DNA of 64,000 bases. Origin: Candidatus Tumulicola sp. (GTDB taxonomy: Bacteria > Vulcanimicrobiota > Vulcanimicrobiia > Vulcanimicrobiales > Vulcanimicrobiaceae). A program made the translations under genes and the position numbers. Each line of letters starts with the position of its first letter. Position 1 is the first letter of the stretch. Location: contig DASXDT010000006.1 in NCBI GenBank assembly GCA_036490475.1, positions 310,001-374,000 on the forward strand. The letters run 5' to 3'. Below, one piece after another: positions 1 through 64,000 of this stretch. Under the pieces are notes generated by a model, which was not told where the DNA came from, did not search any database, and was given only the letters and a program-made list of their open reading frames with translations.

Positions 1-1
1 A

Positions 2-196
2 GAGATCGACTATGCTCTGGAGCTACTGCATCGCGGTTCAGGGCTAACAAATCCTACCACTGCGGCAGGGGCGCAATATTGGCACCCGTCATCCAGGGGA
101 GCGTGGATCCTGGACCGCCCCAGCATACGACGCTGGCGGGATATTCAAGACGGTGTTGCGGAGATTGCAGCGCGGTGGCCAACGATCAGCAAATGA
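2..196 (+). CDS. C-terminal end of an unrecognised protein (5' end outside window)
   Basis: A reading frame is open from the left edge and gives about 64 residues before a TGA stop. The piece is rich in Trp and Arg and has a normal amino-acid mix (for example WILDRPSIRRWRD near the middle), which suggests real coding sequence. I do not recognise the family. It ends about 100 bases before the ATPase gene and has the same AT-richer composition, so it may belong to the same acquired block. The short stretch from 197 to 299 shows no clear gene or strong promoter. Confidence 0.45.
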   Translation, partial: EIDYALELLHRGSGLTNPTTAAGAQYWHPSSRGAWILDRPSIRRWRDIQDGVAEIAARWPTISK

Positions 197-299
197 CGCG
201 CTGAAGCTTAAGCCATTAGCCATTGGTACACGGTCAGTAGGAGTCCACACGCGCTTACGTTAGAGGCCTCCATCCATTGCACCACCGAAATGAGAACAT

Positions 300-1691
300 A
301 TGAATCCGGCTAGCGACAAAGTTTACCTTATTCCAGCATTGAGGGCTGCCTCGACGAGTGAACAGGAGCACTCGCTATCGGGTATCACAGTTCTTGGCTT
401 TAAATCAATCGAGCGTGAACGTACTTTGAGATTCAACAGGCTGACGATATTAGCAGGCGCGAACAGTTCGGGTAAGTCCAGCATTATGCAGCCCCTCCTC
501 CTGCAAAAGCAAACTGTCGAGGCAGAGTACGATGCTTCACCCTTCGCTCTCGATGGACCGAATGTAAGCTTTGACCGACGAGAACAGTTGCTATCACGGA
601 ATGCGACCTCGATGCGTATCGGGCTCGAATCCTCATCGGGACGATCCATTGCAGTCGAATACAGGTCAAGCCCCAAAGAAAGCAAAGGCAAAGCCTTTGA
701 TGTTTGTTGGCAACAATTTAAGGATCTAGACGGAACGTTCACCTTCAGAGAAGGTATGTCGCCAAAAGAGATCGATCAACTCGTCGAGCCTCAAGTTGCG
801 ACGACTGTTCGCGATCAACTTCGGATAAACCAAACTGTCCCATGGGAGCTCCTCCAGGACCGAAGCTTCCTTAGCATCGGCCTCGGGGTTCGTGGCGTTC
901 CTCAGAGTTTATATTACTCGAGTCCGGGGCGATTTGTGTTTTGGAATCACCTGACTAATATTATTCACCTACCTGGTCTTCGAACGTCGCCACAACGCAA
1001 CTATCCGGTTGCGAACGTCACCGGGAAATACCGGGGGACCTTTGATAGGTACACAGCTAGTGTGATCGCCCGATGGGAAGATAGCGATTCTGACCGGATA
1101 AAGGCTCTTGCCGGGGATTTACTATGGCTTGGTTTAACGAATGCGATTCGTACTGATTATGTTAGCGACAGCAGCGTCGGTATTCTTGTAGGGAGAACGA
1201 CTCGACCGCGACCGGTACCAAAGAGACGAAGTCACAAGCGTGACTCGGAAGACCTCGTCAATATTGCTGACGTCGGTTTAGGAGTTTCGCAAGTTCTGCC
1301 GGTCCTCGTTGCGCTGATTGCTGCAGTGCGGAATCAAATTGTCTACCTGGAACAACCGGAGATCCACCTCCATCCGCTTGCGCAGCTGCGACTCGCACGA
1401 ATCATCGCAAGGGCCGTTCGAAGTGGCGTAAAAGTCGTAGTTGAAACGCACAGCTCTGTCTTGCTTCGTGGACTACAAACGGAAATAGCTCGCGGCACCA
1501 TCCCGTTCGATGCCGCAAACCTTTATTGGTTCCGCAAACGCGGTACAGCGACACAGATAGATCTAGCCGTTCTCGATGAGCGCGGGTCTTTTGGCGACTG
1601 GCCCTTGAATTTTGGGGACGTCAGATTACAAGCAGATCGGGATTACTTATTAGCAGTGCAAAAGCAATCCGACTCGACCGCATCATCGTAA
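300..1691 (+). CDS. AAA/OLD-type ABC ATPase, probable defence-system ATPase
   Basis: This 463-residue cytoplasmic protein belongs to the large class of SMC/RecF/OLD-like ATPases. The Walker A motif GANSSGKS lies at residues 53-60, right after a beta-rich start containing 'GFKSIE', which is typical of AAA_15/AAA_21 ATPases. A signature-like segment (DVGLGVSQ) precedes a Walker B region near 347-359 (YLEQPEIHLHP), followed by an H-loop (VVVETHSS). Such ATPases usually act as sensors or switches controlling a partner nuclease. The gene stops at TAA and the next gene's ATG follows with no spacer, so the two are almost certainly co-translated. Codon use and GC are lower than in the chromosome to the right. 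The ATPase class is certain; the biological role is inferred from the partner. Confidence 0.85.
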   Translation: MNPASDKVYLIPALRAASTSEQEHSLSGITVLGFKSIERERTLRFNRLTILAGANSSGKSSIMQPLLLQKQTVEAEYDASPFALDGPNVSFDRREQLLSRNATSMRIGLESSSGRSIAVEYRSSPKESKGKAFDVCWQQFKDLDGTFTFREGMSPKEIDQLVEPQVATTVRDQLRINQTVPWELLQDRSFLSIGLGVRGVPQSLYYSSPGRFVFWNHLTNIIHLPGLRTSPQRNYPVANVTGKYRGTFDRYTASVIARWEDSDSDRIKALAGDLLWLGLTNAIRTDYVSDSSVGILVGRTTRPRPVPKRRSHKRDSEDLVNIADVGLGVSQVLPVLVALIAAVRNQIVYLEQPEIHLHPLAQLRLARIIARAVRSGVKVVVETHSSVLLRGLQTEIARGTIPFDAANLYWFRKRGTATQIDLAVLDERGSFGDWPLNFGDVRLQADRDYLLAVQKQSDSTASS

Positions 1692-2249
1692 ATGGAAAGA
1701 CTCGTGATCGATACGAGCTTGATGTATTGCGCCAATCCAGAAGCTACTGGAGAAGGCGGATTGGTGGCGTTGGTGCTTATGGAGATCGCCATCGGGCGCC
1801 AGTTTCGGATTGTGCTACCGTCCGGATTAGAAGAGGAGTGGGAGCGGCACATGTCCTCCTGGTCAACGAGCTGGTTGGCAGAGTTGGAATCGCAACGAAG
1901 GGTCGTCCGGCGATTTTCAGTGGCTCTCGATGGCGCAGCAGAAAATAGACTTAATCAGTTGGTCTCCTACGACTTTGATGGTAAAGCTATGCAGCACGAA
2001 TTCAAAATAATACAGGCAGCCGCATCAACTGATTCGGCCATACTTTGTTTGGATGAGCGCGCCCGCTGCTTTTTTTCGCGCGCCGCGAGGCGCGAAGCAT
2101 TGATAAGAGACATTGTATGGCGTAACCCGCTGGAGACCAATCTATGCCCTTGGCTGAAAGGCGGAGCGCCGGCTAGAAACGAGGATCGATTGCGGGCGCA
2201 TTTCTGTCGCAGGTCGCATCACGCAAATTGCGTTGAAGGTGTGAATTAG
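1692..2249 (+). CDS. PIN-like domain protein, putative effector nuclease partner of the ATPase
   Basis: The 185-residue protein opens with a hydrophobic strand carrying an acidic residue (VIDTS, Asp7), has a Glu cluster at 47-49 (LEEEW), and carries a late acidic pair (STDSAILCLD, Asp114 and Asp121). This is the arrangement of PIN-like metal-dependent RNases. About 30 residues at the C-terminus are basic and Cys/His containing. The ATG directly abuts the ATPase stop codon, which supports a two-protein unit in which the ATPase restrains or activates a nuclease. PIN assignment rests on motif order only. Whether all catalytic acids are present needs a structure model. Confidence 0.65.
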   Translation: MERLVIDTSLMYCANPEATGEGGLVALVLMEIAIGRQFRIVLPSGLEEEWERHMSSWSTSWLAELESQRRVVRRFSVALDGAAENRLNQLVSYDFDGKAMQHEFKIIQAAASTDSAILCLDERARCFFSRAARREALIRDIVWRNPLETNLCPWLKGGAPARNEDRLRAHFCRRSHHANCVEGVN

Positions 2250-2267
2250 TGCCAGCTCAAAGTTGGG

Positions 2268-2648
2268 ATGGACTTGAACGACCAGTTCTGGGCTGCTTAT
2301 TTACGCGTTTGCTTAGCTGTGAAGCAATACAGTGTAGATGCCTCCGGGACCGTTCCGGCATGGAGTATCTCAGAATAACCAAAGCGCCGGAGCTCGGCTA
2401 CGATTCCTCCCGTAATCAAATTTCCCCGTTTCATCTGCGTCCTACTTACTCTATTTGCTCTTGCAATCTCCCGAGGTATTTTAAACTATGTCAGACGCTG
2501 CCACTTGATCGTCGGGCACTCCTGACTCGAATCGATGAAACTGCGAAATTAGGGCACGTCTGCCGGAGGTTTCGCCAGAGATGCATACAAACTGCGCGTA
2601 GCCTATGCCCAAGGAAATCTCTTAATGCTAAGTCCAGATATTTTGTAG
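2268..2648 (+). pseudogene. Possible degenerate gene with in-frame stops
   Basis: This roughly 400-base stretch between the PIN-like gene and the membrane-protein gene has no convincing intact gene. One frame starts with ATG and gives 36 protein-like residues (beginning MDLNDQFWAAYLR). After a stop it continues with a hydrophobic, membrane-helix-like segment (FICVLLTLFALAIS), then two more stops, then another coding-like run ending LLMLSPDIL. An overlapping frame is open throughout (2249-2659) but yields a Cys/Arg-rich, low-complexity sequence typical of a shadow frame. The pattern suggests a decayed gene, or a 36-residue small gene followed by non-coding DNA. Confidence 0.3.
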
Positions 2649-2655
2649 AGCTGGC

Positions 2656-3261
2656 ATGAGAACTGGAATCGAGGTTAAGGACAGCTCCGCAACATTCTGG
2701 TGGACTGTCGCCGCGGTTCTATTTCTGGTTGGTCTTTCATTTTTCGTTAGTTTTAATTTTCTTCAGCGTATCATAACGTCCCATGCTGATACCTTAGCGA
2801 CTATGACGGCCTCCGTCGTCGGATTTCTCGGGTTTACACTGACAATATGGCAGCTTCGCCAGACAAGAACCGCTGCGCAAGCGGCCCGGAAAGCATCAGA
2901 CGATGTAAGGCAAAGCTTTGTTCATTACGATACGTTTATCGAACTGGGAAGGGCGAAGGAATCACTAAGCGCTTTAAAAATTCTCCATCGCGACGGAAGC
3001 TGGGCCATCGCTTGTGACCGCTACCAATTGGCAAGACATGCTCTCGCCACCGTACGTGATCTCCATGTGGGACTTCCGGCTTCTGCTCAGCTATCAATTG
3101 AGGCGTCAATCGAGGAGTTGAGCCGAATAAATCGATTAGTCGAGCGCTATCTAGCGAATGTAACCAGTAGACCACCGAACGCAGCGGATCTCAACACTAG
3201 TCTATCTGGTCAGATCGACAGCATACACGACATCGAAACTGCACTACGAAAGAGATTATGA
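2656..3261 (+). CDS. Two-helix membrane protein of unknown function
   Basis: The protein has 201 residues. Two hydrophobic helices lie near residues 14-36 and 46-66, joined by a very short loop. A long, charged, probably helical cytoplasmic tail follows (from about residue 68), rich in Ala, Arg and Glu and resembling a coiled coil. No enzymatic motif is visible. The stop codon overlaps the next gene's ATG (ATGA), so the two are translationally coupled. It lies in the AT-richer left block next to the ATPase/nuclease pair. A membrane component of a defence or toxin system is one possibility, but the family is not recognised. Confidence 0.6.
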   Translation: MRTGIEVKDSSATFWWTVAAVLFLVGLSFFVSFNFLQRIITSHADTLATMTASVVGFLGFTLTIWQLRQTRTAAQAARKASDDVRQSFVHYDTFIELGRAKESLSALKILHRDGSWAIACDRYQLARHALATVRDLHVGLPASAQLSIEASIEELSRINRLVERYLANVTSRPPNAADLNTSLSGQIDSIHDIETALRKRL

Positions 3262-3602
3262 GCACAAACGATCAACTCCAACAGATTCTCAGCCTTGTTG
3301 AAAAGCGAACCGAAGCAGAGCGACTGAGCTGGAAAGCTGTTGGAGACGAGTATCACGTCGATCTGCCACCGTACAAGGTTGTCCTTAGACGATCAATCAG
3401 CATGGATTTAACTTACGGTCCTCGGATGGTGCTATATGATGCCGAAGGAAACACGCTAGCGACTCTCGACGCATCGAAGGATTCAGGTTTAATGCAACGA
3501 CTCGATTATCTGATGCACGTCGCTCGTAAGCAGGCCTTAAGGGTGGACGTCTCTCTCGCTGACATCGTGGCGAAGCTGAGCGCGGAGAAAGAAGAGTCGT
3601 GA
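3258..3602 (+). CDS. Small unrecognised protein coupled to the membrane protein
   Basis: A 114-residue soluble protein starting at an ATG that overlaps the preceding stop by four bases. It has a charged N-terminal helix, a central beta-rich part (YKVVLRRS, RMVLYDAEGNTLATLD) and a C-terminal helical part ending in a Lys/Glu-rich tail. No known family was recognised. The overlap and shared composition indicate that it works with the two-helix membrane protein. A regulatory, immunity or adaptor role would be a guess. Confidence 0.55.
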   Translation: MSTNDQLQQILSLVEKRTEAERLSWKAVGDEYHVDLPPYKVVLRRSISMDLTYGPRMVLYDAEGNTLATLDASKDSGLMQRLDYLMHVARKQALRVDVSLADIVAKLSAEKEES

Positions 3603-4072
3603 AAGCTGGGCGTCTTACAGATCTAATCGGCTCTCGGACTCTTGAATCGACGGTGAGTTAACTCGGCGCGAGGCGAGGCGCGTTGCCCCCGGCTTGGAAG
3701 CGAGCAATGGGTGAGTAGGTTGAAGCCACTAAAACCGACATTTAGCATCCCCGAATGTCACCCGGGCCGATTCCACGTTTTGAAAGGCAACTTGAGCAAC
3801 ACGTTATACGAGATACAAACGCACTTGGGTACTAGTACGCCTGTTAAGCCGACAGCAGAGGGCGTGACGGGCTTGCGAAAATGGCGATGCGGCTGCTGGG
3901 CGCAGACGATTCAGGACAATCCGCAATGGAACGTGTTTCCATGCCGACCCACTTCGGGGCGCCCTGGCTTTAGGTCAGCAGCTCCAAACCGTATTTCGTC
4001 TTCTGATCACCCGACGCTGGATGGTGGCAACGCGCGGCAAACCGGAAGTTTGAAGCCATTTTGTAATATCCC
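3603..4072. other. Intergenic stretch with broken coding-like segments
   Basis: About 470 bases carry no convincing intact gene. A frame starting with GTG at 3711 looks coding at first (includes LRKWRCGCW and an NPQW segment) and then loses coding character near 3950. A different frame takes over there (roughly 3890-4051, containing LALGQQLQTVFRLL) and stops. This could be a frameshifted remnant. The right end is the junction with the truncated peptidase gene. No tRNA or direct repeat marking an integration site was recognised. Confidence 0.3.
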
Positions 4073-4759
4073 ATGGGTTTCGCAGATGCGCTTTCGCATG
4101 CGGGCGTTCGCTGGTTGGCCGCATCTCCCGAGACCATGCTCGCGCCCGGCGTGCCGAGCGGTGTCGCACACGACATCGCCGCGCATCAAGGGGACTCCAC
4201 CGCGATGGCGCGCTCGATCGTTCGCGACGTGATGCAGACGAAATATTTCGGCGCGATTCGGCCGGCAGCAGCCTTCGACGTGATCGATTGCTCGCCCGAC
4301 AAGATTCGCAGGGCCGAAACCGCGATCAAAGCACTCGACGACGGACTCATTGCCGCAGCGCGCGACCGCTCGACGCGCAGCGCGATTCGCCAAGACATCG
4401 GAGCGACCGACGGAATGGTGCGGTTCTCAGCGTCGACCCCCGACATGCCCTGGCATTCCGACCGTCCCGCGATGGCGGTGTATGGAACGATCGCCGCCGA
4501 CGGGCGTCTATCGAATGATGTGCGCGCGCAAGCGCGTACGGCCGCGAGCGCGGTCCAAAATCTCGTCATTGCGCATCGCGAAAGCGACGGCTTCGCCCCA
4601 TTCGACGGTAGCGATTACTCCGATGCGACCGGTCCGACCGTGCATCTCCCGCTTTCGCAGCGACAGATCGATCCGTGGCGCGACAAAGGAATCAGCGAAA
4701 CGGACAACGCGTTTTATCGTGCGGTCGACGGCGACCGGTTGGCCGGCGCGATCGCCTAG
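4073..4759 (+). pseudogene. Truncated clostripain-like (C11) cysteine peptidase, C-terminal part
   Basis: The 228-residue frame begins MGFADAL and reads on through WLAASPETMLAPGVP. This resembles the region just after the catalytic Cys of C11 (clostripain-family) peptidases, where an 'ASEE...PG' stretch is usual. The rest fits the family's C-terminal half. The catalytic His and Cys would lie upstream but are absent: two codons before the ATG there is a TAA stop, and no ribosome binding site is visible. GC rises to the chromosomal level here. I infer that the 5' half was lost when the left block arrived. Family recognition is moderate. Confidence 0.45.
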
Positions 4760-4762
4760 ACG

Positions 4763-6598
4763 TCATTTTCGCAGCGCCACGCGGCCCGGATAGATCGGCC
4801 GATTGATGATACGTTGGAGCGTTTGCGCCGATGCGGTCAGCGCGAGATTGCAAAACTCTTCGAAGCTCTCTCGCGTCGCCTCGCCTTCGGCGAAACGCTC
4901 GTTACGCTCCATGTCCACCTTATCCGTCACCGGAAGAAACCGCAGCGCACGACCCTCGTCGTCTTCGCTCACCGCCAGCAAGCCGGAGTCGGCGAAGATT
5001 CGAACGGCAGCGCCGATCGTGCGGTCGCTGACGCGGTCGATGCCCAGAAGGTCGGCGAGTCCGTTGTTGGCGCCGTGCAGCACACCATCGCGCGATGCGG
5101 CGCGCATTCCGCGGTAGATCTCGCGCAGCGTGCTCAGACGCGGGGCATCGACGTCGATCAAATAGTCGTTGACGCGGCGGTCGTGCTCGCCGTACAGCAG
5201 ATGAATTTGTGCGGGAGCGCCGTTGCGCCCCGCCCGCCCGGCCTGCTGATTGAACTCGGCAAAATCGAAGTTGAGATGATAGAGCACGACGTGCTCGACA
5301 TCGGGCAAATCGATGCCTTCGCCGAACGCGGAGGTCGCGACGACGACGCGCAGGTCGCCCTCGCGGAACATCGCTTCAACCTCTAACCGGTCGGCTGTGG
5401 GCATGCCGGCATGATAGAACATCACTTCGTTACCGATCGCACGGCGCAAGGTCTGCGCGACATCGGTTGCGTCGCGGCGCGAGTTGCAGTAGACGATGCC
5501 CTTGGATCCTTGGCGAAACAGCCGTTCCAAATACGCCGTTTTTTCTTTGCGGTTGCGGGCGTCCACGACTTCGAGATTTTCGCGCACGGTTGGATCGACA
5601 ACCCACGCGTCGATCTGCAGTTCGGCGACGACCTTCGCGAACGCCTCGTCGCCGGCGGTCGCGGTCAATGCTAAGACCTGCGGCGCGCCGAGCGCGCGAA
5701 TCGTTTCGCCCAAACGCCCGTAGGCTGCTCGATGGCGCGATTCGAACAGATGGTGCGCTTCGTCGACCACAACGAACGACGGCTTCCCGCCGCCGGTAAA
5801 CGTCGCGCGATGAAAATCAAGGAACTCGGGCGTAGCGAGCACCATGTCCCACGCGCCGGAGCGTAACGCTTCGAACAGCTCCTCTCGCTCTTGTGCGCCG
5901 ATCGAGCCATTAGCGCGGTAGATGCGCACGCCCAGCGGATCGAGCGTTCTCATCATGCCTTCGTATTGATCGTTGGCAAGCGCTCGCAACGGATAGATGA
6001 CGAGCGTCTTCTGACCGTTCGCGAGCGCACGCAACGCGGCCGGATATTGAAAGCAGAACGATTTGCCCCGGCCCGTTCCCAACACCGCGAGCGTATTGCT
6101 ACCGCTTTCCACGCGGGCCAATACTGCTTGCTGCGCCTCGTGCGGATTGGCCGCGCCGATCAGGGCGTGACGGATGCGATCGGCTTCGCCGTTCCACTGC
6201 GTGTGCGTTCGGCTGCGTTCGCGGTCTCGGCGTTCGACGACATCGCGCACGTCGCGCTCGACAAACACGTTCACGCCGAAATGTTTATCGCCGCCACCGG
6301 TCAACGAAGCGACGCGAGCGACGTACCGTGCGCCTGCGTCGATCTGCGGCGCCAGATGCGTCGCAATTTCTTTGCTGATAAAGCCGATCTGTAGCGCGCC
6401 GAAGTGAACGGCAATGGCGTTGGTATCTTTTGGGTTGGTCGGCTGACGCACCAGTTCCAACGGCGCATCGACGCGTAGCCCGGCAGCGACGTCTTGACGC
6501 CCTTCGAACGAAATGCCCTTGACCTTGGTGTGGAATGCCGTTGCATCGCCGATAGAGGCGTACCGATCGACGACGTAGTCTCGAGCTTTGGCAAACAC
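4763..6598 (-). CDS. HIRAN-domain SF2 (RecQ-like) DNA helicase
   Basis: Residues 22-115 form a HIRAN domain (FHTKVKGISFEGRQ..., LVRQPTNPKDTNAIAV, GFISKE), a module that binds DNA ends. A superfamily II helicase core follows: Walker A GTGRGKS at 174-180, a Q/Ia region, the DEAH box near 275-284 (VVVDEAHHLF), motif III (LTATA), and motifs V-VI late (GEGIDLPDV, QQAGRAGR) as in RecQ-like enzymes. Role: 3'-5' unwinding in repair or restart, or possibly phage defence. The start shown is GTG at 6598, but the frame stays open upstream through at least 42 sensible residues (including SERAFEDAFERLL) up to the secF stop without any ATG, GTG or TTG, so the true start is uncertain. Confidence 0.85.
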   Translation of the reverse strand: MFAKARDYVVDRYASIGDATAFHTKVKGISFEGRQDVAAGLRVDAPLELVRQPTNPKDTNAIAVHFGALQIGFISKEIATHLAPQIDAGARYVARVASLTGGGDKHFGVNVFVERDVRDVVERRDRERSRTHTQWNGEADRIRHALIGAANPHEAQQAVLARVESGSNTLAVLGTGRGKSFCFQYPAALRALANGQKTLVIYPLRALANDQYEGMMRTLDPLGVRIYRANGSIGAQEREELFEALRSGAWDMVLATPEFLDFHRATFTGGGKPSFVVVDEAHHLFESRHRAAYGRLGETIRALGAPQVLALTATAGDEAFAKVVAELQIDAWVVDPTVRENLEVVDARNRKEKTAYLERLFRQGSKGIVYCNSRRDATDVAQTLRRAIGNEVMFYHAGMPTADRLEVEAMFREGDLRVVVATSAFGEGIDLPDVEHVVLYHLNFDFAEFNQQAGRAGRNGAPAQIHLLYGEHDRRVNDYLIDVDAPRLSTLREIYRGMRAASRDGVLHGANNGLADLLGIDRVSDRTIGAAVRIFADSGLLAVSEDDEGRALRFLPVTDKVDMERNERFAEGEATRESFEEFCNLALTASAQTLQRIINRPIYPGRVALRK

Positions 6599-6734
6599 CC
6601 GCTCGACGAACGCATCGCGCTGGCTCTGCGCCGGCGGCGACGCCGGCGTTTCGCGAACGCCGTTTCCCGCGGCAAGAAGACGCTCGAAGGCGTCTTCGAA
6701 TGCGCGCTCGGACGGCGTTAAGCCGCCGCCCGGC

Positions 6735-8099
6735 TTACGAGTTGGGCGGTTCGGCGTGGTCCGGATGAGCGGGTGGCTCCGCTTCGGCTGCGGGCTCAGC
6801 GCCGGCCGGCGGCGTGGCCTCGGCTACGTCGTCCAAACCTTCGAAGTTGAGCGTGATGGCTTCGTGGCCTTGCTCGAGCGCTTCGTCGTGCAGACCGGCC
6901 CGCTGAGCGTCGAGCGGATCGATGGTCTGGTCTTCGCCCGATTCGTATGACTCGGCATCGTCGAGCGCCACCGCACCACCCGTATCGGCACGCCTCTTTC
7001 GATAGCGCGCGGGTCCGGCCGATACCGGACGTACGGTCTTGGCTTTTTGGCGCCGCTCGCGACGCGCAGCAACGATGTCCTCACGCGGAGCCCCGGCATT
7101 GCCTTGCGACGATTCCGATCGCGCGCGCGATGTGATCGAACGATCGGTGCTGAGGCTCACGCGCCGCTTCTCGACCGCCTTCTCCATCTGGCGCTTACGG
7201 AAATTCAGCACCAACGGTGCCGAGTAGAAGATCGAATGATAGCCGCCCGAGCAGATGCCGACGAGCAGCGCGAAGGCAAAGTTCTTGAGGCTGGCGCCGC
7301 CGAGCGCCAACAGTGCGACCAGCGTGATCACGACGGTCGCGAGCGTGTTGAACGATCGCGTCATCGTCTGTTTGATCGATTCGTTGACGATGCGGTCGTA
7401 GGGTTGGCCCGCCATCAACTTGGTGTTCTCGCGGATTCGGTCGAGAATGACGATCGTATCCATCACCGAGTAGCCGATGACGGTCAGCACGGCTGCGAGG
7501 AACGCATCGTCGGCACGCCGGTCCGCCAACGCGTAGATGCCGATCATCATGGCCGCGTCGCGAACGAGCGCGATGACGGTTACCAAGCCGAAGATATAAT
7601 TCCAGCCGAACCGGAACGCGATGTACAAGAACTGAATTCCGAGCGCGATCACCAGCGCCAGGAGAGCCTTCATCAAATACTCGCGGCCAAGCGAAGGACC
7701 GACCGCAGTGATCGAACTCGCCGCCCGATCGACCGGCGCGACCGTTCCGAGCGCGTTCCAAAGCGGCGCAGAATCGTTCGCGAACGCGGTCTGCGTTTGC
7801 ACGACGAAACCTTGGCCGTCGGTGCCGGCGGTCGTCACCGACTCTTCGGTGAGACCCAGCGAAGACAACGCGCTGCGCACGGCGTCGGCCGTGGTCGGAC
7901 GCGTGAAGCGCACCGTAATGTCGGTACCGCCGGTAAACGACAGACCGAGACGCAGCATGTGGGACGGGTTGAAGCCGTTACCGCCTTGGAAACCGTGATA
8001 GACCATCGAGCCCAAGCCGAGCGCGATAATGAGGTACGAAATCGTCGAGACGATGCGGAACCATCCGACGATATTCCAATTGAGTCTACGGAATAGCAT
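6735..8099 (-). CDS. secF: Protein translocase subunit SecF
   Basis: The 454-residue inner-membrane protein begins MLFRRLNWNIVG with the first helix (SYLIIALGLG). It shows the conserved SecF features: LSFTGGTDITVRF in the periplasmic part and the D-T-I-V-I-L-D-R-I-R-E-N segment in the helical half, with six predicted helices in all. With SecD it uses the proton-motive force to help complete SecYEG export. The last about 120 residues are an unusual charged, Pro/Glu/Ala-rich cytoplasmic tail beyond the family core. Its ATG lies three bases after the secD stop, so the pair is one operon. Confidence 0.95.
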   Translation of the reverse strand: MLFRRLNWNIVGWFRIVSTISYLIIALGLGSMVYHGFQGGNGFNPSHMLRLGLSFTGGTDITVRFTRPTTADAVRSALSSLGLTEESVTTAGTDGQGFVVQTQTAFANDSAPLWNALGTVAPVDRAASSITAVGPSLGREYLMKALLALVIALGIQFLYIAFRFGWNYIFGLVTVIALVRDAAMMIGIYALADRRADDAFLAAVLTVIGYSVMDTIVILDRIRENTKLMAGQPYDRIVNESIKQTMTRSFNTLATVVITLVALLALGGASLKNFAFALLVGICSGGYHSIFYSAPLVLNFRKRQMEKAVEKRRVSLSTDRSITSRARSESSQGNAGAPREDIVAARRERRQKAKTVRPVSAGPARYRKRRADTGGAVALDDAESYESGEDQTIDPLDAQRAGLHDEALEQGHEAITLNFEGLDDVAEATPPAGAEPAAEAEPPAHPDHAEPPNS

Positions 8100-8102
8100 C
8101 GG

Positions 8103-9470
8103 CTACGCTCCCGCCCGCGAGAAGATGCCGACGTCGGCTTTGCGCACACCGTAGAGTTCGGGCGTCGTGGCCACGTCGCTATCGACCAGCGCGTCGATGA
8201 AGAAGCGCGTGATGAACACGGCAGTGAACAGCGAGACGACCGTGCCCCAGAAGAGCGTGAATGCGAAACCTTTCACCGTTCCGGTGCCGAGAAAGTAGAG
8301 CACGCCGGCGCCGACGATGGTCGTGAAATGGCTGTCGAACACGGCCGAAAACGCGCGAGCGAACCCGACGCGTACGGCACCGCGCATCGACTTACCGTTC
8401 CACAACTCTTCTTTGATGCGCTCGAAAATCAGAACGTTGGCATCGACCGCCATACCGATCGAAAGGACGAAGCCCGCGATGCCCGGGAGCGTGAGCGTCG
8501 CGTGGGACGTGGCGAGAATCGCCATCATCACCAACACGTAAATCGCGAGCGCGAGGTCGGCCAGAAATCCCGGCAAACGATACACGACGACCATGAACAG
8601 CAGCACTAGCCCCAGTCCGAGCATCGATGCCCGCAGCGACTGAATCAAGTCGATCTTGCCGAGCGTCGGTCCGATCGTCTCTTTTTCGACGATCTTGATG
8701 CTGACGGGCAGTGCGCCGGCGTTCAACTCGTTGGCGAGCGTCGTCACCTGCTCGATCGTGAAAGTACCGTTGATCTGTCCGCTGTCAAAAATCGGGCCGT
8801 TGATGATCGGCGCCGAAATGAAGCGGTGATCCAGAAAGATGCCGAGCGGCTTTCCGATGTTGTCGCTGGTCAGCTTGCCAAACTTGGCCGGATCTTTGGT
8901 TTGAAATAGGACGATCGGCGCGCTGCCGCCTGTCTGCTGGTATCCGGCTTGTGCCGCCTTCAAATCCTTACCGGAATAAACAACGGGTCCGCTTGCATTG
9001 TAGGCGCCGTTTGCGACGTAGGCTTCGGCCTGCGCCTTCACCTTGGCCGGCGCGTTCGGATTGTCGAGCACTGCCTGCGCTTCAACCGCCTTCTGATTTA
9101 CGTCAGGTGGGACGATCTTGTATGCGAGGACCGCAATTTCTTTGAGCACGCGCTCGGCTTCGTCCGGATTCTTGACGTTCGGCAGCTCGACCAAAATACG
9201 GTCGGTCCCGACATTGCTAATCGACGGCTCGGTCACACCGAGCCCGTTGATGCGCTTGTCGATGACCTCGCGCGTTTGCGCCTGCACTTGGCTGGTGATC
9301 GTCGGCACATCTTCGGTCGGGTACATCTGCAGCAGCAGACGGGATCCGCCTTGTAAGTCGAGGCCCAAGTGAATTTTCTGCTGGACCGGCAGTATCGCCC
9401 ACAGCGAGAAGACGATAATGGCCAGGATGACCAGCGCCTTGAATGGCGTCTTGAGGTTATTCCAGTTCAT
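8103..9470 (-). CDS. secD: Protein translocase subunit SecD
   Basis: The ATG at 9470 (MNWNNLKTPFK) is preferred over an upstream GTG because the first helix (ALVILAIIVFSLWAIL) then sits at the usual place. The protein has 455 residues: the N-terminal helix, the GLDLQGGSRLLLQ signature, a periplasmic P1-like domain, and five C-terminal helices with GIAGFVLSIGMAVDANVLIFERI, which is diagnostic of SecD. It is rather short because the P1 domain is reduced. It is an accessory subunit of the Sec translocon. secF follows three bases later. Confidence 0.95.
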   Translation of the reverse strand: MNWNNLKTPFKALVILAIIVFSLWAILPVQQKIHLGLDLQGGSRLLLQMYPTEDVPTITSQVQAQTREVIDKRINGLGVTEPSISNVGTDRILVELPNVKNPDEAERVLKEIAVLAYKIVPPDVNQKAVEAQAVLDNPNAPAKVKAQAEAYVANGAYNASGPVVYSGKDLKAAQAGYQQTGGSAPIVLFQTKDPAKFGKLTSDNIGKPLGIFLDHRFISAPIINGPIFDSGQINGTFTIEQVTTLANELNAGALPVSIKIVEKETIGPTLGKIDLIQSLRASMLGLGLVLLFMVVVYRLPGFLADLALAIYVLVMMAILATSHATLTLPGIAGFVLSIGMAVDANVLIFERIKEELWNGKSMRGAVRVGFARAFSAVFDSHFTTIVGAGVLYFLGTGTVKGFAFTLFWGTVVSLFTAVFITRFFIDALVDSDVATTPELYGVRKADVGIFSRAGA

Positions 9471-9493
9471 TGCATCCGAACAAAAGACAAGTG

Positions 9494-9527
9494 CAAACAA
9501 AAGACCCGCTGCGGCGGGCCGCGGGTC
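9494..9527 (-). terminator. Rho-independent terminator between the lipoprotein gene and secD
   Basis: A GC-rich inverted repeat, gacccgc (9503-9509) with gcgggtc (9521-9527), is followed on the minus strand by TTTTGTTTG. It lies downstream of the small lipoprotein gene and just ahead of secD. It therefore probably ends the upstream transcript, and secD must then have its own promoter very close to its start. Confidence 0.55.
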
Positions 9528-9590
9528 ACCAGGGTTTACGGCTGTAGCGCGAACAGGCCTGCCGCGAGCGCTGAAACGCTGCGGATGCCG

Positions 9591-9809
9591 CTACTTCTTA
9601 GAGCAAGCTTTCGCGGCGACGCGCGCCGTAACGCCGTGCGCCGGCTTGGCACAGGCGTGACGCGCGGCCGGGAGCCGGTTGAGTGCGTACTGTTCCACGG
9701 TCATGGTCATCGAATCGTCGAGTCCGAGCGACCGATACGGCAGCGAGGCGGTTCCTGCGCCGCAACCGGCGAGGAAGGCCAAAAGCAGGACGGCGACCAT
9801 GGGACGCAT
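9591..9809 (-). CDS. Small lipoprotein of unknown function
   Basis: A 72-residue product with a textbook lipoprotein signal: MRPMVAVLLLAFLAGC, lipobox LAGC with Cys16 as the lipidated residue. The mature part of about 56 residues is polar, has two further Cys and ends in SKK. No domain is recognisable. It lies between flhA and secD on the same strand and is followed by a terminator, so it is probably a single-gene unit. Confidence 0.65.
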   Translation of the reverse strand: MRPMVAVLLLAFLAGCGAGTASLPYRSLGLDDSMTMTVEQYALNRLPAARHACAKPAHGVTARVAAKACSKK

Positions 9810-9890
9810 CGTGATCCTCCGGGAAGCGGCTGCCGGCTACTACGCGCCAAGGAACTCGATTGTTACAGCTGCGCCACGAGAAGTTCCACG

Positions 9891-11918
9891 TCACTGAGCG
9901 AGCTCATGCGCCCCCAGCACGGCCGCCGGCTCGAGGATGAGCTCGGGCGGCAGCTCGCCGTATCCGAAGACCGAAACCCTGACGCCCGACCGGAGCAAAA
10001 AGTCGGCCAAGAGCGGTCGCAGGGCAGCGGTGCAAACGACGGCGGCTCGCTCGCGCGGGATCGACGCCGCATACGACGCGATGCGGTCGCGCACGGCGGC
10101 GGCCGTTGCCGCCGAAGCCGGCAGCGCTCCGCCGGTCCATGCGTCGAGCAAACTTCGTTCGAACTCCGGATCGAACGCAATCGGAGCGAGCGAGCGTGTC
10201 TCACGGCGGCGGAGCAGCGCGGGCACAACCGTCCGCCGCGCCGACTCGGCTAGCTCTTGCGGATCGCGCGTTCCGGCCTCGAGCATAATTTCCAGAACGC
10301 CGACCGGGTCGCGCGGCCAAGCACCTTCGCGCAACAGCAGTCCGAATGCACGGTGCAGAATTCCGATCGGCAACGCGTCGGTACCGACGTCTTTGACGAC
10401 CGAAGGAACCGACGCCCGCAGATGCTCGAGCAACGTATGAAGCTCTTGCCGGCCAACCAGCTCGGCGGCGTGCGTCCGCGCTACTTCTGCAAGGTGCGAC
10501 CCTAACACCGAAATCGGATCGAACACCAACGCGCCGGCATCCAGCGCGCGCTCGCGGTCGGCATGATCGATCCAGGCCGCCGGTAATCCGTACACCGGTT
10601 CGCGCTCGACCGTACCGAGCCGAGAAACGACCGGTTCATCAGCAACCGCGAGCAGACGGTCGACTTCGAGCCTACCTTCCCCGGCAACGCGGTCGCGAAC
10701 GCGAATCGCATACCGCTGCGCGTCGCGCGTCAAGTCGTCACGCAAGCGCACGCCCGGAAGTACGACGCCGATGTCGCCGGCCAGCGCGCGGCGCACCTCA
10801 CCGATGCGATCGAGCAGTGCATCGGCGGCCGGTGCGATCAGCAATCGCGTGAGGTCGGCGCCCAAGTCGATCGCCAATGCATCGACGCCGATCAAGCCGA
10901 GCGCCAATTCCGGACGGCGCATGACGTTGCGGCGTGCGCGCTCGCTCTCGCGTTGCATTTCGCCGCGCTCGCGGCGAAATCGCACGGCTGCTGCCTGCGC
11001 CAACGCGAACGCGCCGATCCCCAACGTAAAGAACAACGGCCGCGGTAACGCCGGCACGAATCCGAGTGCGATCAGCAGCCCTCCGGCGCTGCGCAGGACG
11101 TCGGGACGCGCGAAGAGTTGCGCGGCGAGATCTGCCCCCAGCGCGCCGTCGGTGGCGACACGCGTTACCATCATGCCCATCGCGGTAGAAATCAAGAACG
11201 CCGGCAACGTCGTCACGAGCGCGTTACCGATCGACAGCAGCGCGAACGTGTCGAGCGCATCCAGCGGGGCCATTCCGTGGTACGCCATCCCGACGACGAT
11301 GCCGCCGCACAGGTTGAGCGCGACGATCACCAGCGCAGCTACCGCATCGCCTTTGACGAATTTTCCGGCGCCGTCCATCGCTCCGTAAAAATCGGCTTCG
11401 CGCTGCACCAGCGCGCGTTTGCGCCGCGCACCGTCGACGTCGAGGGCGCCGGCGTGCACGTCGGCATCGATCGCCATTTGCTTTCCCGGCATTGCGTCGA
11501 GCGTAAAACGGGCGGCGACTTCGGCCACGCGCTGCGATCCGCTCGCGATGACCACGAACTGAATGGTGATCAAGATCGCGAAGACAATCACGCCGACAAC
11601 CAAGTTGCCGTGCACGACGAACGCACCAAACGCCGGAATAATCGATCCGACCGTGCCCGGCACGGCCCCTTGCGTGAGGATCAAGCGCGTCGCCGACACG
11701 TCGAGCGACAGCCGGAATAGCGTTGCGAACAACAGCGCCGGTGCGAACGCTGAAAACTCCAATGGGTCGCCGACCGTAACCGACAGCAACAGCACCAAAG
11801 CGGAACCGAAAATGTTCAAACCGAGCAAAACGTCGAGCAGCCACGGCGGCAGCGGCACGATGAGGATGGCAACGACCGCTAAGAGCAAGCCCGCAAACGC
11901 GTACACCGCCGTCTTCAC
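9891..11918 (-). CDS. flhA: Flagellar-type export gate protein FlhA
   Basis: GTG at 11918 overlaps the flhB stop (GTGA) and gives 675 residues; the frame remains open far upstream only as a shadow of flhB. The N-terminal half has about eight membrane helices and the FHIPEP-family signature (LFRLSLDVSATRLILTQG, then FVVIASGSQRVAEVAARFTLDAMPGKQMAIDAD). The C-terminal half is the cytoplasmic domain that binds chaperone-substrate complexes and forms the nonameric gate ring. Conserved charged residues such as the Asp of the 'PGKQMAIDAD' region are retained, so the gate looks functional. It is the last gene of the fliQ-fliR-flhB-flhA run. Confidence 0.93.
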   Translation of the reverse strand: MKTAVYAFAGLLLAVVAILIVPLPPWLLDVLLGLNIFGSALVLLLSVTVGDPLEFSAFAPALLFATLFRLSLDVSATRLILTQGAVPGTVGSIIPAFGAFVVHGNLVVGVIVFAILITIQFVVIASGSQRVAEVAARFTLDAMPGKQMAIDADVHAGALDVDGARRKRALVQREADFYGAMDGAGKFVKGDAVAALVIVALNLCGGIVVGMAYHGMAPLDALDTFALLSIGNALVTTLPAFLISTAMGMMVTRVATDGALGADLAAQLFARPDVLRSAGGLLIALGFVPALPRPLFFTLGIGAFALAQAAAVRFRRERGEMQRESERARRNVMRRPELALGLIGVDALAIDLGADLTRLLIAPAADALLDRIGEVRRALAGDIGVVLPGVRLRDDLTRDAQRYAIRVRDRVAGEGRLEVDRLLAVADEPVVSRLGTVEREPVYGLPAAWIDHADRERALDAGALVFDPISVLGSHLAEVARTHAAELVGRQELHTLLEHLRASVPSVVKDVGTDALPIGILHRAFGLLLREGAWPRDPVGVLEIMLEAGTRDPQELAESARRTVVPALLRRRETRSLAPIAFDPEFERSLLDAWTGGALPASAATAAAVRDRIASYAASIPRERAAVVCTAALRPLLADFLLRSGVRVSVFGYGELPPELILEPAAVLGAHELAQ

Positions 11919-12934
11919 GTGCGAGCCTCGCTCGACGCGCGCGACAAGGCCCCGACCACCTCGGCAACCGCGACGTAGTGTTCGAGCGCGATCGGACGAC
12001 CGACAGCGGCATCGGTAAACAACGCTCGAGCCAACGGCGGATTTTCGACGATGGGGACGCACAACTCGGCGGCCAGCGAGCGAACGCGTAACGCAGCTTG
12101 CCCGGCAGCAGCGACGAGGATCACCGGTACCTGCACGCGCGGCGGTGCGTACTGCAAGGCGACGGCGACGTGCGTCGGATTGACCACCACGAACGATGCA
12201 TCTTTGACGTCCGAGGGTGCGCCGCGCAGGAACGATCGATGGAGTGCGCGCCGCCGGCCTCGCGCATTCGGATCGCCATCCTGTTCCTTTGCCTCGCGCT
12301 TGCGCTCGTCGAACGACATGCGCAGTTTCCGCAGCCACGCACGGCGCGCGCTCGTATATTCGGCTACGGCAAACGCCAAACCGCACGCGCAGGCAGTCAG
12401 CGCTGTGCCGCGTACGCCTTGCCACGCCGTAGCGGCGAGTTCGGGAGGTTCGTGCGCGCGCAACAGCTGCGCGCCCGCATGCACGACGATCGACGAGATC
12501 GCGGACGCCGCCACGCAGAATGCGGCAATTGCTCGCACGGCGTGCGCCATCGTTTCGCGCGACGCGATACGCCGGATTCCGGCGAACACGTCGAGTCGCT
12601 CCACGGCAAAGCGGATCGGGACGACGGCGACACCTCCGCTCTGAACGATCGCAGACGCGATGCCGGCGGCCGCGGCCGCGCCCATTGGAACGAGGACTGC
12701 AGCTATGGTCAGCACGGCATCGTCCCACGGCGCAATCTCGCTGGAAGCGGCGCGTGCCAGTGCGGCACTCAACCGCGTGCCGATCGGTAACACGAGCGAT
12801 GCTAAGGCGATCGCCGCGGCGAGAAATGCGACGTTCGCGGGCAACTCGACCGACCGCGCGACGTTCCCCTCGCGCTTGGCTTTCTGCAGGCGCTGGGGCG
12901 TCGGGTCGAATGGCTTTTCCGCCTCGTCGCTCAA
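11915..12934 (-). CDS. flhB: Flagellar-type export switch protein FlhB
   Basis: TTG at 12934, overlapping the fliR stop (TTGA), gives 339 residues beginning SDEAEKPFDPTPQRLQKAKREGNVARS, the usual FlhB start. Four membrane helices are followed by a cytoplasmic domain with the autocleavage motif NPTH at 252-255 (VVVNPTHVAVAL). Cleavage there normally switches export from rod/hook to filament substrates. Its presence suggests that substrate switching is kept even though no late substrate is encoded nearby. It is coupled on both sides by four-base overlaps. Confidence 0.93.
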   Translation of the reverse strand: MSDEAEKPFDPTPQRLQKAKREGNVARSVELPANVAFLAAAIALASLVLPIGTRLSAALARAASSEIAPWDDAVLTIAAVLVPMGAAAAAGIASAIVQSGGVAVVPIRFAVERLDVFAGIRRIASRETMAHAVRAIAAFCVAASAISSIVVHAGAQLLRAHEPPELAATAWQGVRGTALTACACGLAFAVAEYTSARRAWLRKLRMSFDERKREAKEQDGDPNARGRRRALHRSFLRGAPSDVKDASFVVVNPTHVAVALQYAPPRVQVPVILVAAAGQAALRVRSLAAELCVPIVENPPLARALFTDAAVGRPIALEHYVAVAEVVGALSRASSEART

Positions 12935-13644
12935 CGGCGCGCCGGCAACGCGTGCACCGGAGCGATCGCCGCTTGCGATAACGACGAAGCCGTCAATGCG
13001 GTCGCGACGAGCGCCGCCGCGAAAACCAGTGGAAACGCCAAAGTAGTGCTTCCAAAGCGCGGGACGGCACGCGAAAGCGAACCGAGCGCGATCTGCACTA
13101 CGAACGCCACTCCAATCGACGGGCCGGCGACGGCGATCCCGGTGGCCACCATCGCTTCTCCCAATCCAGCGCCGAACTGCGTCCACGCGTACGCGCCGGC
13201 CGGCGACGCCACCGGAACGCGCACGAAGCTGTCCGCAAATGCCGGAATAACGATTCGGTAAGCGCCGAATAAAAAGAACGCGCCGGTATATGCCAACGAC
13301 CACACGCGACCGAAGCCGCTGGGAGCGACGAGTTGCAGGTTTGGAGCGATCGCTTTGACGCCGACGTAATCGTCGATCGCGCGTCCGCCGGCATAGGCCG
13401 CGTCGTACACCAGCGACGCGGCCGTTCCGATCGCGGCACCCACCAAGACCTCCAATGCCAACGCCGGGACGAGCAATGCGTCGAGCGGTGCGCGGGTTGC
13501 GGGCACGCCGGGTACGATCGCGCCGGCCAGCAACAGCGCGAGTCCGGCGCGCAACGGCGCACTAACGCTCGGATGCGCGATGCCGGGAGCGCGCGCAACG
13601 AAACCGGCGCAGCGCGCAAACACGAGAACTGCAGTCGACGTCAC
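12931..13644 (-). CDS. fliR: Flagellar-type export gate protein FliR
   Basis: A 237-residue, highly hydrophobic protein with about six helices. Its GTG start overlaps the fliQ stop and its stop overlaps the flhB start. It is slightly shorter than typical FliR (about 255). A DDYVG-type segment after helix 3 and the order fliQ-fliR-flhB-flhA support the call. With FliP and FliQ it forms the helical export gate that opens into the periplasmic rod. Confidence 0.88.
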   Translation of the reverse strand: MTSTAVLVFARCAGFVARAPGIAHPSVSAPLRAGLALLLAGAIVPGVPATRAPLDALLVPALALEVLVGAAIGTAASLVYDAAYAGGRAIDDYVGVKAIAPNLQLVAPSGFGRVWSLAYTGAFFLFGAYRIVIPAFADSFVRVPVASPAGAYAWTQFGAGLGEAMVATGIAVAGPSIGVAFVVQIALGSLSRAVPRFGSTTLAFPLVFAAALVATALTASSLSQAAIAPVHALPARR

Positions 13645-13910
13645 GTGCCCGTCACCAGCGACGGGATCGCCTCTAAGGCGCGTTCGAACAGGCCGGCCAG
13701 CAGATGCATCGCGGGCACGCCGGCTGCCAGCGTCAACGTCCCGACGACGAGTATTTTTGGAAGGAGCGTCAGCGTCTGCTCCTGCACTTGGGTGGCGGCT
13801 TGCACGATCGCAACTACCGTTCCGATCGCGGCCGCCAACGTCAAGACCGGCAACGCGAGAATCGCCGTAACGATCGACGCATCGCGTAACAACCCCGAGA
13901 ACGCATCCAC
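13641..13910 (-). CDS. fliQ: Flagellar-type export gate protein FliQ
   Basis: The 89-residue protein has two helices and the family signature in between (AIVQAATQVQEQTLTLLPKILVV). A GTG start gives MDAFSGLLRDA. Size and motif fit FliQ/SctS exactly. It opens the second half of the export locus. Its usual neighbour fliP lies 3.6 kb upstream, beyond metF and a plus-strand gene pair. Confidence 0.93.
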   Translation of the reverse strand: MDAFSGLLRDASIVTAILALPVLTLAAAIGTVVAIVQAATQVQEQTLTLLPKILVVGTLTLAAGVPAMHLLAGLFERALEAIPSLVTGT

Positions 13911-13958
13911 CGAACCAGCCTACGCCGATTCGGTGAACGAAGCGTTACCGAAAAGCGC

Positions 13959-14864
13959 TCAGGATGCGTTTCCCGCGGTCGCGAAGTCGAGACGCCACGC
14001 GCTGGCCGCCAGCAACGACGACACGATCGCGCGCGTCGCCGGCGACCGATTGAGCGTGTAAAAGTGAATCCCTGGAACGCCGGCCCGCAATAACGCGACC
14101 GCCTGCATCGAAGCAAAGGCGACGCCTAACGCCTCGACCGCTGCAGGGTCGCCGCGACGCGCTTCCATTTCGACGTGCAGTTTGGGCGGAATCGTCGCAC
14201 CGCACATTGCCACAAAGCGCCGGATCTGATCGAAGTTCGTGATCGGCATCACGCCCGGCAGAATCGGCACGTCGATTCCTGCGGCTCGAACGCTCCGTAC
14301 GAAGTCGAAATACTTTTCGTTATCAAAGAACAGTTGCGACACCAAGAAGTCAGCGCCGGCGTCGACCTTGCGACGTAGAAAATGAAGGTCCTCGGCCGGG
14401 GCGGACGATTCGGGATGCTTCTCCGGGTAACACGCCGCGCCGATGCAGAAATCGTAATTGCGCTTCAGCATCGCGATCATTTCCTCGGCGTGCGCGAACC
14501 CCGTTGGTGGCACAGTGAAGGATTCGTTGCGCGGAGGATCGCCGCGCAACGCTAAGACGTTGCGGATGCCGGCGCGCGACAGATCGTCGAAGAGCGCGCG
14601 CAATTCGGAGCGCGTCGCACCGACGCAGGTCACGTGGGCGACGACGGTCAGCCCGATTTCTTGCTGGATCTGCTTGGCGAGTGCGACCGTGCGCGCGCGC
14701 GTCGAGCCGCCCGCACCGTAGGTGATGGAGACGAACGCCGGGCGCAACGGCTGCAGCGCGGCGATCGTTTCGAACAAGCGATGCGAACCGTCGTCGTCTT
14801 TGGGCGGGAAGAACTCAAACGAGAAGAACGGCCGCAAGCTCGCGAGCGCGTCGGCGATGCGCAT
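13959..14864 (-). CDS. metF: 5,10-methylenetetrahydrofolate reductase
   Basis: ATG at 14864 (MRIADALASLRPFFSFEFFPPK) gives 301 residues. The FFSFEFFPPK start, the RALRGDPP-like segment (VLALRGDPPRNE), the FLVSQLFFDN motif and the ILPGVMPI motif identify the FAD-dependent TIM-barrel enzyme. It reduces methylene-THF to methyl-THF for methionine synthesis. It sits between fliP and fliQ and is unrelated to export. The upstream side is a divergent intergenic region shared with the GlxA-type regulator. Confidence 0.95.
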   Translation of the reverse strand: MRIADALASLRPFFSFEFFPPKDDDGSHRLFETIAALQPLRPAFVSITYGAGGSTRARTVALAKQIQQEIGLTVVAHVTCVGATRSELRALFDDLSRAGIRNVLALRGDPPRNESFTVPPTGFAHAEEMIAMLKRNYDFCIGAACYPEKHPESSAPAEDLHFLRRKVDAGADFLVSQLFFDNEKYFDFVRSVRAAGIDVPILPGVMPITNFDQIRRFVAMCGATIPPKLHVEMEARRGDPAAVEALGVAFASMQAVALLRAGVPGIHFYTLNRSPATRAIVSSLLAASAWRLDFATAGNAS

Positions 14865-14922
14865 GCGGGCTAAGTTACCGAAACCCGGCCGCAACGCCTC
14901 CGCAAACGAGAGGCGGCCTCAT

Positions 14923-14961
14923 GATGTCCTAAAACGTCGGTTTTTAGCCATTGCGGACATC
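14923..14961. promoter_or_regulatory. Inverted repeat in the metF / regulator divergent region
   Basis: The repeat gatgtcc (14923-14929) and ggacatc (14955-14961) encloses a second symmetric pair, ctaaaa (14929-14934) and ttttag (14942-14947). It lies about 25 bases upstream of the regulator's GTG and about 60 bases upstream of metF. Position and symmetry fit an operator, perhaps for the neighbouring GlxA-type protein. An AT-rich promoter element inside it is possible. Binding is inferred only from geometry. Confidence 0.35.
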
Positions 14962-14986
14962 CGGGATTTAGTCGTACAGTTTCACC

Positions 14987-15961
14987 GTGAAGGTGCGACG
15001 AATTGCCATCGCCGTCTACGACGGCGTCGCGGCCCTCGACGTAGCGGGTCCGGCCGATGTATTCTCGACCGCCAACGATCTGTTACGCCGGCAACCGGCG
15101 CCCTACTCCGTGGTCGTCACCGGCTCGCGCCGCGGCCGCGCTGCGGCCGAGTCGGGCGTGTCCTTGCACGCCGATATCGCGTTCAAGGATAATGTCTCGT
15201 TCGACACGATTATCGTGCCCGGTGGCAGAGGACTGCGCTTACATCCGAAGACGCGAGGTGCGGTGACAAACTTCTTGCTCGCTCATTCGAAAAGAGCCCG
15301 ACGGATCGCATCGGTGTGTACCGGTATCTACGCTCTGGCGGATACCGGTTTGCTCGATGGCCGGAACGTTACGACCCACTGGCGCTATGCCGATGACGTT
15401 CGGCGGCTTTGGCCAAAGCTGAATGTGAACGCCGACGCCATCTTCATCAATGATGGAAAGTTCTACACGTCTGCCGGCGTGACGGCGGGCATCGATCTGT
15501 CGTTGTCATTCGTCGAGGAAGATTTTGGCAGCGAGCTCGCGCTTGCGGTTGCTCGCGAACTCGTCGTGTATCTCAAACGCTCGGGCGGACAACTGCAATA
15601 TTCGCAACCGCTTCTCGCGCAGACGGCGGCAAGGCCGCATTTCGGGAGCCTGACGGAGTGGATTCGCGGGAATCTGCAAAGCGACTTGACGCTCGAGACG
15701 CTGGCCGAACGCATACATCTCAGCCCCCGGCACTTTGTTCGCAAATTTAAGGCAGCGCTCGGAGTGACGCCTTCGGATTTCGTGGAACAGCTGCGTTTGG
15801 ATGAGGCGCGCTGGCTACTCGTGAACGGCGACGATCCGGTAAACGACCTCGCCCAGACCGTCGGTTACAGGGGTGACGACACGTTTCGACGCGCGTTCGA
15901 ACGCCGCTACGGAATCGCCCCCGCCGAGTATCGGCGGCGTTTCCGGCTGGTCGAACCGTAA
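14987..15961 (+). CDS. GlxA-family transcriptional regulator (DJ-1/PfpI plus AraC)
   Basis: Residues 1-190 form a DJ-1/PfpI-like domain with the nucleophile-elbow Cys111 (ASVCTGIYALA) and the following TTHWRYAD segment. Residues about 220-315 form an AraC-type double helix-turn-helix (TLETLAERIHLSPRHFVRKFK, VNDLAQTVGYRGDDTFRRAFERRYG). Proteins of this layout bind small ligands and usually activate nearby transport or catabolic genes. The 324-residue length is normal. The membrane glycosyltransferase gene starts one base after its stop, so they are co-transcribed. Confidence 0.9.
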   Translation: MKVRRIAIAVYDGVAALDVAGPADVFSTANDLLRRQPAPYSVVVTGSRRGRAAAESGVSLHADIAFKDNVSFDTIIVPGGRGLRLHPKTRGAVTNFLLAHSKRARRIASVCTGIYALADTGLLDGRNVTTHWRYADDVRRLWPKLNVNADAIFINDGKFYTSAGVTAGIDLSLSFVEEDFGSELALAVARELVVYLKRSGGQLQYSQPLLAQTAARPHFGSLTEWIRGNLQSDLTLETLAERIHLSPRHFVRKFKAALGVTPSDFVEQLRLDEARWLLVNGDDPVNDLAQTVGYRGDDTFRRAFERRYGIAPAEYRRRFRLVEP

Positions 15962-15962
15962 G

Positions 15963-17477
15963 ATGAAAGCTGTACCGTACGAACGCCTGCGGATACCCTT
16001 ATATGCGGCGGCTGCGACGTTTCTATTTCACCTCGCGGCAAACCCACACTACGGCTTTTTCCGTGACGAACTCTACTTCATCATCTGTGGCCGGCATCCG
16101 CAGTGGGGTTACGTCGACCAGCCGCCCGTGATTCCGCTGCTTGCCGCCGGATCGCAGATCTTCGGACACTCGCTCGTCGCATTGCGCGCCGTCTCTGCAC
16201 TGTTCGCGGCGGCTTCGGTATTCGTCACATGCCGGCTGGTTCAGGAACTCGAAGGCGGCACGTTCGCGCAGGTCTTGGGAGCGGTCTGCGTTGCACTCGC
16301 TCCGATTCTCGCAAACTTCGGCATGATGGTCGCACCGGACAGCGTCGGCCTCTGGGCATGGCCGCTCGTCGTCCTCTATGTGGCGCGTCTCGCGCGCGGG
16401 GCTGATCCCCGTTGGTGGCTTGCCGCCGGCGTCGTCTCGGGCATCGCGCTGGAAAGCAAATATAGCGCCGCGTTTTTTCTTTTGGCCGCGTTCGCCGGCG
16501 TCGCGCTCACACCGGCGCGCACGATCCTGAAAACGTCATGGTTTGCGTGGGGCGTGTTGATTGCGGCCGCGATCGCGCTGCCGAACGTTCTGTGGCAGGC
16601 GCACTACGGGTTTCCGATGATCGAACTCCTCGACAACGGACAGCACGGCAAGAACGTCGTCCTGGATCCGCTGTCATTCGGACTACAGCAACTCGAAATC
16701 ACGAACCCCGTCCTCGCGCTCGTATGGATCTGCGGGCTGATCTGGACGTTCTTCACACCCGTGGCGCGTTGGATTGGAATCACATTCGTCGCGTTATTCG
16801 CTCTGATGATCGCGTTGCACGCGAAAAGCTATTATATGTGCGATGCGTATCCGGCGCTGTTTGCGGCCGGTGCCGTCGCGTTCGAGCGTGCAACACGGCG
16901 AGCACGATTCATCCGGCCTGCCGTTCTGGCATTGGCGGCGCTGGCGGGGTTCGCTCTCATTCCACTCGTGCTGCCCGTGCTGCCCGTCAAGCAGTTTAGC
17001 GTCTACCAAGCCGGGCTTTCGAAGGTCTTGCCGCTGAGCTCCCTGGCCACCGAGCACCACCGGCAGTCCGTGCTGCCACAGACATACGCAGACATGCACG
17101 GATGGCCGGCGCTCGCGCAGACCGTCGCGGAGGTGTACGCCTCGTTGCCTTTAGCAGAGCGCACTCGCACCGTCATCGTCGCGCAGAACTATGGAGAGGC
17201 TGCCGCTATCCAGTTTTTCACCGCGCCCGAATTGCCGGTCATCAGCGGACACAATCAGTATTTTCTTTGGGGTACGCGCGGGTATTCGGGGAACGTTCTC
17301 ATCGACGTGAACGGCGACTGCGGGCGCGATCGCCACCTCTTTCGTAGCGCGCAGAAAGCCGCCACGTTTACCGCGCCGTACGTCATGCCATACGAAGACG
17401 ATATGCCGATCATGCTCTGCCGCGGTATCAAGCAGCCGCTCGCGGCGATATGGCCGAGTATCAAGAACTATATCTAA
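15963..17477 (+). CDS. GT39/ArnT-like membrane glycosyltransferase
   Basis: ATG at 15963 (MKAVPYERLRIPLYAAAATF) is chosen because a longer frame overlaps the regulator. The 504-residue protein has about ten helices. The first periplasmic loop carries the acidic HYGFFRDELYFI motif and GYVDQPPV, typical of PMT/GT39-family lipid-linked sugar transferases (ArnT and relatives). The C-terminus is a periplasmic domain of about 130 residues. The donor would be a polyprenyl-phosphate sugar; the acceptor is unknown (lipid or protein). It lies one base downstream of the GlxA-type regulator gene. Confidence 0.85.
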   Translation: MKAVPYERLRIPLYAAAATFLFHLAANPHYGFFRDELYFIICGRHPQWGYVDQPPVIPLLAAGSQIFGHSLVALRAVSALFAAASVFVTCRLVQELEGGTFAQVLGAVCVALAPILANFGMMVAPDSVGLWAWPLVVLYVARLARGADPRWWLAAGVVSGIALESKYSAAFFLLAAFAGVALTPARTILKTSWFAWGVLIAAAIALPNVLWQAHYGFPMIELLDNGQHGKNVVLDPLSFGLQQLEITNPVLALVWICGLIWTFFTPVARWIGITFVALFALMIALHAKSYYMCDAYPALFAAGAVAFERATRRARFIRPAVLALAALAGFALIPLVLPVLPVKQFSVYQAGLSKVLPLSSLATEHHRQSVLPQTYADMHGWPALAQTVAEVYASLPLAERTRTVIVAQNYGEAAAIQFFTAPELPVISGHNQYFLWGTRGYSGNVLIDVNGDCGRDRHLFRSAQKAATFTAPYVMPYEDDMPIMLCRGIKQPLAAIWPSIKNYI

Positions 17478-17491
17478 ATCCGACGGCAACA

Positions 17492-18157
17492 TCACCGAAA
17501 ACTCGCCGCAACGCCTCCGCAGACCAACGCCCAGCCGTCGACCATCACGAATAATAACAACTTGACCGGAAGCGAGACGACGGGTGGGCTCAGCATCATC
17601 ATCCCGAGACCCATCAAGATCGCGGCCACGGAGAGATCGATCGCGACGAACGGCAGATACAATGCAAACCCGATTGCGAAGGCGTTGCGAAGTTCGCCAA
17701 CGACGAAGGCCGGCACGAGCACGTCGAACGGGGCGCGTTGCGGCGGCTCCGGACGGCGATGCGCGACACGCTCGAACATTGCAATATCCGAACGCCGGGC
17801 CTGACGCAGCATGAAGGCCTGAATCGGCTCCACCGCGCGCGCCAGCGCCTGCGATTGCGTCAACCGGCCGCGCGCGTAGGGCTCCAGCGCATTACGACGG
17901 ATGGCATCGAACGCCGGGGCCATCACGGCCATCGTCAACACGAGCGCTAAGCCCGTCAGCGCCGCGTTAGGCGGTAGTGCCGACGCACCGATCGCCGACC
18001 GAACCAACGATAACACGACGGCGATGCGGACGAACGACGTGCACATGACCAGCAAAAACGGAACGATCGACAGCACGGTAAGCCCGGCCAAGACGTCGAG
18101 TGGAAGCGACGCGTGCGTATGCGATGTCAGCGAAGCGAGATCTCCCGCGACGCTCAC
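17492..18157 (-). CDS. fliP: Flagellar-type export gate protein FliP
   Basis: GTG at 18157 overlaps the fliN stop. The 221-residue protein shows the FliP core: FVRIAVVLSLVRSAIG after the first long hydrophobic segment, and late AFVVGELRNAFAIGF and SVAAILMGLGMMMLSPPVVSLPVKLLLFV. It has no obvious cleavable signal and a compact N-terminus. FliP forms the core of the export gate with FliQ and FliR. It is the last gene of the upstream half of the locus, with no room for fliO. Confidence 0.93.
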   Translation of the reverse strand: MSVAGDLASLTSHTHASLPLDVLAGLTVLSIVPFLLVMCTSFVRIAVVLSLVRSAIGASALPPNAALTGLALVLTMAVMAPAFDAIRRNALEPYARGRLTQSQALARAVEPIQAFMLRQARRSDIAMFERVAHRRPEPPQRAPFDVLVPAFVVGELRNAFAIGFALYLPFVAIDLSVAAILMGLGMMMLSPPVVSLPVKLLLFVMVDGWALVCGGVAASFR

Positions 18158-18414
18158 GAGCGAGGCTCGGGTATTTCGACAATTCGAACGCCGAAACGAT
18201 CGCCGACCGCAACGATCTCACCCCGCGCGATGCGCCGCTCGTTCGCTAATAGATCCACGGGCTCTCCGGCCGCCCGGTCGAGCTCGACTACCGAACCGCT
18301 GCCGAGTTTCAAAATATCGGCGATCGTCATCCGGCACGAACCCAACCGCGCGGTCACATGCAGTGGGACGTGCAGCAACGCATCGATGCCACGTCCGGTC
18401 TCACCATCCGTCAT
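18154..18414 (-). CDS. fliN: FliN-like SpoA-domain protein
   Basis: ATG at 18414 overlaps the fliM-like stop (ATGA). The 86 residues form a single SpoA domain: LLHVPLHVTARLGSCRMTIADILKLGSGSVVELD, then EPVDLLANERRIARGEIVAVGDRFGVRIVEI, a close match to FliN/SctQ C-terminal domains. It forms part of the C-ring or cytoplasmic sorting platform. In a longer frame the 5' part is only a shadow of the preceding gene. Confidence 0.88.
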   Translation of the reverse strand: MTDGETGRGIDALLHVPLHVTARLGSCRMTIADILKLGSGSVVELDRAAGEPVDLLANERRIARGEIVAVGDRFGVRIVEIPEPRS

Positions 18415-19187
18415 GCACTCGCACCCAGCGACAGCGCATAACGGTCGTTCCGAATACCCGCCGGACCCGTGCCGACCGTTCGTCCGGCAACCGTCAAGCG
18501 CGCCGCATTCCATCCGTGCAACGGAAACACGTCGCCCGTGCGCAGCGACGCTACAGCGTGTGCCGTCACCCGCGCGACGTCCACAATTGCATCGACGCGC
18601 ACCTCGACGCCGCGCAACGCGTCCACCGTCAGACTGCCCGCCGGTTCGGGCGGAGCGTCGTGCGATAGCGCAACCCCGATCCGCGCGCCTACCGGTGGGT
18701 CGATCGCAATCTCGAAGTACGAACGGAAACCCGACATCGAAGGAATTCGTTCGAGCGAATCGCGTTCGTACGGTCCGCACACCGGCACCAGTGCGCCCGC
18801 AATCGAGGCGACGGCGCGATCCAGAATATCGCGCTCCAGGGGCGAGAGCGGACGCGGTGGCTCGGCGGGTGCGGCGCTTTCCCCGAACGCAGCAGCCGCC
18901 ATCGCGGTCGCATCACGCAGACGCAACACGATCGCTGCGTCCGACACGCTCCCGCGAACGCGATAGAGCGTCGCGTCGCGCCCGATCTCGCGCCATCCGT
19001 CGTCACACGGAATCGCCGGCTCGAACAACCGCGTTTGCAGCGGAATCCCGAGCAACGCTCCCAGCGTCTCGCGAACGTTTGCGGCAACGAGACACGCCGC
19101 GCTCAACGGCAGCCACGATCGTTCTTCGAATGCCGCACGACGGACCGACGGTTCGCCTGGGTCGCCGACGAACGTCAAGCATCTCAT
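18411..19187 (-). CDS. Short FliM/SctQ-like C-ring protein
   Basis: The 258-residue protein has a C-terminal SpoA domain (from about residue 185: DALRGVEVRVDAIVDVARVTAHAVASLRTGDVFPL). The N-terminal part includes RPLSPLERDILDRAV, which recalls SctQ as well as FliM. FliM is normally about 330 residues and begins with an EIDALL-type CheY-binding peptide. No such peptide is visible here, so chemotactic switching seems unlikely. It is coupled to the rod/hook-like gene upstream and fliN downstream by four-base overlaps. Either name is defensible. Confidence 0.7.
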   Translation of the reverse strand: MRCLTFVGDPGEPSVRRAAFEERSWLPLSAACLVAANVRETLGALLGIPLQTRLFEPAIPCDDGWREIGRDATLYRVRGSVSDAAIVLRLRDATAMAAAAFGESAAPAEPPRPLSPLERDILDRAVASIAGALVPVCGPYERDSLERIPSMSGFRSYFEIAIDPPVGARIGVALSHDAPPEPAGSLTVDALRGVEVRVDAIVDVARVTAHAVASLRTGDVFPLHGWNAARLTVAGRTVGTGPAGIRNDRYALSLGASA

Positions 19188-19909
19188 TTGACGACGTCCA
19201 TGACCGTTTTTCCAAATCGTCCGTGCGCGGCTTCGGCTGCGGCCAAGGCATCGAACGCAACGTAGGCATCTTTTAATCGCGCGAGGCTGCGATCGATATC
19301 GACGCGACTTTCCTCGCGACGATTGGGCGTGAGCGCTCCGAACGCGGCGTCGCCGGGAACGCCGACGTGCGGCACCACGCCGCTCGGCGGGGAAAACGAC
19401 TGGCCATCGTCAGAATATCCCAGCGCCGTCGATGCCGGGAAACGCGCGAGCGCGACGCGCCCGATCGTTACGTTGCCGCCAGAACGCCGGCCGGTGCGGG
19501 GATCGACCGACGTGCGAACGTACGTCACGCTTCCGTCGCTCTCGACGCGAATGGCTCCAGCGCGTCCCAACGCGGCATCGACCGGATCGATCGCCAGCTC
19601 CTCGAGCGGCCCGTCGGGGCTTCGCCGGCCGAGTACCGGATCGCCGTGTTCGGTTACCAGATGTCCGTCTGCAAATCGAAAACTGCCGTCGCGCGTGAAG
19701 GTGCGCGTCTCGCGTTGACCCGCAACGATAAAATAGGCGCCGTCGGGCGCGGAAACAGACATTGGGTCGAGCGCGAAGCGTTGCCGTGGCGCTCCGGTCG
19801 CGACGTCGCCGTGCGACGGCAATGCGCCGGGAGTAAATGCGCGACGCACGTCGGCAGCGCGTTCGGAGATACGATCGAGCGCCGCGCTCAGCCCCGCATT
19901 TACGAACAT
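19184..19909 (-). CDS. Divergent flagellar rod/hook-family protein (FlgF/FlgG-like)
   Basis: ATG at 19909 (MFVNAGLSAALDRI) gives 241 residues. The central part resembles FlgE/F/G proteins: FALDPMSVSAPDGAYFIVAGQRETRTFTRDGSFRFADGHLVTEHGDPVLG matches the 'G.GFF.V....G....TR.G.F..D..G.LV...G..VLG' core (shown here only in part). The C-terminal helix (DIDRSLARLKDAYVAFDAL) replaces the usual 'LIxAQRAYEAN'. The N-terminal 'NNLANxNTPGYK' motif is missing, so assembly may differ. It overlaps the unknown gene upstream by ten bases and the fliM-like gene by four. Confidence 0.7.
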   Translation of the reverse strand: MFVNAGLSAALDRISERAADVRRAFTPGALPSHGDVATGAPRQRFALDPMSVSAPDGAYFIVAGQRETRTFTRDGSFRFADGHLVTEHGDPVLGRRSPDGPLEELAIDPVDAALGRAGAIRVESDGSVTYVRTSVDPRTGRRSGGNVTIGRVALARFPASTALGYSDDGQSFSPPSGVVPHVGVPGDAAFGALTPNRREESRVDIDRSLARLKDAYVAFDALAAAEAAHGRFGKTVMDVVK

Positions 19910-20445
19910 GCCGGACCCGCCTGGACGCGGCTTTCGAACGCAAGGCCACGTGCCGCAAGCGAAGCGCGTACCTGCGCGAGCGCGCGAACGACCGTCTCGC
20001 GCCGTTCGGGTGCGCACATCGCGACCAGATATGTTTTGTCCCCACGCGACTGCAGGACGATCAACGCTCGCGCTACGCCTTCTCCGACGACGAACGCAGC
20101 GCAGCGCGGCGGTCGCTGGGGTCGCGCTAACGCACGTTCGATACGATGCGCCATCCGCGACGGCGTTCGATCGCTGCGAACGTCGTTCGCACCGATCGAT
20201 TGCGTGACGCCGCGCGGCCGGGGCGACGCTACGACACGATTTTGTCTTAGGTCACGAGCTGCAACGCATACAAAAGGGCGCCCCACGTTCGCGGAGGGTT
20301 CGCGATTCGATTGCGCGGGCATGGGCCGGTTTGGAGTCGTTCGAGCGACGTGCAACGCCGAATACCAGGCTTGCGAAAGCACTCGTGGGTCGATTGCCGC
20401 CAGCGGCGCCGCGACGACGCTGACGCGGAGTTGCTCGGTCATCAT
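19900..20445 (-). CDS. Unrecognised protein inside the export operon
   Basis: A 181-residue protein, start ATG at 20445, ending ten bases into the rod/hook-like gene. It is Arg/Ala-rich. The second half looks folded (AAFVVGEGVARALIVLQSRGDKTYLVAMCAPERRETVVRALAQVRASLAARG), while the middle is basic and possibly disordered. No family was recognised. The tight coupling implies a role in the export apparatus, perhaps as a chaperone or cap. The downstream part of the frame is more convincing than the beginning. Confidence 0.5.
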   Translation of the reverse strand: MMTEQLRVSVVAAPLAAIDPRVLSQAWYSALHVARTTPNRPMPAQSNREPSANVGRPFVCVAARDLRQNRVVASPRPRGVTQSIGANDVRSDRTPSRMAHRIERALARPQRPPRCAAFVVGEGVARALIVLQSRGDKTYLVAMCAPERRETVVRALAQVRASLAARGLAFESRVQAGPACS

Positions 20446-20501
20446 GTCGGCATCGTCGCAGGCGGCGGTTGATGCCGCGTAACGGAGCGGTTACCGGAAC
20501 G

Positions 20502-22085
20502 TTATCGCGACCGAAAGTCGTTCGTGTCGTACTGTGGACGATAGCGACCGTCGTCGAACCAGCGCGTCTTCTCGAGATACAGCGTATGATTCGCATCGTC
20601 GAACGTTACGATGAAATTGCGCAACGAGCCGAAACCGATATTTCCGGCGTCGTCGCCATCCGCAAACGCGCCGCGATCTGCCAATATGATGTTGGCATAG
20701 CGATTGTAGAGCGAAAATGGACCGATCTGCAGCCGATCGACCGTCGCAGGGACTGCAGCACTGGATCCGCCGACGCCGCGATTCGAGGCGAACGTGCGCG
20801 CCTGTCCGTAGAAGACGATGCCGGGGTTGGCCTGGACGAATGCGTGAAAAATCAGCAGATCGCTGTTGTTGCCGGTATCGACGACGAATCGCCCGTCGAC
20901 TCTATTGTTGATTCGCGCGACGACCTCGAACACATCGCGATTCGTTTCGAGCGGAATCGGCGCTCCGCGAACGGGTAGCGAGCCGGGTTGTGCGATCGTC
21001 AGCATCGATTTCTCCGGATCGATGCGGATTTCGGCCGCAACAAAGAACGGGAAGCCGAGCACGCCGTCGACCTCTTTTCCATCGTACGTCAATCCGTTCA
21101 AATCGACGACGGTAACGGCGTTGACCGGTAGTCGCGCCGCACCGATGTCGATTGCGTCGAGCGGGGCGACGCCCGCTCCTTGCGTGTTGCGCGCGCCTCG
21201 AATTTCGATCGTTCCCTGCGGTGCGATGCCAAGACGGGCAGCCGCTTGCGGATCCAGCACGACCCCTTGCGAACCCGAGTCGATCAACAGCAGCAATGGC
21301 TTGCCGTTGGCCGAAGCCCGGACGTACTGTAATCCTTTATCGGACAATAAAGGGACGCTTACCGGCGCCGTCGCACCGATGCGAACGCTCTGCGGAACGG
21401 CGAAAATCGAAGGGTCGATGGGCCGGTCGACATCGACGGCCGTCACGATCGACGTGAGGCTGAGGCCACCGCCGCCGGCAGACTCCACGGAGCGCCGCGG
21501 GTACAGCGCGCCGTTGGTCACGGCGTAGTCGTAATACTCAACGGTAGCCACGCCGTCGACGTCGGGATACGCCGTTTCGTCGATCATCGAGGTTGCGGCA
21601 TCGAGTGCTATTCCGTACGGATCGCCGCCCGGAACCTGTACGCGTAACCGGTATACCGCACGCCCGTCGGGCAACGTGGCTTGTCCGAGCAACACCGCAT
21701 TTTCAGGGTGGTGAACGAAGGCGTTCGATTCGATCGAGTCTTGCGTTCGCTGACGAAGCGTAGCCGAAGGGCCGCTTTCGCGGACGTCGCCATAGACGTT
21801 CCGGACGTATCGTACGCCTCCAATACGCACCGTTTGGCGCGTGCGCACGCCGAGTGCCTCGTCGTACCGCTGGAGATCGCCATCGAGCCAACTATGAAAC
21901 GTTCCGCTCGATCCCAAACCGGTCAACGTTCCACGAACTTCCAACGTTCGAGGCTGGACGACGTGCATGGCCGATAACGCCTGCGCTCTACGCGCTAACA
22001 GCAACTCCACCGTTATGCCGCCGGGAGCGCTCGCCGGAGCGGCCGCGAACAGCAATGCCAAGAACGGCAGGGTGAACATGCGCAC
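20502..22085 (-). CDS. Exported retropepsin-like aspartic protease family protein
   Basis: The 527-residue protein has a signal peptide (MRMFTLPFLALLFAAAPASA, cleavage after about residue 20). Residues 25-230 form an outer-membrane-carrier-like domain. Two aspartic protease repeats follow, with DSG at 269-271 (LLLIDSGSQGVV) and DTG at 403-405 (FVVDTGNNSDLL). Two D-S/T-G motifs in one chain suggest a pseudodimer active site. It would act in the periplasm or at the surface. It sits between fliI and the unknown gene, in the same direction with gaps of about 45-55 bases, so it is probably co-transcribed with the export genes. Confidence 0.8.
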   Translation of the reverse strand: MRMFTLPFLALLFAAAPASAPGGITVELLLARRAQALSAMHVVQPRTLEVRGTLTGLGSSGTFHSWLDGDLQRYDEALGVRTRQTVRIGGVRYVRNVYGDVRESGPSATLRQRTQDSIESNAFVHHPENAVLLGQATLPDGRAVYRLRVQVPGGDPYGIALDAATSMIDETAYPDVDGVATVEYYDYAVTNGALYPRRSVESAGGGGLSLTSIVTAVDVDRPIDPSIFAVPQSVRIGATAPVSVPLLSDKGLQYVRASANGKPLLLLIDSGSQGVVLDPQAAARLGIAPQGTIEIRGARNTQGAGVAPLDAIDIGAARLPVNAVTVVDLNGLTYDGKEVDGVLGFPFFVAAEIRIDPEKSMLTIAQPGSLPVRGAPIPLETNRDVFEVVARINNRVDGRFVVDTGNNSDLLIFHAFVQANPGIVFYGQARTFASNRGVGGSSAAVPATVDRLQIGPFSLYNRYANIILADRGAFADGDDAGNIGFGSLRNFIVTFDDANHTLYLEKTRWFDDGRYRPQYDTNDFRSR

Positions 22086-22130
22086 GCAGGTTGATTCGGC
22101 GTTATCGTCGCGCGGGCTTGCATGGTGCGC

Positions 22131-23357
22131 TTACACGATCGAGGCGGCCAATGCTATGAGTTCGTGGCGCGTCGCTCCGAACGCACTCGGCTCGGAGTCC
22201 TGGCGGAGAAAGGCGAGCACTCGCTCTTCCGCCGCGACCGCACGGCGCGCCGCCGAGCCGCTCGACTCGATACCGAGCAGACGCGCATCTTCGGTGCGCT
22301 CCAGCAATGCGAGAGCGTTTCGAATGGTCGCCGCGGCCTGGAGGTGTGCGGCGTCCACGACGGCGTCCATCGTGCGGCTCGCGCTGCGTAACGCGTCGAT
22401 CGCCGGGAAATGCCCTCGCGCGGCTAGGCTCGGCGACAACGCGATGTGGCCGTCGAGCAGCGAGCGCGCCGCGTCGCTAACCGGATCGCGTTCGTCGCCG
22501 TCGTCGAGCACGCTGGCGATGAGCGTCATCGAGCCGCCGTTGAAGTTGCCGGCGATTTCGACGAAACGTGCCAGCTCGGCAAACACGCTCGGCGGATAAC
22601 CGCCGCGCCCGGCCGGCTCGCCGGTGGCGACCGCCGCTTCGCGCAGCGCCGCAGCCAAACGCGCCAAACTATCCAACAAGATCACGACGTGCAGACCGCG
22701 ACCGGCGAGCGCCGCGGCATTGGCAAGCGCGATTTCGGCGGCGCGCACGCGCTCCATTGCAGAACGGTCGCTGGTAGCGCACACGACGGTCGTGCGGCGA
22801 TCGATCGCGTCGAACCACCGCTGCGCCTCGCGACCGCGCTCGCCGACGAGCGCGACGACGATCGCGTCGGCACGGCAGCCCGCAACGATCCGTTCGAGCA
22901 ACGTGCTTTTTCCGCAGCCGGGCGCTCCGAACACGCCGATCCGTGCACCGCGTCCGAACGCCAACAATCCGTCGATGGCTCGGATGCCGGTATGCAAGGG
23001 TTGCGTTATGGCGCGCCGCTCGTGCGGGAGCTTCGGCAGCACGCCGAGGGCAACGCGCGGTCCACAAAGCGTGCGGCCGTGCACGGCTACGCCGCGGGCA
23101 TCCAACGCCGCTCCCAGCGTGCACGTGCCGAGCGCCAACGTTTCGCCGATCCCCTCGATTCGCGCGAACGAACCCCGCGCCAGGCCGGTGCACGACTGCG
23201 ACGGCCATACCAGCGCGCGGTCGCCGTCGAGCTCGCGCACGCGCGCTGCGATCTCGCCGCGCATGCCGAGTGCGAGCACGTCGCCTATACGGGCGCCGGG
23301 AACGCAGACTTCGATCATGCCGCGACGCATGCCGTTCACGCAACCGCGAGCGATCAC
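22131..23357 (-). CDS. fliI: Flagellar-type export ATPase FliI
   Basis: GTG at 23357 overlaps the fliH stop (GTGA). The 408-residue protein is F1-beta-like: Walker A GAPGCGKST at 144-152, the VALVGERGREAQ segment, Walker B HVVILLDSLARLA, and GRGGYPPSVFAELARFVEIAG near the C-terminal third. It energises unfolding and delivery of substrates to the FlhA gate. It is about 30 residues shorter than typical FliI, mostly at the N-terminus. Confidence 0.93.
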   Translation of the reverse strand: MIARGCVNGMRRGMIEVCVPGARIGDVLALGMRGEIAARVRELDGDRALVWPSQSCTGLARGSFARIEGIGETLALGTCTLGAALDARGVAVHGRTLCGPRVALGVLPKLPHERRAITQPLHTGIRAIDGLLAFGRGARIGVFGAPGCGKSTLLERIVAGCRADAIVVALVGERGREAQRWFDAIDRRTTVVCATSDRSAMERVRAAEIALANAAALAGRGLHVVILLDSLARLAAALREAAVATGEPAGRGGYPPSVFAELARFVEIAGNFNGGSMTLIASVLDDGDERDPVSDAARSLLDGHIALSPSLAARGHFPAIDALRSASRTMDAVVDAAHLQAAATIRNALALLERTEDARLLGIESSGSAARRAVAAEERVLAFLRQDSEPSAFGATRHELIALAASIV

Positions 23358-23815
23358 CGTAGTATCGTCTCGAGCCGCGCACCGAGCGATGCATCGATGC
23401 TGCCGCAGCGCACGTCGAGCACCACGTCGCCGGCCCGCAACCGTTCGTCCGTAACGACACGAAAATCGAGTGTATCGCAGGCGGCGCGGTCGTCCGGATG
23501 TACGCGCAGTTGTAGCGGCCCATGGTCGAGATAGCGCTCGAGTGCGCGCGCCGCGATTGCCGCTACGTCCGGCGGAGCCAATAACAACTCGCGTGCCAAC
23601 ACGTCGCAGGCAACGTCGCGAACTAGCCGCTCGAGCGAAAGAGCGAGTGCATCGGCGAGCGCGGCCCGAAAACGACGCGCCTCCGCCGCCGCGTCTTCGA
23701 GATCCGGCTCCGCCTCATTCGTCGACACGACGGTCGTAGCGAGGTCGCCGGATACGGTTGGAGGTTCGGGAGTCGGGCGCAACGCGCGATCGAGCGGAAC
23801 GAACCCGTCAGGCAT
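23354..23815 (-). CDS. fliH: FliH-like export ATPase regulator
   Basis: ATG at 23815 overlaps the fliF stop by eight bases; a longer frame is a shadow of fliF. The 153 residues comprise a Pro/Thr-rich N-terminus, an Ala/Glu/Arg-rich helical middle (DLEDAAAEARRFRAALADALALSLERLVRDVACDVL) and a C-terminal beta-rich part (LQLRVHPDDR...DVVLDVRCGSIDASLGARLETI) typical of FliH/SctL. It tethers FliI to the C-ring. It is shorter than the usual 200-250 residues. Confidence 0.82.
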   Translation of the reverse strand: MPDGFVPLDRALRPTPEPPTVSGDLATTVVSTNEAEPDLEDAAAEARRFRAALADALALSLERLVRDVACDVLARELLLAPPDVAAIAARALERYLDHGPLQLRVHPDDRAACDTLDFRVVTDERLRAGDVVLDVRCGSIDASLGARLETILR

Positions 23816-25274
23816 GACGGCGTAACAGCTCCTGCGCGTCGGCCAGCAGCGGTGCGTGCGGCCGCTGCATTCGTTTGACGATTGCGTCGCGCTCGATCTG
23901 CGGATAGAGTTCGAGCACGGCGGCCGCGGTGGCGGCAGGCAGCGCGCTGATAATCGCTGCGGCGGCATGCGGCGGCTCGTGCGCGAGCACGGTACGGACG
24001 CGCGACGGTGCGAAGCCCGCAACCGCGCTCGTGGTACGCCGCACGGAAGCGCGGTCCAACGCCGCTTTTGCGAATTCGATCGCCGGCGGGATCGAAATCC
24101 GCGCGGAAAGGACGACCGCGACGCCGATGGCAAGCGCCGGCAACAGCGGAACGAGGGTGCCGTACAACAGCCACCACGGATCTTTGCGCGCGACCGGAGC
24201 GCGCCCGAAATCTACGGCCTGCACCGAGAGCGTATCCCCGCGTTTGGCATCCAAGCCGATCGTCGCTGCAGCCAGCTCGCGAACCGCTGCCACGTCGATC
24301 CGTCTGGACGCATCGACGAATACGGCAGCCGACACACGCCGTACGGCTCCGGGCGGAGTTTCGTTCTGCGTTTCGTGGGTGTCGGCGCCGCGCTCTCCGG
24401 ATTCGTCGCGTAGACGGTACCGTTTCCCGCCACCGTCGTACGTTTCGGAGCGCGCGGCGTAGGATATCGATTCGCCGGCCGGACGCCGCTCCACGTCGCG
24501 CTCGGTGCTGCGTTCGACGGATCGCTCGGCGCGCACGCGCACGATCGCCGATCCTTGCCCAAATGCATCATCGAGCGCGGATTGCAACGAGCGGCGCACG
24601 TCGTCATCATCGTCGCCGGCGGTCGTTTCGTCGAGCGCAAATCCGCGATCGTCGAGCAGCGTCACGCGCGCCGGGTCGAGGCCCGGGACGGCCGCGGCGA
24701 CGAAGGCGCGGATGCCTTGCACCGCCTGTGGTGATAAACGCATGCCGCTTCGCAAACGTACGCGTACGCCGGCGCTGGCATCGCGAGACGATTGATCGGC
24801 GAACTCGGCAACCTTGGCCGGCGCGACGATCACACGCGCATCTTCCACGCCGTCGATTCCGCGCAACCCGGTTTCGATGTCGCCGGCCAAGCCGGCGCGC
24901 GCCTGTGCGTCGATCACCGTTTGTGGCGTCAACATACCGACGTTTGCGAGCGCTTCGCCGCTGTCTTCGAGGTGGGCGTGTGGAACGCCCGAGAGCGAAA
25001 GTCGCAGCAGCAGATCGCTCCGGCGAGATGCATCGACAACCAGGTTGTCGGCCGACGGCGTGAACGGCACGTTCCACGCCGCCAGCCGTTCCTCGACCTC
25101 GGCGATCTGTTCGGCATGCAGCGGTGTAGCGAACAACGCGGCGCGCACCGGATGAGCAAGAATCTCGACCGCAACGATTGCAACCACGATCGTCGCGAAA
25201 CACGCGATGCTCGCGATACGCGCACTCTTCGAAAGCGCGCTCCAGCGGGCGGTCAGCAGCGCGAAGTACTGCAC
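23808..25274 (-). CDS. fliF: MS-ring protein FliF with a FliG-like C-terminal tail
   Basis: GTG at 25274, one base after the fliE stop, gives 488 residues. There is an N-terminal helix (FATIVVAIVAVEIL), ring-building motifs (NLVVDASRRSDLLLRLSLSGVPHA; QTVIDAQARAGLAGDIETGLRGIDGVEDARVIVA), and a second helix near residue 385-405 (WWLLYGTLVPLLPALAIGVAVVL). The cytoplasmic tail (last about 60 residues) reads VRTVLAHEPPHAAAAIISALP and AAAVLELYPQIERDAIVKRM. This resembles the FliG repeat 'EHPQTIA-ILS-L....A-VL..LP..L...V..RI'. No separate fliG is present, so part of FliG may be fused here. Confidence 0.88.
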   Translation of the reverse strand: MQYFALLTARWSALSKSARIASIACFATIVVAIVAVEILAHPVRAALFATPLHAEQIAEVEERLAAWNVPFTPSADNLVVDASRRSDLLLRLSLSGVPHAHLEDSGEALANVGMLTPQTVIDAQARAGLAGDIETGLRGIDGVEDARVIVAPAKVAEFADQSSRDASAGVRVRLRSGMRLSPQAVQGIRAFVAAAVPGLDPARVTLLDDRGFALDETTAGDDDDDVRRSLQSALDDAFGQGSAIVRVRAERSVERSTERDVERRPAGESISYAARSETYDGGGKRYRLRDESGERGADTHETQNETPPGAVRRVSAAVFVDASRRIDVAAVRELAAATIGLDAKRGDTLSVQAVDFGRAPVARKDPWWLLYGTLVPLLPALAIGVAVVLSARISIPPAIEFAKAALDRASVRRTTSAVAGFAPSRVRTVLAHEPPHAAAAIISALPAATAAAVLELYPQIERDAIVKRMQRPHAPLLADAQELLRRHA

Positions 25275-25275
25275 C

Positions 25276-25545
25276 TTACACCTGCATGTTGGCAACGGCT
25301 TGCAGCGACTGTGCCGCACGCTGCAGCGCAGACGTCGCTACGGCCAGCACGATGTCGGCGCGCGACCGGTCGTACACCGCATCGGCCAGCGTGCCGGCGC
25401 GGCGCGCGAACGCATCTTCGGACCGTTCGGCCCGATCGAGCACGCCTCCGACGCCGTCGAGCGCCCGCGCGAACGCTCCCGGATCGAGCGTTCGCGTGCG
25501 GTCAAAATCCGGCGCTTCATCCGGATGTACCGGAACGACCGTCAT
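25276..25545 (-). CDS. fliE: FliE, MS-ring/rod junction protein
   Basis: The 89-residue protein has a disordered N-terminus and a long helical part. It ends ALQRAAQSLQAVANMQV, the characteristic FliE C-terminus. ATG overlaps the flgC stop. FliE is the first exported component and joins the MS ring to the rod. Its presence argues for a flagellar rather than an injectisome ancestry. Confidence 0.88.
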   Translation of the reverse strand: MTVVPVHPDEAPDFDRTRTLDPGAFARALDGVGGVLDRAERSEDAFARRAGTLADAVYDRSRADIVLAVATSALQRAAQSLQAVANMQV

Positions 25546-25874
25546 AACCGGCCCATGTCGATGGTCTTCTCCGCCAGCGTTTTCCCGGTATCGAACAGCG
25601 CAGCATCCGACTCGTAGGCGCGCGATGCATTCATCACGGCGATCAGCTCGGTCAGGATGTCGACGTCGACGCCGGGTTGCGTTCGTGTTCCCGCAAAGGC
25701 CGCATACGGCTCGCCGTCCTCGCCGGCCGCAACTCGAAACTGAGGAATCTCTCGCAGATAGCTTCCGTTCGGTCCGGCAGCTTCTGCGGCAGCCACATTT
25801 CGCGCGGCGACATCGAGGGCGGCGCGTTGTGCGTCCATCGCATCGGCTGCGGCATCGAGCAGCGGCATCGTCAT
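25542..25874 (-). CDS. flgC: Short FlgC-like proximal rod protein
   Basis: The 110-residue protein starts MTMPLLDAAADAMDAQRAALDVAARNVA and ends VDVDILTELIAVMNASRAYESDAALFDTGKTLAEKTIDMG. This matches FlgC at both ends (VDxxxEMxxLIxASRAYEAN...). It is about 25 residues shorter than usual in the middle. It overlaps the upstream gene and fliE by four bases each. It would be a rod subunit exported through the gate. Confidence 0.85.
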   Translation of the reverse strand: MTMPLLDAAADAMDAQRAALDVAARNVAAAEAAGPNGSYLREIPQFRVAAGEDGEPYAAFAGTRTQPGVDVDILTELIAVMNASRAYESDAALFDTGKTLAEKTIDMGRL

Positions 25875-26086
25875 CGTGCGACGCCCTTCATTTCCGCCAG
25901 CCGCGCGTGTTCGGCCGCGAGCAACGCTTCTTGAAATAATGCGGCCTGCGCCGTCTGCGCCATCGCCGCGTTGCCGTGTGCCGCGTCGCCGCCGGCCCCT
26001 GCGCGCGCCAACGCCGTTTGCGCGTCCAACAACGCGCGTTGCGCGGAATCAAAACCCGCGCGTAATGAGTCTCCTACGTCGAACAT
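25871..26086 (-). CDS. Very short FlgB-like protein, first gene of the export operon
   Basis: Only 71 residues: MFDVGDSLRAGFDSAQRALLDAQTALARAG at the start, and AQAALFQEALLAAEHARLAEMKGV at the end. The two ends recall the N- and C-terminal helices of FlgB, with the middle about 60 residues missing, and flgB is the expected gene here (before flgC and fliE). It could also be an unrelated small helical protein. It is coupled to flgC by ATGA. Confidence 0.5.
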   Translation of the reverse strand: MFDVGDSLRAGFDSAQRALLDAQTALARAGAGGDAAHGNAAMAQTAQAALFQEALLAAEHARLAEMKGVAR

Positions 26087-26149
26087 TCGCCCAGCCTACG
26101 ATGCCGGCATATCCGGAAGCCGAGCGTGGCGTTGCCGCGATATGACCGT

Positions 26150-26752
26150 TTACATTTTCGCCGCTTCTTCCCTCAGGGCGGCGACCGCGCGTGCGAGTTC
26201 ATCGACGATCGGTCGCAGACGCGGATCGTCGCTGGTGCGGTAGATTTCGAGAAGCGTTCCGTAGTTCCAGACTTGCTCGGGTGGCTCCGCACTGAACCGC
26301 TCCCACACCACCGGACCGTCCGCTCGAAGATCGGTCACGGTCGCTCGTACGTTATTGAGCTTGTCGGCGGCGCTGACGAGCCACACCGACGAGTCAGGGT
26401 TTGCCCGGAGATGTTGGTGATACGCTTCCTTGCGTGGATGCCAGGGTGATTTGCGGCCGCCCGGTTTCTCCGGAAGGTCATCCGACAGCGCCTCGACGAT
26501 GCGCGCGACACGGTCACCAAATCGTAGGCGAATCTGCTCGAGTTCGTGCCGGCCGCCCTGATCTTCGGCCGCATCGTGTAACAGCGCTGCGATCGCCTCA
26601 TCTTCGTCACCCTTCGCGCCGAGAACGATGTCGGTTACGCCGAGAAGATGGCCGATGTAGGGAACGCCGGATCCCTTGCGCTGTTGATTGCGATGCACGA
26701 ACGCCGCGTAGGCGAGCGCATCGGAAAATCGGGGCGAGAGTACTGTCGTCAT
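26150..26752 (-). CDS. HD-domain (p)ppGpp-hydrolase-like protein
   Basis: A 200-residue protein that resembles the hydrolase domain of SpoT/Rsh and small alarmone hydrolases (MESH1-type): YAAFVHRNQQRKGSGVPYIGHLLGV with the first His, then ALLHDAAEDQGG with the HD pair, and SAADKLNNVRA. No synthetase domain is present. It likely removes pyrophosphate from (p)ppGpp or a related nucleotide. It lies upstream of, and in the same direction as, the export operon, 63 bases from the flgB-like gene. Confidence 0.85.
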   Translation of the reverse strand: MTTVLSPRFSDALAYAAFVHRNQQRKGSGVPYIGHLLGVTDIVLGAKGDEDEAIAALLHDAAEDQGGRHELEQIRLRFGDRVARIVEALSDDLPEKPGGRKSPWHPRKEAYHQHLRANPDSSVWLVSAADKLNNVRATVTDLRADGPVVWERFSAEPPEQVWNYGTLLEIYRTSDDPRLRPIVDELARAVAALREEAAKM

Positions 26753-26777
26753 GACCGTATTCTACCCTAACGCCGTG

Positions 26778-27854
26778 TCAGACGGGCGGCGCACCGCCTG
26801 AAACCGGCACGGGCAGTCCGTTCGCATCCAGCGGGACGCCGAGGACCAGCCGGGTGACTTCGTTATAGTTCTCGATGCCCGAGGCAATGCGATTGGTCTT
26901 GAGATAGGCGTTGTAGGTTTTCCAGGTCCAGCGCGACAGCAGAACGTTGACGTTGTGCGCGTTGCGTTTGCGCATGGCGGCGAAATCTTGCCACACGAGT
27001 GAATTGAAGTCCGACTTCGCGTACGTCGTTTTCTGCGGCAGATATAAGAACAGTTCGAACCAGCCGGAGTACTGGATCGCCGGATCGTGCGATCGCAGGC
27101 ACGTAACGATGGCGAGGTAGTTGGCTTCGTCTTCGCGTGCATACGCGGCAACGTGACTCCACTCGTGCGCTTGATCGAACGGACGCTCGAACCATAGAAC
27201 GTCGCTCGAAATCTGCACGGTCAGCGCGAACGGATTGATGAACCCGCTGGTACCCGTTGCCATCATGAACGGATTTGCGATCGTCGGTTTGGCAGACCCG
27301 ACGTTAGGATCCCAATCGTCACCGCCGGAGCGCACTGCCGGCAGCCAGGATGCGCGCAACTTCGCGAGGTCGAGCGGTTGTGCCGCGAGCGCGTGGGCCG
27401 CAGGCGCGAGGCGATTCATATGCTCGACCGCGATCGCGCGAAGTCGCTCTGCGGCCGCCGTGGTGATGCGCGACGGATCGAAGCGAACGCGCGACTCGAT
27501 CGGGGCGCGCGCATAGTTCCAGCCCCAAGACGCCTCAAACCATACAGCATATGCTCCAGCTATGGCGGCCAGCGACAATACGAGCGATCCGATCGCACGA
27601 AACCGCTTCGCGCGCGGCGCGCGCACCGCAATCGCGATGCACCAGATCGCGCCGGCGGCGCCGATCAGCGTGGCGATGTCCCCGGCCGACCACGGAATCG
27701 GATTCGTTATCGCAAACGCGACGTGTTCCCATTGCGAATAGCCGCCGTTCGAGTAGGCGCGTTCGATCCACGACGCGTCCGGCTGCCAAGCCAATGCCGC
27801 GACGCCGGCAACGATTGCCAGCAGTCGCAGGACCAATAGAAAAGAGCCGCCCAT
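26778..27854 (-). CDS. DUF3810 family membrane protein with a zinc-peptidase-like motif
   Basis: The 358-residue protein has three N-terminal helices (about residues 8-24, 55-76, 88-106) and a large domain with HEWSH at 230-234 followed by EDEAN at 241-245. This is the HExxH-like, gluzincin-like arrangement seen in DUF3810 proteins. Activity is unproven for the family. The ATG at 27854 lies in the loop of the rpsI terminator hairpin, with a possible GGAG site in the stem; a TTG at 27836 is the alternative. Confidence 0.75.
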   Translation of the reverse strand: MGGSFLLVLRLLAIVAGVAALAWQPDASWIERAYSNGGYSQWEHVAFAITNPIPWSAGDIATLIGAAGAIWCIAIAVRAPRAKRFRAIGSLVLSLAAIAGAYAVWFEASWGWNYARAPIESRVRFDPSRITTAAAERLRAIAVEHMNRLAPAAHALAAQPLDLAKLRASWLPAVRSGGDDWDPNVGSAKPTIANPFMMATGTSGFINPFALTVQISSDVLWFERPFDQAHEWSHVAAYAREDEANYLAIVTCLRSHDPAIQYSGWFELFLYLPQKTTYAKSDFNSLVWQDFAAMRKRNAHNVNVLLSRWTWKTYNAYLKTNRIASGIENYNEVTRLVLGVPLDANGLPVPVSGGAPPV

Positions 27855-27865
27855 GATGGACGGCT
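27837..27865 (-). terminator. Rho-independent terminator after rpsI, containing the next gene's start codon
   Basis: The stem agccgccc (27845-27852) pairs with ggacggct (27858-27865) over eight positions, one of them G-U in the transcript, with a five-base loop. On the minus strand it is followed by TTTTCT. It lies 37-65 bases past the rpsI stop and should end the truA-rplM-rpsI transcript. The loop contains the ATG of the DUF3810 gene. Confidence 0.65.
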
Positions 27866-27901
27866 CCGTTCGACGTGGCTTCGGCAGATTCCGAACCGGA
27901 A

Positions 27902-28291
27902 TTAGCGTTTGCTGTATTGGAAACGCTTACGGGCCCGCTTGCGTCCGTACTTCTTCGATTCTTTCTCGCGCGGATCGCGGGTCAAAAACCCATTTTGACG
28001 CAAAATCGATTTCAGGCTCTCGTCCATCTCGACGAGCGCGCGAGCGATTCCATGGCGCACCGCACCGGCTTGGCCGGTGACGCCGCCGCCTTCGGTCTTC
28101 ACCGAAACGTCGAAGCGCGAGGCGCTCTGCGTGGCTTCGAACGGCTGGCGCACGATCTGCAGCAGCTGCGGCCGCGGGAAGTATTCTTCCACGGGCTTTT
28201 TGTTGATCGTGATGACGCCCTGGCCGAGCGTCAACTGAACGCGAGCGATGGCGCGCTTACGACGACCGGTGGCTTGAATAACGTTGTCCAA
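27902..28291 (-). CDS. rpsI: 30S ribosomal protein S9
   Basis: TTG at 28291 is preferred: a GGGAG Shine-Dalgarno sits seven bases upstream and the product (129 residues) then starts DNVIQATGRRKRAIARVQL, as S9 proteins do. The C-terminus is the classical basic tail (KYGRKRARKRFQYSKR) that reaches the P-site tRNA anticodon. The RPQL and GGGVTGQAGAVRHGIARAL segments confirm the identity. It follows rplM with a ten-base gap and precedes a terminator. Confidence 0.97.
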   Translation of the reverse strand: MDNVIQATGRRKRAIARVQLTLGQGVITINKKPVEEYFPRPQLLQIVRQPFEATQSASRFDVSVKTEGGGVTGQAGAVRHGIARALVEMDESLKSILRQNGFLTRDPREKESKKYGRKRARKRFQYSKR

Positions 28292-28301
28292 CGACGACTC
28301 C

Positions 28302-28727
28302 CTACGACAGCGGCTGAGGATGTTGTGCGGCGTGCGGATGATCGGCACCGGCGTAGACGTTCAGTCGAGCCAAGCGATCGTTGCGCGTCCGGTTTCCGGC
28401 GAGCATTCCGCGAACCGCCATCTCGATCAGGCGCTCCGGATGCTTGTTTTGGACCTCACGTGCCGTCTGCTCGCGCAGACCGCCCGGAAATCCGGAGTGA
28501 CGATAATAAATCTTCTGATCCAGTTTGTTGCCGCCCAACTCGACCTTGTCGGCATTGATCACGACCACGTAGTCGCCATCGTCGATGTGCGGCGTCCAGG
28601 TCGGTTTGTTCTTACCCGAAAGAGCGCGAGCGATCCGTACCGCTAACGTGCCCAGCCGCTGTCCGGCGGCATCGACGACGTACCAGTCGTGCTTGGTTTC
28701 GGCGGTTTTCTGTTGATAGGTCCGCAT
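28302..28727 (-). CDS. rplM: 50S ribosomal protein L13
   Basis: ATG at 28727 (MRTYQQKTAETKHDWYVVDAAGQRLGTLA) gives 141 residues. GKNKPTWTPHIDDGDYVVVINADKVELGGNK and the RGMLAGNRTRNDRLARLNVYAGADHPHAAQ segment (MLP usually replaces MLA) are diagnostic. It is an early-assembly L protein. It has the usual rplM-rpsI arrangement, with truA immediately upstream. Confidence 0.97.
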   Translation of the reverse strand: MRTYQQKTAETKHDWYVVDAAGQRLGTLAVRIARALSGKNKPTWTPHIDDGDYVVVINADKVELGGNKLDQKIYYRHSGFPGGLREQTAREVQNKHPERLIEMAVRGMLAGNRTRNDRLARLNVYAGADHPHAAQHPQPLS

Positions 28728-28806
28728 AGTTGCGCGCGTCTTCCTCAAAAATAACGTCAAGACAAAGCTCCGCGGGGCTGTCGCGCCGCGGGGCAGCCTT
28801 CGCATC

Positions 28807-29664
28807 TTACCTGTCGGCCACGAACCCCGTCAAGACCGCGGGCGTACGATATGAGTCGTACCCATCGCGAAAACGCACCCCGGCCAGGTACAACCCATGG
28901 GCCGGAGCGCTCAAACCGGCCGCTTCCCGCCTCCGGGCCTCGACCACCCCCGGCAGACTTTCTGCCGGTCGCCGCTCCCTGCCGACCTCCAGCAGCGTGC
29001 CGACCACGGTTCGGACCATGCGGTGTAAAAAGCCGTCGGCCGAGATTCGAAAGCGGATGAGATCGCCGCGACGCTCGATCTCGAGCGATCGAACCGTCCG
29101 CACGGTGTTGCCGTTGTCCGGCGGAACGCCGCAAAACGACCGAAAGTCGTGGCGGCCGATCAGCGACTCGGCGCCACGGCGCATGGCGTCCATATCGACG
29201 TCGTAGGGCACCAGGGTGGCTCGGTATGCCAGCATCGGCGAACGGCTTCGGGCGTTATAGACGGCATACTCATAGGTCCGCTCCTCGGCCGAGAAGCGGG
29301 CCGAGAAGTCCTCATCGACCGCAGCGCTCTCGCGCACCGCCAGATCGGACGGAAGAACCGAGTTGAGCGCGAGGACCAGCCGGTCGAACGGAAACGCGCG
29401 CTCCGTCTGAAACGATACGACCTGTCCGGTGGCGTGAACGCCGGCATCGGTGCGGCCGGCGGCAGTGCATTTGATGGGCTCCGACAAGAGACGCCCGAGT
29501 GCGGCTTCCAGCGTGCCGGCCACCGTGCGGAGTTTCGGCTGCCACTGGAAACCGCAAAAGGCCGAACCGTCGTATTCGACGGTCAAGCGCAGTGAGGTCA
29601 GACGACCGACGCCGTCCGTTTCGGAACGTTGCGCTTCTCGTCGAGGTCCAGAACGTCTACCCAC
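28807..29664 (-). CDS. truA: tRNA pseudouridine synthase A
   Basis: The core starts LTSLRLTVEYDGSAFCGFQWQP and includes CTAAGRTDAGVHATGQVVSF with the catalytic Asp, and ADGFLHRMVRTVVGTLLEVGRER. It converts U38-40 in tRNA anticodon arms to pseudouridine. GTG at 29664 gives 285 residues but overlaps the DUF5069 gene by 67 bases. The natural place for a start, just at that gene's stop (about 29592-29601), offers only CTG codons, so the start is uncertain. Confidence 0.93.
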   Translation of the reverse strand: MGRRSGPRREAQRSETDGVGRLTSLRLTVEYDGSAFCGFQWQPKLRTVAGTLEAALGRLLSEPIKCTAAGRTDAGVHATGQVVSFQTERAFPFDRLVLALNSVLPSDLAVRESAAVDEDFSARFSAEERTYEYAVYNARSRSPMLAYRATLVPYDVDMDAMRRGAESLIGRHDFRSFCGVPPDNGNTVRTVRSLEIERRGDLIRFRISADGFLHRMVRTVVGTLLEVGRERRPAESLPGVVEARRREAAGLSAPAHGLYLAGVRFRDGYDSYRTPAVLTGFVADR

Positions 29665-30038
29665 GTCACGACGTCGGTGCGATCCGGCGCCACCTTGCTA
29701 CGCAGATCTTCGAAAAAGCCGATCGAATCGCCGTCCGGGCGGCGTTCCAGAAACTGCTGGTTAAACTGTTCGATCTCTTCGGTGGACTTGGCCGCGACGA
29801 ACGCACGCGTGTAATCCTCGATGCCCGCGTCGCCATCCGATTTCTTGATGGCTTCGAGCAATTGAGCGCCATTGATGTTCAAAAATCCGAACACCGCTTG
29901 ATCCATCGGGCAGTCGAAATTGTACTCGCCGTTGGTTCCGGCGGCCGTCGCTTTACCTTTATCGACCGCGCGACCGAGCATGACGACGCCTTGCCACTTG
30001 TCGCGAGCGCTGCGCGGATATTCCTTGGTGAGATCCAC
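29598..30038 (-). CDS. DUF5069 family protein
   Basis: A 146-residue cytoplasmic protein starting MDLTKEYPRSARDKWQGVVMLGRAVDKGKA, the start typical of DUF5069 proteins. The rest is helical with several acidic patches (YNFDCPMDQAVFGFL). No function is established for the family. It lies between a phosphatase gene and truA, overlapping the truA region. Confidence 0.75.
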   Translation of the reverse strand: MDLTKEYPRSARDKWQGVVMLGRAVDKGKATAAGTNGEYNFDCPMDQAVFGFLNINGAQLLEAIKKSDGDAGIEDYTRAFVAAKSTEEIEQFNQQFLERRPDGDSIGFFEDLRSKVAPDRTDVVTWVDVLDLDEKRNVPKRTASVV

Positions 30039-30054
30039 GGGAATCTTCGTCTCC

Positions 30055-30801
30055 TTACTTTTGGGAAGTTAGTACTTCCCCGAACGCGTCCACGCCCTCG
30101 GAGGTTGCGGCGACCGGCAGACCCAAGGTCGCGCGCACCTCGGCCCTCGCCGCGGCGAAATCGGTCTCGAATCGCGGCTCTCGCATCAACGCGTATGCGA
30201 CGATCGTACCCGCGATCCAACCGGCCTCAACGTCGGTGGGATAGTGCACGCCGGCGACAATACGACGGTCCGCAAAAATTTCGGCGCGGCGGAAAATTGC
30301 TTTACGCAATTCTGGTACCATCTCTGCCAGCAGGATCGCCGTGCAAGATGCAAATGCGGCGTGGCCGCTCGGATACGAGCCGTGCGTCTGCGGCGCGCCT
30401 TCCGGGCGCGGGCGATCGAAGTACGCCTTGGCCACATCGATCAACGCTTCGGTGTCGCCGCTGGTGTGAGCGAAGAGTTGCACGGTTAGCGGCAAACGTT
30501 CGGCTACGAAATTTGGTCCCAAGAGGTTCGCAAACGTAAAGACGGTGCGATGCGCGTCGGCAGCCGCATCGGCGATGTCGGCCGGTGACCGATCGGCCAT
30601 CACCGTTGCCATCGTTCTGGCGTCGTCGATGGCTGCGGCCGAAGCCGGCGCCGGAGGCGGTTCGAGGAGTTGCGACAAGTCGACTTGGGCGGGCGTGAGG
30701 TAATACGAAACCGCCGGCTTCTTGGCTAGCGCCGGCGACCACAACGTTACGGCTGCGAACACCGCGGCGCACGCCGTAATCGTTAGCGTGCGTGCCGTCA
30801 T
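30055..30801 (-). CDS. Exported class A acid phosphatase (PAP2 superfamily)
   Basis: ATG at 30801 overlaps the lysS stop. The 248-residue protein has a signal peptide (cleavage after ALA near residue 26). The three PAP2 motifs are present: KAYFDRPRP at 125-133, GSYPSGHAAF at 141-150, and RIVAGVHYPTDVEAG at 180-194 with His186 and Asp190. This is the layout of PhoN-type non-specific acid phosphatases. It would release phosphate from organic esters in the periplasm. Confidence 0.88.
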   Translation of the reverse strand: MTARTLTITACAAVFAAVTLWSPALAKKPAVSYYLTPAQVDLSQLLEPPPAPASAAAIDDARTMATVMADRSPADIADAAADAHRTVFTFANLLGPNFVAERLPLTVQLFAHTSGDTEALIDVAKAYFDRPRPEGAPQTHGSYPSGHAAFASCTAILLAEMVPELRKAIFRRAEIFADRRIVAGVHYPTDVEAGWIAGTIVAYALMREPRFETDFAAARAEVRATLGLPVAATSEGVDAFGEVLTSQK

Positions 30802-32297
30802 CCGTGCTGTCGTTGCAGCGGAAACGCCAGTATTTCGCGGATCGAGGTCTGGCTCGTCAGCAGCATAACCAGCCGGTCGACGCCGATTCCAATTCCGGCC
30901 GTCGGCGGCATGCCATATTCTAACGCGCGCACGTAATCCCAATCCGGCTCGGGCGCCTCGTCATCGCCGCCGGCGCGGTCGAGAATCTGCGATTCGAAGC
31001 GGCCACGCTGATCGTCGGGATCGTTCAGCTCGGAAAATGCGTTCGACACTTCCATCTGCGCGCAGAACAGTTCGTACCGTTCGGTCAAGTCCGGATCGTC
31101 GTGCCGGCGCTTGGCCAGCGGTGAAATCACGACGGGATAGTTCGTCACGAAGGTCGGCTGCATCAGATGCGGCTCGAGCACGCGTTCGAAAATTTTGTCG
31201 AGGGCGTGACCGTGTGTGGGTGACGCGGGCATCTCGAGATCTCGAAGAATCTCGGCCGCGCCGTGCGGGTCGAGTAGCCGGTCGCGTCTGAATTTGCCGT
31301 CGCTGTAGCGCTCCAGGCCTTCTAAATATCCGATCCGTGCGAAGGGGCGCACGAACGAAATCGCCGCGTCTCCCCGACGCAATTCGGTGTCACCCAGGGT
31401 GACCACGTCGACCAGATGCGCGATCAATTCTTCGTTGAACTGCAGCATATCGTCGACGTTCCAATACGCAGCGTAGAGTTCGAGCATCGTGAACTCGGGA
31501 TTGTGCGTGGTATCGATGCCTTCGTTGCGAAAGATTCGTCCGATTTCATAGACGCGCTCGAGCCCGCCAACGATTAATCGCTTGAGGTTGAGCTCGGTCG
31601 CGATGCGCAATTGCATGGTACGATCGAGCGCGTGGCAATACGTCTCGAACGGACGCGCCGCCGCCCCGCCGGCCAGATGCAGCAGCGTCGGCGTTTCGAC
31701 CTCATAGAATCCGCGAGCATCGATAAAGCGACGCATTTCCGCGATGATTTGGCTGCGGGTGATGAGCAGATCGCGCGCGTCGGGGTTGACGATCAAATCG
31801 ACGTAACGCTGGCGATAGCGCTTCTCGACGTCGACCAGGCCGTGCCACTTGTCGGGCAACGGCAATAACGATTTCGATAGCACCGAAAACGACGTGACGT
31901 GCAGCGTAATTTCGCCCATCTTCGAGCGAAATACGTAGCCTCGCACGCCCACGATATCGCCGCGTTCGACGTCGTTCCAGTCGGCAAACGAGCCTTCGCC
32001 CATTTCGTCCTTGCGCACGTAGAGCTGGATGCTTCCGGTGCGATCGCTCAAATCGGCGAAGATGGTTTTGCCCATCGTTCGCTTCGAAAGCAGCCGTCCG
32101 GCAAGGTTCCAGCCTTCGGCGGACGCGTCCTGACCGGGCACCAGGAAGTCGTAGCGCGCGTGCAACTCGTCGGCCGTCGCGTCTACGTCGTAATGCGTTT
32201 GCGCGAACGGGTCGTTACCGCGCGCGCGAAGCGCGGCCAGACGCTCGCGCCGCGCCGCTATCAGGACGGCTTCGGTTTTGCCGAGCTCTTCTTGCAT
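30798..32297 (-). CDS. lysS: Lysyl-tRNA synthetase (class II)
   Basis: 499 residues. An N-terminal OB-fold anticodon-binding domain (WNLAGRLLSKRTMGKTIFADLSDRTGSIQLYV) is followed by the class II catalytic core: FYEVETPTLLHLAGGAAARPFET (motif 1 region), YEIGRIFRNEGIDTTHNPEFTMLELYAAY (motif 2) and GIGIGVDRLVMLLTSQTSIREILAFP (motif 3). It charges tRNA-Lys. It lies downstream of greA with a gap of 26 bases; the phosphatase gene overlaps its end by four bases. Confidence 0.96.
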   Translation of the reverse strand: MQEELGKTEAVLIAARRERLAALRARGNDPFAQTHYDVDATADELHARYDFLVPGQDASAEGWNLAGRLLSKRTMGKTIFADLSDRTGSIQLYVRKDEMGEGSFADWNDVERGDIVGVRGYVFRSKMGEITLHVTSFSVLSKSLLPLPDKWHGLVDVEKRYRQRYVDLIVNPDARDLLITRSQIIAEMRRFIDARGFYEVETPTLLHLAGGAAARPFETYCHALDRTMQLRIATELNLKRLIVGGLERVYEIGRIFRNEGIDTTHNPEFTMLELYAAYWNVDDMLQFNEELIAHLVDVVTLGDTELRRGDAAISFVRPFARIGYLEGLERYSDGKFRRDRLLDPHGAAEILRDLEMPASPTHGHALDKIFERVLEPHLMQPTFVTNYPVVISPLAKRRHDDPDLTERYELFCAQMEVSNAFSELNDPDDQRGRFESQILDRAGGDDEAPEPDWDYVRALEYGMPPTAGIGIGVDRLVMLLTSQTSIREILAFPLQRQHG

Positions 32298-32323
32298 GAT
32301 CCCGTCCCGGCGTCGGGCGCCGA

Positions 32324-32839
32324 TTAGCTAGCTTTCTTTGCGGCTCTCTTTGGAGAGTTGCTTTTGATCGATTCGATCTTGTACTTCATCACGCCGCGCG
32401 GCGTAGCAACGTCGACCGTCGCGTTCTTCTTGTGGCCGATCAAGGCGCGTCCCAACGGCGATTCGTTGGATATACGCTGATTGCTCGGATCGGCTTCGGC
32501 CGAACCGACGATCGAGAACTCGTAGGTCTCGCCGTTTTTCAGGTCCTTGACTTTTACGACCGCGCCGAGGTGCACTTCGTCGGCGGCATACTCCGATTCG
32601 TCGATGAGCCGCGCGTTGCGAATCATGCCTTCCAGTTTCAAGATACGGCCTTCAATAAAAGCCTGTTCTTGTTTGGCGTCTTCGTACTCGGCGTTTTCGC
32701 TCAGATCGCCGTATTCTTTGGCTTGGCGAATCCGGTCGTTCACTTCTCTGCGGTGAACCGTCTTGAGTTCGTCTAACTCGGTTTCGAGCTTCGACAACCC
32801 CTCTGCGGTCAATACGATCTCTTTATCGTTCAAGGACAA
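32324..32839 (-). CDS. greA: Transcription elongation factor GreA
   Basis: TTG at 32839 with GAGGG a few bases upstream gives 171 residues. The N-terminal coiled coil (LSKLETELDELKTVHRREVNDRIRQAKEYGDLSENAEYEDAKQEQAFIEGRI) carries the DLSENAEYE tip with the acidic residues that stimulate RNA polymerase cleavage. The C-terminal FKBP-like domain reads VGSAEADPSNQRISNESPLGRALIG. A Lys/Ala-rich tail (KRAAKKAS) follows. Confidence 0.95.
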   Translation of the reverse strand: MSLNDKEIVLTAEGLSKLETELDELKTVHRREVNDRIRQAKEYGDLSENAEYEDAKQEQAFIEGRILKLEGMIRNARLIDESEYAADEVHLGAVVKVKDLKNGETYEFSIVGSAEADPSNQRISNESPLGRALIGHKKNATVDVATPRGVMKYKIESIKSNSPKRAAKKAS

Positions 32840-32847
32840 ACCCTCGG

Positions 32848-32870
32848 AAAAAGGGGCCGCCCTATCGGGC
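32848..32870 (-). terminator. Probable terminator upstream of greA
   Basis: On the minus strand the hairpin GCCC-GATA-GGGC (32859-32870; one more C-G pair extends it) is followed by GGCCCCTTTTT (T-run at 32848-32852). It lies between the stop of the 32926-33831 gene and the greA start, and would separate the aminotransferase/reductase cluster from greA-lysS. The stem is short. Confidence 0.45.
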
Positions 32871-32925
32871 GCTGGCGCGGTTTGTTCGGGGGGTAAAATG
32901 CTTCCCCTCCCTTCGTCGCCGGGTG

Positions 32926-33831
32926 CTAGTTGAGTGGCACCACCCGCGGATGCAACTCGAGGTCCTCGAGCAAGCGTTCGTAATCGGCAGCCGTCACCTC
33001 GTCCCAGCGCTTGCCTAAAAGCGCGACCAGTGCGGCCTCGACGACGTTGGTTCCGAACGACCGCCCGCCGAAATCCGGCGTCGTCGTTACGAGCGTTTTG
33101 ACGCCGCGCGCCGCGAGCTCGGCGACGTCGGCCGGCGTTACCGTGTTGGTCAACACGATCTTGCCCTCCATGCGCTCCGGCATGAACTGGCGCATAAAAT
33201 GAAAATCGCCCGCGATGATGTCGGCTTCTTCATAATACTGCGGATATTTGGGTTGCGGCGGCCGGTCTTGCTTTTTGCCGGTCGGATAGAAGAACTGGAA
33301 CGGCAGCTTGCACGCGTCCGGCAAATATTTCTCGGCCATCGTTTCGAAGGTCGCCAAGTCACGCACCGGCATATCTTTGTCGAGCGCGAAAATAAAATCG
33401 CCAAACAACACATCGGCACCGGCATCGACGAGCGCTTGCGCCATGCCGAAGCGATCCAGCGCGCTCACCATCAGCACGTGCGTTCCGCGCAGTTCGATTC
33501 CGAGATCCTCACGCATGAAACGAATCGCCTCGCGTTCGAGCGTGTTTTTGAGACCGCTGCCGTCGACGACGGGCGTGGTGTGCGCCGCTTCGAGCAATCG
33601 CAATCCGTCGCGCAGTGCGTACCGGTGCCGCCCGGCGTACAGATACACGTCGATGCCGCCCAAGCCGATGGCGTCGACCGTTCCGTCGAGTTCGCGAACC
33701 TTGGCAACCGCCACGTCCAGTTTTCCGTCGGTGCCGATCCGCGCGATATCGAAGGCTTCGCCCAAGAGCGTCACTTCGGCGCGGTGGTCGCGTCTCGACG
33801 AACCGAGCGAAACCGAAACGACCTTTTTCAC
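32926..33831 (-). CDS. Conserved protein of the family labelled 'quinate 5-dehydrogenase' in some thermophiles
   Basis: GTG at 33831 overlaps the upstream stop (GTGA). The 301-residue protein begins KKVVSVSLGSSRRDHRAEVTLLGE and contains GLGGIDVYLYAGRHRYALRDG, VVDGSGLKNTLEREAIRF and TLVTTTPDFGGRSFGTNVVEA. I recall similar proteins from Deinococcus-Thermus with a quinate dehydrogenase label, but no true quinate/shikimate dehydrogenase motif is evident. A C-terminal nucleotide-binding fold is possible. Its conserved linkage to the reductase-like gene suggests that it acts in the same unknown pathway. Confidence 0.6.
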   Translation of the reverse strand: MKKVVSVSLGSSRRDHRAEVTLLGEAFDIARIGTDGKLDVAVAKVRELDGTVDAIGLGGIDVYLYAGRHRYALRDGLRLLEAAHTTPVVDGSGLKNTLEREAIRFMREDLGIELRGTHVLMVSALDRFGMAQALVDAGADVLFGDFIFALDKDMPVRDLATFETMAEKYLPDACKLPFQFFYPTGKKQDRPPQPKYPQYYEEADIIAGDFHFMRQFMPERMEGKIVLTNTVTPADVAELAARGVKTLVTTTPDFGGRSFGTNVVEAALVALLGKRWDEVTAADYERLLEDLELHPRVVPLN

Positions 33832-34940
33832 GCGACGACCTCCTTGCGCCGGGCGTGCGCCGCGGCTTTGGTTGCGGCGATGCGCTCGGGCGTGATGGCT
33901 GCGTCGAACGCACGCATGCTCGCCGGAGCGAACCCGCAGCGATCGGCCATCTCGCCGATCTCGACGACCTTGCGCAAATCGATGCCGCGGCCTAACGTGA
34001 ACGGCTCGATACGTTCCTCGAGCGCCAGCACCATCGTTTCGCCCATGCACGCCAGCACGGTCTTCGGCGGCAAATTCAAATCGAATTCGGTTCCAGGTTC
34101 GCGTATCCGTTCGAACCGCGGGTTGCCCGGGACGAGTACGTTGCCGCCCTCGACCACCAGCACGTCGGGCCGCTCCCCGCTAACGCGGACGCTGACGTCG
34201 TGCGGAAGCGACAGTTCGCATACGACGGCGCCGGTTTGCAACGATTCGGGTTCGATCACGTCTTGCGTTGAGGACGTCGCGGTAACGATCAGCTGGCCCC
34301 GGCGCACGCCCTCGTTGACATCGGTCGTCCACGACGTTTCGCACGGGTAGTGCGCGGCCTTGGTTTCGGCAAATTTGCGCAGCCGCGTTTCGTTGCGCGC
34401 AACGAGTACCAACCGCTCGACGTGCGGCGCGATCAGCTCGGCGCACGCGCTGCCGATCGATCCGGTGGCGCCGACGACGACGGCAGTGGCCCGCGAAGCG
34501 TCGACCTCCATTTCGCGCGCGCCGCGAAACAAACTATCGATGCCGGCTTTGATAGTGAGCGAGTTGCCGGTGGTCACTGGAATCGGCGAGCGCTCGTTGA
34601 CGGTGACGCCACCATCGCCGACGACCGCGGTGAACGCACCCAATCCCGCGACGTCGGCACCGAGTTCGGCACCGATGCGAATCGCTGCGACGATACGTTC
34701 GTAGACCTGCTCGCGCGGAAACTCGATCATCTGCTCCGGCAGGAGCGGCGCCGAGACGAACCATCCCTCGGTTTCGCGTCCGTCGGGCGTGCGCACGCCG
34801 GTGACGTGGACCACCGCCCACGGCGGCATCCACGACATGATCTTGCGCATGATCGCATCGCCTTTGCCCTTGGCACCCGGCTCGTAGCGCGCGACATCCT
34901 GCAGCGACAGCGGATGGATGACGAAACAGAAACGCTTCAT
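33828..34940 (-). CDS. Acyl-ACP reductase-like dehydrogenase (COG5322 family)
   Basis: ATG at 34940 gives 370 residues. The start FVIHPLSLQDVARYEP recalls the 'HLTSLEQARDVSR' of cyanobacterial long-chain acyl-ACP reductase (AAR). A Rossmann motif GATGSIG (157-163) binds NAD(P)H. The segment VLACMGETMVLALEERIEPFTLGRG aligns with the AAR active-site region, keeping the nucleophilic Cys (here Cys298) and the downstream IGEMADRCGFAP. AAR reduces acyl thioesters to aldehydes; this relative may do the same on an unknown acyl chain. It overlaps genes on both sides by four bases, in a unit with an SRPBCC protein and an aminotransferase. Confidence 0.75.
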   Translation of the reverse strand: MKRFCFVIHPLSLQDVARYEPGAKGKGDAIMRKIMSWMPPWAVVHVTGVRTPDGRETEGWFVSAPLLPEQMIEFPREQVYERIVAAIRIGAELGADVAGLGAFTAVVGDGGVTVNERSPIPVTTGNSLTIKAGIDSLFRGAREMEVDASRATAVVVGATGSIGSACAELIAPHVERLVLVARNETRLRKFAETKAAHYPCETSWTTDVNEGVRRGQLIVTATSSTQDVIEPESLQTGAVVCELSLPHDVSVRVSGERPDVLVVEGGNVLVPGNPRFERIREPGTEFDLNLPPKTVLACMGETMVLALEERIEPFTLGRGIDLRKVVEIGEMADRCGFAPASMRAFDAAITPERIAATKAAAHARRKEVVA

Positions 34941-35374
34941 GCTTCTTCGGCCTGGCGCTTGAGCGCGGCCAGCATCATCTCGCTGTTTTCTTGCACTTTC
35001 TTTTGCAGGGTCGGACCGATCAGTTCGGCCAGCGTCGGAACGCCGAAATCGTAATCGACGCCGAGCACGACGTGCGTCACGCCATCGCGTTCTTCGAACG
35101 TCCACGCGCCTTCGAATTTATCCAAGTCGCCCTCGATCAGCTTGTAATCGATACGCCGGCGTTCGTCGTCGAACCGGTCTTCTTCGGTCCACTCGATCGG
35201 CGCTTCTTCGACCAACGTTTTCCAGCGCGTGACCGTGTACTCGGCGTGCCGTTCGAGGACGACGACGGTTTCGACGTCCGGCATGAACTGCGGAAAGCGT
35301 TCTTGATCCTTCGCGAGTTCGTAGACGACGCGAGCCGGAGCGGCGATCGCGATGGCGGTTTCCACATAGGGCAT
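34937..35374 (-). CDS. SRPBCC (START-like) hydrophobic-ligand protein
   Basis: ATG at 35374 (MPYVETAIAIAAPARVVYELAKDQERFPQFMPDVETV) gives 145 residues. The pattern of a strand, a helix with the 'P...VY.L..D.E.FP.F.P.V' motif and the long C-terminal helix is typical of polyketide-cyclase/START-like proteins (COG2867-like). These hold lipids or polyketides in a cavity. It lies two bases from the aminotransferase stop and overlaps the reductase-like gene, so a role in presenting a hydrophobic substrate is likely. Confidence 0.8.
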   Translation of the reverse strand: MPYVETAIAIAAPARVVYELAKDQERFPQFMPDVETVVVLERHAEYTVTRWKTLVEEAPIEWTEEDRFDDERRRIDYKLIEGDLDKFEGAWTFEERDGVTHVVLGVDYDFGVPTLAELIGPTLQKKVQENSEMMLAALKRQAEEA

Positions 35375-35376
35375 CG

Positions 35377-36648
35377 CTATAGTTGGCCGAGCTTCTCGTA
35401 GGCGGTAGCCACCCCTGCCCGCAACGCCGCCAACGCCGTTGCGACCTCGTCTTCCCGCACGATCAACGGCGGTTCGAGACGAATGACTCGTTGCAGGTTG
35501 AGCGTCCACGCCGCCGTTACGCCGGCTTTCAACATTTCGGGAATGATCCAGCCGCCGTAACCTTCGTGCCGTAACTCGACGCCGGCCATCAATCCGAGAC
35601 CGCGCACCGCTGCAACCACCTGTGGAAACTCGCTGCGTATCGCTTCGGCACCATCGAGCAACTGTTTACCCCGTACGCGGGCATTTTCGACCAAATTGTC
35701 GTCTTCCAACACGTCCATTGCGGCCAGAGCGGCGGCGCATGCCAATTCGTTGCCGCCAAAGGTCGATGTATGCAACAACGGCGCCTTCGCGAAGGCGCGA
35801 TTCCAAGCAGCCGGCGTCGCGATGAACGCGCCCACCGGAATGACCCCGCCGGATAGACCTTTGGCCAGCGTCATCACGTCGGGAACGACGTTTTCGCGTT
35901 CGCACGCGAAGAGATAGCCGCAGCGGCCGAGTCCGGTTTGCACTTCGTCGGCGATAAACAACGCACCGGTGGCGTCGCAGGCCTCGCGAACGGCGCGCAG
36001 ATAACCGTCCGGCGGTATGTTGATTCCGCCTTCGCCTTGCACCGGCTCGACCACGAACGCCGCCGCGTCGTGCAATGCGGCTTCGAGTACCTCCGGGCGT
36101 CCGTACGGTACGTGTACGAATCCTTCGAGCAGGGGACGGAACGGTTCGCGGAACGTGTCGCGTCCGCTGACGGAAAGAGCGCCCATCGTCTTGCCGTGAA
36201 ACGCGTCGAGCGTGCTGACGATTTTCGCGCGGCCGGTGGCGGCGCGTGCGAGTTTGATCGCGCCTTCGATCGCTTCGGTTCCGCTGTTACACCAAAACGA
36301 AATTTGCAGATCGCCGGGAGCGATTTCGGCCAAACGGCGGGCCGCTCGTCCGAGCACGGGGTTGAACATCGTCTTGCTCGACAGCGACATCCGATCCATC
36401 TGCTCGCGCACCGCGGCCAGCACGCGCGGATGCGAATGTCCCAGCGTAAACACGCCGTATCCACCGGCGAAATCGAGATACGCTTTTCCGTTTTGATCCC
36501 AAATGGTGCTGCCGCTCGCACGCACTTCGACCGGCGAACCCGACAGCTTCATGACGCGCGCCAACGGTGGATTGACGAAGTCGCGATAGTCGCTAAACGT
36601 TTGCGCCGCGAGCTCGGCGCCGCTCGCGGCGGCCGTTTCGGTATTCAC
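35377..36648 (-). CDS. Class III PLP aminotransferase (acetylornithine/putrescine type)
   Basis: 423 residues of fold type I. The PLP region is clear: WCNSGTEAIEGAIKLARA (119-136), EPVQGEGG (201-208), FIADEVQTGLGR (231-242) and the Schiff-base Lys263 (TLAKGLSGGVIPVGAF). It transfers amino groups between amines or omega-amino acids and keto acids or aldehydes; the substrate cannot be read from sequence. Its ATG overlaps the dusB stop. The downstream reductase-like gene could supply an aldehyde as its substrate. Confidence 0.88.
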   Translation of the reverse strand: MNTETAAASGAELAAQTFSDYRDFVNPPLARVMKLSGSPVEVRASGSTIWDQNGKAYLDFAGGYGVFTLGHSHPRVLAAVREQMDRMSLSSKTMFNPVLGRAARRLAEIAPGDLQISFWCNSGTEAIEGAIKLARAATGRAKIVSTLDAFHGKTMGALSVSGRDTFREPFRPLLEGFVHVPYGRPEVLEAALHDAAAFVVEPVQGEGGINIPPDGYLRAVREACDATGALFIADEVQTGLGRCGYLFACERENVVPDVMTLAKGLSGGVIPVGAFIATPAAWNRAFAKAPLLHTSTFGGNELACAAALAAMDVLEDDNLVENARVRGKQLLDGAEAIRSEFPQVVAAVRGLGLMAGVELRHEGYGGWIIPEMLKAGVTAAWTLNLQRVIRLEPPLIVREDEVATALAALRAGVATAYEKLGQL

Positions 36649-37640
36649 GCTGCGACGTCGACCGTTTCGAGACGTTCGATCGCCGCTTCGATCGTTGCGA
36701 CCGCATCGGCCGCGCGATCCAAATGCATGATGCGCTCGCGAAGCGCGGCAGCGCCGGGTATACCCTTGAGGTACAGCGCGACGTGTTTACGCATTTGCGG
36801 AACGGCGCGCGATTCGCCCCACTCGTCGACCATCGCTCGATAATGCACCAAACAATAGCGTAATCGATCCGCCGCGGGCGGCAGCGCACGTTGCGGCCGG
36901 CCTTCCATCACGTCGCGAATTTGGGCTATCAGCCATGGATTACCGAGCGCGGCGCGACCGATCATGATACCATCGACACCGCTTTCGCGCATGCGCTCGA
37001 CGGCCACCGCGGCATCGTTGAGGTCGCCATTCCCGATCACGGGAACGTCGAGCGCGCGTTTGAGTCGAGCGATGTGCTCCCAATCGGCGACACCCTTGTA
37101 AAACTGACGTGCCGTGCGAGCGTGCAGCGTAATCGCCTGCGCTCCGGCCGCCTGCGCGCGCTTGGCGACGTCGACGTAGACGAGTTCTCGCTCGGTCCAG
37201 CCCAAGCGCATCTTTACGGTAACGGGGCAGTCGACGGCGTCCACGACCGCACGCACGATCGCTTCGCAGCGATCGGGATCGCGCAGGCAGGCCGAACCGC
37301 CGTTGGTTTTTGTCACCTTTGGCGCCGGGCAGCCGAAATTGATGTCGACGATATCGGCGCCGCATTCGCGAACCAAGCGAGCTGCTCGCGCCATCGTTTC
37401 CGGATCGTCGCCCCACAGCTGGGTCGAGACCGGTCGCTCGACGCCGTGCTGATCGATCATCTCCATCGTGCGCCGGCTTCCGAACTTCAGCGCGTTGGAC
37501 GAGACGAACTCGGTAACGGTTAGCCCGAGTCCAAAGGGTTTGTACAGCGCCCGCATCGTGCGGTTGGTCACGCCCGACATCGGCGCCAGGACGACCGGGG
37601 GATAAACTTCGATCGGTCCGATCTTCAGCGGCGCGAACAT
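36645..37640 (-). CDS. dusB: tRNA dihydrouridine synthase B
   Basis: ATG at 37640 gives 331 residues. The FMN-dependent TIM barrel is shown by VVLAPMSGVTNRTMRAL, DINFGCPAPKVTKTNGGSACLRDP (with the catalytic Cys at about 104), ITLHARTARQFYKG and VPVIGNGDLNDAAVAVERM. It reduces specific uridines in the tRNA D-loop. It is the first gene of a run in which the aminotransferase start overlaps its stop. Confidence 0.93.
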   Translation of the reverse strand: MFAPLKIGPIEVYPPVVLAPMSGVTNRTMRALYKPFGLGLTVTEFVSSNALKFGSRRTMEMIDQHGVERPVSTQLWGDDPETMARAARLVRECGADIVDINFGCPAPKVTKTNGGSACLRDPDRCEAIVRAVVDAVDCPVTVKMRLGWTERELVYVDVAKRAQAAGAQAITLHARTARQFYKGVADWEHIARLKRALDVPVIGNGDLNDAAVAVERMRESGVDGIMIGRAALGNPWLIAQIRDVMEGRPQRALPPAADRLRYCLVHYRAMVDEWGESRAVPQMRKHVALYLKGIPGAAALRERIMHLDRAADAVATIEAAIERLETVDVAA

Positions 37641-37650
37641 GGCCGAACCA

Positions 37651-39354
37651 CTATAACACGACCGCGGACGTGGCGTCGCGGTATACGATCCTGCCGCAAT
37701 TGACGGATGGCAGGCGCGTGCTCGACGTAGCGATGACGGCGTGCAACGACCGCGCCTGCGCGCAAACCGACGCATCGAGGCCGTCGATCACGCGAGCGTT
37801 TGGGTTCACGATGATGACGGCCCCTGCGGGCAGATCGAACGTCACGATCGGCCGACCGGCGTGCAAGCCGGCGTAGACGGCCGCTCCTCCGAACCGGTCG
37901 CGCACGTAGTCGTCGGGATGATTGCGCGCGACGCCGGCAGCCCACGCCCCGAGCAACGCCATCGCACAAACGGCGGTCGCGACGCGCACGCGCTGCGAAC
38001 CGCGCCAGGCGACGGCGAGCGCGACGAGTCCGGCGACGGCAACGACGAGCGGAGTGTCGTGCGTCGTCGCGTCGTTCGAAAACAACGCCCATTGGGTAGC
38101 GACCCCCACGATCGTTCCGACCGAGGCGACGGCGGCGACGGCCCACCGTGCGGCACGCAGCGAAAGCATCCACAACAATCCGAGCGTCGCAAGCGGCAAC
38201 GCAAATCGCAACGATTCTCCGCTCGCTAATTGCTGCACCGTTCCAAATTCATACGCCGTCGGGATGAACAACAATGCGGCGAGCGAAAGCGCCGCAGCCA
38301 ACCCGAACGCAGGCTTTCGCCACAACACGATCGACATTGCGCCCGCGAGCAAAAGCAAGCTCCACATCCAACCTGCGTTCCACGATGCGGCGACGAGAAC
38401 GGACAACGAATGCGGAACGTTGGCGCCGATTGTCGATTGCCATGGATCCGGTATTCTCGTCGACGCGATCGGAACGACGGCGTTTCGAGAAAGCGCGAGA
38501 TCGCGCAACGACCAGAGGCCGATCGAAGCGACGGCCACTGCGATTCCGAGCAACGTCCGCGTGCGATCGCGCGTCCACGCCGCGCCCGAAGCCAAGGCAA
38601 AGATGAATCCGTACGGCTTGATCAGTGCGAGAACGCCCATCGCCGGTGGCCAAAGCCAAGTGAGCGTGCCCGCGAATAAGGCTGCCAGCCAGAGATCGTT
38701 GCGCAAGCTGATCAGTTGCGACGCAGCGACCGGAGTTGCAAGCAGCGCGCACGCACCCAACGTTCCAACGAAAGCCGGCGATCCGGCGCGCACCGCCGCC
38801 TCGCGTGCCACGGCAACGATCAATGCGGCCGGAAGCAACGCGCCCCATCCGGCCGCGCCGGCTCCGCCGATCGCCAACAGCGCGCTTGCGAACAACTCCG
38901 ACGCCGGCGGGTACCACCAGTAGCGCGTGTCGGTGGTCCATAGACCGTGATGCACGATCCAACTTGCCGCGTTCGGCAGATGGTAGTGCAACGAATCGCC
39001 GTCCATAACCGGCCGCACCGCTACCGGCCACGCCAGTGCGACGAGAACGGTGAACGCGAGTGCAACGTCCCAAGACCCAAGCATTGCGCCGGCATCCGCG
39101 AAGCGATCCGAACCGGACGAGCGAATGCGCGCGACGATCGCTACCGCCAACGCAAGCCACAGCGTCCACCAATACAGCACGTCGCACGTTGCCAGCACGA
39201 GCGGCAGCAGCGTTCCGAGCACCATCATCGACAGGATGCGAAGCGCTGCGGAAGCGTTGCCGGCGCGAACGGGCGCTGCGATCCACAGACCGGTGTACCA
39301 CGCCACTGCCAGCAGACCCAGAACGACCGAACCAAGCTCGAACGGATAATGCAT
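37651..39354 (-). CDS. Large polytopic membrane protein, GT-C glycosyltransferase-like
   Basis: 567 residues with about 13 helices and a C-terminal exported domain. The loop after helix 4 (MDGDSLHYHLPNAASWIVHHGLWTTD...WWYPPASELF) resembles the acidic first periplasmic loop of GT-C enzymes. No exact family was identified. Its ATG at 39354 lies nine bases after the DUF1275 stop, and dusB starts ten bases beyond its own stop, so it may be co-transcribed with either. Substrate unknown. Confidence 0.65.
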   Translation of the reverse strand: MHYPFELGSVVLGLLAVAWYTGLWIAAPVRAGNASAALRILSMMVLGTLLPLVLATCDVLYWWTLWLALAVAIVARIRSSGSDRFADAGAMLGSWDVALAFTVLVALAWPVAVRPVMDGDSLHYHLPNAASWIVHHGLWTTDTRYWWYPPASELFASALLAIGGAGAAGWGALLPAALIVAVAREAAVRAGSPAFVGTLGACALLATPVAASQLISLRNDLWLAALFAGTLTWLWPPAMGVLALIKPYGFIFALASGAAWTRDRTRTLLGIAVAVASIGLWSLRDLALSRNAVVPIASTRIPDPWQSTIGANVPHSLSVLVAASWNAGWMWSLLLLAGAMSIVLWRKPAFGLAAALSLAALLFIPTAYEFGTVQQLASGESLRFALPLATLGLLWMLSLRAARWAVAAVASVGTIVGVATQWALFSNDATTHDTPLVVAVAGLVALAVAWRGSQRVRVATAVCAMALLGAWAAGVARNHPDDYVRDRFGGAAVYAGLHAGRPIVTFDLPAGAVIIVNPNARVIDGLDASVCAQARSLHAVIATSSTRLPSVNCGRIVYRDATSAVVL

Positions 39355-39363
39355 GCGCCGGCC

Positions 39364-39972
39364 TCAGAAGAACGTTGCGGAAAGCGCGACGACGACTGCT
39401 GCGCCCCAGAGAGAGCGCGTACCGAACGCTGCCTCTCCGAACGCTCCGGCAATCGCGCCAAACAGGTACAGCGCCCAAACGGCTAGATCTGCAACGCCCG
39501 CGCGAGTGCGAGCAGCGACGCGGCGCCCGCACAACGCCATCGTTGCCGAAACCAGCGTGCCGGTGACGTACGTGGTCGACACGCCGTGCATTCCGAGACG
39601 AACGGCGACGACGCTCTGCACGCCCATCGATGCCGACAGCGCGATGACGATCGACCACAGCGGAAGAACGTGCCATCCGATCGCCGACGCTGCCAGAAGA
39701 ATCGCGACGCAAAAGAGCAACGGGCGGCGATAGGTGGATTCGGACGGACGATTGCCGACGGCCGTGGCCGTTATGGCCGCACCCGCCACGAACGCGAGAA
39801 TCGACAGTAGCGGCAATACGAGACCGATCGTTCCCGGCAGACGCGGCCACCAATGCGCCGCAATCGAGCCGGCCAAGAGCACCGTATTGCCGGTCATGTT
39901 GGCGGTGAAGACGCCCGCACCAAAAAAAGAGACCGCGTCGACATAGCCGGCGGCCAACGCCAGAACGAACAA
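39364..39972 (-). CDS. DUF1275 (YoaK-like) membrane protein
   Basis: A 202-residue protein with six helices. AGYVDAVSFFGAGVFTANMTGNTVLLA and MHGVSTTYVTGTLVSATMAL are the two internal repeats typical of DUF1275. A transport role is suspected for the family but not established. TTG at 39972 is the only canonical start, 30 bases after the coaX stop and in the same frame, so some readthrough fusion would be possible in principle. Confidence 0.85.
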   Translation of the reverse strand: MFVLALAAGYVDAVSFFGAGVFTANMTGNTVLLAGSIAAHWWPRLPGTIGLVLPLLSILAFVAGAAITATAVGNRPSESTYRRPLLFCVAILLAASAIGWHVLPLWSIVIALSASMGVQSVVAVRLGMHGVSTTYVTGTLVSATMALCGRRVAARTRAGVADLAVWALYLFGAIAGAFGEAAFGTRSLWGAAVVVALSATFF

Positions 39973-40002
39973 GAGCGTGCGTAGGCGCGGCGCCGGCGCG
40001 AT

Positions 40003-40773
40003 TCAGTCCTCCAGCGATGCGTGGAAGAGTTGTAAACCGCGCAGGCTGAGATGCGGATCGACCTCTTGCACGGTCGAGGTATGGCGTGCGAACAGTTCGG
40101 CCAACCCACCGGTCGCGACGACGCGCGCGTTTCCGCCGAGTTCGTCACGCATGCGCGATACGATCGCATCGGTCTGACCTGCGAAACCGTACACGATGCC
40201 GGAACGCAACGCGTCTTCGGTCGTCCGGCCGATCGCAGAGTTCGGCGAATCGAGGGCGACCTGCGGCAGTTTGGCGGTGCGGGCAATCAGCGCGTCGATC
40301 GAGATCGCGATGCCCGGCGCGATCGCCACGCCATCGTAGGCACCGTCGGCGGCGACCGCGACGAACACCGATGCGGTGCCGTAACACACGACGATGAGCG
40401 GCGCGCCGAACCGCGCGCGCCCGCCGATGGCGGCCGCTACCAAATCCGCTCCGGACTGCGATGGGTATGCCGTGCGAACCGGGATGACGGTTTGCGTCTC
40501 CGGATGCAAGAAGGCCGGCGTTACACCGAACGCGCTGCGACAGACTTCGTCAAAGACCGGATCGAGTTTCGGCACGACGCTGGCGACGGCCGCGGCAGCG
40601 ACTGCGTGCGGATCGATTCCGCCTTGCGCGAACAACTGTCGAAACAACGTCGCGTATTCGTCGGGGGTCCGGCGCACGTCGGTCGTCACGCGCCATGTCG
40701 CGGTCAACGTGCCGGCCCGATCGAAACAACCGAGTTTGATCTCGCTATTTCCCGCATCGATGGTCAAGAGCAT
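40003..40773 (-). CDS. coaX: Type III pantothenate kinase
   Basis: ATG at 40773 gives 256 residues beginning MLLTIDAGNSEIKLGCFD (phosphate-binding DAGNS). VRTAYPSQSGADLVAAAIG, VVCYGTASVFVAVAADGAYDGVAIAPGI and ARVVATGGLAELFA are diagnostic. It carries out the first committed step of CoA synthesis. It overlaps coaBC by ten bases, giving the operon panC-coaBC-coaX. In some family members the GTA motif reads GTAT, here GTAS. Confidence 0.93.
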   Translation of the reverse strand: MLLTIDAGNSEIKLGCFDRAGTLTATWRVTTDVRRTPDEYATLFRQLFAQGGIDPHAVAAAAVASVVPKLDPVFDEVCRSAFGVTPAFLHPETQTVIPVRTAYPSQSGADLVAAAIGGRARFGAPLIVVCYGTASVFVAVAADGAYDGVAIAPGIAISIDALIARTAKLPQVALDSPNSAIGRTTEDALRSGIVYGFAGQTDAIVSRMRDELGGNARVVATGGLAELFARHTSTVQEVDPHLSLRGLQLFHASLED

Positions 40774-41951
40774 CGCATCAACTCCTCGACGGCATTCAAC
40801 AGCCGCGCCGCAAGCGTCGATTTGTCCGCAGTACCCAACTCCCGGCGTCCGTCGTTGCCCCACAACAGGGTCAGCGTGTTTTCTCCAGCCCCGAATCCCC
40901 GTTCGCCACCGACGTCGTTAACGGCGATCGCATCCAGGTGCTTGCGTTCGAGTTTTTCGCGCGCGTTGGCTTCAAAGTTTTCGGTTTCGGCCGCAAATCC
41001 GACCAAAAAACCGCCGCCTTTGCGGCGTCCCAACTCGGCCAGCACGTCGGGATTGGCGACCACCTCGAGCGTCTGCACGTCGTCGCCTTTTTTCAATTTC
41101 TGCGCCTGCTCGACGCGCGGCCGCCAATCGGCGACCGCTGCGGTCGCGATGACGAGATCGGCGCCGGCGGCATGTTCTAGTGCGGCGTCCATCAGTTCCC
41201 GCGCCGTCGTTACGCGAACGATCTCGACGCCCGGAGGCGGTTGCAGCTGGGTGGGTCCCAGGAGTAAGGTGACTAACGCCCCGCGCAACGCCGCCTCGCG
41301 AGCCAACGCGATTCCGGTCGCGCCGGTCGACGCGTTACTTAAAAACCGCACGGGGTCGAACGCTTCGCGAGTCGGGCCGGCCGTAATCGCGACGCGTTTA
41401 CCGGCCAGCGAACGTCGCCGGGCGATGGCGCGTTCGATCGCATCGAGCAATCGCTCCTCATTCGCGAGGCGTCCCGTGCCGGTTTCGCGCTCGGCCAGAA
41501 ATCCGCGCTCCGGCTCGACGATTTCGTAGCCGCGCGCCGCCAAAATCGCAAGATTGGCTTGCGTCGCAGCGTGTTCGTACATGGCGGAGTTCATCGCGGG
41601 CGCGATCAGAATCGGAATGCGAGCCGCCAAGATCGCGGTCGTCAAGAGATCGTCGGCGATGCCCGACGCAAGTTTCGCGATGATGTTGGCAGTAGCCGGA
41701 ACGATCGCCGCGACGTTCGCCGCCCGAACCAGCCGGATATGCGGGATCTCTTCGGGTGCGTCCCACAACGACGTAAAGACCGGTCGTGCGGTGAGCGACG
41801 AAAACGTGAGCGCGCCGACGAAACGCTCCGCTTCGGCCGTCATCACGACATCCACTTCGGCGCCGCGTTGCACCATGGCACTCGTGAGAGCCGCCGCCTT
41901 GTACGCGGCGATCCCACCGGTGACGCCCAAAAAAACGCGCGCGCCGTTCAT
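40764..41951 (-). CDS. coaBC: Phosphopantothenoylcysteine decarboxylase / phosphopantothenate-cysteine ligase
   Basis: 395 residues. The N-terminal flavoprotein CoaC domain (VFLGVTGGIAAYKAAALTS, ILIAPAMNSAMYEH) is followed by the CoaB domain (KRVAITAGPTREAFDPVRFLSNASTGATG, VIATAAVADWRP, VGFAAETENFEANAREKLERKHLDAIAVND). It adds Cys to phosphopantothenate and decarboxylates the product. The ATG lies two bases from the panC stop. All main motifs are intact. Confidence 0.95.
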   Translation of the reverse strand: MNGARVFLGVTGGIAAYKAAALTSAMVQRGAEVDVVMTAEAERFVGALTFSSLTARPVFTSLWDAPEEIPHIRLVRAANVAAIVPATANIIAKLASGIADDLLTTAILAARIPILIAPAMNSAMYEHAATQANLAILAARGYEIVEPERGFLAERETGTGRLANEERLLDAIERAIARRRSLAGKRVAITAGPTREAFDPVRFLSNASTGATGIALAREAALRGALVTLLLGPTQLQPPPGVEIVRVTTARELMDAALEHAAGADLVIATAAVADWRPRVEQAQKLKKGDDVQTLEVVANPDVLAELGRRKGGGFLVGFAAETENFEANAREKLERKHLDAIAVNDVGGERGFGAGENTLTLLWGNDGRRELGTADKSTLAARLLNAVEELMRCS

Positions 41952-41953
41952 TT

Positions 41954-42787
41954 TTAACCCTTCGGTTCGACCAGCAGGTTATCGATCAGCCGGGTCGTTC
42001 CAAAGCGAGCGGCTCCAATGACGAACGCCGCACGATCGATGTGGTCGAGCGTTTCGAACGTCGTCGCGTCGACGGCGTCGAAATAACCCGCTACCCCCGG
42101 TTCGGACAAGACCCGTTCGGCCACGGCGCGCGCACGCTCTTTGGGCGCACCGCGCAGCAATTCGTCGCGCATCGCTTCGAGCGCGCGATGCAACGATGGC
42201 GCCGCCGACCGTTGCGTTTCGTTGAGATATGCGTTCCGGCTCGAGAGCGCCAATCCATCGGGCTCTCGCACGGTCGGAACGATCGCGACGTCCACGCCGA
42301 ACGCGAGGTCGGAGATCATGCGCCGCAACACCACGGTTTGTTGCGCGTCCTTTTGCCCCAACAGCAAGATGTCGGGCTCGGCGACGTGCAGCAACTTCGC
42401 CACGACGGTGGCGACGCCGCTGAAATGTCCGGGACGCACCGCGCCTTCGAACGTCACGCCGGCCGGACCCGGATCGATGACGGTGCTGAAGCCGGGCGGA
42501 TACATCGCAGCGGGGTCGGGAGCGAACAGCACGTCCACGCCGGCAGCGGCCAGTGCCGCGCGATCGCGTTCGAGGTCGCGCGGATACGCCGCAAAATCTT
42601 CTTGCGGACCGAACTGCAGCGGGTTGACGAAGATCGACACGCCAACCGACGCGCAGCGCTCGCGCGCGGTGCGCACCAATTCTAGATGGCCTTCATGCAA
42701 AGCACCCATCGTCGGAACAAAACCGAGCGGACGGGGGAGCGCTGCGAACGTGGCGCGCGCCGCTTCGATCGTTGTAACGAGCTGCAT
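41954..42787 (-). CDS. panC: Pantothenate synthetase
   Basis: 277 residues. VPTMGALHEGHLELVRTARE (HxGH-type motif), SIFVNPLQFGPQEDFAAYPRDLERD, GQKDAQQTVVLRRMI and LALSSRNAYLN identify PanC. It joins pantoate to beta-alanine with ATP. It is the first gene of the CoA operon, 15 bases from the FHA gene on the same strand. The upstream FHA gene may share its promoter. Confidence 0.95.
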   Translation of the reverse strand: MQLVTTIEAARATFAALPRPLGFVPTMGALHEGHLELVRTARERCASVGVSIFVNPLQFGPQEDFAAYPRDLERDRAALAAAGVDVLFAPDPAAMYPPGFSTVIDPGPAGVTFEGAVRPGHFSGVATVVAKLLHVAEPDILLLGQKDAQQTVVLRRMISDLAFGVDVAIVPTVREPDGLALSSRNAYLNETQRSAAPSLHRALEAMRDELLRGAPKERARAVAERVLSEPGVAGYFDAVDATTFETLDHIDRAAFVIGAARFGTTRLIDNLLVEPKG

Positions 42788-42802
42788 TGGAGTGCGGCGA
42801 GA

Positions 42803-43105
42803 TTACGCTCGCGTCACCCGCAGGACGGTGCGTCCTATTGTGAACGGAAGCCCGACAGCCAGACACGCGTCGCCCTGGACGGGCTGGCCGTCGAGTTTGA
42901 CGCCGTTTCGACTGTCCAGATCGGTGAGGACGATCGCGCCCTTTTCGATGATGCGCACGCGCGCGTGCCGTCTCGAAACGTAGCGATCCAAGGAAATACA
43001 GGCCGCCGCGACCGCGTCGTCCCGCCCGATCGTGATCTCACGTTCGAACGGCCACGTTTTACCGTCCAGCGGGCCGCTTAGGACCTCGAGCAAGTACATC
43101 CACAT
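42803..43105 (-). CDS. Small FHA-domain protein
   Basis: ATG at 43105 (MWMYLLEVLSGPLDGKTWPF) gives 100 residues consisting only of an FHA fold: TIGRDD at 25-30, YVSRRHARV at 42-50 and LDSRNGVKLDG near 63-74, the phosphothreonine-binding residues. It probably recognises a phosphorylated partner from a Ser/Thr kinase pathway that is not encoded here. It lies between the lyase gene and panC. Confidence 0.85.
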   Translation of the reverse strand: MWMYLLEVLSGPLDGKTWPFEREITIGRDDAVAAACISLDRYVSRRHARVRIIEKGAIVLTDLDSRNGVKLDGQPVQGDACLAVGLPFTIGRTVLRVTRA

Positions 43106-43124
43106 TTTGCCTTCTCTAGCGCGG

Positions 43125-44378
43125 TCACAATTCCGCCACGGACTTCGCCGCCGACAGAGCGCCGAAGCGTACGTGATCGGCCGACGTTCCGCCCTGCAAG
43201 TACACGTCGAACGGTGGGCGCAACGGCGCATCGCACGAGAGTTCGATGGTTGCCCCGGCTACGAACGCACCGCCCGACATGACGACCGGGTCGCGGTAGC
43301 CCGGGACGGGACCGGGCTCGGGCCGGAACCGCGCGTTCAATGGCATCGCGGATTGCAAACCGGCCGCGAACCGCAACAATCGCTCGGACGAGCCCAAACG
43401 AATGGCCTGAACGATATCGGTGCGGCGTTCCCCCGGTTGCGGATCGACGGCGAAGCCGAGTTCGTCAAAAAGCGCGGCCGCAAAATCCAGGCCGCGTAAG
43501 CATTGTTCGACGACGGCCGGTGCGAGAAAAAGCCCTTGCACGAACGCCCGGCCGAATCCAAGTGTCGGCCCCAACGCATCCCCTAAGCCCGGCGCGTAGA
43601 GATAGGCGGCGACGCGATCGACGACGGCGGCCGTACCGGCGATATATCCTCCGCCCGGCGCGATCGAGCCGCCGAGATTCTTAATTAACGAACCCATGAT
43701 TGCATCCGCGCCGGCATGCGTCGGTTCGCGTTCCTCGACCAGTTCGCCGTAACAGTTATCGATCAGCACCAACGCATCGGGATCGATCGCTTTGACCGCG
43801 CGAACGGCGCGCGCACATTCGTCGACCGGAATCGACCGGCGCGGCGCGTATCCGCGCGAACGTTGCAAGAAGACGACCGAAGCACGCTCTTCGGACAGCG
43901 CGCGTTGGAGCGCGCCGGTGTCGACCGTTCCGTCGTCGCACAGGGCGATCTCGCGATAGCGCCGGCCGCGCGCGACCAGGGAGCGCGGATCGTCGACGAT
44001 CGCGTTACGCAACGTGTCGTACGGACGTCCGGTTGCGGCCAGAATGCCGCTGCCCGAGGGCGCGCATGCAGCTAATGCGACGACGATGGCGTGCGTACCG
44101 CTCACGATCGAGAGACGCGCCAGAACGCGCTCGGTGCCAAAAATGCGCGCGAGGAGCGCCTCGTACGTAGCGCGCGCCGCGTCGTCGTACCCGTATCCGA
44201 ACGTACCGGTTAGATCGCTCTCCGCGATGCCTTGCGCGAGAAAGGCATCGAGCACGTTGAGCGCAACCTCGCGCTGCGCGTCGTATACGATATCGCGCGT
44301 CCGTTCGTGCGCGCGTTCGGCAGCCAGGCGAAGTGCGGACGGCAGCGACAAGCGATCGCACATACGGTGGAGGCTCAT
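43125..44378 (-). CDS. PLP lyase, methionine gamma-lyase / 'aluminium resistance' family
   Basis: 417 residues of fold type I PLP enzymes in the YnbB-like family: FGYGYDDAARATYEALLARIFGTERVLAR, SGTHAIVVAL, FLQRSRGYAPRRSIPVDE, LVLIDNCYGELVEEREPTHAGADAIMGSLIKNLGGSIAPGGGYIAG with the probable Schiff-base Lys. The aluminium-resistance name in plasmid studies has little biochemical support; C-S lyase activity is expected. The ATG overlaps the EIIC stop. Confidence 0.88.
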   Translation of the reverse strand: MSLHRMCDRLSLPSALRLAAERAHERTRDIVYDAQREVALNVLDAFLAQGIAESDLTGTFGYGYDDAARATYEALLARIFGTERVLARLSIVSGTHAIVVALAACAPSGSGILAATGRPYDTLRNAIVDDPRSLVARGRRYREIALCDDGTVDTGALQRALSEERASVVFLQRSRGYAPRRSIPVDECARAVRAVKAIDPDALVLIDNCYGELVEEREPTHAGADAIMGSLIKNLGGSIAPGGGYIAGTAAVVDRVAAYLYAPGLGDALGPTLGFGRAFVQGLFLAPAVVEQCLRGLDFAAALFDELGFAVDPQPGERRTDIVQAIRLGSSERLLRFAAGLQSAMPLNARFRPEPGPVPGYRDPVVMSGGAFVAGATIELSCDAPLRPPFDVYLQGGTSADHVRFGALSAAKSVAEL

Positions 44379-45598
44379 ACGCTGAGAGTGCTTTCCAGAT
44401 GGCGTTCGTACGCGCGGACGAATGGGTAATACACGAGCGTCGCGATGCCGATGTTGATCGCTACCAATGCGACGGATCGTACGTCCTGGGTCGCTACATA
44501 CGCCGAAACGAACGACGGAATCGACGACGGCACGTAAAACGCCGCGCGCGCGACGAAGCCGAACGCGACGGCTGCGTACGTCAGCGTCGCGAGAATCAGC
44601 GGAGCGAGGATAAACGGCACGATGAGATATGGATTGAAGACGATCGGCAAGCCAAAGATCAGCGGGTCGTTGATGTTACATAGCGCCGGAAGAATCGTCA
44701 GACGGCCGATCCTCCGCAGATGTTTGACGCGCGAAAACGACAGCATCGCAGCCAACGGCAGCGTCGACCCCGATCCTCCCGGGAAAACGAATAGAAACAA
44801 CGACGTGACCACGATGAACGGCAATGGCGAGTGTGAGGAATATGCGTGCGTGTTTTGCATCTGCATCGTCAGATAGACCGGCGTCACGATCGTAGCCAGC
44901 AATGCCGGTCCGTGGACCCCGGCCGACCACAACAGCGATTGGGCGAGCACGATGACCACCAGCGCGAGGTAAGAATCGCCCATGCGTGCGATCGGGTGCA
45001 TCGCCTCGGCAATAAGGGCCGACGGAACGACCCCAAGCAGCGCGAGTCCCAGGAAAAACGCTATCGCCGTTGCCGCAGCGAGCCATTGACGAGCGACCGA
45101 TTCGCGCGACCGCAGCAACCACGCGAAAAAGGCCGTTAGACCGCACGCCATCATCGCCAAAAACAAACCCGAAGGACCGACCGCGCGCAGATACGCGACG
45201 ACATCGGGAGCTCCGCGATGCGGCAACGCAGCCAAAAAAGCCAACGCGCTGCCGGCGACCATCGGGATGGGCGCGTAGCGCGCACACCTGGCAAATCGCA
45301 ACGGTAGTGCGACCGCCAGAACGGCCGCCATTACGCCGAAGGCGGGCAGCAGCGCGCCGGCGATGCGTAATCCAAGGGACGAGCTGTGACCGAGAGCCGC
45401 GGGCTGCACGAACAACACCGCGACGAAGGCGACGGCTAGACCACCGATACTCCAGGGGAGCGCCTCGCGCACGGCGACGACGAAGGGCCAGTCTCCGAGG
45501 CGGCGCATGACGGGAACCGCCCGCCGCTCGAACCAGGCAAAGAGTGCGGCGCTATAAGCGCCGGACGACGGCCTCGACTCGGCCGAGGATCTCGACAT
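44375..45598 (-). CDS. Stand-alone PTS EIIC permease (lactose/cellobiose type)
   Basis: 407 residues with about ten helices. The beginning FAWFERRAVPVMRRLGDWPFVVAVREALPW and the late NINDPLIFGLPIVFNPYLIVPFILAPL are the EIIC-family hallmarks. No EIIA, EIIB, HPr or EI gene is in view, so phosphorylation-linked sugar transport is unproven and it may act as a facilitator. Its start overlaps lexA by 47 bases; a shorter start at 45508 would remove part of the conserved beginning. Confidence 0.8.
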   Translation of the reverse strand: MSRSSAESRPSSGAYSAALFAWFERRAVPVMRRLGDWPFVVAVREALPWSIGGLAVAFVAVLFVQPAALGHSSSLGLRIAGALLPAFGVMAAVLAVALPLRFARCARYAPIPMVAGSALAFLAALPHRGAPDVVAYLRAVGPSGLFLAMMACGLTAFFAWLLRSRESVARQWLAAATAIAFFLGLALLGVVPSALIAEAMHPIARMGDSYLALVVIVLAQSLLWSAGVHGPALLATIVTPVYLTMQMQNTHAYSSHSPLPFIVVTSLFLFVFPGGSGSTLPLAAMLSFSRVKHLRRIGRLTILPALCNINDPLIFGLPIVFNPYLIVPFILAPLILATLTYAAVAFGFVARAAFYVPSSIPSFVSAYVATQDVRSVALVAINIGIATLVYYPFVRAYERHLESTLSV

Positions 45599-46178
45599 CG
45601 CTCGCGTAGATTGGCGCCATGCTCGGATTCTCCGGCTGCAATCGGACGCGACCCGTCTCCCGGTAGTAGCGCTTGACGGTCGCCTCGCCGTCGAGCATGG
45701 CGACTACGATTTCGCCGTTTTCGGCCGTACGGCGGGGCCGGACGACTAAGAGGTCGCCATCCAAAATCGCCGCGTCGATCATCGAGTCGCCCTGGACGCG
45801 CAGCATGAACGCGTCCGACGCGCGCGGGACGAAATCGGCCGAGAGCAAGAAATCGCCCTCGATATTTTCGGCCGCAGTGATTGGCACGCCGGCGGCGACC
45901 TTTCCGACGATCGGCAGCAGGACGCTGTCGCGAATCGGTTGCTGATCCAAGCTGCTCGAACGCAGCGCTCGAGGCTTGGTAGGATCGCGCGAGATCAACC
46001 CGCGACGTTCGAGCGCTTTCAAATGGGCGTGGATCGTCGAGGTGGACGACAGGCCGACCCGCTGGCCGATCTCACGAACCGACGGCGGGTAGCCGTGCTC
46101 GGCCCTGAAGGCGTCGATCGCTGCCAGAACCTGCGTCTGCTTTTCGGTCGCAGGCCGTTCGCCGGTCGATCCAGCCAT
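45552..46178 (-). CDS. lexA: LexA repressor, self-cleaving
   Basis: ATG at 46178 gives 208 residues. Residues 1-70 form a winged helix (PPSVREIGQRVGLSSTSTIHAHLKALERRGLI). The peptidase domain keeps the Ala96-Gly97 cleavage site (GKVAAGVPIT), Ser132 (QGDSMID) and Lys169 (EATVKRYY). It represses DNA damage genes until RecA filaments trigger cleavage. An SOS box lies about 85 bases upstream, shared with the divergent LysM gene. Extra symmetric elements (tgcca/tggca at 46206-46221 and ggta/tacc at 46231-46244) lie between. Confidence 0.96.
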   Translation of the reverse strand: MAGSTGERPATEKQTQVLAAIDAFRAEHGYPPSVREIGQRVGLSSTSTIHAHLKALERRGLISRDPTKPRALRSSSLDQQPIRDSVLLPIVGKVAAGVPITAAENIEGDFLLSADFVPRASDAFMLRVQGDSMIDAAILDGDLLVVRPRRTAENGEIVVAMLDGEATVKRYYRETGRVRLQPENPSMAPIYASDVEILGRVEAVVRRL

Positions 46179-46262
46179 AATTCTCTCCCATCCGAGGCGC
46201 GACAATGCCACCCATATGGCACCTCAAAACGGTATCACCGTACCATATTCTCAATTTCTTGG

Positions 46263-46276
46263 CAAACATACGTTCG
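46263..46276. promoter_or_regulatory. SOS box (LexA operator), Gram-positive type
   Basis: The site reads CGAACGTATGTTTG on the minus strand, matching the Bacillus/actinobacterial consensus CGAAC-N4-GTTYG at nearly every position. It lies seven bases upstream of the -35 of the LysM gene and within reach of the lexA promoter, so it should control both divergent genes. Confidence 0.8.
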
Positions 46277-46283
46277 ATAAATC

Positions 46284-46314
46284 TTGACATCGCTTGGCAG
46301 CTTCGTGCTAAAAT
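46284..46314 (+). promoter_or_regulatory. Sigma-70-type promoter for the LysM gene
   Basis: TTGACA (46284-46289) and TAAAAT (46309-46314), preceded by TGC as in extended -10 elements, are separated by 19 bases, slightly long. The SOS box ends seven bases upstream of the -35, so bound LexA would hinder RNA polymerase. A 5' leader of about 85 bases follows. Confidence 0.6.
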
Positions 46315-46403
46315 GTAGTGGACGAACAGACGTTTGGCCCTAAATATGGGATTTCCGACCGAAAACCGGGTTTAATCGTACGCTCGCAGGGGAGAAACAA
46401 AAA

Positions 46404-46682
46404 GTGGTAAGGCGCAAACGGTTCACGCTCATGCCGGCGATCGCGCTGGCGGCCCTCAGTCTAATCGTAGCGCTGCCGACGCTCTCGAGCATGCGGCTCT
46501 ATGCCGCCGGCGCTGAGCGGTATGCCAACGTTACGGTGCACCCAGGCGACACGTTGTGGTCGATCGCCGCGGCGCACGATGCCGGAGGCGACATCCAGCA
46601 GACCATCGATACAATCGACGCGGTCAACCACTTGCATGGGGCTGCTCTGCAGCCAGGTCAGAAGCTGCGAATCCCCGAGTAG
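46404..46682 (+). CDS. YneA-like SOS-induced membrane LysM protein (putative division inhibitor)
   Basis: GTG at 46404 with AGGGGAG upstream gives 92 residues: a basic start, one membrane helix (about residues 10-27) and a LysM domain (41-90: VTVHPGDTLWSIAAAH, AVNHLHGAALQPGQKLRIPE). Size, layout, divergence from lexA and the shared SOS box match YneA of Bacillus and related division suppressors of Gram-positives. It would delay septation during DNA repair, acting from the cell-envelope side. Sequence identity to YneA is not claimed; the parallel rests on architecture and context. Confidence 0.75.
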   Translation: MVRRKRFTLMPAIALAALSLIVALPTLSSMRLYAAGAERYANVTVHPGDTLWSIAAAHDAGGDIQQTIDTIDAVNHLHGAALQPGQKLRIPE

Positions 46683-46707
46683 TTCCCGAAAATCAGTGAT
46701 GTGCGAA

Positions 46708-46739
46708 GATGGCGCCCCTTGGGCGCCATCTTTATTTTT
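46708..46739 (+). terminator. Rho-independent terminator after the LysM gene
   Basis: GATGGCGCC (46708-46716) pairs with GGCGCCATC (46722-46730), a nine-base perfect stem with a short loop, followed by TTTATTTTT. It lies 26 bases after the stop, making the LysM gene a single-gene unit. Confidence 0.85.
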
Positions 46740-46753
46740 GGCCGGCGGGCGCT

Positions 46754-46963
46754 TCAGCGCCGCGAGACGAGCACGATGCTGTGACCTTCGTGCTCGTCGA
46801 GAAACGCGAAGCCCTCGGCCATCCACGAGTCGAGGCCCCCGGTCGAGTGCTTCGAGACCTCGCGCACGATGTGGGTGCGGTCTTTGAGCCACCGCAGCTC
46901 GCTGCGCGTCGTCACCGGAAAGATTGCGACCTCGCAATCCTCGCACTTGTAGCCGTATTGCAT
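46754..46963 (-). CDS. Small CxxC protein of unknown function
   Basis: ATG at 46963 (MQYGYKCEDCEVAIF) gives 69 residues. The CEDC pair near the start could bind zinc or form a disulfide, but only one pair is present. The rest reads WLKDRTHIVREVSKHSTGG and ends in VSRR. It is not a known ribosomal or NrdR-type zinc protein. It lies 55 bases after the first receptor gene on the same strand and may be its co-transcribed neighbour. Confidence 0.45.
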   Translation of the reverse strand: MQYGYKCEDCEVAIFPVTTRSELRWLKDRTHIVREVSKHSTGGLDSWMAEGFAFLDEHEGHSIVLVSRR

Positions 46964-47018
46964 CGGTGCCAGCGCTTCGCTCCGCAACGCTCCGGCCCCG
47001 CCGCGCTCGAGCGCTCCC

Positions 47019-50000
47019 CTACAAACGCACCTGTACGGTCATGTATACCTGGAACGGCGAGGCGATCTGGCTCGTCGAGGGCGCGTAGGCCTGATCGAAG
47101 ATCTTCGGGTAGCCGGCCGTGCCGTTCACCGACTGGTGCGGCGAATTACCGTAGAAGTATCCGGCGCCGGCGGTATTGTACGCTTCGCCCGGCGACCAGC
47201 CTAAGTACTCGCTGTTCGGATAATATCCGCAGATGACGCCGTTGGGCGGGTATGCCGCCGTCCACGGCTCGGCCGAACCGCCGAAACACGCGGTCATGAT
47301 GTTTGCAAACATCGCGCTCGCATGGATGCGGGGCGTGATGTCGTAGCCGATCTGCGCGCCGAGATTAAACTCCCACGGCTCGCGATATTGCGCGATACCG
47401 TCGAACTTGCCGGTCACGGGATTCGGTATCGAGATTTCCGACGCGCAGGTTTGGTAATCGCCGTACTTCGAGCCCGGCACTATTCCGAGCTGGCCTTGGT
47501 TATAGATACACGACCGCGGATCGTATCCCGCGAACTCGGCAGGCGAACCGTACTGCGTACCCTCCCAAAGATTGCCGGTCGCGGTAATTTGGAAGCGGTT
47601 GTGCTTGTACGATAGAAATCCGGCAAACACGTTCGGTGGAATGATCGTCGAACCGTCGCCGTCGTTCAGTCCGTCTGGGAAATAGTTGGCGTAGGTCGGA
47701 TAGAACGCGGTCAGCGGATACTGACTCGCGAGTTCGGCATTGGTGTACGTGAACTTGTAGTACGGGTTGTACACCGCGTCCGATTTCTTACAATTTTCGG
47801 GCTTACCATTGGCATAGCACTGCGCGCCGCCGTTGATCTTTTCCAAGCTCACGAACGGTTTTAGCGCGCTCAGCAAGGTCGAGACGATGTTGGTTCCGTT
47901 GATCAACGAGTACTTGAGCTGCGAATACGTATACGTGTACGAAAGCTGGCCCGAGAAGCCGTTTCGCGATGCGTCGCCTTTTTGGATCGCGACTTCCAAG
48001 CCTTGCGTCTTCTGCGTGCCGGAGTTAAACGCGCCGGCGAGGCCACCCGGAAGCGCCACCGACACCGATTGATTGGACGTATACCGATAGTACGGCGAGA
48101 TCTTGTAGCTCCAGTCCGTGCCCTTCAACCGCTGTTCGAACGATGCATCGAAGTTGTTCGAAAACTGGACTGGATTGTTGTGCACGATCGACGCGTAGCC
48201 ATTGTTGTAATATGACGAATCGTACAGATTGGTCGCCATCTGGTAGCCGTCGGGATACGTCAGCACTTGCTCGTCGGCGGTCGGCGTCGGTTGCGTGTAC
48301 CGTCCGTACGAAAAGCGGAAGACGCTATCCGGATTGAACGCATAGGTCAGCCCGAAACGCGGCGATTCGGTGTTATTGGTAATCGTTCCGCTGCCACCGA
48401 GCGTGATTGCCGGTACGCCGTGTTGGCCTGGATGGTAGAGTTTATCGCCGGTGAGCGGATCGGTCGGACATGCGACACCGGGAGCGGTCGTTAAGTAGGA
48501 CGGATATCCGTCTGGAACCAGCCGGAAGCGATCCCGGCCGTTGTTAAAGTCACTCTGATTGACTTGTTGCAATCCGCGCGGGTCGACGCACACCGTCGCG
48601 TTGATTTGGGCGAACCAGAACTGCTGCTCGGCAGACTCGTAATTACCCAGACCGTATCCGTAGCTTTCGAATCGAACGCCCGCGTTGATGTCGAGCTTGT
48701 CACTTGGCCGCCACTCGTCTTGCAGTGCGGCGGTGAGAAATTTTGGACTGACGGTGTTGATGTTGGCATTTTGTTCGAGGTTCTGCGTGAGCTTCCACGT
48801 CGTGCCCGCGGGCGTATCACCCGGAACGGCTTGCAGGCACCCAAAGGTTTTTCCCACTGGACAATTGTTCTGGCCGTGTTGCACTGCATTCACCGGAGCG
48901 CCGGCAAGTGCCGATAGGCACGATACGGGATCCCCGGCTTGCAGCGACTTCGCATAACCCGGGTCGATTAGGCCGCCCTTCTGCTGGTTATTGTACGCCG
49001 CATAGCAGCTACCGTCGGGGGCCTGCAGCGTTGCGATCGGGGTGCCGTTTGCAGAGAACGTATACTGCTGGTTGTTGTTGCGCAACACGCTTGCCGTCGT
49101 ATAGCTTGCCGTGGCGGACAAGAGGTTTTGCTGGTTGATCTGGTCCGAAAAATCGAGATTGAGACCGCGCGTATGCGTATTCAGTTCGTAGTCGCCGGCC
49201 GCTCCGCCGCCGACGTAGAACGGCGTCAGGCCGTAGTTGGGATCGGTCATCAACCAGTCGGAGTAGAACGAATACGCGAAGAATCGCAGAAAAGCGCTAG
49301 ATCCAAAATTCTTGGTGTACTGTACTTTGATGATCGAGCCGTTATTGTTGGTATCGGAGTTTTGATACGGAGAAAATCCGGAGCCGAATGCGCGGTCCGT
49401 AGCCGTGCTCGGAAAGTAATATGGTGCTACGATATTCGGCGAGCCGAGCGCGGATTGTCCGAATTTCGCGCCGACGATCTGTTGTGCGTCGTAGTACGGG
49501 GCGGGAGAATACCCGGTCGACGCACATGGGGGCGACGCACCGAACTCGTTGAAAAGATTGAAATACGCGCACATTCCAGCATACGCCGGCATTTGCGCCG
49601 CCGGCAGCGCATACTTCTTGCCAAATAGGTTGACCATAAACGAGTTGTACGCACCGGATCCATTGGGGTTGCCCGCCGGCGAAAGGTACTGTTGAAAGAA
49701 CGGCAGGCCGCCGAACGTCGAGAGGTTATCCCACGAGGTCGTCTGGTAGAAAAAATTGTCGTAGAGCAGTTGAACGTCGTCGCGTCCGCCGTCGTTCTTA
49801 TGCGGAATGCCGATGTGGAAGTTAATGACGTTTTCGCGATCGCTCAAATCGTCGCCGCCCAGTGCGACGGTCCCCGTCGCTTCCAACGGACTGTACACGT
49901 TACACGTGCCGAGCTTTTTCTGGCCATAGATTTGGGCGATGAGCGGCGAGAGATACGAACCGTTGGCCGGCGCTACTGCGCCACCGTCGATGCACGTCGA

Positions 50001-51029
50001 CCAGGGTCCGCGTGCGCTGGTTCCCAGAATTTCTTCGGGTGGAAGTAACAGCGTATTGAACGAGAAGCCTTGCACCGCATACGGGTTGTCGCCGTCGGGA
50101 TTGAGATTACCACCGTTCTCGTCGTTGTACTCGTATGGGATTTGATTGGTACCGCGAATGCCGACGTACCACGAGAATAAACGGTCTGGCGTCGAGCCGC
50201 CGGCCTCGACTTCGGCTTTGTGATAGTAGGCCGGCGACCCGACGCCGAGGGTCGCGTTGGCGTATCCGGGAAACGTTCCGGTCTTGATGACCTGGTTGAT
50301 GTAGCCGCCCAGCGTCGGAGACGTCGCGTTAGCGGGACCACCGCCGGTGTACACTTCGACCGACGAAGCGCCCAAGTTGGACAGCGAGCTGGCCTGATAG
50401 TTGTCGAACGAACGGTTGACGGGCACGCCGTCGAACTCGTAACCGATCTGGTTATAGCTCGAACCGTGGATGAAAAAGACTTGCCCGAAACCGTAGTTGC
50501 CCGGCAAGCCTAACACGCCGGGCTGCTGGTAGATTGCCGAATACGAGCTATCGAGATTGTTGCCGCCGGCGCCGGTGGCGAGCTGCGCTGCCGTCGCCGA
50601 GTTGACCGCGTAGACGTCGACCGTCGTGCCCGGTTGCACCAACGTCCCGCGCGCCTGCGACGTCACGTTCGCGATGTTCTTCAGCGACTTGCGAAGCAGC
50701 AGTTGAAGGGTCAGGTTTTGATCGGCGAAGACCGTCACGCCCGCGGTCGACGCGCCGCCGAATCCGTTCTTATCTGCCGTGACGACGTATGTATCGGGTG
50801 CGAGGGTCAGAAACGCGAAGTGCCCCGAAGCGTCCGAAGTCGTCGTGGCATTTTGCGATGGGGACGAAGCTCGAACGACCGCGCCCGCGACGGCGGCGCC
50901 GCTTTCGTTCACGACGCGGCCGCTCAGCGCACCGGTCGTGCCGGCCAAGCCCCATGCCGGAGCGAGCAAAAAAGTGATCGCACAAATACCGGCCGTGCCA
51001 ACCCGCCGGACGATGCCACGAATACTCAT
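47019..51029 (-). CDS. TonB-dependent receptor with N-terminal carboxypeptidase-regulatory-like domain (paralogue 1)
   Basis: 1336 residues. ATG with a strong GGAGG site. A signal peptide (about 1-30) precedes a CarboxypepD_reg-like beta sandwich (about 32-115: GALSGRVVNESGAAVAGAVVRASS..., GHFAFLTLAPDTYVVTADKNGF). Next comes the plug (VYAVNSATAAQL...QPGVLGL...VFFIHGSSYNQIGYEFDGVPVNRSFDNY...YINQVIKTGTF) and a long 22-strand barrel with repeated 'RFESYGYGLGNYESAEQQFWFAQ'-type strands. It resembles Oar-like receptors. Substrate unknown. It ends in VYMTVQVRL, the barrel-assembly signal. Confidence 0.9.
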   Translation of the reverse strand: MSIRGIVRRVGTAGICAITFLLAPAWGLAGTTGALSGRVVNESGAAVAGAVVRASSPSQNATTTSDASGHFAFLTLAPDTYVVTADKNGFGGASTAGVTVFADQNLTLQLLLRKSLKNIANVTSQARGTLVQPGTTVDVYAVNSATAAQLATGAGGNNLDSSYSAIYQQPGVLGLPGNYGFGQVFFIHGSSYNQIGYEFDGVPVNRSFDNYQASSLSNLGASSVEVYTGGGPANATSPTLGGYINQVIKTGTFPGYANATLGVGSPAYYHKAEVEAGGSTPDRLFSWYVGIRGTNQIPYEYNDENGGNLNPDGDNPYAVQGFSFNTLLLPPEEILGTSARGPWSTCIDGGAVAPANGSYLSPLIAQIYGQKKLGTCNVYSPLEATGTVALGGDDLSDRENVINFHIGIPHKNDGGRDDVQLLYDNFFYQTTSWDNLSTFGGLPFFQQYLSPAGNPNGSGAYNSFMVNLFGKKYALPAAQMPAYAGMCAYFNLFNEFGASPPCASTGYSPAPYYDAQQIVGAKFGQSALGSPNIVAPYYFPSTATDRAFGSGFSPYQNSDTNNNGSIIKVQYTKNFGSSAFLRFFAYSFYSDWLMTDPNYGLTPFYVGGGAAGDYELNTHTRGLNLDFSDQINQQNLLSATASYTTASVLRNNNQQYTFSANGTPIATLQAPDGSCYAAYNNQQKGGLIDPGYAKSLQAGDPVSCLSALAGAPVNAVQHGQNNCPVGKTFGCLQAVPGDTPAGTTWKLTQNLEQNANINTVSPKFLTAALQDEWRPSDKLDINAGVRFESYGYGLGNYESAEQQFWFAQINATVCVDPRGLQQVNQSDFNNGRDRFRLVPDGYPSYLTTAPGVACPTDPLTGDKLYHPGQHGVPAITLGGSGTITNNTESPRFGLTYAFNPDSVFRFSYGRYTQPTPTADEQVLTYPDGYQMATNLYDSSYYNNGYASIVHNNPVQFSNNFDASFEQRLKGTDWSYKISPYYRYTSNQSVSVALPGGLAGAFNSGTQKTQGLEVAIQKGDASRNGFSGQLSYTYTYSQLKYSLINGTNIVSTLLSALKPFVSLEKINGGAQCYANGKPENCKKSDAVYNPYYKFTYTNAELASQYPLTAFYPTYANYFPDGLNDGDGSTIIPPNVFAGFLSYKHNRFQITATGNLWEGTQYGSPAEFAGYDPRSCIYNQGQLGIVPGSKYGDYQTCASEISIPNPVTGKFDGIAQYREPWEFNLGAQIGYDITPRIHASAMFANIMTACFGGSAEPWTAAYPPNGVICGYYPNSEYLGWSPGEAYNTAGAGYFYGNSPHQSVNGTAGYPKIFDQAYAPSTSQIASPFQVYMTVQVRL

Positions 51030-51128
51030 AGCCGCGCTCCTCCACCGTTTATTGCGTGAATCCCAATTTTGTCAGCTTTCGCTCGCGCGCTTAGAGTCCT
51101 ACGATTGATGCCGGCCGGTTTTCATCCT

Positions 51129-51749
51129 TTACCAGTGCAGCAAACCGGCACTGTGAGGGCGCACCCACACGACGAGATCCCAAATTGTCGGAAATTCGAA
51201 AATCGTGCCTACGTCGGTGGCCGATGGTACGCGTCCGAGTTTAACCAGTGTCTCTGCCGACGGATCGCTCAAACTGCCGCCGGCGGCCGTGAAGTCGTCG
51301 TTCCAAACCCATTGGTCATAGATCGTTTTCTTCTGGCTTGGATCGACGATCGTATAGTGCACGTGTCCGTTAAATTCGTACCAGCGTCCGGCGTCGATGC
51401 CCCATAGGACGGGACGCGCTTCTTGATGCGGACGCGGCACGGAAAAATCGGCACCCAAGAGATTGCCCGACACGTCGTACCAGAGCTGACTGGGATGGGT
51501 TGGGTCGGAGTTCCAACGACGGTCGGCGTAGCTGACCGCGCCGGTATCGTCGATGCCGGTGTAGCGTACGTATCCGGCCTTTTCCGCATCGGTAACGCGC
51601 GGAAAGCGATGTAACAAATCGATACGAACCGTGTCGACGAACGACTGCTCCGAAGGCGAGAGCGGGCCGGTATTGGTCGGCTGCTCGTCGGCACGCGCGA
51701 GGGTCGCGGTCGCAAATATCGCGCAGAGCAAGACGACGATAATTTTCAT
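51129..51749 (-). CDS. Exported protein of unknown function
   Basis: ATG at 51749 overlaps the thioredoxin-like gene's stop. The 206-residue protein has a signal peptide (MKIIVVLLCAIFATATLARA). The mature part contains RFPRVTDAEKAGYVRYTGIDDTGAVSYADRRW and VLWGIDAGRWYEFNGHVHYTIVDP, with many Trp and Tyr. No family was recognised. It is coupled to the redoxin gene and lies between two receptor genes, so it probably works in the envelope with them. Confidence 0.65.
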   Translation of the reverse strand: MKIIVVLLCAIFATATLARADEQPTNTGPLSPSEQSFVDTVRIDLLHRFPRVTDAEKAGYVRYTGIDDTGAVSYADRRWNSDPTHPSQLWYDVSGNLLGADFSVPRPHQEARPVLWGIDAGRWYEFNGHVHYTIVDPSQKKTIYDQWVWNDDFTAAGGSLSDPSAETLVKLGRVPSATDVGTIFEFPTIWDLVVWVRPHSAGLLHW

Positions 51750-52801
51750 GGATGCGGAACCTCGCACGACTCGAATGCAAAACTGTACAGCCCCAGTCCG
51801 TATTGCTGTGGGGACAGGCGCAGCTCGTATTGGCCGAATGCGGGGTTCGCAACGAGATCGTAGGCGCGCGCGGCATCGACGATTACGAACGACTGGCCCG
51901 CGGAATCGAAGCGAATGTCGCTGCCGGCGTCGGCGCGCGACAACGGGCGTCCGTTCTGCGTCACGTCGACGTGAATCGCGCTGCCATTTTCAGGTTTCAT
52001 GACGGCGACCACTTGGATCGCGTGATAGGCCAGCGCCGCCGAATCGCTAGGGGCGGTGGTGACGACCGCGTCGGACGAACGCTTCCAATAGCCTTGCAGA
52101 TACAAACGGCCATCGACGTGGTGTGCGCTGTCGAGATATTGGTTCTCGCCGCCGGGCTGCTCGAACGCGCCGGCGTTTGCGACCGGAACGTGCTTCACGA
52201 TCAGCTCGGCAGTTTGCGGATAGCACACGGCGCCCGGTTTGTCGTAACTATCTTGGGCCAGCAGCGGAACGACCGGTGGAAGCCCGTGCACGCCGCCGGC
52301 CTCCAACAGCCGCTGGATCTCGCGTTCGGTATCCTGATAGCGCCCTTCGCCGAAAACGCTTTCGACCAGCCGCCCGCCGCGATCGTACAGATATTCGTGC
52401 GGCCAGCCGTCGTTGCGATATTGATTCCAAATTGCGAGGTTCGCATCCATCACTACCGGCCATCCGATGTCCAATCGGCGGACGGCAGCTTGGACGTTGA
52501 CGGGTTGCGCCGAAAAATCGAACTCGGGTGTGTGGACGCCGACGATCGTAAAGCCGTACTTCGCGTAGCGTTTGTACCACTCGCGCAAATATGGCAACGT
52601 ACGCAAGCAGTTGACGCACGTGTACTCCCAAAAGTCGACTAGCACGATCGACCCGCGCAACGAGTGCGCGTCGATGGGGCCGCTATTCAGCCAGCCGGTG
52701 TTACCCGCAAACGACTGCGGTCCGTAGGGTTCGGCGGCAGGCGAAGCAGCATACATGGATGCCGCTAGGACGAGCGCGACGACGAGTCGGCGACCCCTCA
52801 T
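51746..52801 (-). CDS. Exported thioredoxin-like protein, DipZ-type C-terminal half
   Basis: 351 residues. Signal peptide (about 1-23), then a thioredoxin fold with C62-V-N-C65 in VDFWEYTCVNCLRTLPYLREWYKRY, followed by IVGVHTPEFDF and WPHEYLYDRGGRLV. A C-terminal beta domain (residues about 200-351: YLQGYWKRSSDAVV..., QYELRLSPQQYGLGLYSFAFESC) matches DipZ-like redoxins. The membrane CcdA part is absent here, so electrons must come from elsewhere. The partner gene overlaps its end by four bases. Confidence 0.85.
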   Translation of the reverse strand: MRGRRLVVALVLAASMYAASPAAEPYGPQSFAGNTGWLNSGPIDAHSLRGSIVLVDFWEYTCVNCLRTLPYLREWYKRYAKYGFTIVGVHTPEFDFSAQPVNVQAAVRRLDIGWPVVMDANLAIWNQYRNDGWPHEYLYDRGGRLVESVFGEGRYQDTEREIQRLLEAGGVHGLPPVVPLLAQDSYDKPGAVCYPQTAELIVKHVPVANAGAFEQPGGENQYLDSAHHVDGRLYLQGYWKRSSDAVVTTAPSDSAALAYHAIQVVAVMKPENGSAIHVDVTQNGRPLSRADAGSDIRFDSAGQSFVIVDAARAYDLVANPAFGQYELRLSPQQYGLGLYSFAFESCEVPHP

Positions 52802-52850
52802 ACTTGGCTAACGATGAATGCTTGCATTGCGTGACCGCGTTCGGAAGGAG

Positions 52851-52888
52851 TGCAAACGCAAAGAGCCTTCCGCCTAAGCGGAAGGCTC
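52851..52888 (-). terminator. Hairpin terminator after receptor paralogue 2
   Basis: GAGCCTTCCGC (52863-52873) and GCGGAAGGCTC (52878-52888) form a perfect eleven-base stem with a four-base loop. On the minus strand it is followed by TTTGCGTTTGC, moderately U-rich. It lies 26 bases after the receptor stop and upstream of the redoxin gene. Confidence 0.6.
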
Positions 52889-52913
52889 TCGTGGTCAACG
52901 CTCCGTTGTGGCG

Positions 52914-55900
52914 CTAGAGACGGATCTGAGCGTTAAAGTAGACTTGGAATGGAATCGCGTTGAACAGCGGTTGATACTGCTGGTTGAATACTCCAGGGTA
53001 TCCCGCCGTTCCGTTGGCCGGATCGTGACCGGAGGCTCCGTAGAAGAATCCCGCACCCGGCTGATTGCCGACGTACGCGAAACCGTTCGGGGCGTATCCG
53101 CACACAATACCGTTCGGCTTGTACGCCGCGGTCCAATTTTCGGCCGAACCGCCGAAGCAGGTGTTGACGACGTTCGCCAACGTCGCGGTCAGTTGAATTC
53201 GCGGCGTCACTGCGTACCCGAACTGCAAGCCCATATTGAGCTGCCACGGTTCGCGGAACTGCGTTAAGCCGTCGAAGTTACCCGTCTGCGGATCGGGAAT
53301 CGCGAGATATCCCGAGGTGACCGCACCCGAAAAACCGCAGGACTGGTAGTTGGCATACCCTTTGTATGGTGCACCGATGCCCGCGACGCCGCTCTGGTTG
53401 GCCGAGCATACGCGCGGATCCAGACCGACGATCGCAAGCGGAGAACCGTAGGTCGTGCCTTCGTTGAGAATGGCGTTCACCGTCGCCGTGAAGCGATCGT
53501 GCTTGAAGTTCAAGAAGCCGGTGAACACGTTGGGTGAGATGGCCGAGGACGTTACCGTATCCGGCGACGACTGCGGCGGGTTGTTCGCGTACGTATCGTA
53601 CCAACCGTTGCGATCAAGCGTACCTTGGAGCGAGTCCCCGTAGTACGGATTCGCGATCGGTTGTTGCTTCGCTCCACAAACGCCGTTTTGCGACCCTCCG
53701 TTGCTTCCATTTGGGCCTTTCCCGTTGGTGCAATACCAGGGAGAACCGCCGCCTGCTTTGGTGAGACCGTTGAACGCCGTGATGTATCCGTTGATCACGT
53801 CGATGGCGTTCGAACCGTTCGCCAACGTACTGTATTTGATTTTCGCGTTGGTGTAGGTGTAGCTGAGCTGACCCGACAGACCGTTGCGTGACGGGTCGCC
53901 TTTTTGAATGGCGAGCTCGACACCTTCGGTGCGCTGCGTCGCGGCGTTAATCGCCGAGGCGAAGCTTCCGCCCAACGATACCGTCACGAGCTGGTTGGTC
54001 GTGTATCGATAGAATGGCGACAGCTTGAGCGTGACGTCCGTTCCCTTCAGATGCTCTTCGAACGACAAGTCGTAGTTGTTCGAAACCTGCACGGGATTGT
54101 CGTGGTTCGGCGTGTCGAATCCGAGCCCCCAGAAGTGCGTGAAGTCGAACTTCGCGGCCCCCAGGCCCGATGCGTTGAGGTACTGCTCGTACGCGGTTTG
54201 CGTCGGTTGCGTGTACCGGCCGTAGCTGAAACGAACGACGGTGTTCGGATCGAATGTGTACGTCCCGCCGACGCGCGGCGACCATTCGGGATGTGAGAAA
54301 CCGTTAACGCCTTGGTTGGTGTACAGCATGCTTCCGTTCTTACCGTTCGGATGCAGCGCTTGTTTGCCGGACGGGGCGATGAGCGGTGAACCACCCGATT
54401 CGTAACACAATCCGGGCTTTTCGGCGGATCCGCTATTCGGAGCGATCACCGGGCCGGCTTGGCTCGGCGGCGATCCGAGCGGCACTTGCACGAGAATCGG
54501 CTGTCCCGTACCCGGATCGTAACAATAGGCGTTGGCCGCTTGCGCGAACCAGAAGTTGTTCTCGGCAGTGTCCGTATTCTGGAGATCGTAAACGTAACTT
54601 TCGAAACGAACGCCGAGGTTGAGGTCGAGTTTATCGTTCGGACGAAACTCGTCTTGGAGCGCCGCCGACGAAAACTGCGGTTGCACCTCGTTGATCGTAC
54701 CGTAGCCTTGCGGCACGGTAACGATGAAGTTCGCGTTGGCCGCGCAAGCAGGCGAATTTTTCGGAAGATTCGCGCAGGCGCTTCCGCCGCTCCACGTCGA
54801 TGGCGTCGGGTTCGAGTACGATCCCGCTGTGCCATTCTCGAGGCAGTTAGATAACGCTCCGGAGCCTGCGTCGTAGCACTGACCGTTGGCGCCCACCAAG
54901 TTCGTCACATTGCCCGGTGCGGCGTACCATTGGTTGTTCCAGCGCGTTACATTCGCCGTCGTGTAGTTGCCGGTGAAGGTCAACAAGTTTTGCGCGTTGA
55001 CCTGATCTGCCGCCTGCAGTTGAAGTCCGCGCGTATGCGAGCTCAACTCGTAATCGGGCGACGGATAATCGGCGCCGGTGCTGAGGTAGCCATATCCGGT
55101 CACGAATTGGCCGGCGAAATTGGCCGACGACATGAGCCAGTCGGAATAGAACGTATAGCCGAGCAATCGCACGTAGGCGTTCGAACCGATATTCTTCTGG
55201 TATTGCAGCTTGATGATCGAACCGTCGTTCCACGTGGTATCGAGGTTCGTCGGCGAGATGCCCGCACCGGGACTGTGTTGGACTTGGCTCGGTGCGAAAT
55301 ACGTCGTCGATCCGACACCAGTGGCGCTCTGACCGAACGTCGTGCCGGGATTAAAGATCGTCGTGTCGGCGTAGCGCAGCGGAGATCCGCCGGTCGTCGC
55401 GCACGCGCCCGGACCGAACAGCACCGCGTTGTATCCGCACAAGTTGCTATACGGCCCATTGAGACCGTTATATGCTCCCGCGCCGAAGGCTTCGGCGTAT
55501 CCGCTGGGTCCGCCCCAGCCGGCGAGGTTGCTGTTTAAGAAACCTAAACCGCCCTGTTGATCGATCGAGCCACCGAACTCTTGGTGATATCCAAAGTTGT
55601 AAAACAACGCTTGGATATCATCGCGGCCGGCATCGCCATGATGGGGGATGCCGAAGTGGAGGTTGATGATGTTCTCACGATCTTGCGTCACCAACGGCGT
55701 GCCCAGAAAGCCCGAGCCCGCCCATGGTGCGTAGGAGTTACAAACGGGGATGATGTTTACCGATGCGCCCTTAGGCGGCCCGTTGGGCGTACACGTCGAG
55801 TACGGACCGTTTCCGTAGTCGGTGAATACACCGGCGATCGGGTTGAAGTCCGACGAAAAGATTCCGTCTGGACCGCTGCCGTCGGTCGGAATCCCGGCAC

Positions 55901-56819
55901 CGTTATTGTTGTCGATCGTGTTGTACGTTTGATTGTTGCCTTGGATGCCGACGTACCACGAGAACAAACGATCGGGCGTCGCGCCGCCGGCTTCGACGCC
56001 GGCCTTATGATAGAAGCCCGGCGTACCGATGCCGAGATTTGCTTGCGCATACCCCGGGAACGTGCCGGTCTTAATCACCTGGTTGACGTAGCCGCCGAGC
56101 GTTGCCGACGAGCCGCCGGCAGGCGAGCCGCCGGTGTACACTTCGGTCTCTTGCGAGCCTAAGTTTGAAAGCGATTGGCCGTTATAGTTGTCGAACGCGC
56201 GGTTGACGGGGATCCCGTCGTACTCGTAGCCGACTTGACTGTACGCCGAACCGCGAATGTAGTAGACCTGGCCGAAGCCATACATGCCGATCTGCGACGT
56301 TACGCCAGGCTGCGAATAAATCGCAGAGTAGGCGCTGTCGAGATTGTAGCCACCGCCGGTGCCTTGCACCGCTTGCTGGGTGGCGGAATTGACAGAGTAG
56401 ACGTCGGCTGTCGTACCGGATTTAACGAGGTTTCCGGACGCGGTCGACGACACGTGAACGATCGTTTTTAGGGCACCCTTTTGCACCCGCAGAGCGAGAT
56501 TTTGAGCTTGGTCGGCAAAAACGACCACGCCCGGGTTGGAGGCTGGTGCGTACCCTGGCTTGCTCACCGAAACGATGTACGTGTCGGGCGCAAGCGAGAG
56601 GAACGAAAAATGGCCGCCGCCGTCGGTGGTGGCGGTAACCGTCTGCGAAGCGGACGCGGCTTTGACCGCGGCGCCCGCGACGGGGGCTCCGGTTTCGTCG
56701 GTGACTTGGCCGCTGAGGCCGCCGGTCGTTCCCGCCAGAACCCATGTTCCCTGGACGAGGAATGCGACCAGGAGCGCAACTGCCAAACCCGCTCGACGAA
56801 GCGTGCGTGAAGTACTCAT
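52914..56819 (-). CDS. TonB-dependent receptor, CarboxypepD_reg type (paralogue 2)
   Basis: 1301 residues, close paralogue of the next gene. Signal peptide (about 1-29), CarboxypepD_reg-like domain (about 30-115: GGLSGQVTDETGAPVAGAAVKAASAS), plug (VYSVNSATQQ..., QVYYIRGSAYSQVGYEYDGIPVNRAFDNY) and barrel. Extracellular loops carry many Cys in short CxxxC-like or C...G contexts. The start ATG has a CGAGGAGC site. The C-terminus reads VYFNAQIRL. It would import an unknown ligand with TonB energy; no ligand-specific gene is beside it. Confidence 0.92.
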   Translation of the reverse strand: MSTSRTLRRAGLAVALLVAFLVQGTWVLAGTTGGLSGQVTDETGAPVAGAAVKAASASQTVTATTDGGGHFSFLSLAPDTYIVSVSKPGYAPASNPGVVVFADQAQNLALRVQKGALKTIVHVSSTASGNLVKSGTTADVYSVNSATQQAVQGTGGGYNLDSAYSAIYSQPGVTSQIGMYGFGQVYYIRGSAYSQVGYEYDGIPVNRAFDNYNGQSLSNLGSQETEVYTGGSPAGGSSATLGGYVNQVIKTGTFPGYAQANLGIGTPGFYHKAGVEAGGATPDRLFSWYVGIQGNNQTYNTIDNNNGAGIPTDGSGPDGIFSSDFNPIAGVFTDYGNGPYSTCTPNGPPKGASVNIIPVCNSYAPWAGSGFLGTPLVTQDRENIINLHFGIPHHGDAGRDDIQALFYNFGYHQEFGGSIDQQGGLGFLNSNLAGWGGPSGYAEAFGAGAYNGLNGPYSNLCGYNAVLFGPGACATTGGSPLRYADTTIFNPGTTFGQSATGVGSTTYFAPSQVQHSPGAGISPTNLDTTWNDGSIIKLQYQKNIGSNAYVRLLGYTFYSDWLMSSANFAGQFVTGYGYLSTGADYPSPDYELSSHTRGLQLQAADQVNAQNLLTFTGNYTTANVTRWNNQWYAAPGNVTNLVGANGQCYDAGSGALSNCLENGTAGSYSNPTPSTWSGGSACANLPKNSPACAANANFIVTVPQGYGTINEVQPQFSSAALQDEFRPNDKLDLNLGVRFESYVYDLQNTDTAENNFWFAQAANAYCYDPGTGQPILVQVPLGSPPSQAGPVIAPNSGSAEKPGLCYESGGSPLIAPSGKQALHPNGKNGSMLYTNQGVNGFSHPEWSPRVGGTYTFDPNTVVRFSYGRYTQPTQTAYEQYLNASGLGAAKFDFTHFWGLGFDTPNHDNPVQVSNNYDLSFEEHLKGTDVTLKLSPFYRYTTNQLVTVSLGGSFASAINAATQRTEGVELAIQKGDPSRNGLSGQLSYTYTNAKIKYSTLANGSNAIDVINGYITAFNGLTKAGGGSPWYCTNGKGPNGSNGGSQNGVCGAKQQPIANPYYGDSLQGTLDRNGWYDTYANNPPQSSPDTVTSSAISPNVFTGFLNFKHDRFTATVNAILNEGTTYGSPLAIVGLDPRVCSANQSGVAGIGAPYKGYANYQSCGFSGAVTSGYLAIPDPQTGNFDGLTQFREPWQLNMGLQFGYAVTPRIQLTATLANVVNTCFGGSAENWTAAYKPNGIVCGYAPNGFAYVGNQPGAGFFYGASGHDPANGTAGYPGVFNQQYQPLFNAIPFQVYFNAQIRL

Positions 56820-56975
56820 TGCTCCTCGATCCTTATTACAAGGGATGCACGGCGCGACGCCCCGTTCGTCGCCCCATTGGAAGGGCGAAATGTGCGCCGG
56901 CCGTTACCTGAGGAAGCGCTGAGGCCAACCGGGTTGTGACACAGGTCGACCTGCTCCCGTTGCCCGCACACAAAA

Positions 56976-57009
56976 AGCCCCCGCTCTTTCGAACGGGGGC
57001 TTTATTTTT
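56976..57009. terminator. Bidirectional terminator between receptor paralogues 2 and 3
   Basis: GCCCCCG (56977-56983) pairs with CGGGGGC (56994-57000), flanked by AAAAA on the left and TTTATTTTT on the right, so U-runs follow the stem on either strand. For the minus-strand receptor gene it lies about 30 bases past the stop. Confidence 0.8.
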
Positions 57010-57038
57010 CCGGCGCCTTCCGGCGCTAGACCAACCTG

Positions 57039-60000
57039 CTAGAGGCGGATCTGAGCGTTGAAGTACACCTGGAAGGGAAGGGCGCCGAACAGCGGTTGAT
57101 ACTGCGAGTTGAACACGCCGGGGTATCCCGCCGTGCCGTTCGCCGGATCGTGACCCGATGCTCCGTAGAAGAAGCCCGCGCCGGGCTGGTTGCCGATGTA
57201 GGTTTGGCCATTGCCGGCATAGGCGCAAACGATGTTGTTCGGGTTGTACTTCGCCGTCCAACTCTCAGCCGAACCGCCGAAGCACGTGTTCAACACGTTC
57301 GCCAGCGTCGCGGTGAGGTGGATACGCGGAGTAACATCGTACCCGAACTGCAGACCCATGTTGAGCTGCCACGGTTCGCGGAATTGGCCGACGTTGTCAA
57401 ACGTACCGGTTTGGGGATCCGGGATCGCTAAGTTGCCCGACGCAACGAACGTCGAGGGGCCGCAGGTTTGGAAGTCTGCATACCCTGCGTACTTCGAGTT
57501 GCCGGCAATGCCGGATTGATTGCCCGAACACGTACGCGGATCGAGCCCAATGATACTGAGCGGCGAACCGTATGAGGTGCCTTCGTTCAGGATCGCGTTC
57601 ACGGTTGCGGTGAACTTGTCGTGCTTGTAGTTCAAGAAACCAGCAAACACGTTGGGCGAGATTGCCGATAGCCCCTCATCCGGAGTGGCCTGCGGCGGTT
57701 CGTTCGGATAGGTATCGTACCAACCGTTGCGATCGAGCAACCCTTGCGGGCCTTCGCTGTAGTACGGGTTGGCGATCGGAGCTTGACCCGGACCGCACTG
57801 ACCGTTCGCGGACGGACCATTGCTGCCGTTCGGGCCTTTAGCGTTGGTGCAATACCACGGTGAGCCACCGCCGGCTTTGGTCAGCTTATTGAAGCCGTTG
57901 ATGTAGTTGTTGATGATGTCGATACCATTCGACCCGTTCGCCAACGTCGAATACTTAATCTTCGCGTCGGTGTAGGTGTAGCTGAACTGACCCGACAGGC
58001 CATTGCGGCTCGGATCACCTTTTTGAATGGCGAGTTCGACGCCCGAGGTTTTCTGCGTCGCCGCGTTAATCGCGGAGGCGAAGTTACCACCCAGCGAAAT
58101 CGTGACCAGCTGGTTCGTCGTCCAACGATAGAACGGCGAGAGCTTCAACGATACGTCTGTGTTCGCGAAATGCTTTTCGTACGACAGATCGTAGTTGTTG
58201 GATACCTGCACCGGGTTATCGTGATCCGGCGTGTTGAAGCCGAGTCCCCAGAAGTAGGTATAGTCAAACTTCGCAGCTCCCAAACCCGAAGCATTGCTGT
58301 ACTGTTCGTACGCAGTTTGCGTCGGTTGGGTGAAGCGGCCGTAGTTGAAGCGCAGCACGTCGTTCGGATCGAACGAGTAGGTGCCGCCGATACGAGGCGA
58401 CCATTCCGGATGCGAGAAACCCGTCGCACCTTGGTTGGTGTACAGCTGGCTTCCATTCTTACCGTTCGGATGGCGGGCCTGAATGCCCGACGGCGAGATA
58501 TACGGCGTGCCATCGCCATTGTAGCAAAGTCCGGCAGTCTCGCCGGCACCGGAATTCGGAAGGATCTGCGGGCCTAAGGAGCCTGGAGAAGATCCGGGAG
58601 TGATATTCTGCAGAATCGGTTGCCCGGTTTTCGGGTCGTAGCAATACGCATTCGCGGCTTGGTTGAACCAGAAGTTAAACTCCGGGTTTACCGTGTTGCC
58701 GAGATCGTAGACGTAACTTTCGAAGCGAACGCCGGCGTTGATGTCCCATTTGTCTCCGGGACGCCATTCATCCGTCAGCGCGAGCGACGAGAACTGCGGT
58801 TGCACCGTGTTCAGTGTTCCGTAACCTTGCGGCACGGTCACTTGGAAGGAGGCACCCGCGGCGCAGGCGGGTGATCCAGCAATACCGTTTGCCGGAGCAC
58901 ATGCACTGTTGGTTGTCCAGCCTTGGGTTGGGCCACCGTTGCCGATACCCGTTCCAGCGCCCGTGTATCCGCCCGCAGTAGAACCAAGTAAACAGTTCGA
59001 CTGCGCGCCCGACGACCAGTTGTAACATTGGCCGTTTTTCCCGATGAGGTTCGTCACGTTACCGGGAGCGGAATAGAACTGGTTGTTCCAGCGCACGACC
59101 GTCGCGGTCGTGTAGTTGCCGGTGAACGAAATTAAGTTCTGAGCGTTGATCTGGTCCGATGCTTGTAACTGAACACCACGAGTGTGCGTGTCCAGTTCGT
59201 AGTCCGGAGCCGGATAGTCCGCACCGGTCGTGCCGTATCCGTATCCGCTGAAACCTTCGCCCGCAACGTTCGCGTTGGACTGTAGCCAGTCGGAGTAGGA
59301 GGAGTATCCCATAATACGGACGTACGCGCTCGAGCCGAAGTTCTTTTGATACTGCAGCTTGATGATGGACGCGTCGTTCCACGTGGTGTCCGTATTGCTC
59401 GGCGAAATTGTGGTTCCCGCCGCGTAGGAGCCTTGGCTGGGCGCCAGGTAGCGCGTCGCCTGCGCCGTCGCAGCGTTCTGTCCGAACGCCGTTCCGGGCT
59501 GGAAGATCTGCGTGTCGTAGTACTTCAGCGTGGATGCTCCGAAACCGCACCCTTCGCTAATGCCGAACTCGGCAAGTACCGCGTTGTAACCGCACAAGTT
59601 GCTGTACGGTCCGTTTTCGCGAGCGTACGGGCCGACTCCGAAATCCTGTTCGGCAATGCCGTTCGGACCGCCCCAGCCGGAGAGATTGCTGTTCAACGTC
59701 GCGAGTCCACCCTGCTGAGCGATGTTGCCACCGAAGTCTTGATGGTAGGCGAAGTTGTAGAACAGCGCTTGCACGTCGTCACGGCCCGCGTCGTTCTTAT
59801 GCGGGATGCCGAAGTGGAAGTTCATGACGTTTTCGCGATCTTGCGTGTCCATCGGAAGACCGAGGAAGCCGCCCTGCCACGGGATGTACGAGTTACAGAC
59901 CGGAATTCCGAGCTCGCTCAGCGAGCCTTTCGGAATCTGGCCCGTGCCGTTATTTCCGGCACCGCCGCACGTCGACCATGGGCCGTTATAGTATGAGGTG

Positions 60001-60992
60001 AATAGGCCGGCCACCGGATTGAAGAACGAGTTGAAGATGCCGTACTGGCTGCTTCCATCGTTTGCAATGCCCGCGCCGTCGCTGTTGTCAATCGTGCGAT
60101 ACGACTGATCGGAACCTTGGAAACCGACATACCATGAGAAGAGACGATCCGGGGTCGCACCACCGGCTTCAACGCCGGCTTTATGGTAGAAGCCCGGCGT
60201 TCCAAGACCGAAGTTGCCCTGGGCATAGCCCGGGAACGTACCGGTCTTGATGACCTGGTTGATGTAACCGGCCAACGTCGCCGACGTGCCGCTGGCGGGC
60301 GAACCGCCGGTGTACACTTCGGTTTCTTGCGAGCCTAAGCTCGAAAGCGAGTTGGCGTTGTAGTTATCGAAGGCACGGTTGACGGGGACACCGTCATACT
60401 CGTAACCGACTTGGCTGTAGGACGAGCCGCGGATGTAGTACACCTGGCCGAAGCCGTAGTTACCGATCTGCGACGTGACGCCCGGCTGCGAGTAAATCGC
60501 AGAGTAGGCGCTGTCCAGGTTATAGCCGCCGCCGCTGCCCATCACCGTTTGTTGGGTCGCGGAGTTGACGGAATAGACGTCGGCCGTGGTGCCCGATTTT
60601 ACCAGGCTTCCGGCTGCCGTTGCCGCCACGTGCGCGATTTGACGAAGACCCTTCGGTAACCGAAGAGCCAACGTTTGCGATTGGTCGGCGAAAACTGATA
60701 CACCCGGATAGCTATTCGGGTTGTAGCCTTGCTTGGTTACCGTCACGACGTACGTGTCGGGAGCAAGCGAAATGAATGAGAAGTGTCCGCCGCCGTCTGT
60801 GGTAGCAGTGGCCGTTTGCGAAGCCGAGGTGACCTTTACGGCCGCACCTGCGACTGGAGCTCCGGTTTCATCCGATACCTGACCGCTTAAGCTGCCCGTC
60901 GTTCCCGCCAGTACCCATGTTGCCTGGGCGAGAAAGGCGACGAGCAGCGCTACGGCCATGACGACGTGACGGAGGGTCCGTGAAGTCTTCAT
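57039..60992 (-). CDS. TonB-dependent receptor, CarboxypepD_reg type (paralogue 3)
   Basis: 1317 residues. Layout is the same as paralogue 2 and the sequence is very similar over the full length (for example QVYYIRGSSYSQVGYEYDGVPVNRAFDNY and the shared C-terminus VYFNAQIRL), including at the DNA level at the 3' end. About 15 Cys lie in the barrel loops, which is unusual for these receptors. ATG follows a GAGGG site. Differences cluster in the extracellular loops, so the copies may bind different ligands. It arose by tandem duplication. Confidence 0.92.
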   Translation of the reverse strand: MKTSRTLRHVVMAVALLVAFLAQATWVLAGTTGSLSGQVSDETGAPVAGAAVKVTSASQTATATTDGGGHFSFISLAPDTYVVTVTKQGYNPNSYPGVSVFADQSQTLALRLPKGLRQIAHVAATAAGSLVKSGTTADVYSVNSATQQTVMGSGGGYNLDSAYSAIYSQPGVTSQIGNYGFGQVYYIRGSSYSQVGYEYDGVPVNRAFDNYNANSLSSLGSQETEVYTGGSPASGTSATLAGYINQVIKTGTFPGYAQGNFGLGTPGFYHKAGVEAGGATPDRLFSWYVGFQGSDQSYRTIDNSDGAGIANDGSSQYGIFNSFFNPVAGLFTSYYNGPWSTCGGAGNNGTGQIPKGSLSELGIPVCNSYIPWQGGFLGLPMDTQDRENVMNFHFGIPHKNDAGRDDVQALFYNFAYHQDFGGNIAQQGGLATLNSNLSGWGGPNGIAEQDFGVGPYARENGPYSNLCGYNAVLAEFGISEGCGFGASTLKYYDTQIFQPGTAFGQNAATAQATRYLAPSQGSYAAGTTISPSNTDTTWNDASIIKLQYQKNFGSSAYVRIMGYSSYSDWLQSNANVAGEGFSGYGYGTTGADYPAPDYELDTHTRGVQLQASDQINAQNLISFTGNYTTATVVRWNNQFYSAPGNVTNLIGKNGQCYNWSSGAQSNCLLGSTAGGYTGAGTGIGNGGPTQGWTTNSACAPANGIAGSPACAAGASFQVTVPQGYGTLNTVQPQFSSLALTDEWRPGDKWDINAGVRFESYVYDLGNTVNPEFNFWFNQAANAYCYDPKTGQPILQNITPGSSPGSLGPQILPNSGAGETAGLCYNGDGTPYISPSGIQARHPNGKNGSQLYTNQGATGFSHPEWSPRIGGTYSFDPNDVLRFNYGRFTQPTQTAYEQYSNASGLGAAKFDYTYFWGLGFNTPDHDNPVQVSNNYDLSYEKHFANTDVSLKLSPFYRWTTNQLVTISLGGNFASAINAATQKTSGVELAIQKGDPSRNGLSGQFSYTYTDAKIKYSTLANGSNGIDIINNYINGFNKLTKAGGGSPWYCTNAKGPNGSNGPSANGQCGPGQAPIANPYYSEGPQGLLDRNGWYDTYPNEPPQATPDEGLSAISPNVFAGFLNYKHDKFTATVNAILNEGTSYGSPLSIIGLDPRTCSGNQSGIAGNSKYAGYADFQTCGPSTFVASGNLAIPDPQTGTFDNVGQFREPWQLNMGLQFGYDVTPRIHLTATLANVLNTCFGGSAESWTAKYNPNNIVCAYAGNGQTYIGNQPGAGFFYGASGHDPANGTAGYPGVFNSQYQPLFGALPFQVYFNAQIRL

Positions 60993-61024
60993 TCTGTTCC
61001 CTCAATCAGTTGTGCTGTGGTCGC

Positions 61025-61067
61025 ATCAAAAAAGGAGGCGAAGCGGCAAAAATCCTCAGCCGCCTCC
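61025..61067 (-). terminator. Hairpin with T-run between sucD and receptor paralogue 3
   Basis: On the minus strand GGAGGCG (61061-61067) pairs with CGCCTCC (61034-61040), with a further GC/GCCGC pairing inside, and is followed by TTTTTTGATG. It lies about 70 bases after the sucD stop and only about 35 bases before the receptor ATG. It can therefore be the sucD terminator or an attenuator in the receptor leader. Confidence 0.6.
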
Positions 61068-61135
61068 CTGTTTGATGTGAAGCGGCACTTTTTCGTTGGT
61101 GACTTACGTTCCTTTAAGAATGCTGAGGAGAGCCG

Positions 61136-62026
61136 CTATGCTTGCGAAGCACTCATCCCAGCAATCCGGCGGGCAAGCAGACCCGGAACCTCGGACGGGC
61201 GGTCCGCAACGGGGACCCCCGCAGCTTGAAACGCTTCGATCTTGCTCTTGGCAGTTCCAAAGGTGCCCGAGACGATCGCCCCGGCGTGGCCGAGCGATTT
61301 CCCGGGCGGCGCGTTCCGCCCGCCGATAAAGGCCACGATCGGCGTGCGCGGCAGATGCTCGGCAATGAAGGCCGCGGCGTCTTCCTCATCGGACCCGCCG
61401 ATCTCGCCGCACAAAACGATCGCGCTCGTTTGAGAATCGTTCGCAAATTCGCGTAAGCAATCCACGAAGGTCGTTCCGATGATCGGATCGCCGCCGACAC
61501 CGACGCAGGTCGATTGGCCGAGCCCCGCCCGCGTGAGTCCATCGACGACTTCGTACGTCAAGGTGCCGGAGCGCGAAACCAAGCCGACATTGCCCTCGAG
61601 AAAAATGTGGCCGGGCATGATGCCGACCGACGATTTGCCGGGAGAGATTAACCCCGGGCAGTTGGGCCCGATGATCCGCATGCCCGGCGTGGTTCCCACC
61701 ACCTTGAGCACGTCGTGTACCGGCACGCCTTCGGTAATACACACCGCCGTCCCGATTCCAGCGTAATACGCTTCGAACAGCGCGTCGGCCGCAAACGGTG
61801 GCGGCACGAAGATACAGGTGTGGGTCGCGCCGGTTGCGGCAACCGCGTCCTTAACCGTATCGAACACCGGCAACCCGTGCGACCTCGTCTGTCCGCCTTT
61901 GCCGGGGGTCACGCCGCCGACGATGTTGGTGCCGTATTTGAGCATCCGCTCGGTGTGGTGCGAGCCTTCGGCACCGGTGATGCCTTGCACGATCACCTTG
62001 CTGTTTTTATCGAGGAAAATACTCAC
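61136..62026 (-). CDS. sucD: Succinyl-CoA synthetase alpha subunit
   Basis: 296 residues. MSIFLDKNSKVIVQGITGAEGSHHTERMLKYGTNIVGGVTPGKGG (CoA-binding Rossmann part), PGIMPG-type segment (VGIMPGHIFLEGNVGLVSRSGTLTYE), and the phosphohistidine loop GHAGAIVSGTFG. It makes ATP or GTP from succinyl-CoA in the TCA cycle. The ATG overlaps the sucC stop by four bases. Confidence 0.96.
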   Translation of the reverse strand: MSIFLDKNSKVIVQGITGAEGSHHTERMLKYGTNIVGGVTPGKGGQTRSHGLPVFDTVKDAVAATGATHTCIFVPPPFAADALFEAYYAGIGTAVCITEGVPVHDVLKVVGTTPGMRIIGPNCPGLISPGKSSVGIMPGHIFLEGNVGLVSRSGTLTYEVVDGLTRAGLGQSTCVGVGGDPIIGTTFVDCLREFANDSQTSAIVLCGEIGGSDEEDAAAFIAEHLPRTPIVAFIGGRNAPPGKSLGHAGAIVSGTFGTAKSKIEAFQAAGVPVADRPSEVPGLLARRIAGMSASQA

Positions 62027-63186
62027 GCCGCGGCCTCCACGGCGCGCTTAGCGCCTTCGTCCATCGTTTCGACCGGCGTCATCCCGGCCTCGGCCAAAAT
62101 CCGCCGGCCTTCTTCTTCGTTATTACCGGTCAGGCGAATGACCAGCGGGATTTTACGCGAGCTGGTCGTCGCCATTGCGTCCACGATACCCCGCGCGACT
62201 TCGTCGCCACGCGTGATTCCACCAAAGATGTTGATGAAGAACGACTTGGCGCCGGTGTTGTTGACGACCAGCTCGTAACATTTGCGCACGCGTTCGGCGT
62301 TAGCGCCGCCGCCGACATCGAGAAAGTTCGCGACTTTGCCGCCGGCGAACGCGACCGCGTCCATCGTAGCCATCGCCAAACCCGCGCCGTTGGCCATCGT
62401 ACCGACGGTTCCGTCGAAGCGTAGGAAGTTGCGGATTCCTAAGCCGGCGCTGCTCGCCAATCGCTCGTCCTCATCGAGCGGTAACGCCTCTTGCCACTTC
62501 GCGAATTCGGGATGGCGAAACAGCGCATCGTCATCGAGTTCGACTTTAGCATCGGAGGCGACGACCTTACCGTCTTTGGTGAGCGCGAGCGGATTGATTT
62601 CGACCAGTTTAGCGCCGTACTCAAAAAAAAGTTCGTACAGCGCTCCGACAATCGCCGGTAGTTGCTTACGATAACCTGGATCGAGCTGCGCGTCGAACGC
62701 CAACTGCCGCCCGATGAAGGGTGAGTAGCCGATGGCCGTATCGATGTAGGCTTTCGCGATCGACTCGGGGTGATGCTCGGACACTTCCTCGATATCCATG
62801 CCGCCGAAACGGCTGACCATGATCACGGGTCTTTTCTGAGCCCGGTCGATCGTAATCGCGCAGTAGGCTTCTTTTTCGATCGGAAGTTTCTCTTCGACCA
62901 GCAACGATTTGATCGGTTCGCCGTTGGGATTCTGCCTGTTCGGTGGCATCGGCGTCGCCAAGATGTTTTGTGCGACGTGCCGGCCTTCGTCGGCGCCGGT
63001 TGCGAATTGAATTTTGCCGGCCTTCCCGCGACCGCCCATCAAGACTTGCGCTTTGACGACCCACTCGCCGGCCTGTTCTTTCAAAAAGTCCGCGACGTGC
63101 TGCGCGGTTGGGGCGTGGCTGTTGCGCGGAACGGGAATCCCGGCCCGGCGAAACAGCTCCTTGCCCTGATACTCCATGAGGTTCAT
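62023..63186 (-). CDS. sucC: Succinyl-CoA synthetase beta subunit
   Basis: 387 residues. MNLMEYQGKELFRRAGIPVPRN (ATP-grasp start), VVKAQVLMGGRGKAGKIQFA, KLVEINPLALTKDGKVVASDAKVELDDDA, and GTVGTMANGAGLAMATMDAVAFAGGKVANFLDVGGGA are the usual motifs. It carries the nucleotide-binding site. It overlaps the acyl-CoA dehydrogenase stop, so the three genes form one operon. Confidence 0.96.
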   Translation of the reverse strand: MNLMEYQGKELFRRAGIPVPRNSHAPTAQHVADFLKEQAGEWVVKAQVLMGGRGKAGKIQFATGADEGRHVAQNILATPMPPNRQNPNGEPIKSLLVEEKLPIEKEAYCAITIDRAQKRPVIMVSRFGGMDIEEVSEHHPESIAKAYIDTAIGYSPFIGRQLAFDAQLDPGYRKQLPAIVGALYELFFEYGAKLVEINPLALTKDGKVVASDAKVELDDDALFRHPEFAKWQEALPLDEDERLASSAGLGIRNFLRFDGTVGTMANGAGLAMATMDAVAFAGGKVANFLDVGGGANAERVRKCYELVVNNTGAKSFFINIFGGITRGDEVARGIVDAMATTSSRKIPLVIRLTGNNEEEGRRILAEAGMTPVETMDEGAKRAVEAAA

Positions 63187-64000
63187 TCAAATTTTCCCAA
63201 TAGCGAACGAGCGATGATGATCTGTTGAATTTCGGACGTGCCTTCGTAGATCTCGGTGACCTTGGCATCGCGATAGTGCCGTTCGACAGCGAACTCGGTC
63301 GTGTAACCGTAACCGCCGTGAATTTGCAGCGCTTCCGCGGCATGCTTTCGCGCGGCGGTCGACGCAAACAGTTTGGCTTTTGACGCTTCAATCGTGAACG
63401 GACGGCCCGCGTCGGCCAGCGCGGCTGCGCGATACAGTAGAAGTCGCGCGGCGTCGAGATCCATCGCCATCTGCGCGATTTTGAACGATACGCCTTCGAA
63501 CGCACCGATCGGTTTGCCGAATGCAATTCGCTCCTTTGCGAACTGCACGGATTCGTCCAAACACGCTGCGAGAATGCCGACGGCTTGCGCGGTGATACCG
63601 ATCCGACCGGAGGTCAACGCCGTCATCGCACCACCGAAACCGTCGCCTTCGCTGCCGAGCAGCGCGTCGCCGGGAATCTTCGCGTCTTCGAACGCGAGAT
63701 CGCACGTGTTGCTCGTGCGAATTCCAAGCTTATCGGTAACGCGCTCGACGACGATGCCGGTGGTACCGCGCGGTATTAAGAACGCGCTGACGCCCTTAGG
63801 GCCGGGGCCGCCGGTGCGGAACATGCCCATTACGACGTCGCAGTAGCTGCCGTTGGTACACCATTGCTTGCGACCGTTCAACACGTATCCGTCATCTTGA
63901 CGGCGAGCGGTCGAGCGAAGCGAAGCCGCGTCCGAACCGGCATCGGATTCCGTCAGCGCAAATCCGGCAATCGTGTCGCCGGTCGCCAACTGCGGCAACC
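63183..64000 (-). CDS. Acyl-CoA dehydrogenase, C-terminal part (5' end outside window)
   Basis: The frame runs off the right edge; about 272 residues are visible. FALTESDAGSDAASLRSTA (FAD/substrate region), GIRTSNTCDLAFEDAKIPGDALLG, AFGKPIGAFEGVSFKIAQMAMD, IHGGYGYTTEFAVERHYRDAKVTEIYEGTSEIQQIIIARSLLG. The Glu of the YEGTSEIQ motif is the expected catalytic base of this subfamily (short/branched chain and butyryl-type enzymes). It produces enoyl-CoA. It overlaps sucC, suggesting a shared catabolic operon. Confidence 0.93.
   Translation of the reverse strand, partial: LPQLATGDTIAGFALTESDAGSDAASLRSTARRQDDGYVLNGRKQWCTNGSYCDVVMGMFRTGGPGPKGVSAFLIPRGTTGIVVERVTDKLGIRTSNTCDLAFEDAKIPGDALLGSEGDGFGGAMTALTSGRIGITAQAVGILAACLDESVQFAKERIAFGKPIGAFEGVSFKIAQMAMDLDAARLLLYRAAALADAGRPFTIEASKAKLFASTAARKHAAEALQIHGGYGYTTEFAVERHYRDAKVTEIYEGTSEIQQIIIARSLLGKFE

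Follow-up and report, generated by a model that had tools for sequence, protein, structure and literature searches.

The window, a 64,000-nucleotide stretch of a 3.32-Mb Eremiobacterota (WPS-2) genome, carries a gene for a 208-residue SOS repressor, lexA, at 45552-46178 on the minus strand. The product matches TIGR00498 with 224.5 bits (E 1e-66), which passes the equivalog cut-off of 110.95, and it comprises a Bacillus-type helix-turn-helix and an S24 autoprotease domain (Pfam LexA_DNA_bind and Peptidase_S24). In the LexA alignment, the Ala-Gly cleavage site and the Ser/Lys dyad of S24 are seen (KVAAGVPI, GDSM, ATVKR), and the recognition helix is nearly identical to that of Bacillus LexA. Across a gap of 225 bp, and divergent from lexA, a gene with a GTG start encodes a 92-residue protein with a transmembrane (TM) helix and a LysM domain (46404-46682, plus strand; Pfam LysM, 44.1 bits). 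This gene is followed by a predicted intrinsic terminator (46705-46739, plus strand) and therefore looks like a single-gene unit. Directly downstream of lexA, at 44375-45508 on the minus strand, lies an orphan gene for a PTS EIIC-like membrane protein (Pfam PTS_EIIC); its start was set at a conserved Met, the longest ORF beginning at 45598, inside lexA. A 77-residue ORF without a Pfam match (46754-46987, minus strand) is conserved in this neighbourhood in 25 of the 35 relatives compared.

Two palindromic boxes of the form CRAAC-N4-GTTYG, with centres 60 bp apart, were found by pattern match in the gap between lexA and the LysM gene, and both are conserved in relatives. Box 1, CGAACGTATGTTTG (46263-46276, minus strand), is proximal to lexA, overlaps its likely -35 and sits just upstream of the -35 of the LysM gene; box 2, CGAACAGACGTTTG (46323-46336, plus strand), covers the position where transcription of the LysM gene is expected to start. 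As observed in an alignment of 17 intergenic gaps from relatives, the boxes flank the LysM-gene promoter (46284-46314, plus strand), which is composed of TTGACA (46284-46289), a 19-nt spacer and an extended -10, TG-N-TAAAAT (TAAAAT at 46309-46314, plus strand); TTGAC(A/T) and most of the extended -10 are invariant. A consensus promoter scan reported no promoter in the gap, because this spacer is longer than the limit of 18 that the scan allows. On the lexA side, a putative -10, TATGGTA (TACCATA on the plus strand; 46241-46247, minus strand), is conserved among the aligned relatives. The lexA leader also holds an inverted repeat, TGCCA-N6-TGGCA, at about 46206-46222 of the window, which is conserved in most relatives and could be a site for another regulator. 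A leader hairpin formed by this repeat was considered, and folding gave it no support (z -0.98).

A chance match of the boxes was ruled out by genome density, a reversed control and conservation in relatives. The genome has 43 matches to the pattern CRAACNNNNGTTYG versus 22 to the reversed control pattern, and from the genome density 0.003 sites are expected in the 225-bp gap, where two were observed (Poisson P about 4e-6). The other matches within coding regions were counted as noise, since roughly half of the total would be expected from the reversed control. At least two boxes are present in 57 of 58 distinct (non-identical) intergenic regions of relatives, about 60 bp apart in most, and the only exception is a gap truncated beside N's in the assembly; a third box is often found 40 bp further towards the LysM gene. 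The initial annotation had described lexA and a 92-residue membrane LysM gene as divergent genes that share an SOS box of Gram-positive type, in an arrangement like that of Bacillus lexA-yneA. The arrangement is borne out, as the two genes are divergent in all 58 distinct loci, with two boxes in the gap and not one. The Gram-positive type also holds, both for the recognition helix of LexA and for the DNA, where the box adjacent to lexA in Bacillus tequilensis, CGAACCTATGTTTG, shares the orientation of box 1 and differs from it at a single base.

In orientation and position, box 1 corresponds to the box adjacent to lexA in Bacillota and Coriobacteriia, which would fit boxes that autoregulate lexA only and that the LysM gene merely adjoins. 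We regard this as very improbable, however, given that box 2 lies over the expected LysM-gene start and is kept in 57 of the 58 regions, often with the third box, and that the LysM gene has a promoter of its own, set between the boxes, and is followed by a separate terminator.

The same motif recurs at other genes of the window's genome, where it stands 15 bp upstream of imuA, the gene leading into imuB, and also precedes dnaE2. The imuA-imuB genes and dnaE2 are classical SOS mutagenesis genes. At all 31 recA loci examined in the family, a box stands before recA or before the ftsY-recA unit. From its place before these genes we take the motif to be an SOS box, and it is a predicted LexA operator. 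The gene ftsY, for the SRP receptor, usually precedes recA (G000:C5:417456-419336, which is locus L183; L197-L226), and in 31 of 31 loci the box is either upstream of ftsY or in the space between the two genes, which suggests that ftsY-recA is an SOS-controlled unit. SOS-like boxes were also observed before genes for a tyrosine recombinase, a TnsA-like endonuclease and a DarT ADP-ribosyltransferase and before an HTH gene (L182 2327, L191 2426, L180 2357, L190 2422), and these suggest damage-triggered mobile elements. This regulon outline was obtained by a pattern search of the genome and by reading the stretches around the matches. No earlier SOS-box definition or regulon outline for Eremiobacteria was found in the open-access literature searched, and the locus yields both.

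The LysM protein is laid out as a short basic N-terminus, a TM helix (about residues 9-28), a linker and a LysM domain (residues 43-91), and the basic N-terminus points to a topology in which the LysM domain is predicted to be periplasmic. An AlphaFold2 model (mean pLDDT 75.5) contains a helix at residues 10-28 and a LysM beta-alpha-alpha-beta fold; its best Foldseek matches are LysM domains, with E-values that are weak for so small a model. BLASTP aligned the protein end to end with YneA of Bacillus tequilensis at 32% identity over 95 columns, and this alignment, together with the TM-LysM architecture, agrees with its first description as a YneA-like protein. Against the NCBIfam YneA equivalog NF010723 it scored 54.7 bits, below the cut-off of 60, which was reached by none of the 388 genomes searched; having missed this cut-off, the protein is termed YneA-like here. 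Two further copies of the LysM gene are unlinked to lexA (genomes G129 and G124; L300 2022-2297 and L301 1778-2038). They were considered as independent SOS targets and rejected, since boxes were found at neither, and the LysM family is therefore not always SOS-controlled.

Mean pairwise identity within the class is 0.71 for the TM segment, 0.60 for the LysM domain and 0.52 for the linker. The TM segment is thus the most conserved part of the protein, which makes it unlike a mere signal peptide, and residues L9, P11, L15, L18 and P25 are invariant in Eremiobacteria. A conserved LYAA stands just after the TM segment, and this segment may be a cleavable signal. In Bacillus, YneA binds FtsW via its TM helix and requires the LysM residues D46, T47 and I81, the first two of which it needs in order to bind peptidoglycan and to be toxic (PMC13396833). 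D46 and T47 correspond to D49 and T50 of the LysM protein, which are kept in 93 and 89%, respectively. The critical residues by which the YneA TM helix targets FtsW are K5, E6, F10, V11 and F14 (PMC13396833); in the alignment, these are not recognisably conserved in the TM segment of the Eremiobacteria protein. The FtsW/RodA family is present, the FtsW TM7 stretch that contacts YneA differs in Eremiobacteria, and no clear counterparts of the TM7 residues V204/P206 emerged when these were mapped onto FtsW of Eremiobacteria.

Taking into consideration the gene arrangement, the boxes, the promoter, the class-wide conservation, the regulon outline and the predicted fold, all of them read from sequence, we think it likely that the locus controls the SOS response of a diderm bacterium and includes a division checkpoint of the YneA type. 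LexA binding, induction, contact with FtsW and division arrest would follow by analogy with characterised systems. In an undamaged cell, LexA would sit on both boxes of the gap, keeping the LysM promoter shut and damping its own. RecA filaments formed on damaged DNA would lead to self-cleavage of LexA, and both promoters would open. The open LysM promoter would yield the small protein, with its single TM helix and its LysM domain in the periplasm; by analogy with YneA, the helix would reach the divisome, with FtsW as the best candidate partner, and the LysM domain would be held over nascent septal glycan, so that septation would be delayed until repair. This mechanism is drawn by analogy because the TM residues of YneA are not recognisable in the LysM protein. 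In the characterised Gram-positives, single-TM inhibitors adjacent to lexA are the rule (PMC6851548).

The LysM gene might instead be a true LexA target whose product is a damage-induced envelope factor and not a division inhibitor, namely a protein that binds the wall, or activates hydrolases, to stabilise or remodel it. LysM domains have many wall functions, the FtsW-targeting residues of YneA are not conserved, LysM paralogues without SOS boxes exist, and the orphan chitobiose-type EIIC gene in the same locus suggests an amino-sugar or wall theme. Nevertheless, we consider such a role unlikely: the protein carries no catalytic domain, it agrees with the proven inhibitor YneA in architecture, size, gene position and regulation, and the strong conservation of the TM segment suggests a specific membrane partner.

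Of the 35 named class relatives (L001-L035), 34 have the EIIC gene directly downstream of lexA; outside the class Eremiobacteria, no copy was seen in the vicinity of lexA. Its product matches the chitobiose/cellobiose EIIC 3qnq with an E-value of 3e-33. PTS enzyme I was detected in none of 14 genomes by a search that was positive in 7 of the 14 well-known genomes used as controls. Probably lexA and the EIIC gene form an operon and are co-transcribed, and the EIIC gene would therefore be damage-induced. That the locus forms one SOS-driven, two-part envelope module, consisting of a TM-LysM division inhibitor and an orphan chitobiose-type EIIC working without a phosphotransferase system, strikes us as rather improbable; if true, DNA damage would be coupled to septal wall synthesis and to the traffic of amino sugars or wall fragments.

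The distribution of the locus was followed in a phylum sample of 149 genomes, 117 of which belong to the window's class, Eremiobacteria, which comprises uncultured bacteria of soil. The lexA gene is present in 105 of the 117 class genomes and the LysM gene in 102 of these 105; it lies beside lexA wherever contigs allow, the three other lexA genes being at contig ends. By the Omp85/BamA criterion the cell plan is diderm, Omp85 having been found in the window's genome and in 10 of 10 class genomes, and outer-membrane receptor-like ORFs lie near the locus at 47019-51029 and 52914-56819. LPS genes and BamA have been reported for the phylum, with a published diderm assignment (PMC6664022). Loci of Coriobacteriia and Bacillota carry the lexA-LysM pair too, and it is known in Bacillus, Listeria, Mycobacterium and others (PMC6851548).

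The 16 lexA loci inspected from other classes of the phylum showed no TM-LysM neighbour. A wider search covered 388 genomes with the YneA model, about 240 of them of other phyla, and surveyed lexA in 160; this survey reached lexA genes similar enough for detection and the neighbourhoods of the best-scoring loci. Divergent lexA-LysM pairs were seen only in G202, G345 and G259, the third by coordinates, and Omp85 was found in none of these three genomes; among the 60 lexA loci that matched best, 58 lacked the pair. The initial annotation had placed the locus in a diderm host with outer-membrane receptors, for which the nearby receptor-like ORFs and Omp85 now speak, and had suggested a checkpoint that is older or more widespread than Gram-positives, or was acquired, with a survey of lexA neighbourhoods in related phyla as a check. 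The wider spread stands for Eremiobacteria, where the pair is class-wide; the 16 loci sampled from the other classes lack the pair, and the wider survey added only the three Omp85-negative genomes. YneA-type checkpoints have so far been described as a Gram-positive trait. As the pair is class-wide in the diderm Eremiobacteria, the checkpoint probably extends beyond Gram-positive bacteria. A checkpoint fixed in a diderm class is a natural test of whether such inhibitors act on the conserved FtsW core whatever the envelope.

The window's LexA is 51-57% identical to LexA of Coriobacteriia and Bacillota and about 32-46% to that of other classes of its own phylum. In the LexA tree the sequences of the class are united in a single clade (99) next to Coriobacteriaceae (SH-aLRT 93), within a Bacillota/Actinomycetota group, and 12 of 16 LexA from other classes of the phylum fall elsewhere. 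This tree position leads us to lean towards acquisition of the lexA-LysM block from a monoderm donor, Actinomycetota- or Bacillota-like, an origin that is compatible with the checkpoint explanation and competes only with ancestral retention. The higher identity to Coriobacteriia and Bacillota and the confinement of the wider-survey pairs to three Omp85-negative genomes point the same way. On the other hand, LexA is short, the LysM protein has no long cytosolic N-terminus of the Coriobacterial kind, and a tree constrained to keep the whole phylum together was 57 log units worse with a p-AU of 0.0875, a value at which a single phylum clade is not rejected. Ancestral retention of the block, which we hold possible but doubtful, agrees with the box next to lexA, near-identical and in the same orientation in Bacillota and Eremiobacteria, and with the diderm ancestral cell plan that has been argued for in this region of the tree (PMC6664022); it is at odds with the sampling, in which none of the 16 loci taken from the phylum's other classes has the pair and, in the wider survey, 58 of the 60 lexA loci that matched best lack it. 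Acquisition thus appears somewhat more likely than retention, and the locus also tests whether the lexA-yneA block existed before the outer membrane was lost or was transferred between lineages of different cell plan.

Several known systems resemble the locus. SosA of Staphylococcus, DivS of Corynebacterium and SidA/DidA of Caulobacter are likewise small, damage-induced membrane division inhibitors (PMC6851548, PMC3989709, PMC6051672), although no LysM domain has been described for them; SidA and DidA act in a diderm, the likeness being one of description. ChiZ (Rv2719c) of Mycobacterium tuberculosis, also compared by description, is lexA-linked and combines a TM segment with a LysM domain (PMC6851548, PMC3989709). 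The same holds for the lexA-linked LysM proteins of Coriobacteriia, but these have a long cytosolic N-terminus (about 137-170 residues in all) that the window protein lacks. From YneA the protein differs in its diderm host, in its NF010723 score of 54.7 against 60 bits, in its other conserved TM residues and in the missing C-terminal tail, and the boxes are about 60 bp apart in Eremiobacteria versus about 30 at Bacillus lexA-yneA. Like YneA of Bacillus subtilis and relatives, however, it is encoded divergently from lexA with boxes of the GAAC-N4-GTTC type, and it shares with YneA the basic N-terminus, the single TM segment, the extracytoplasmic LysM domain with a GDTLWSIA motif and a length of about 90-105 residues.
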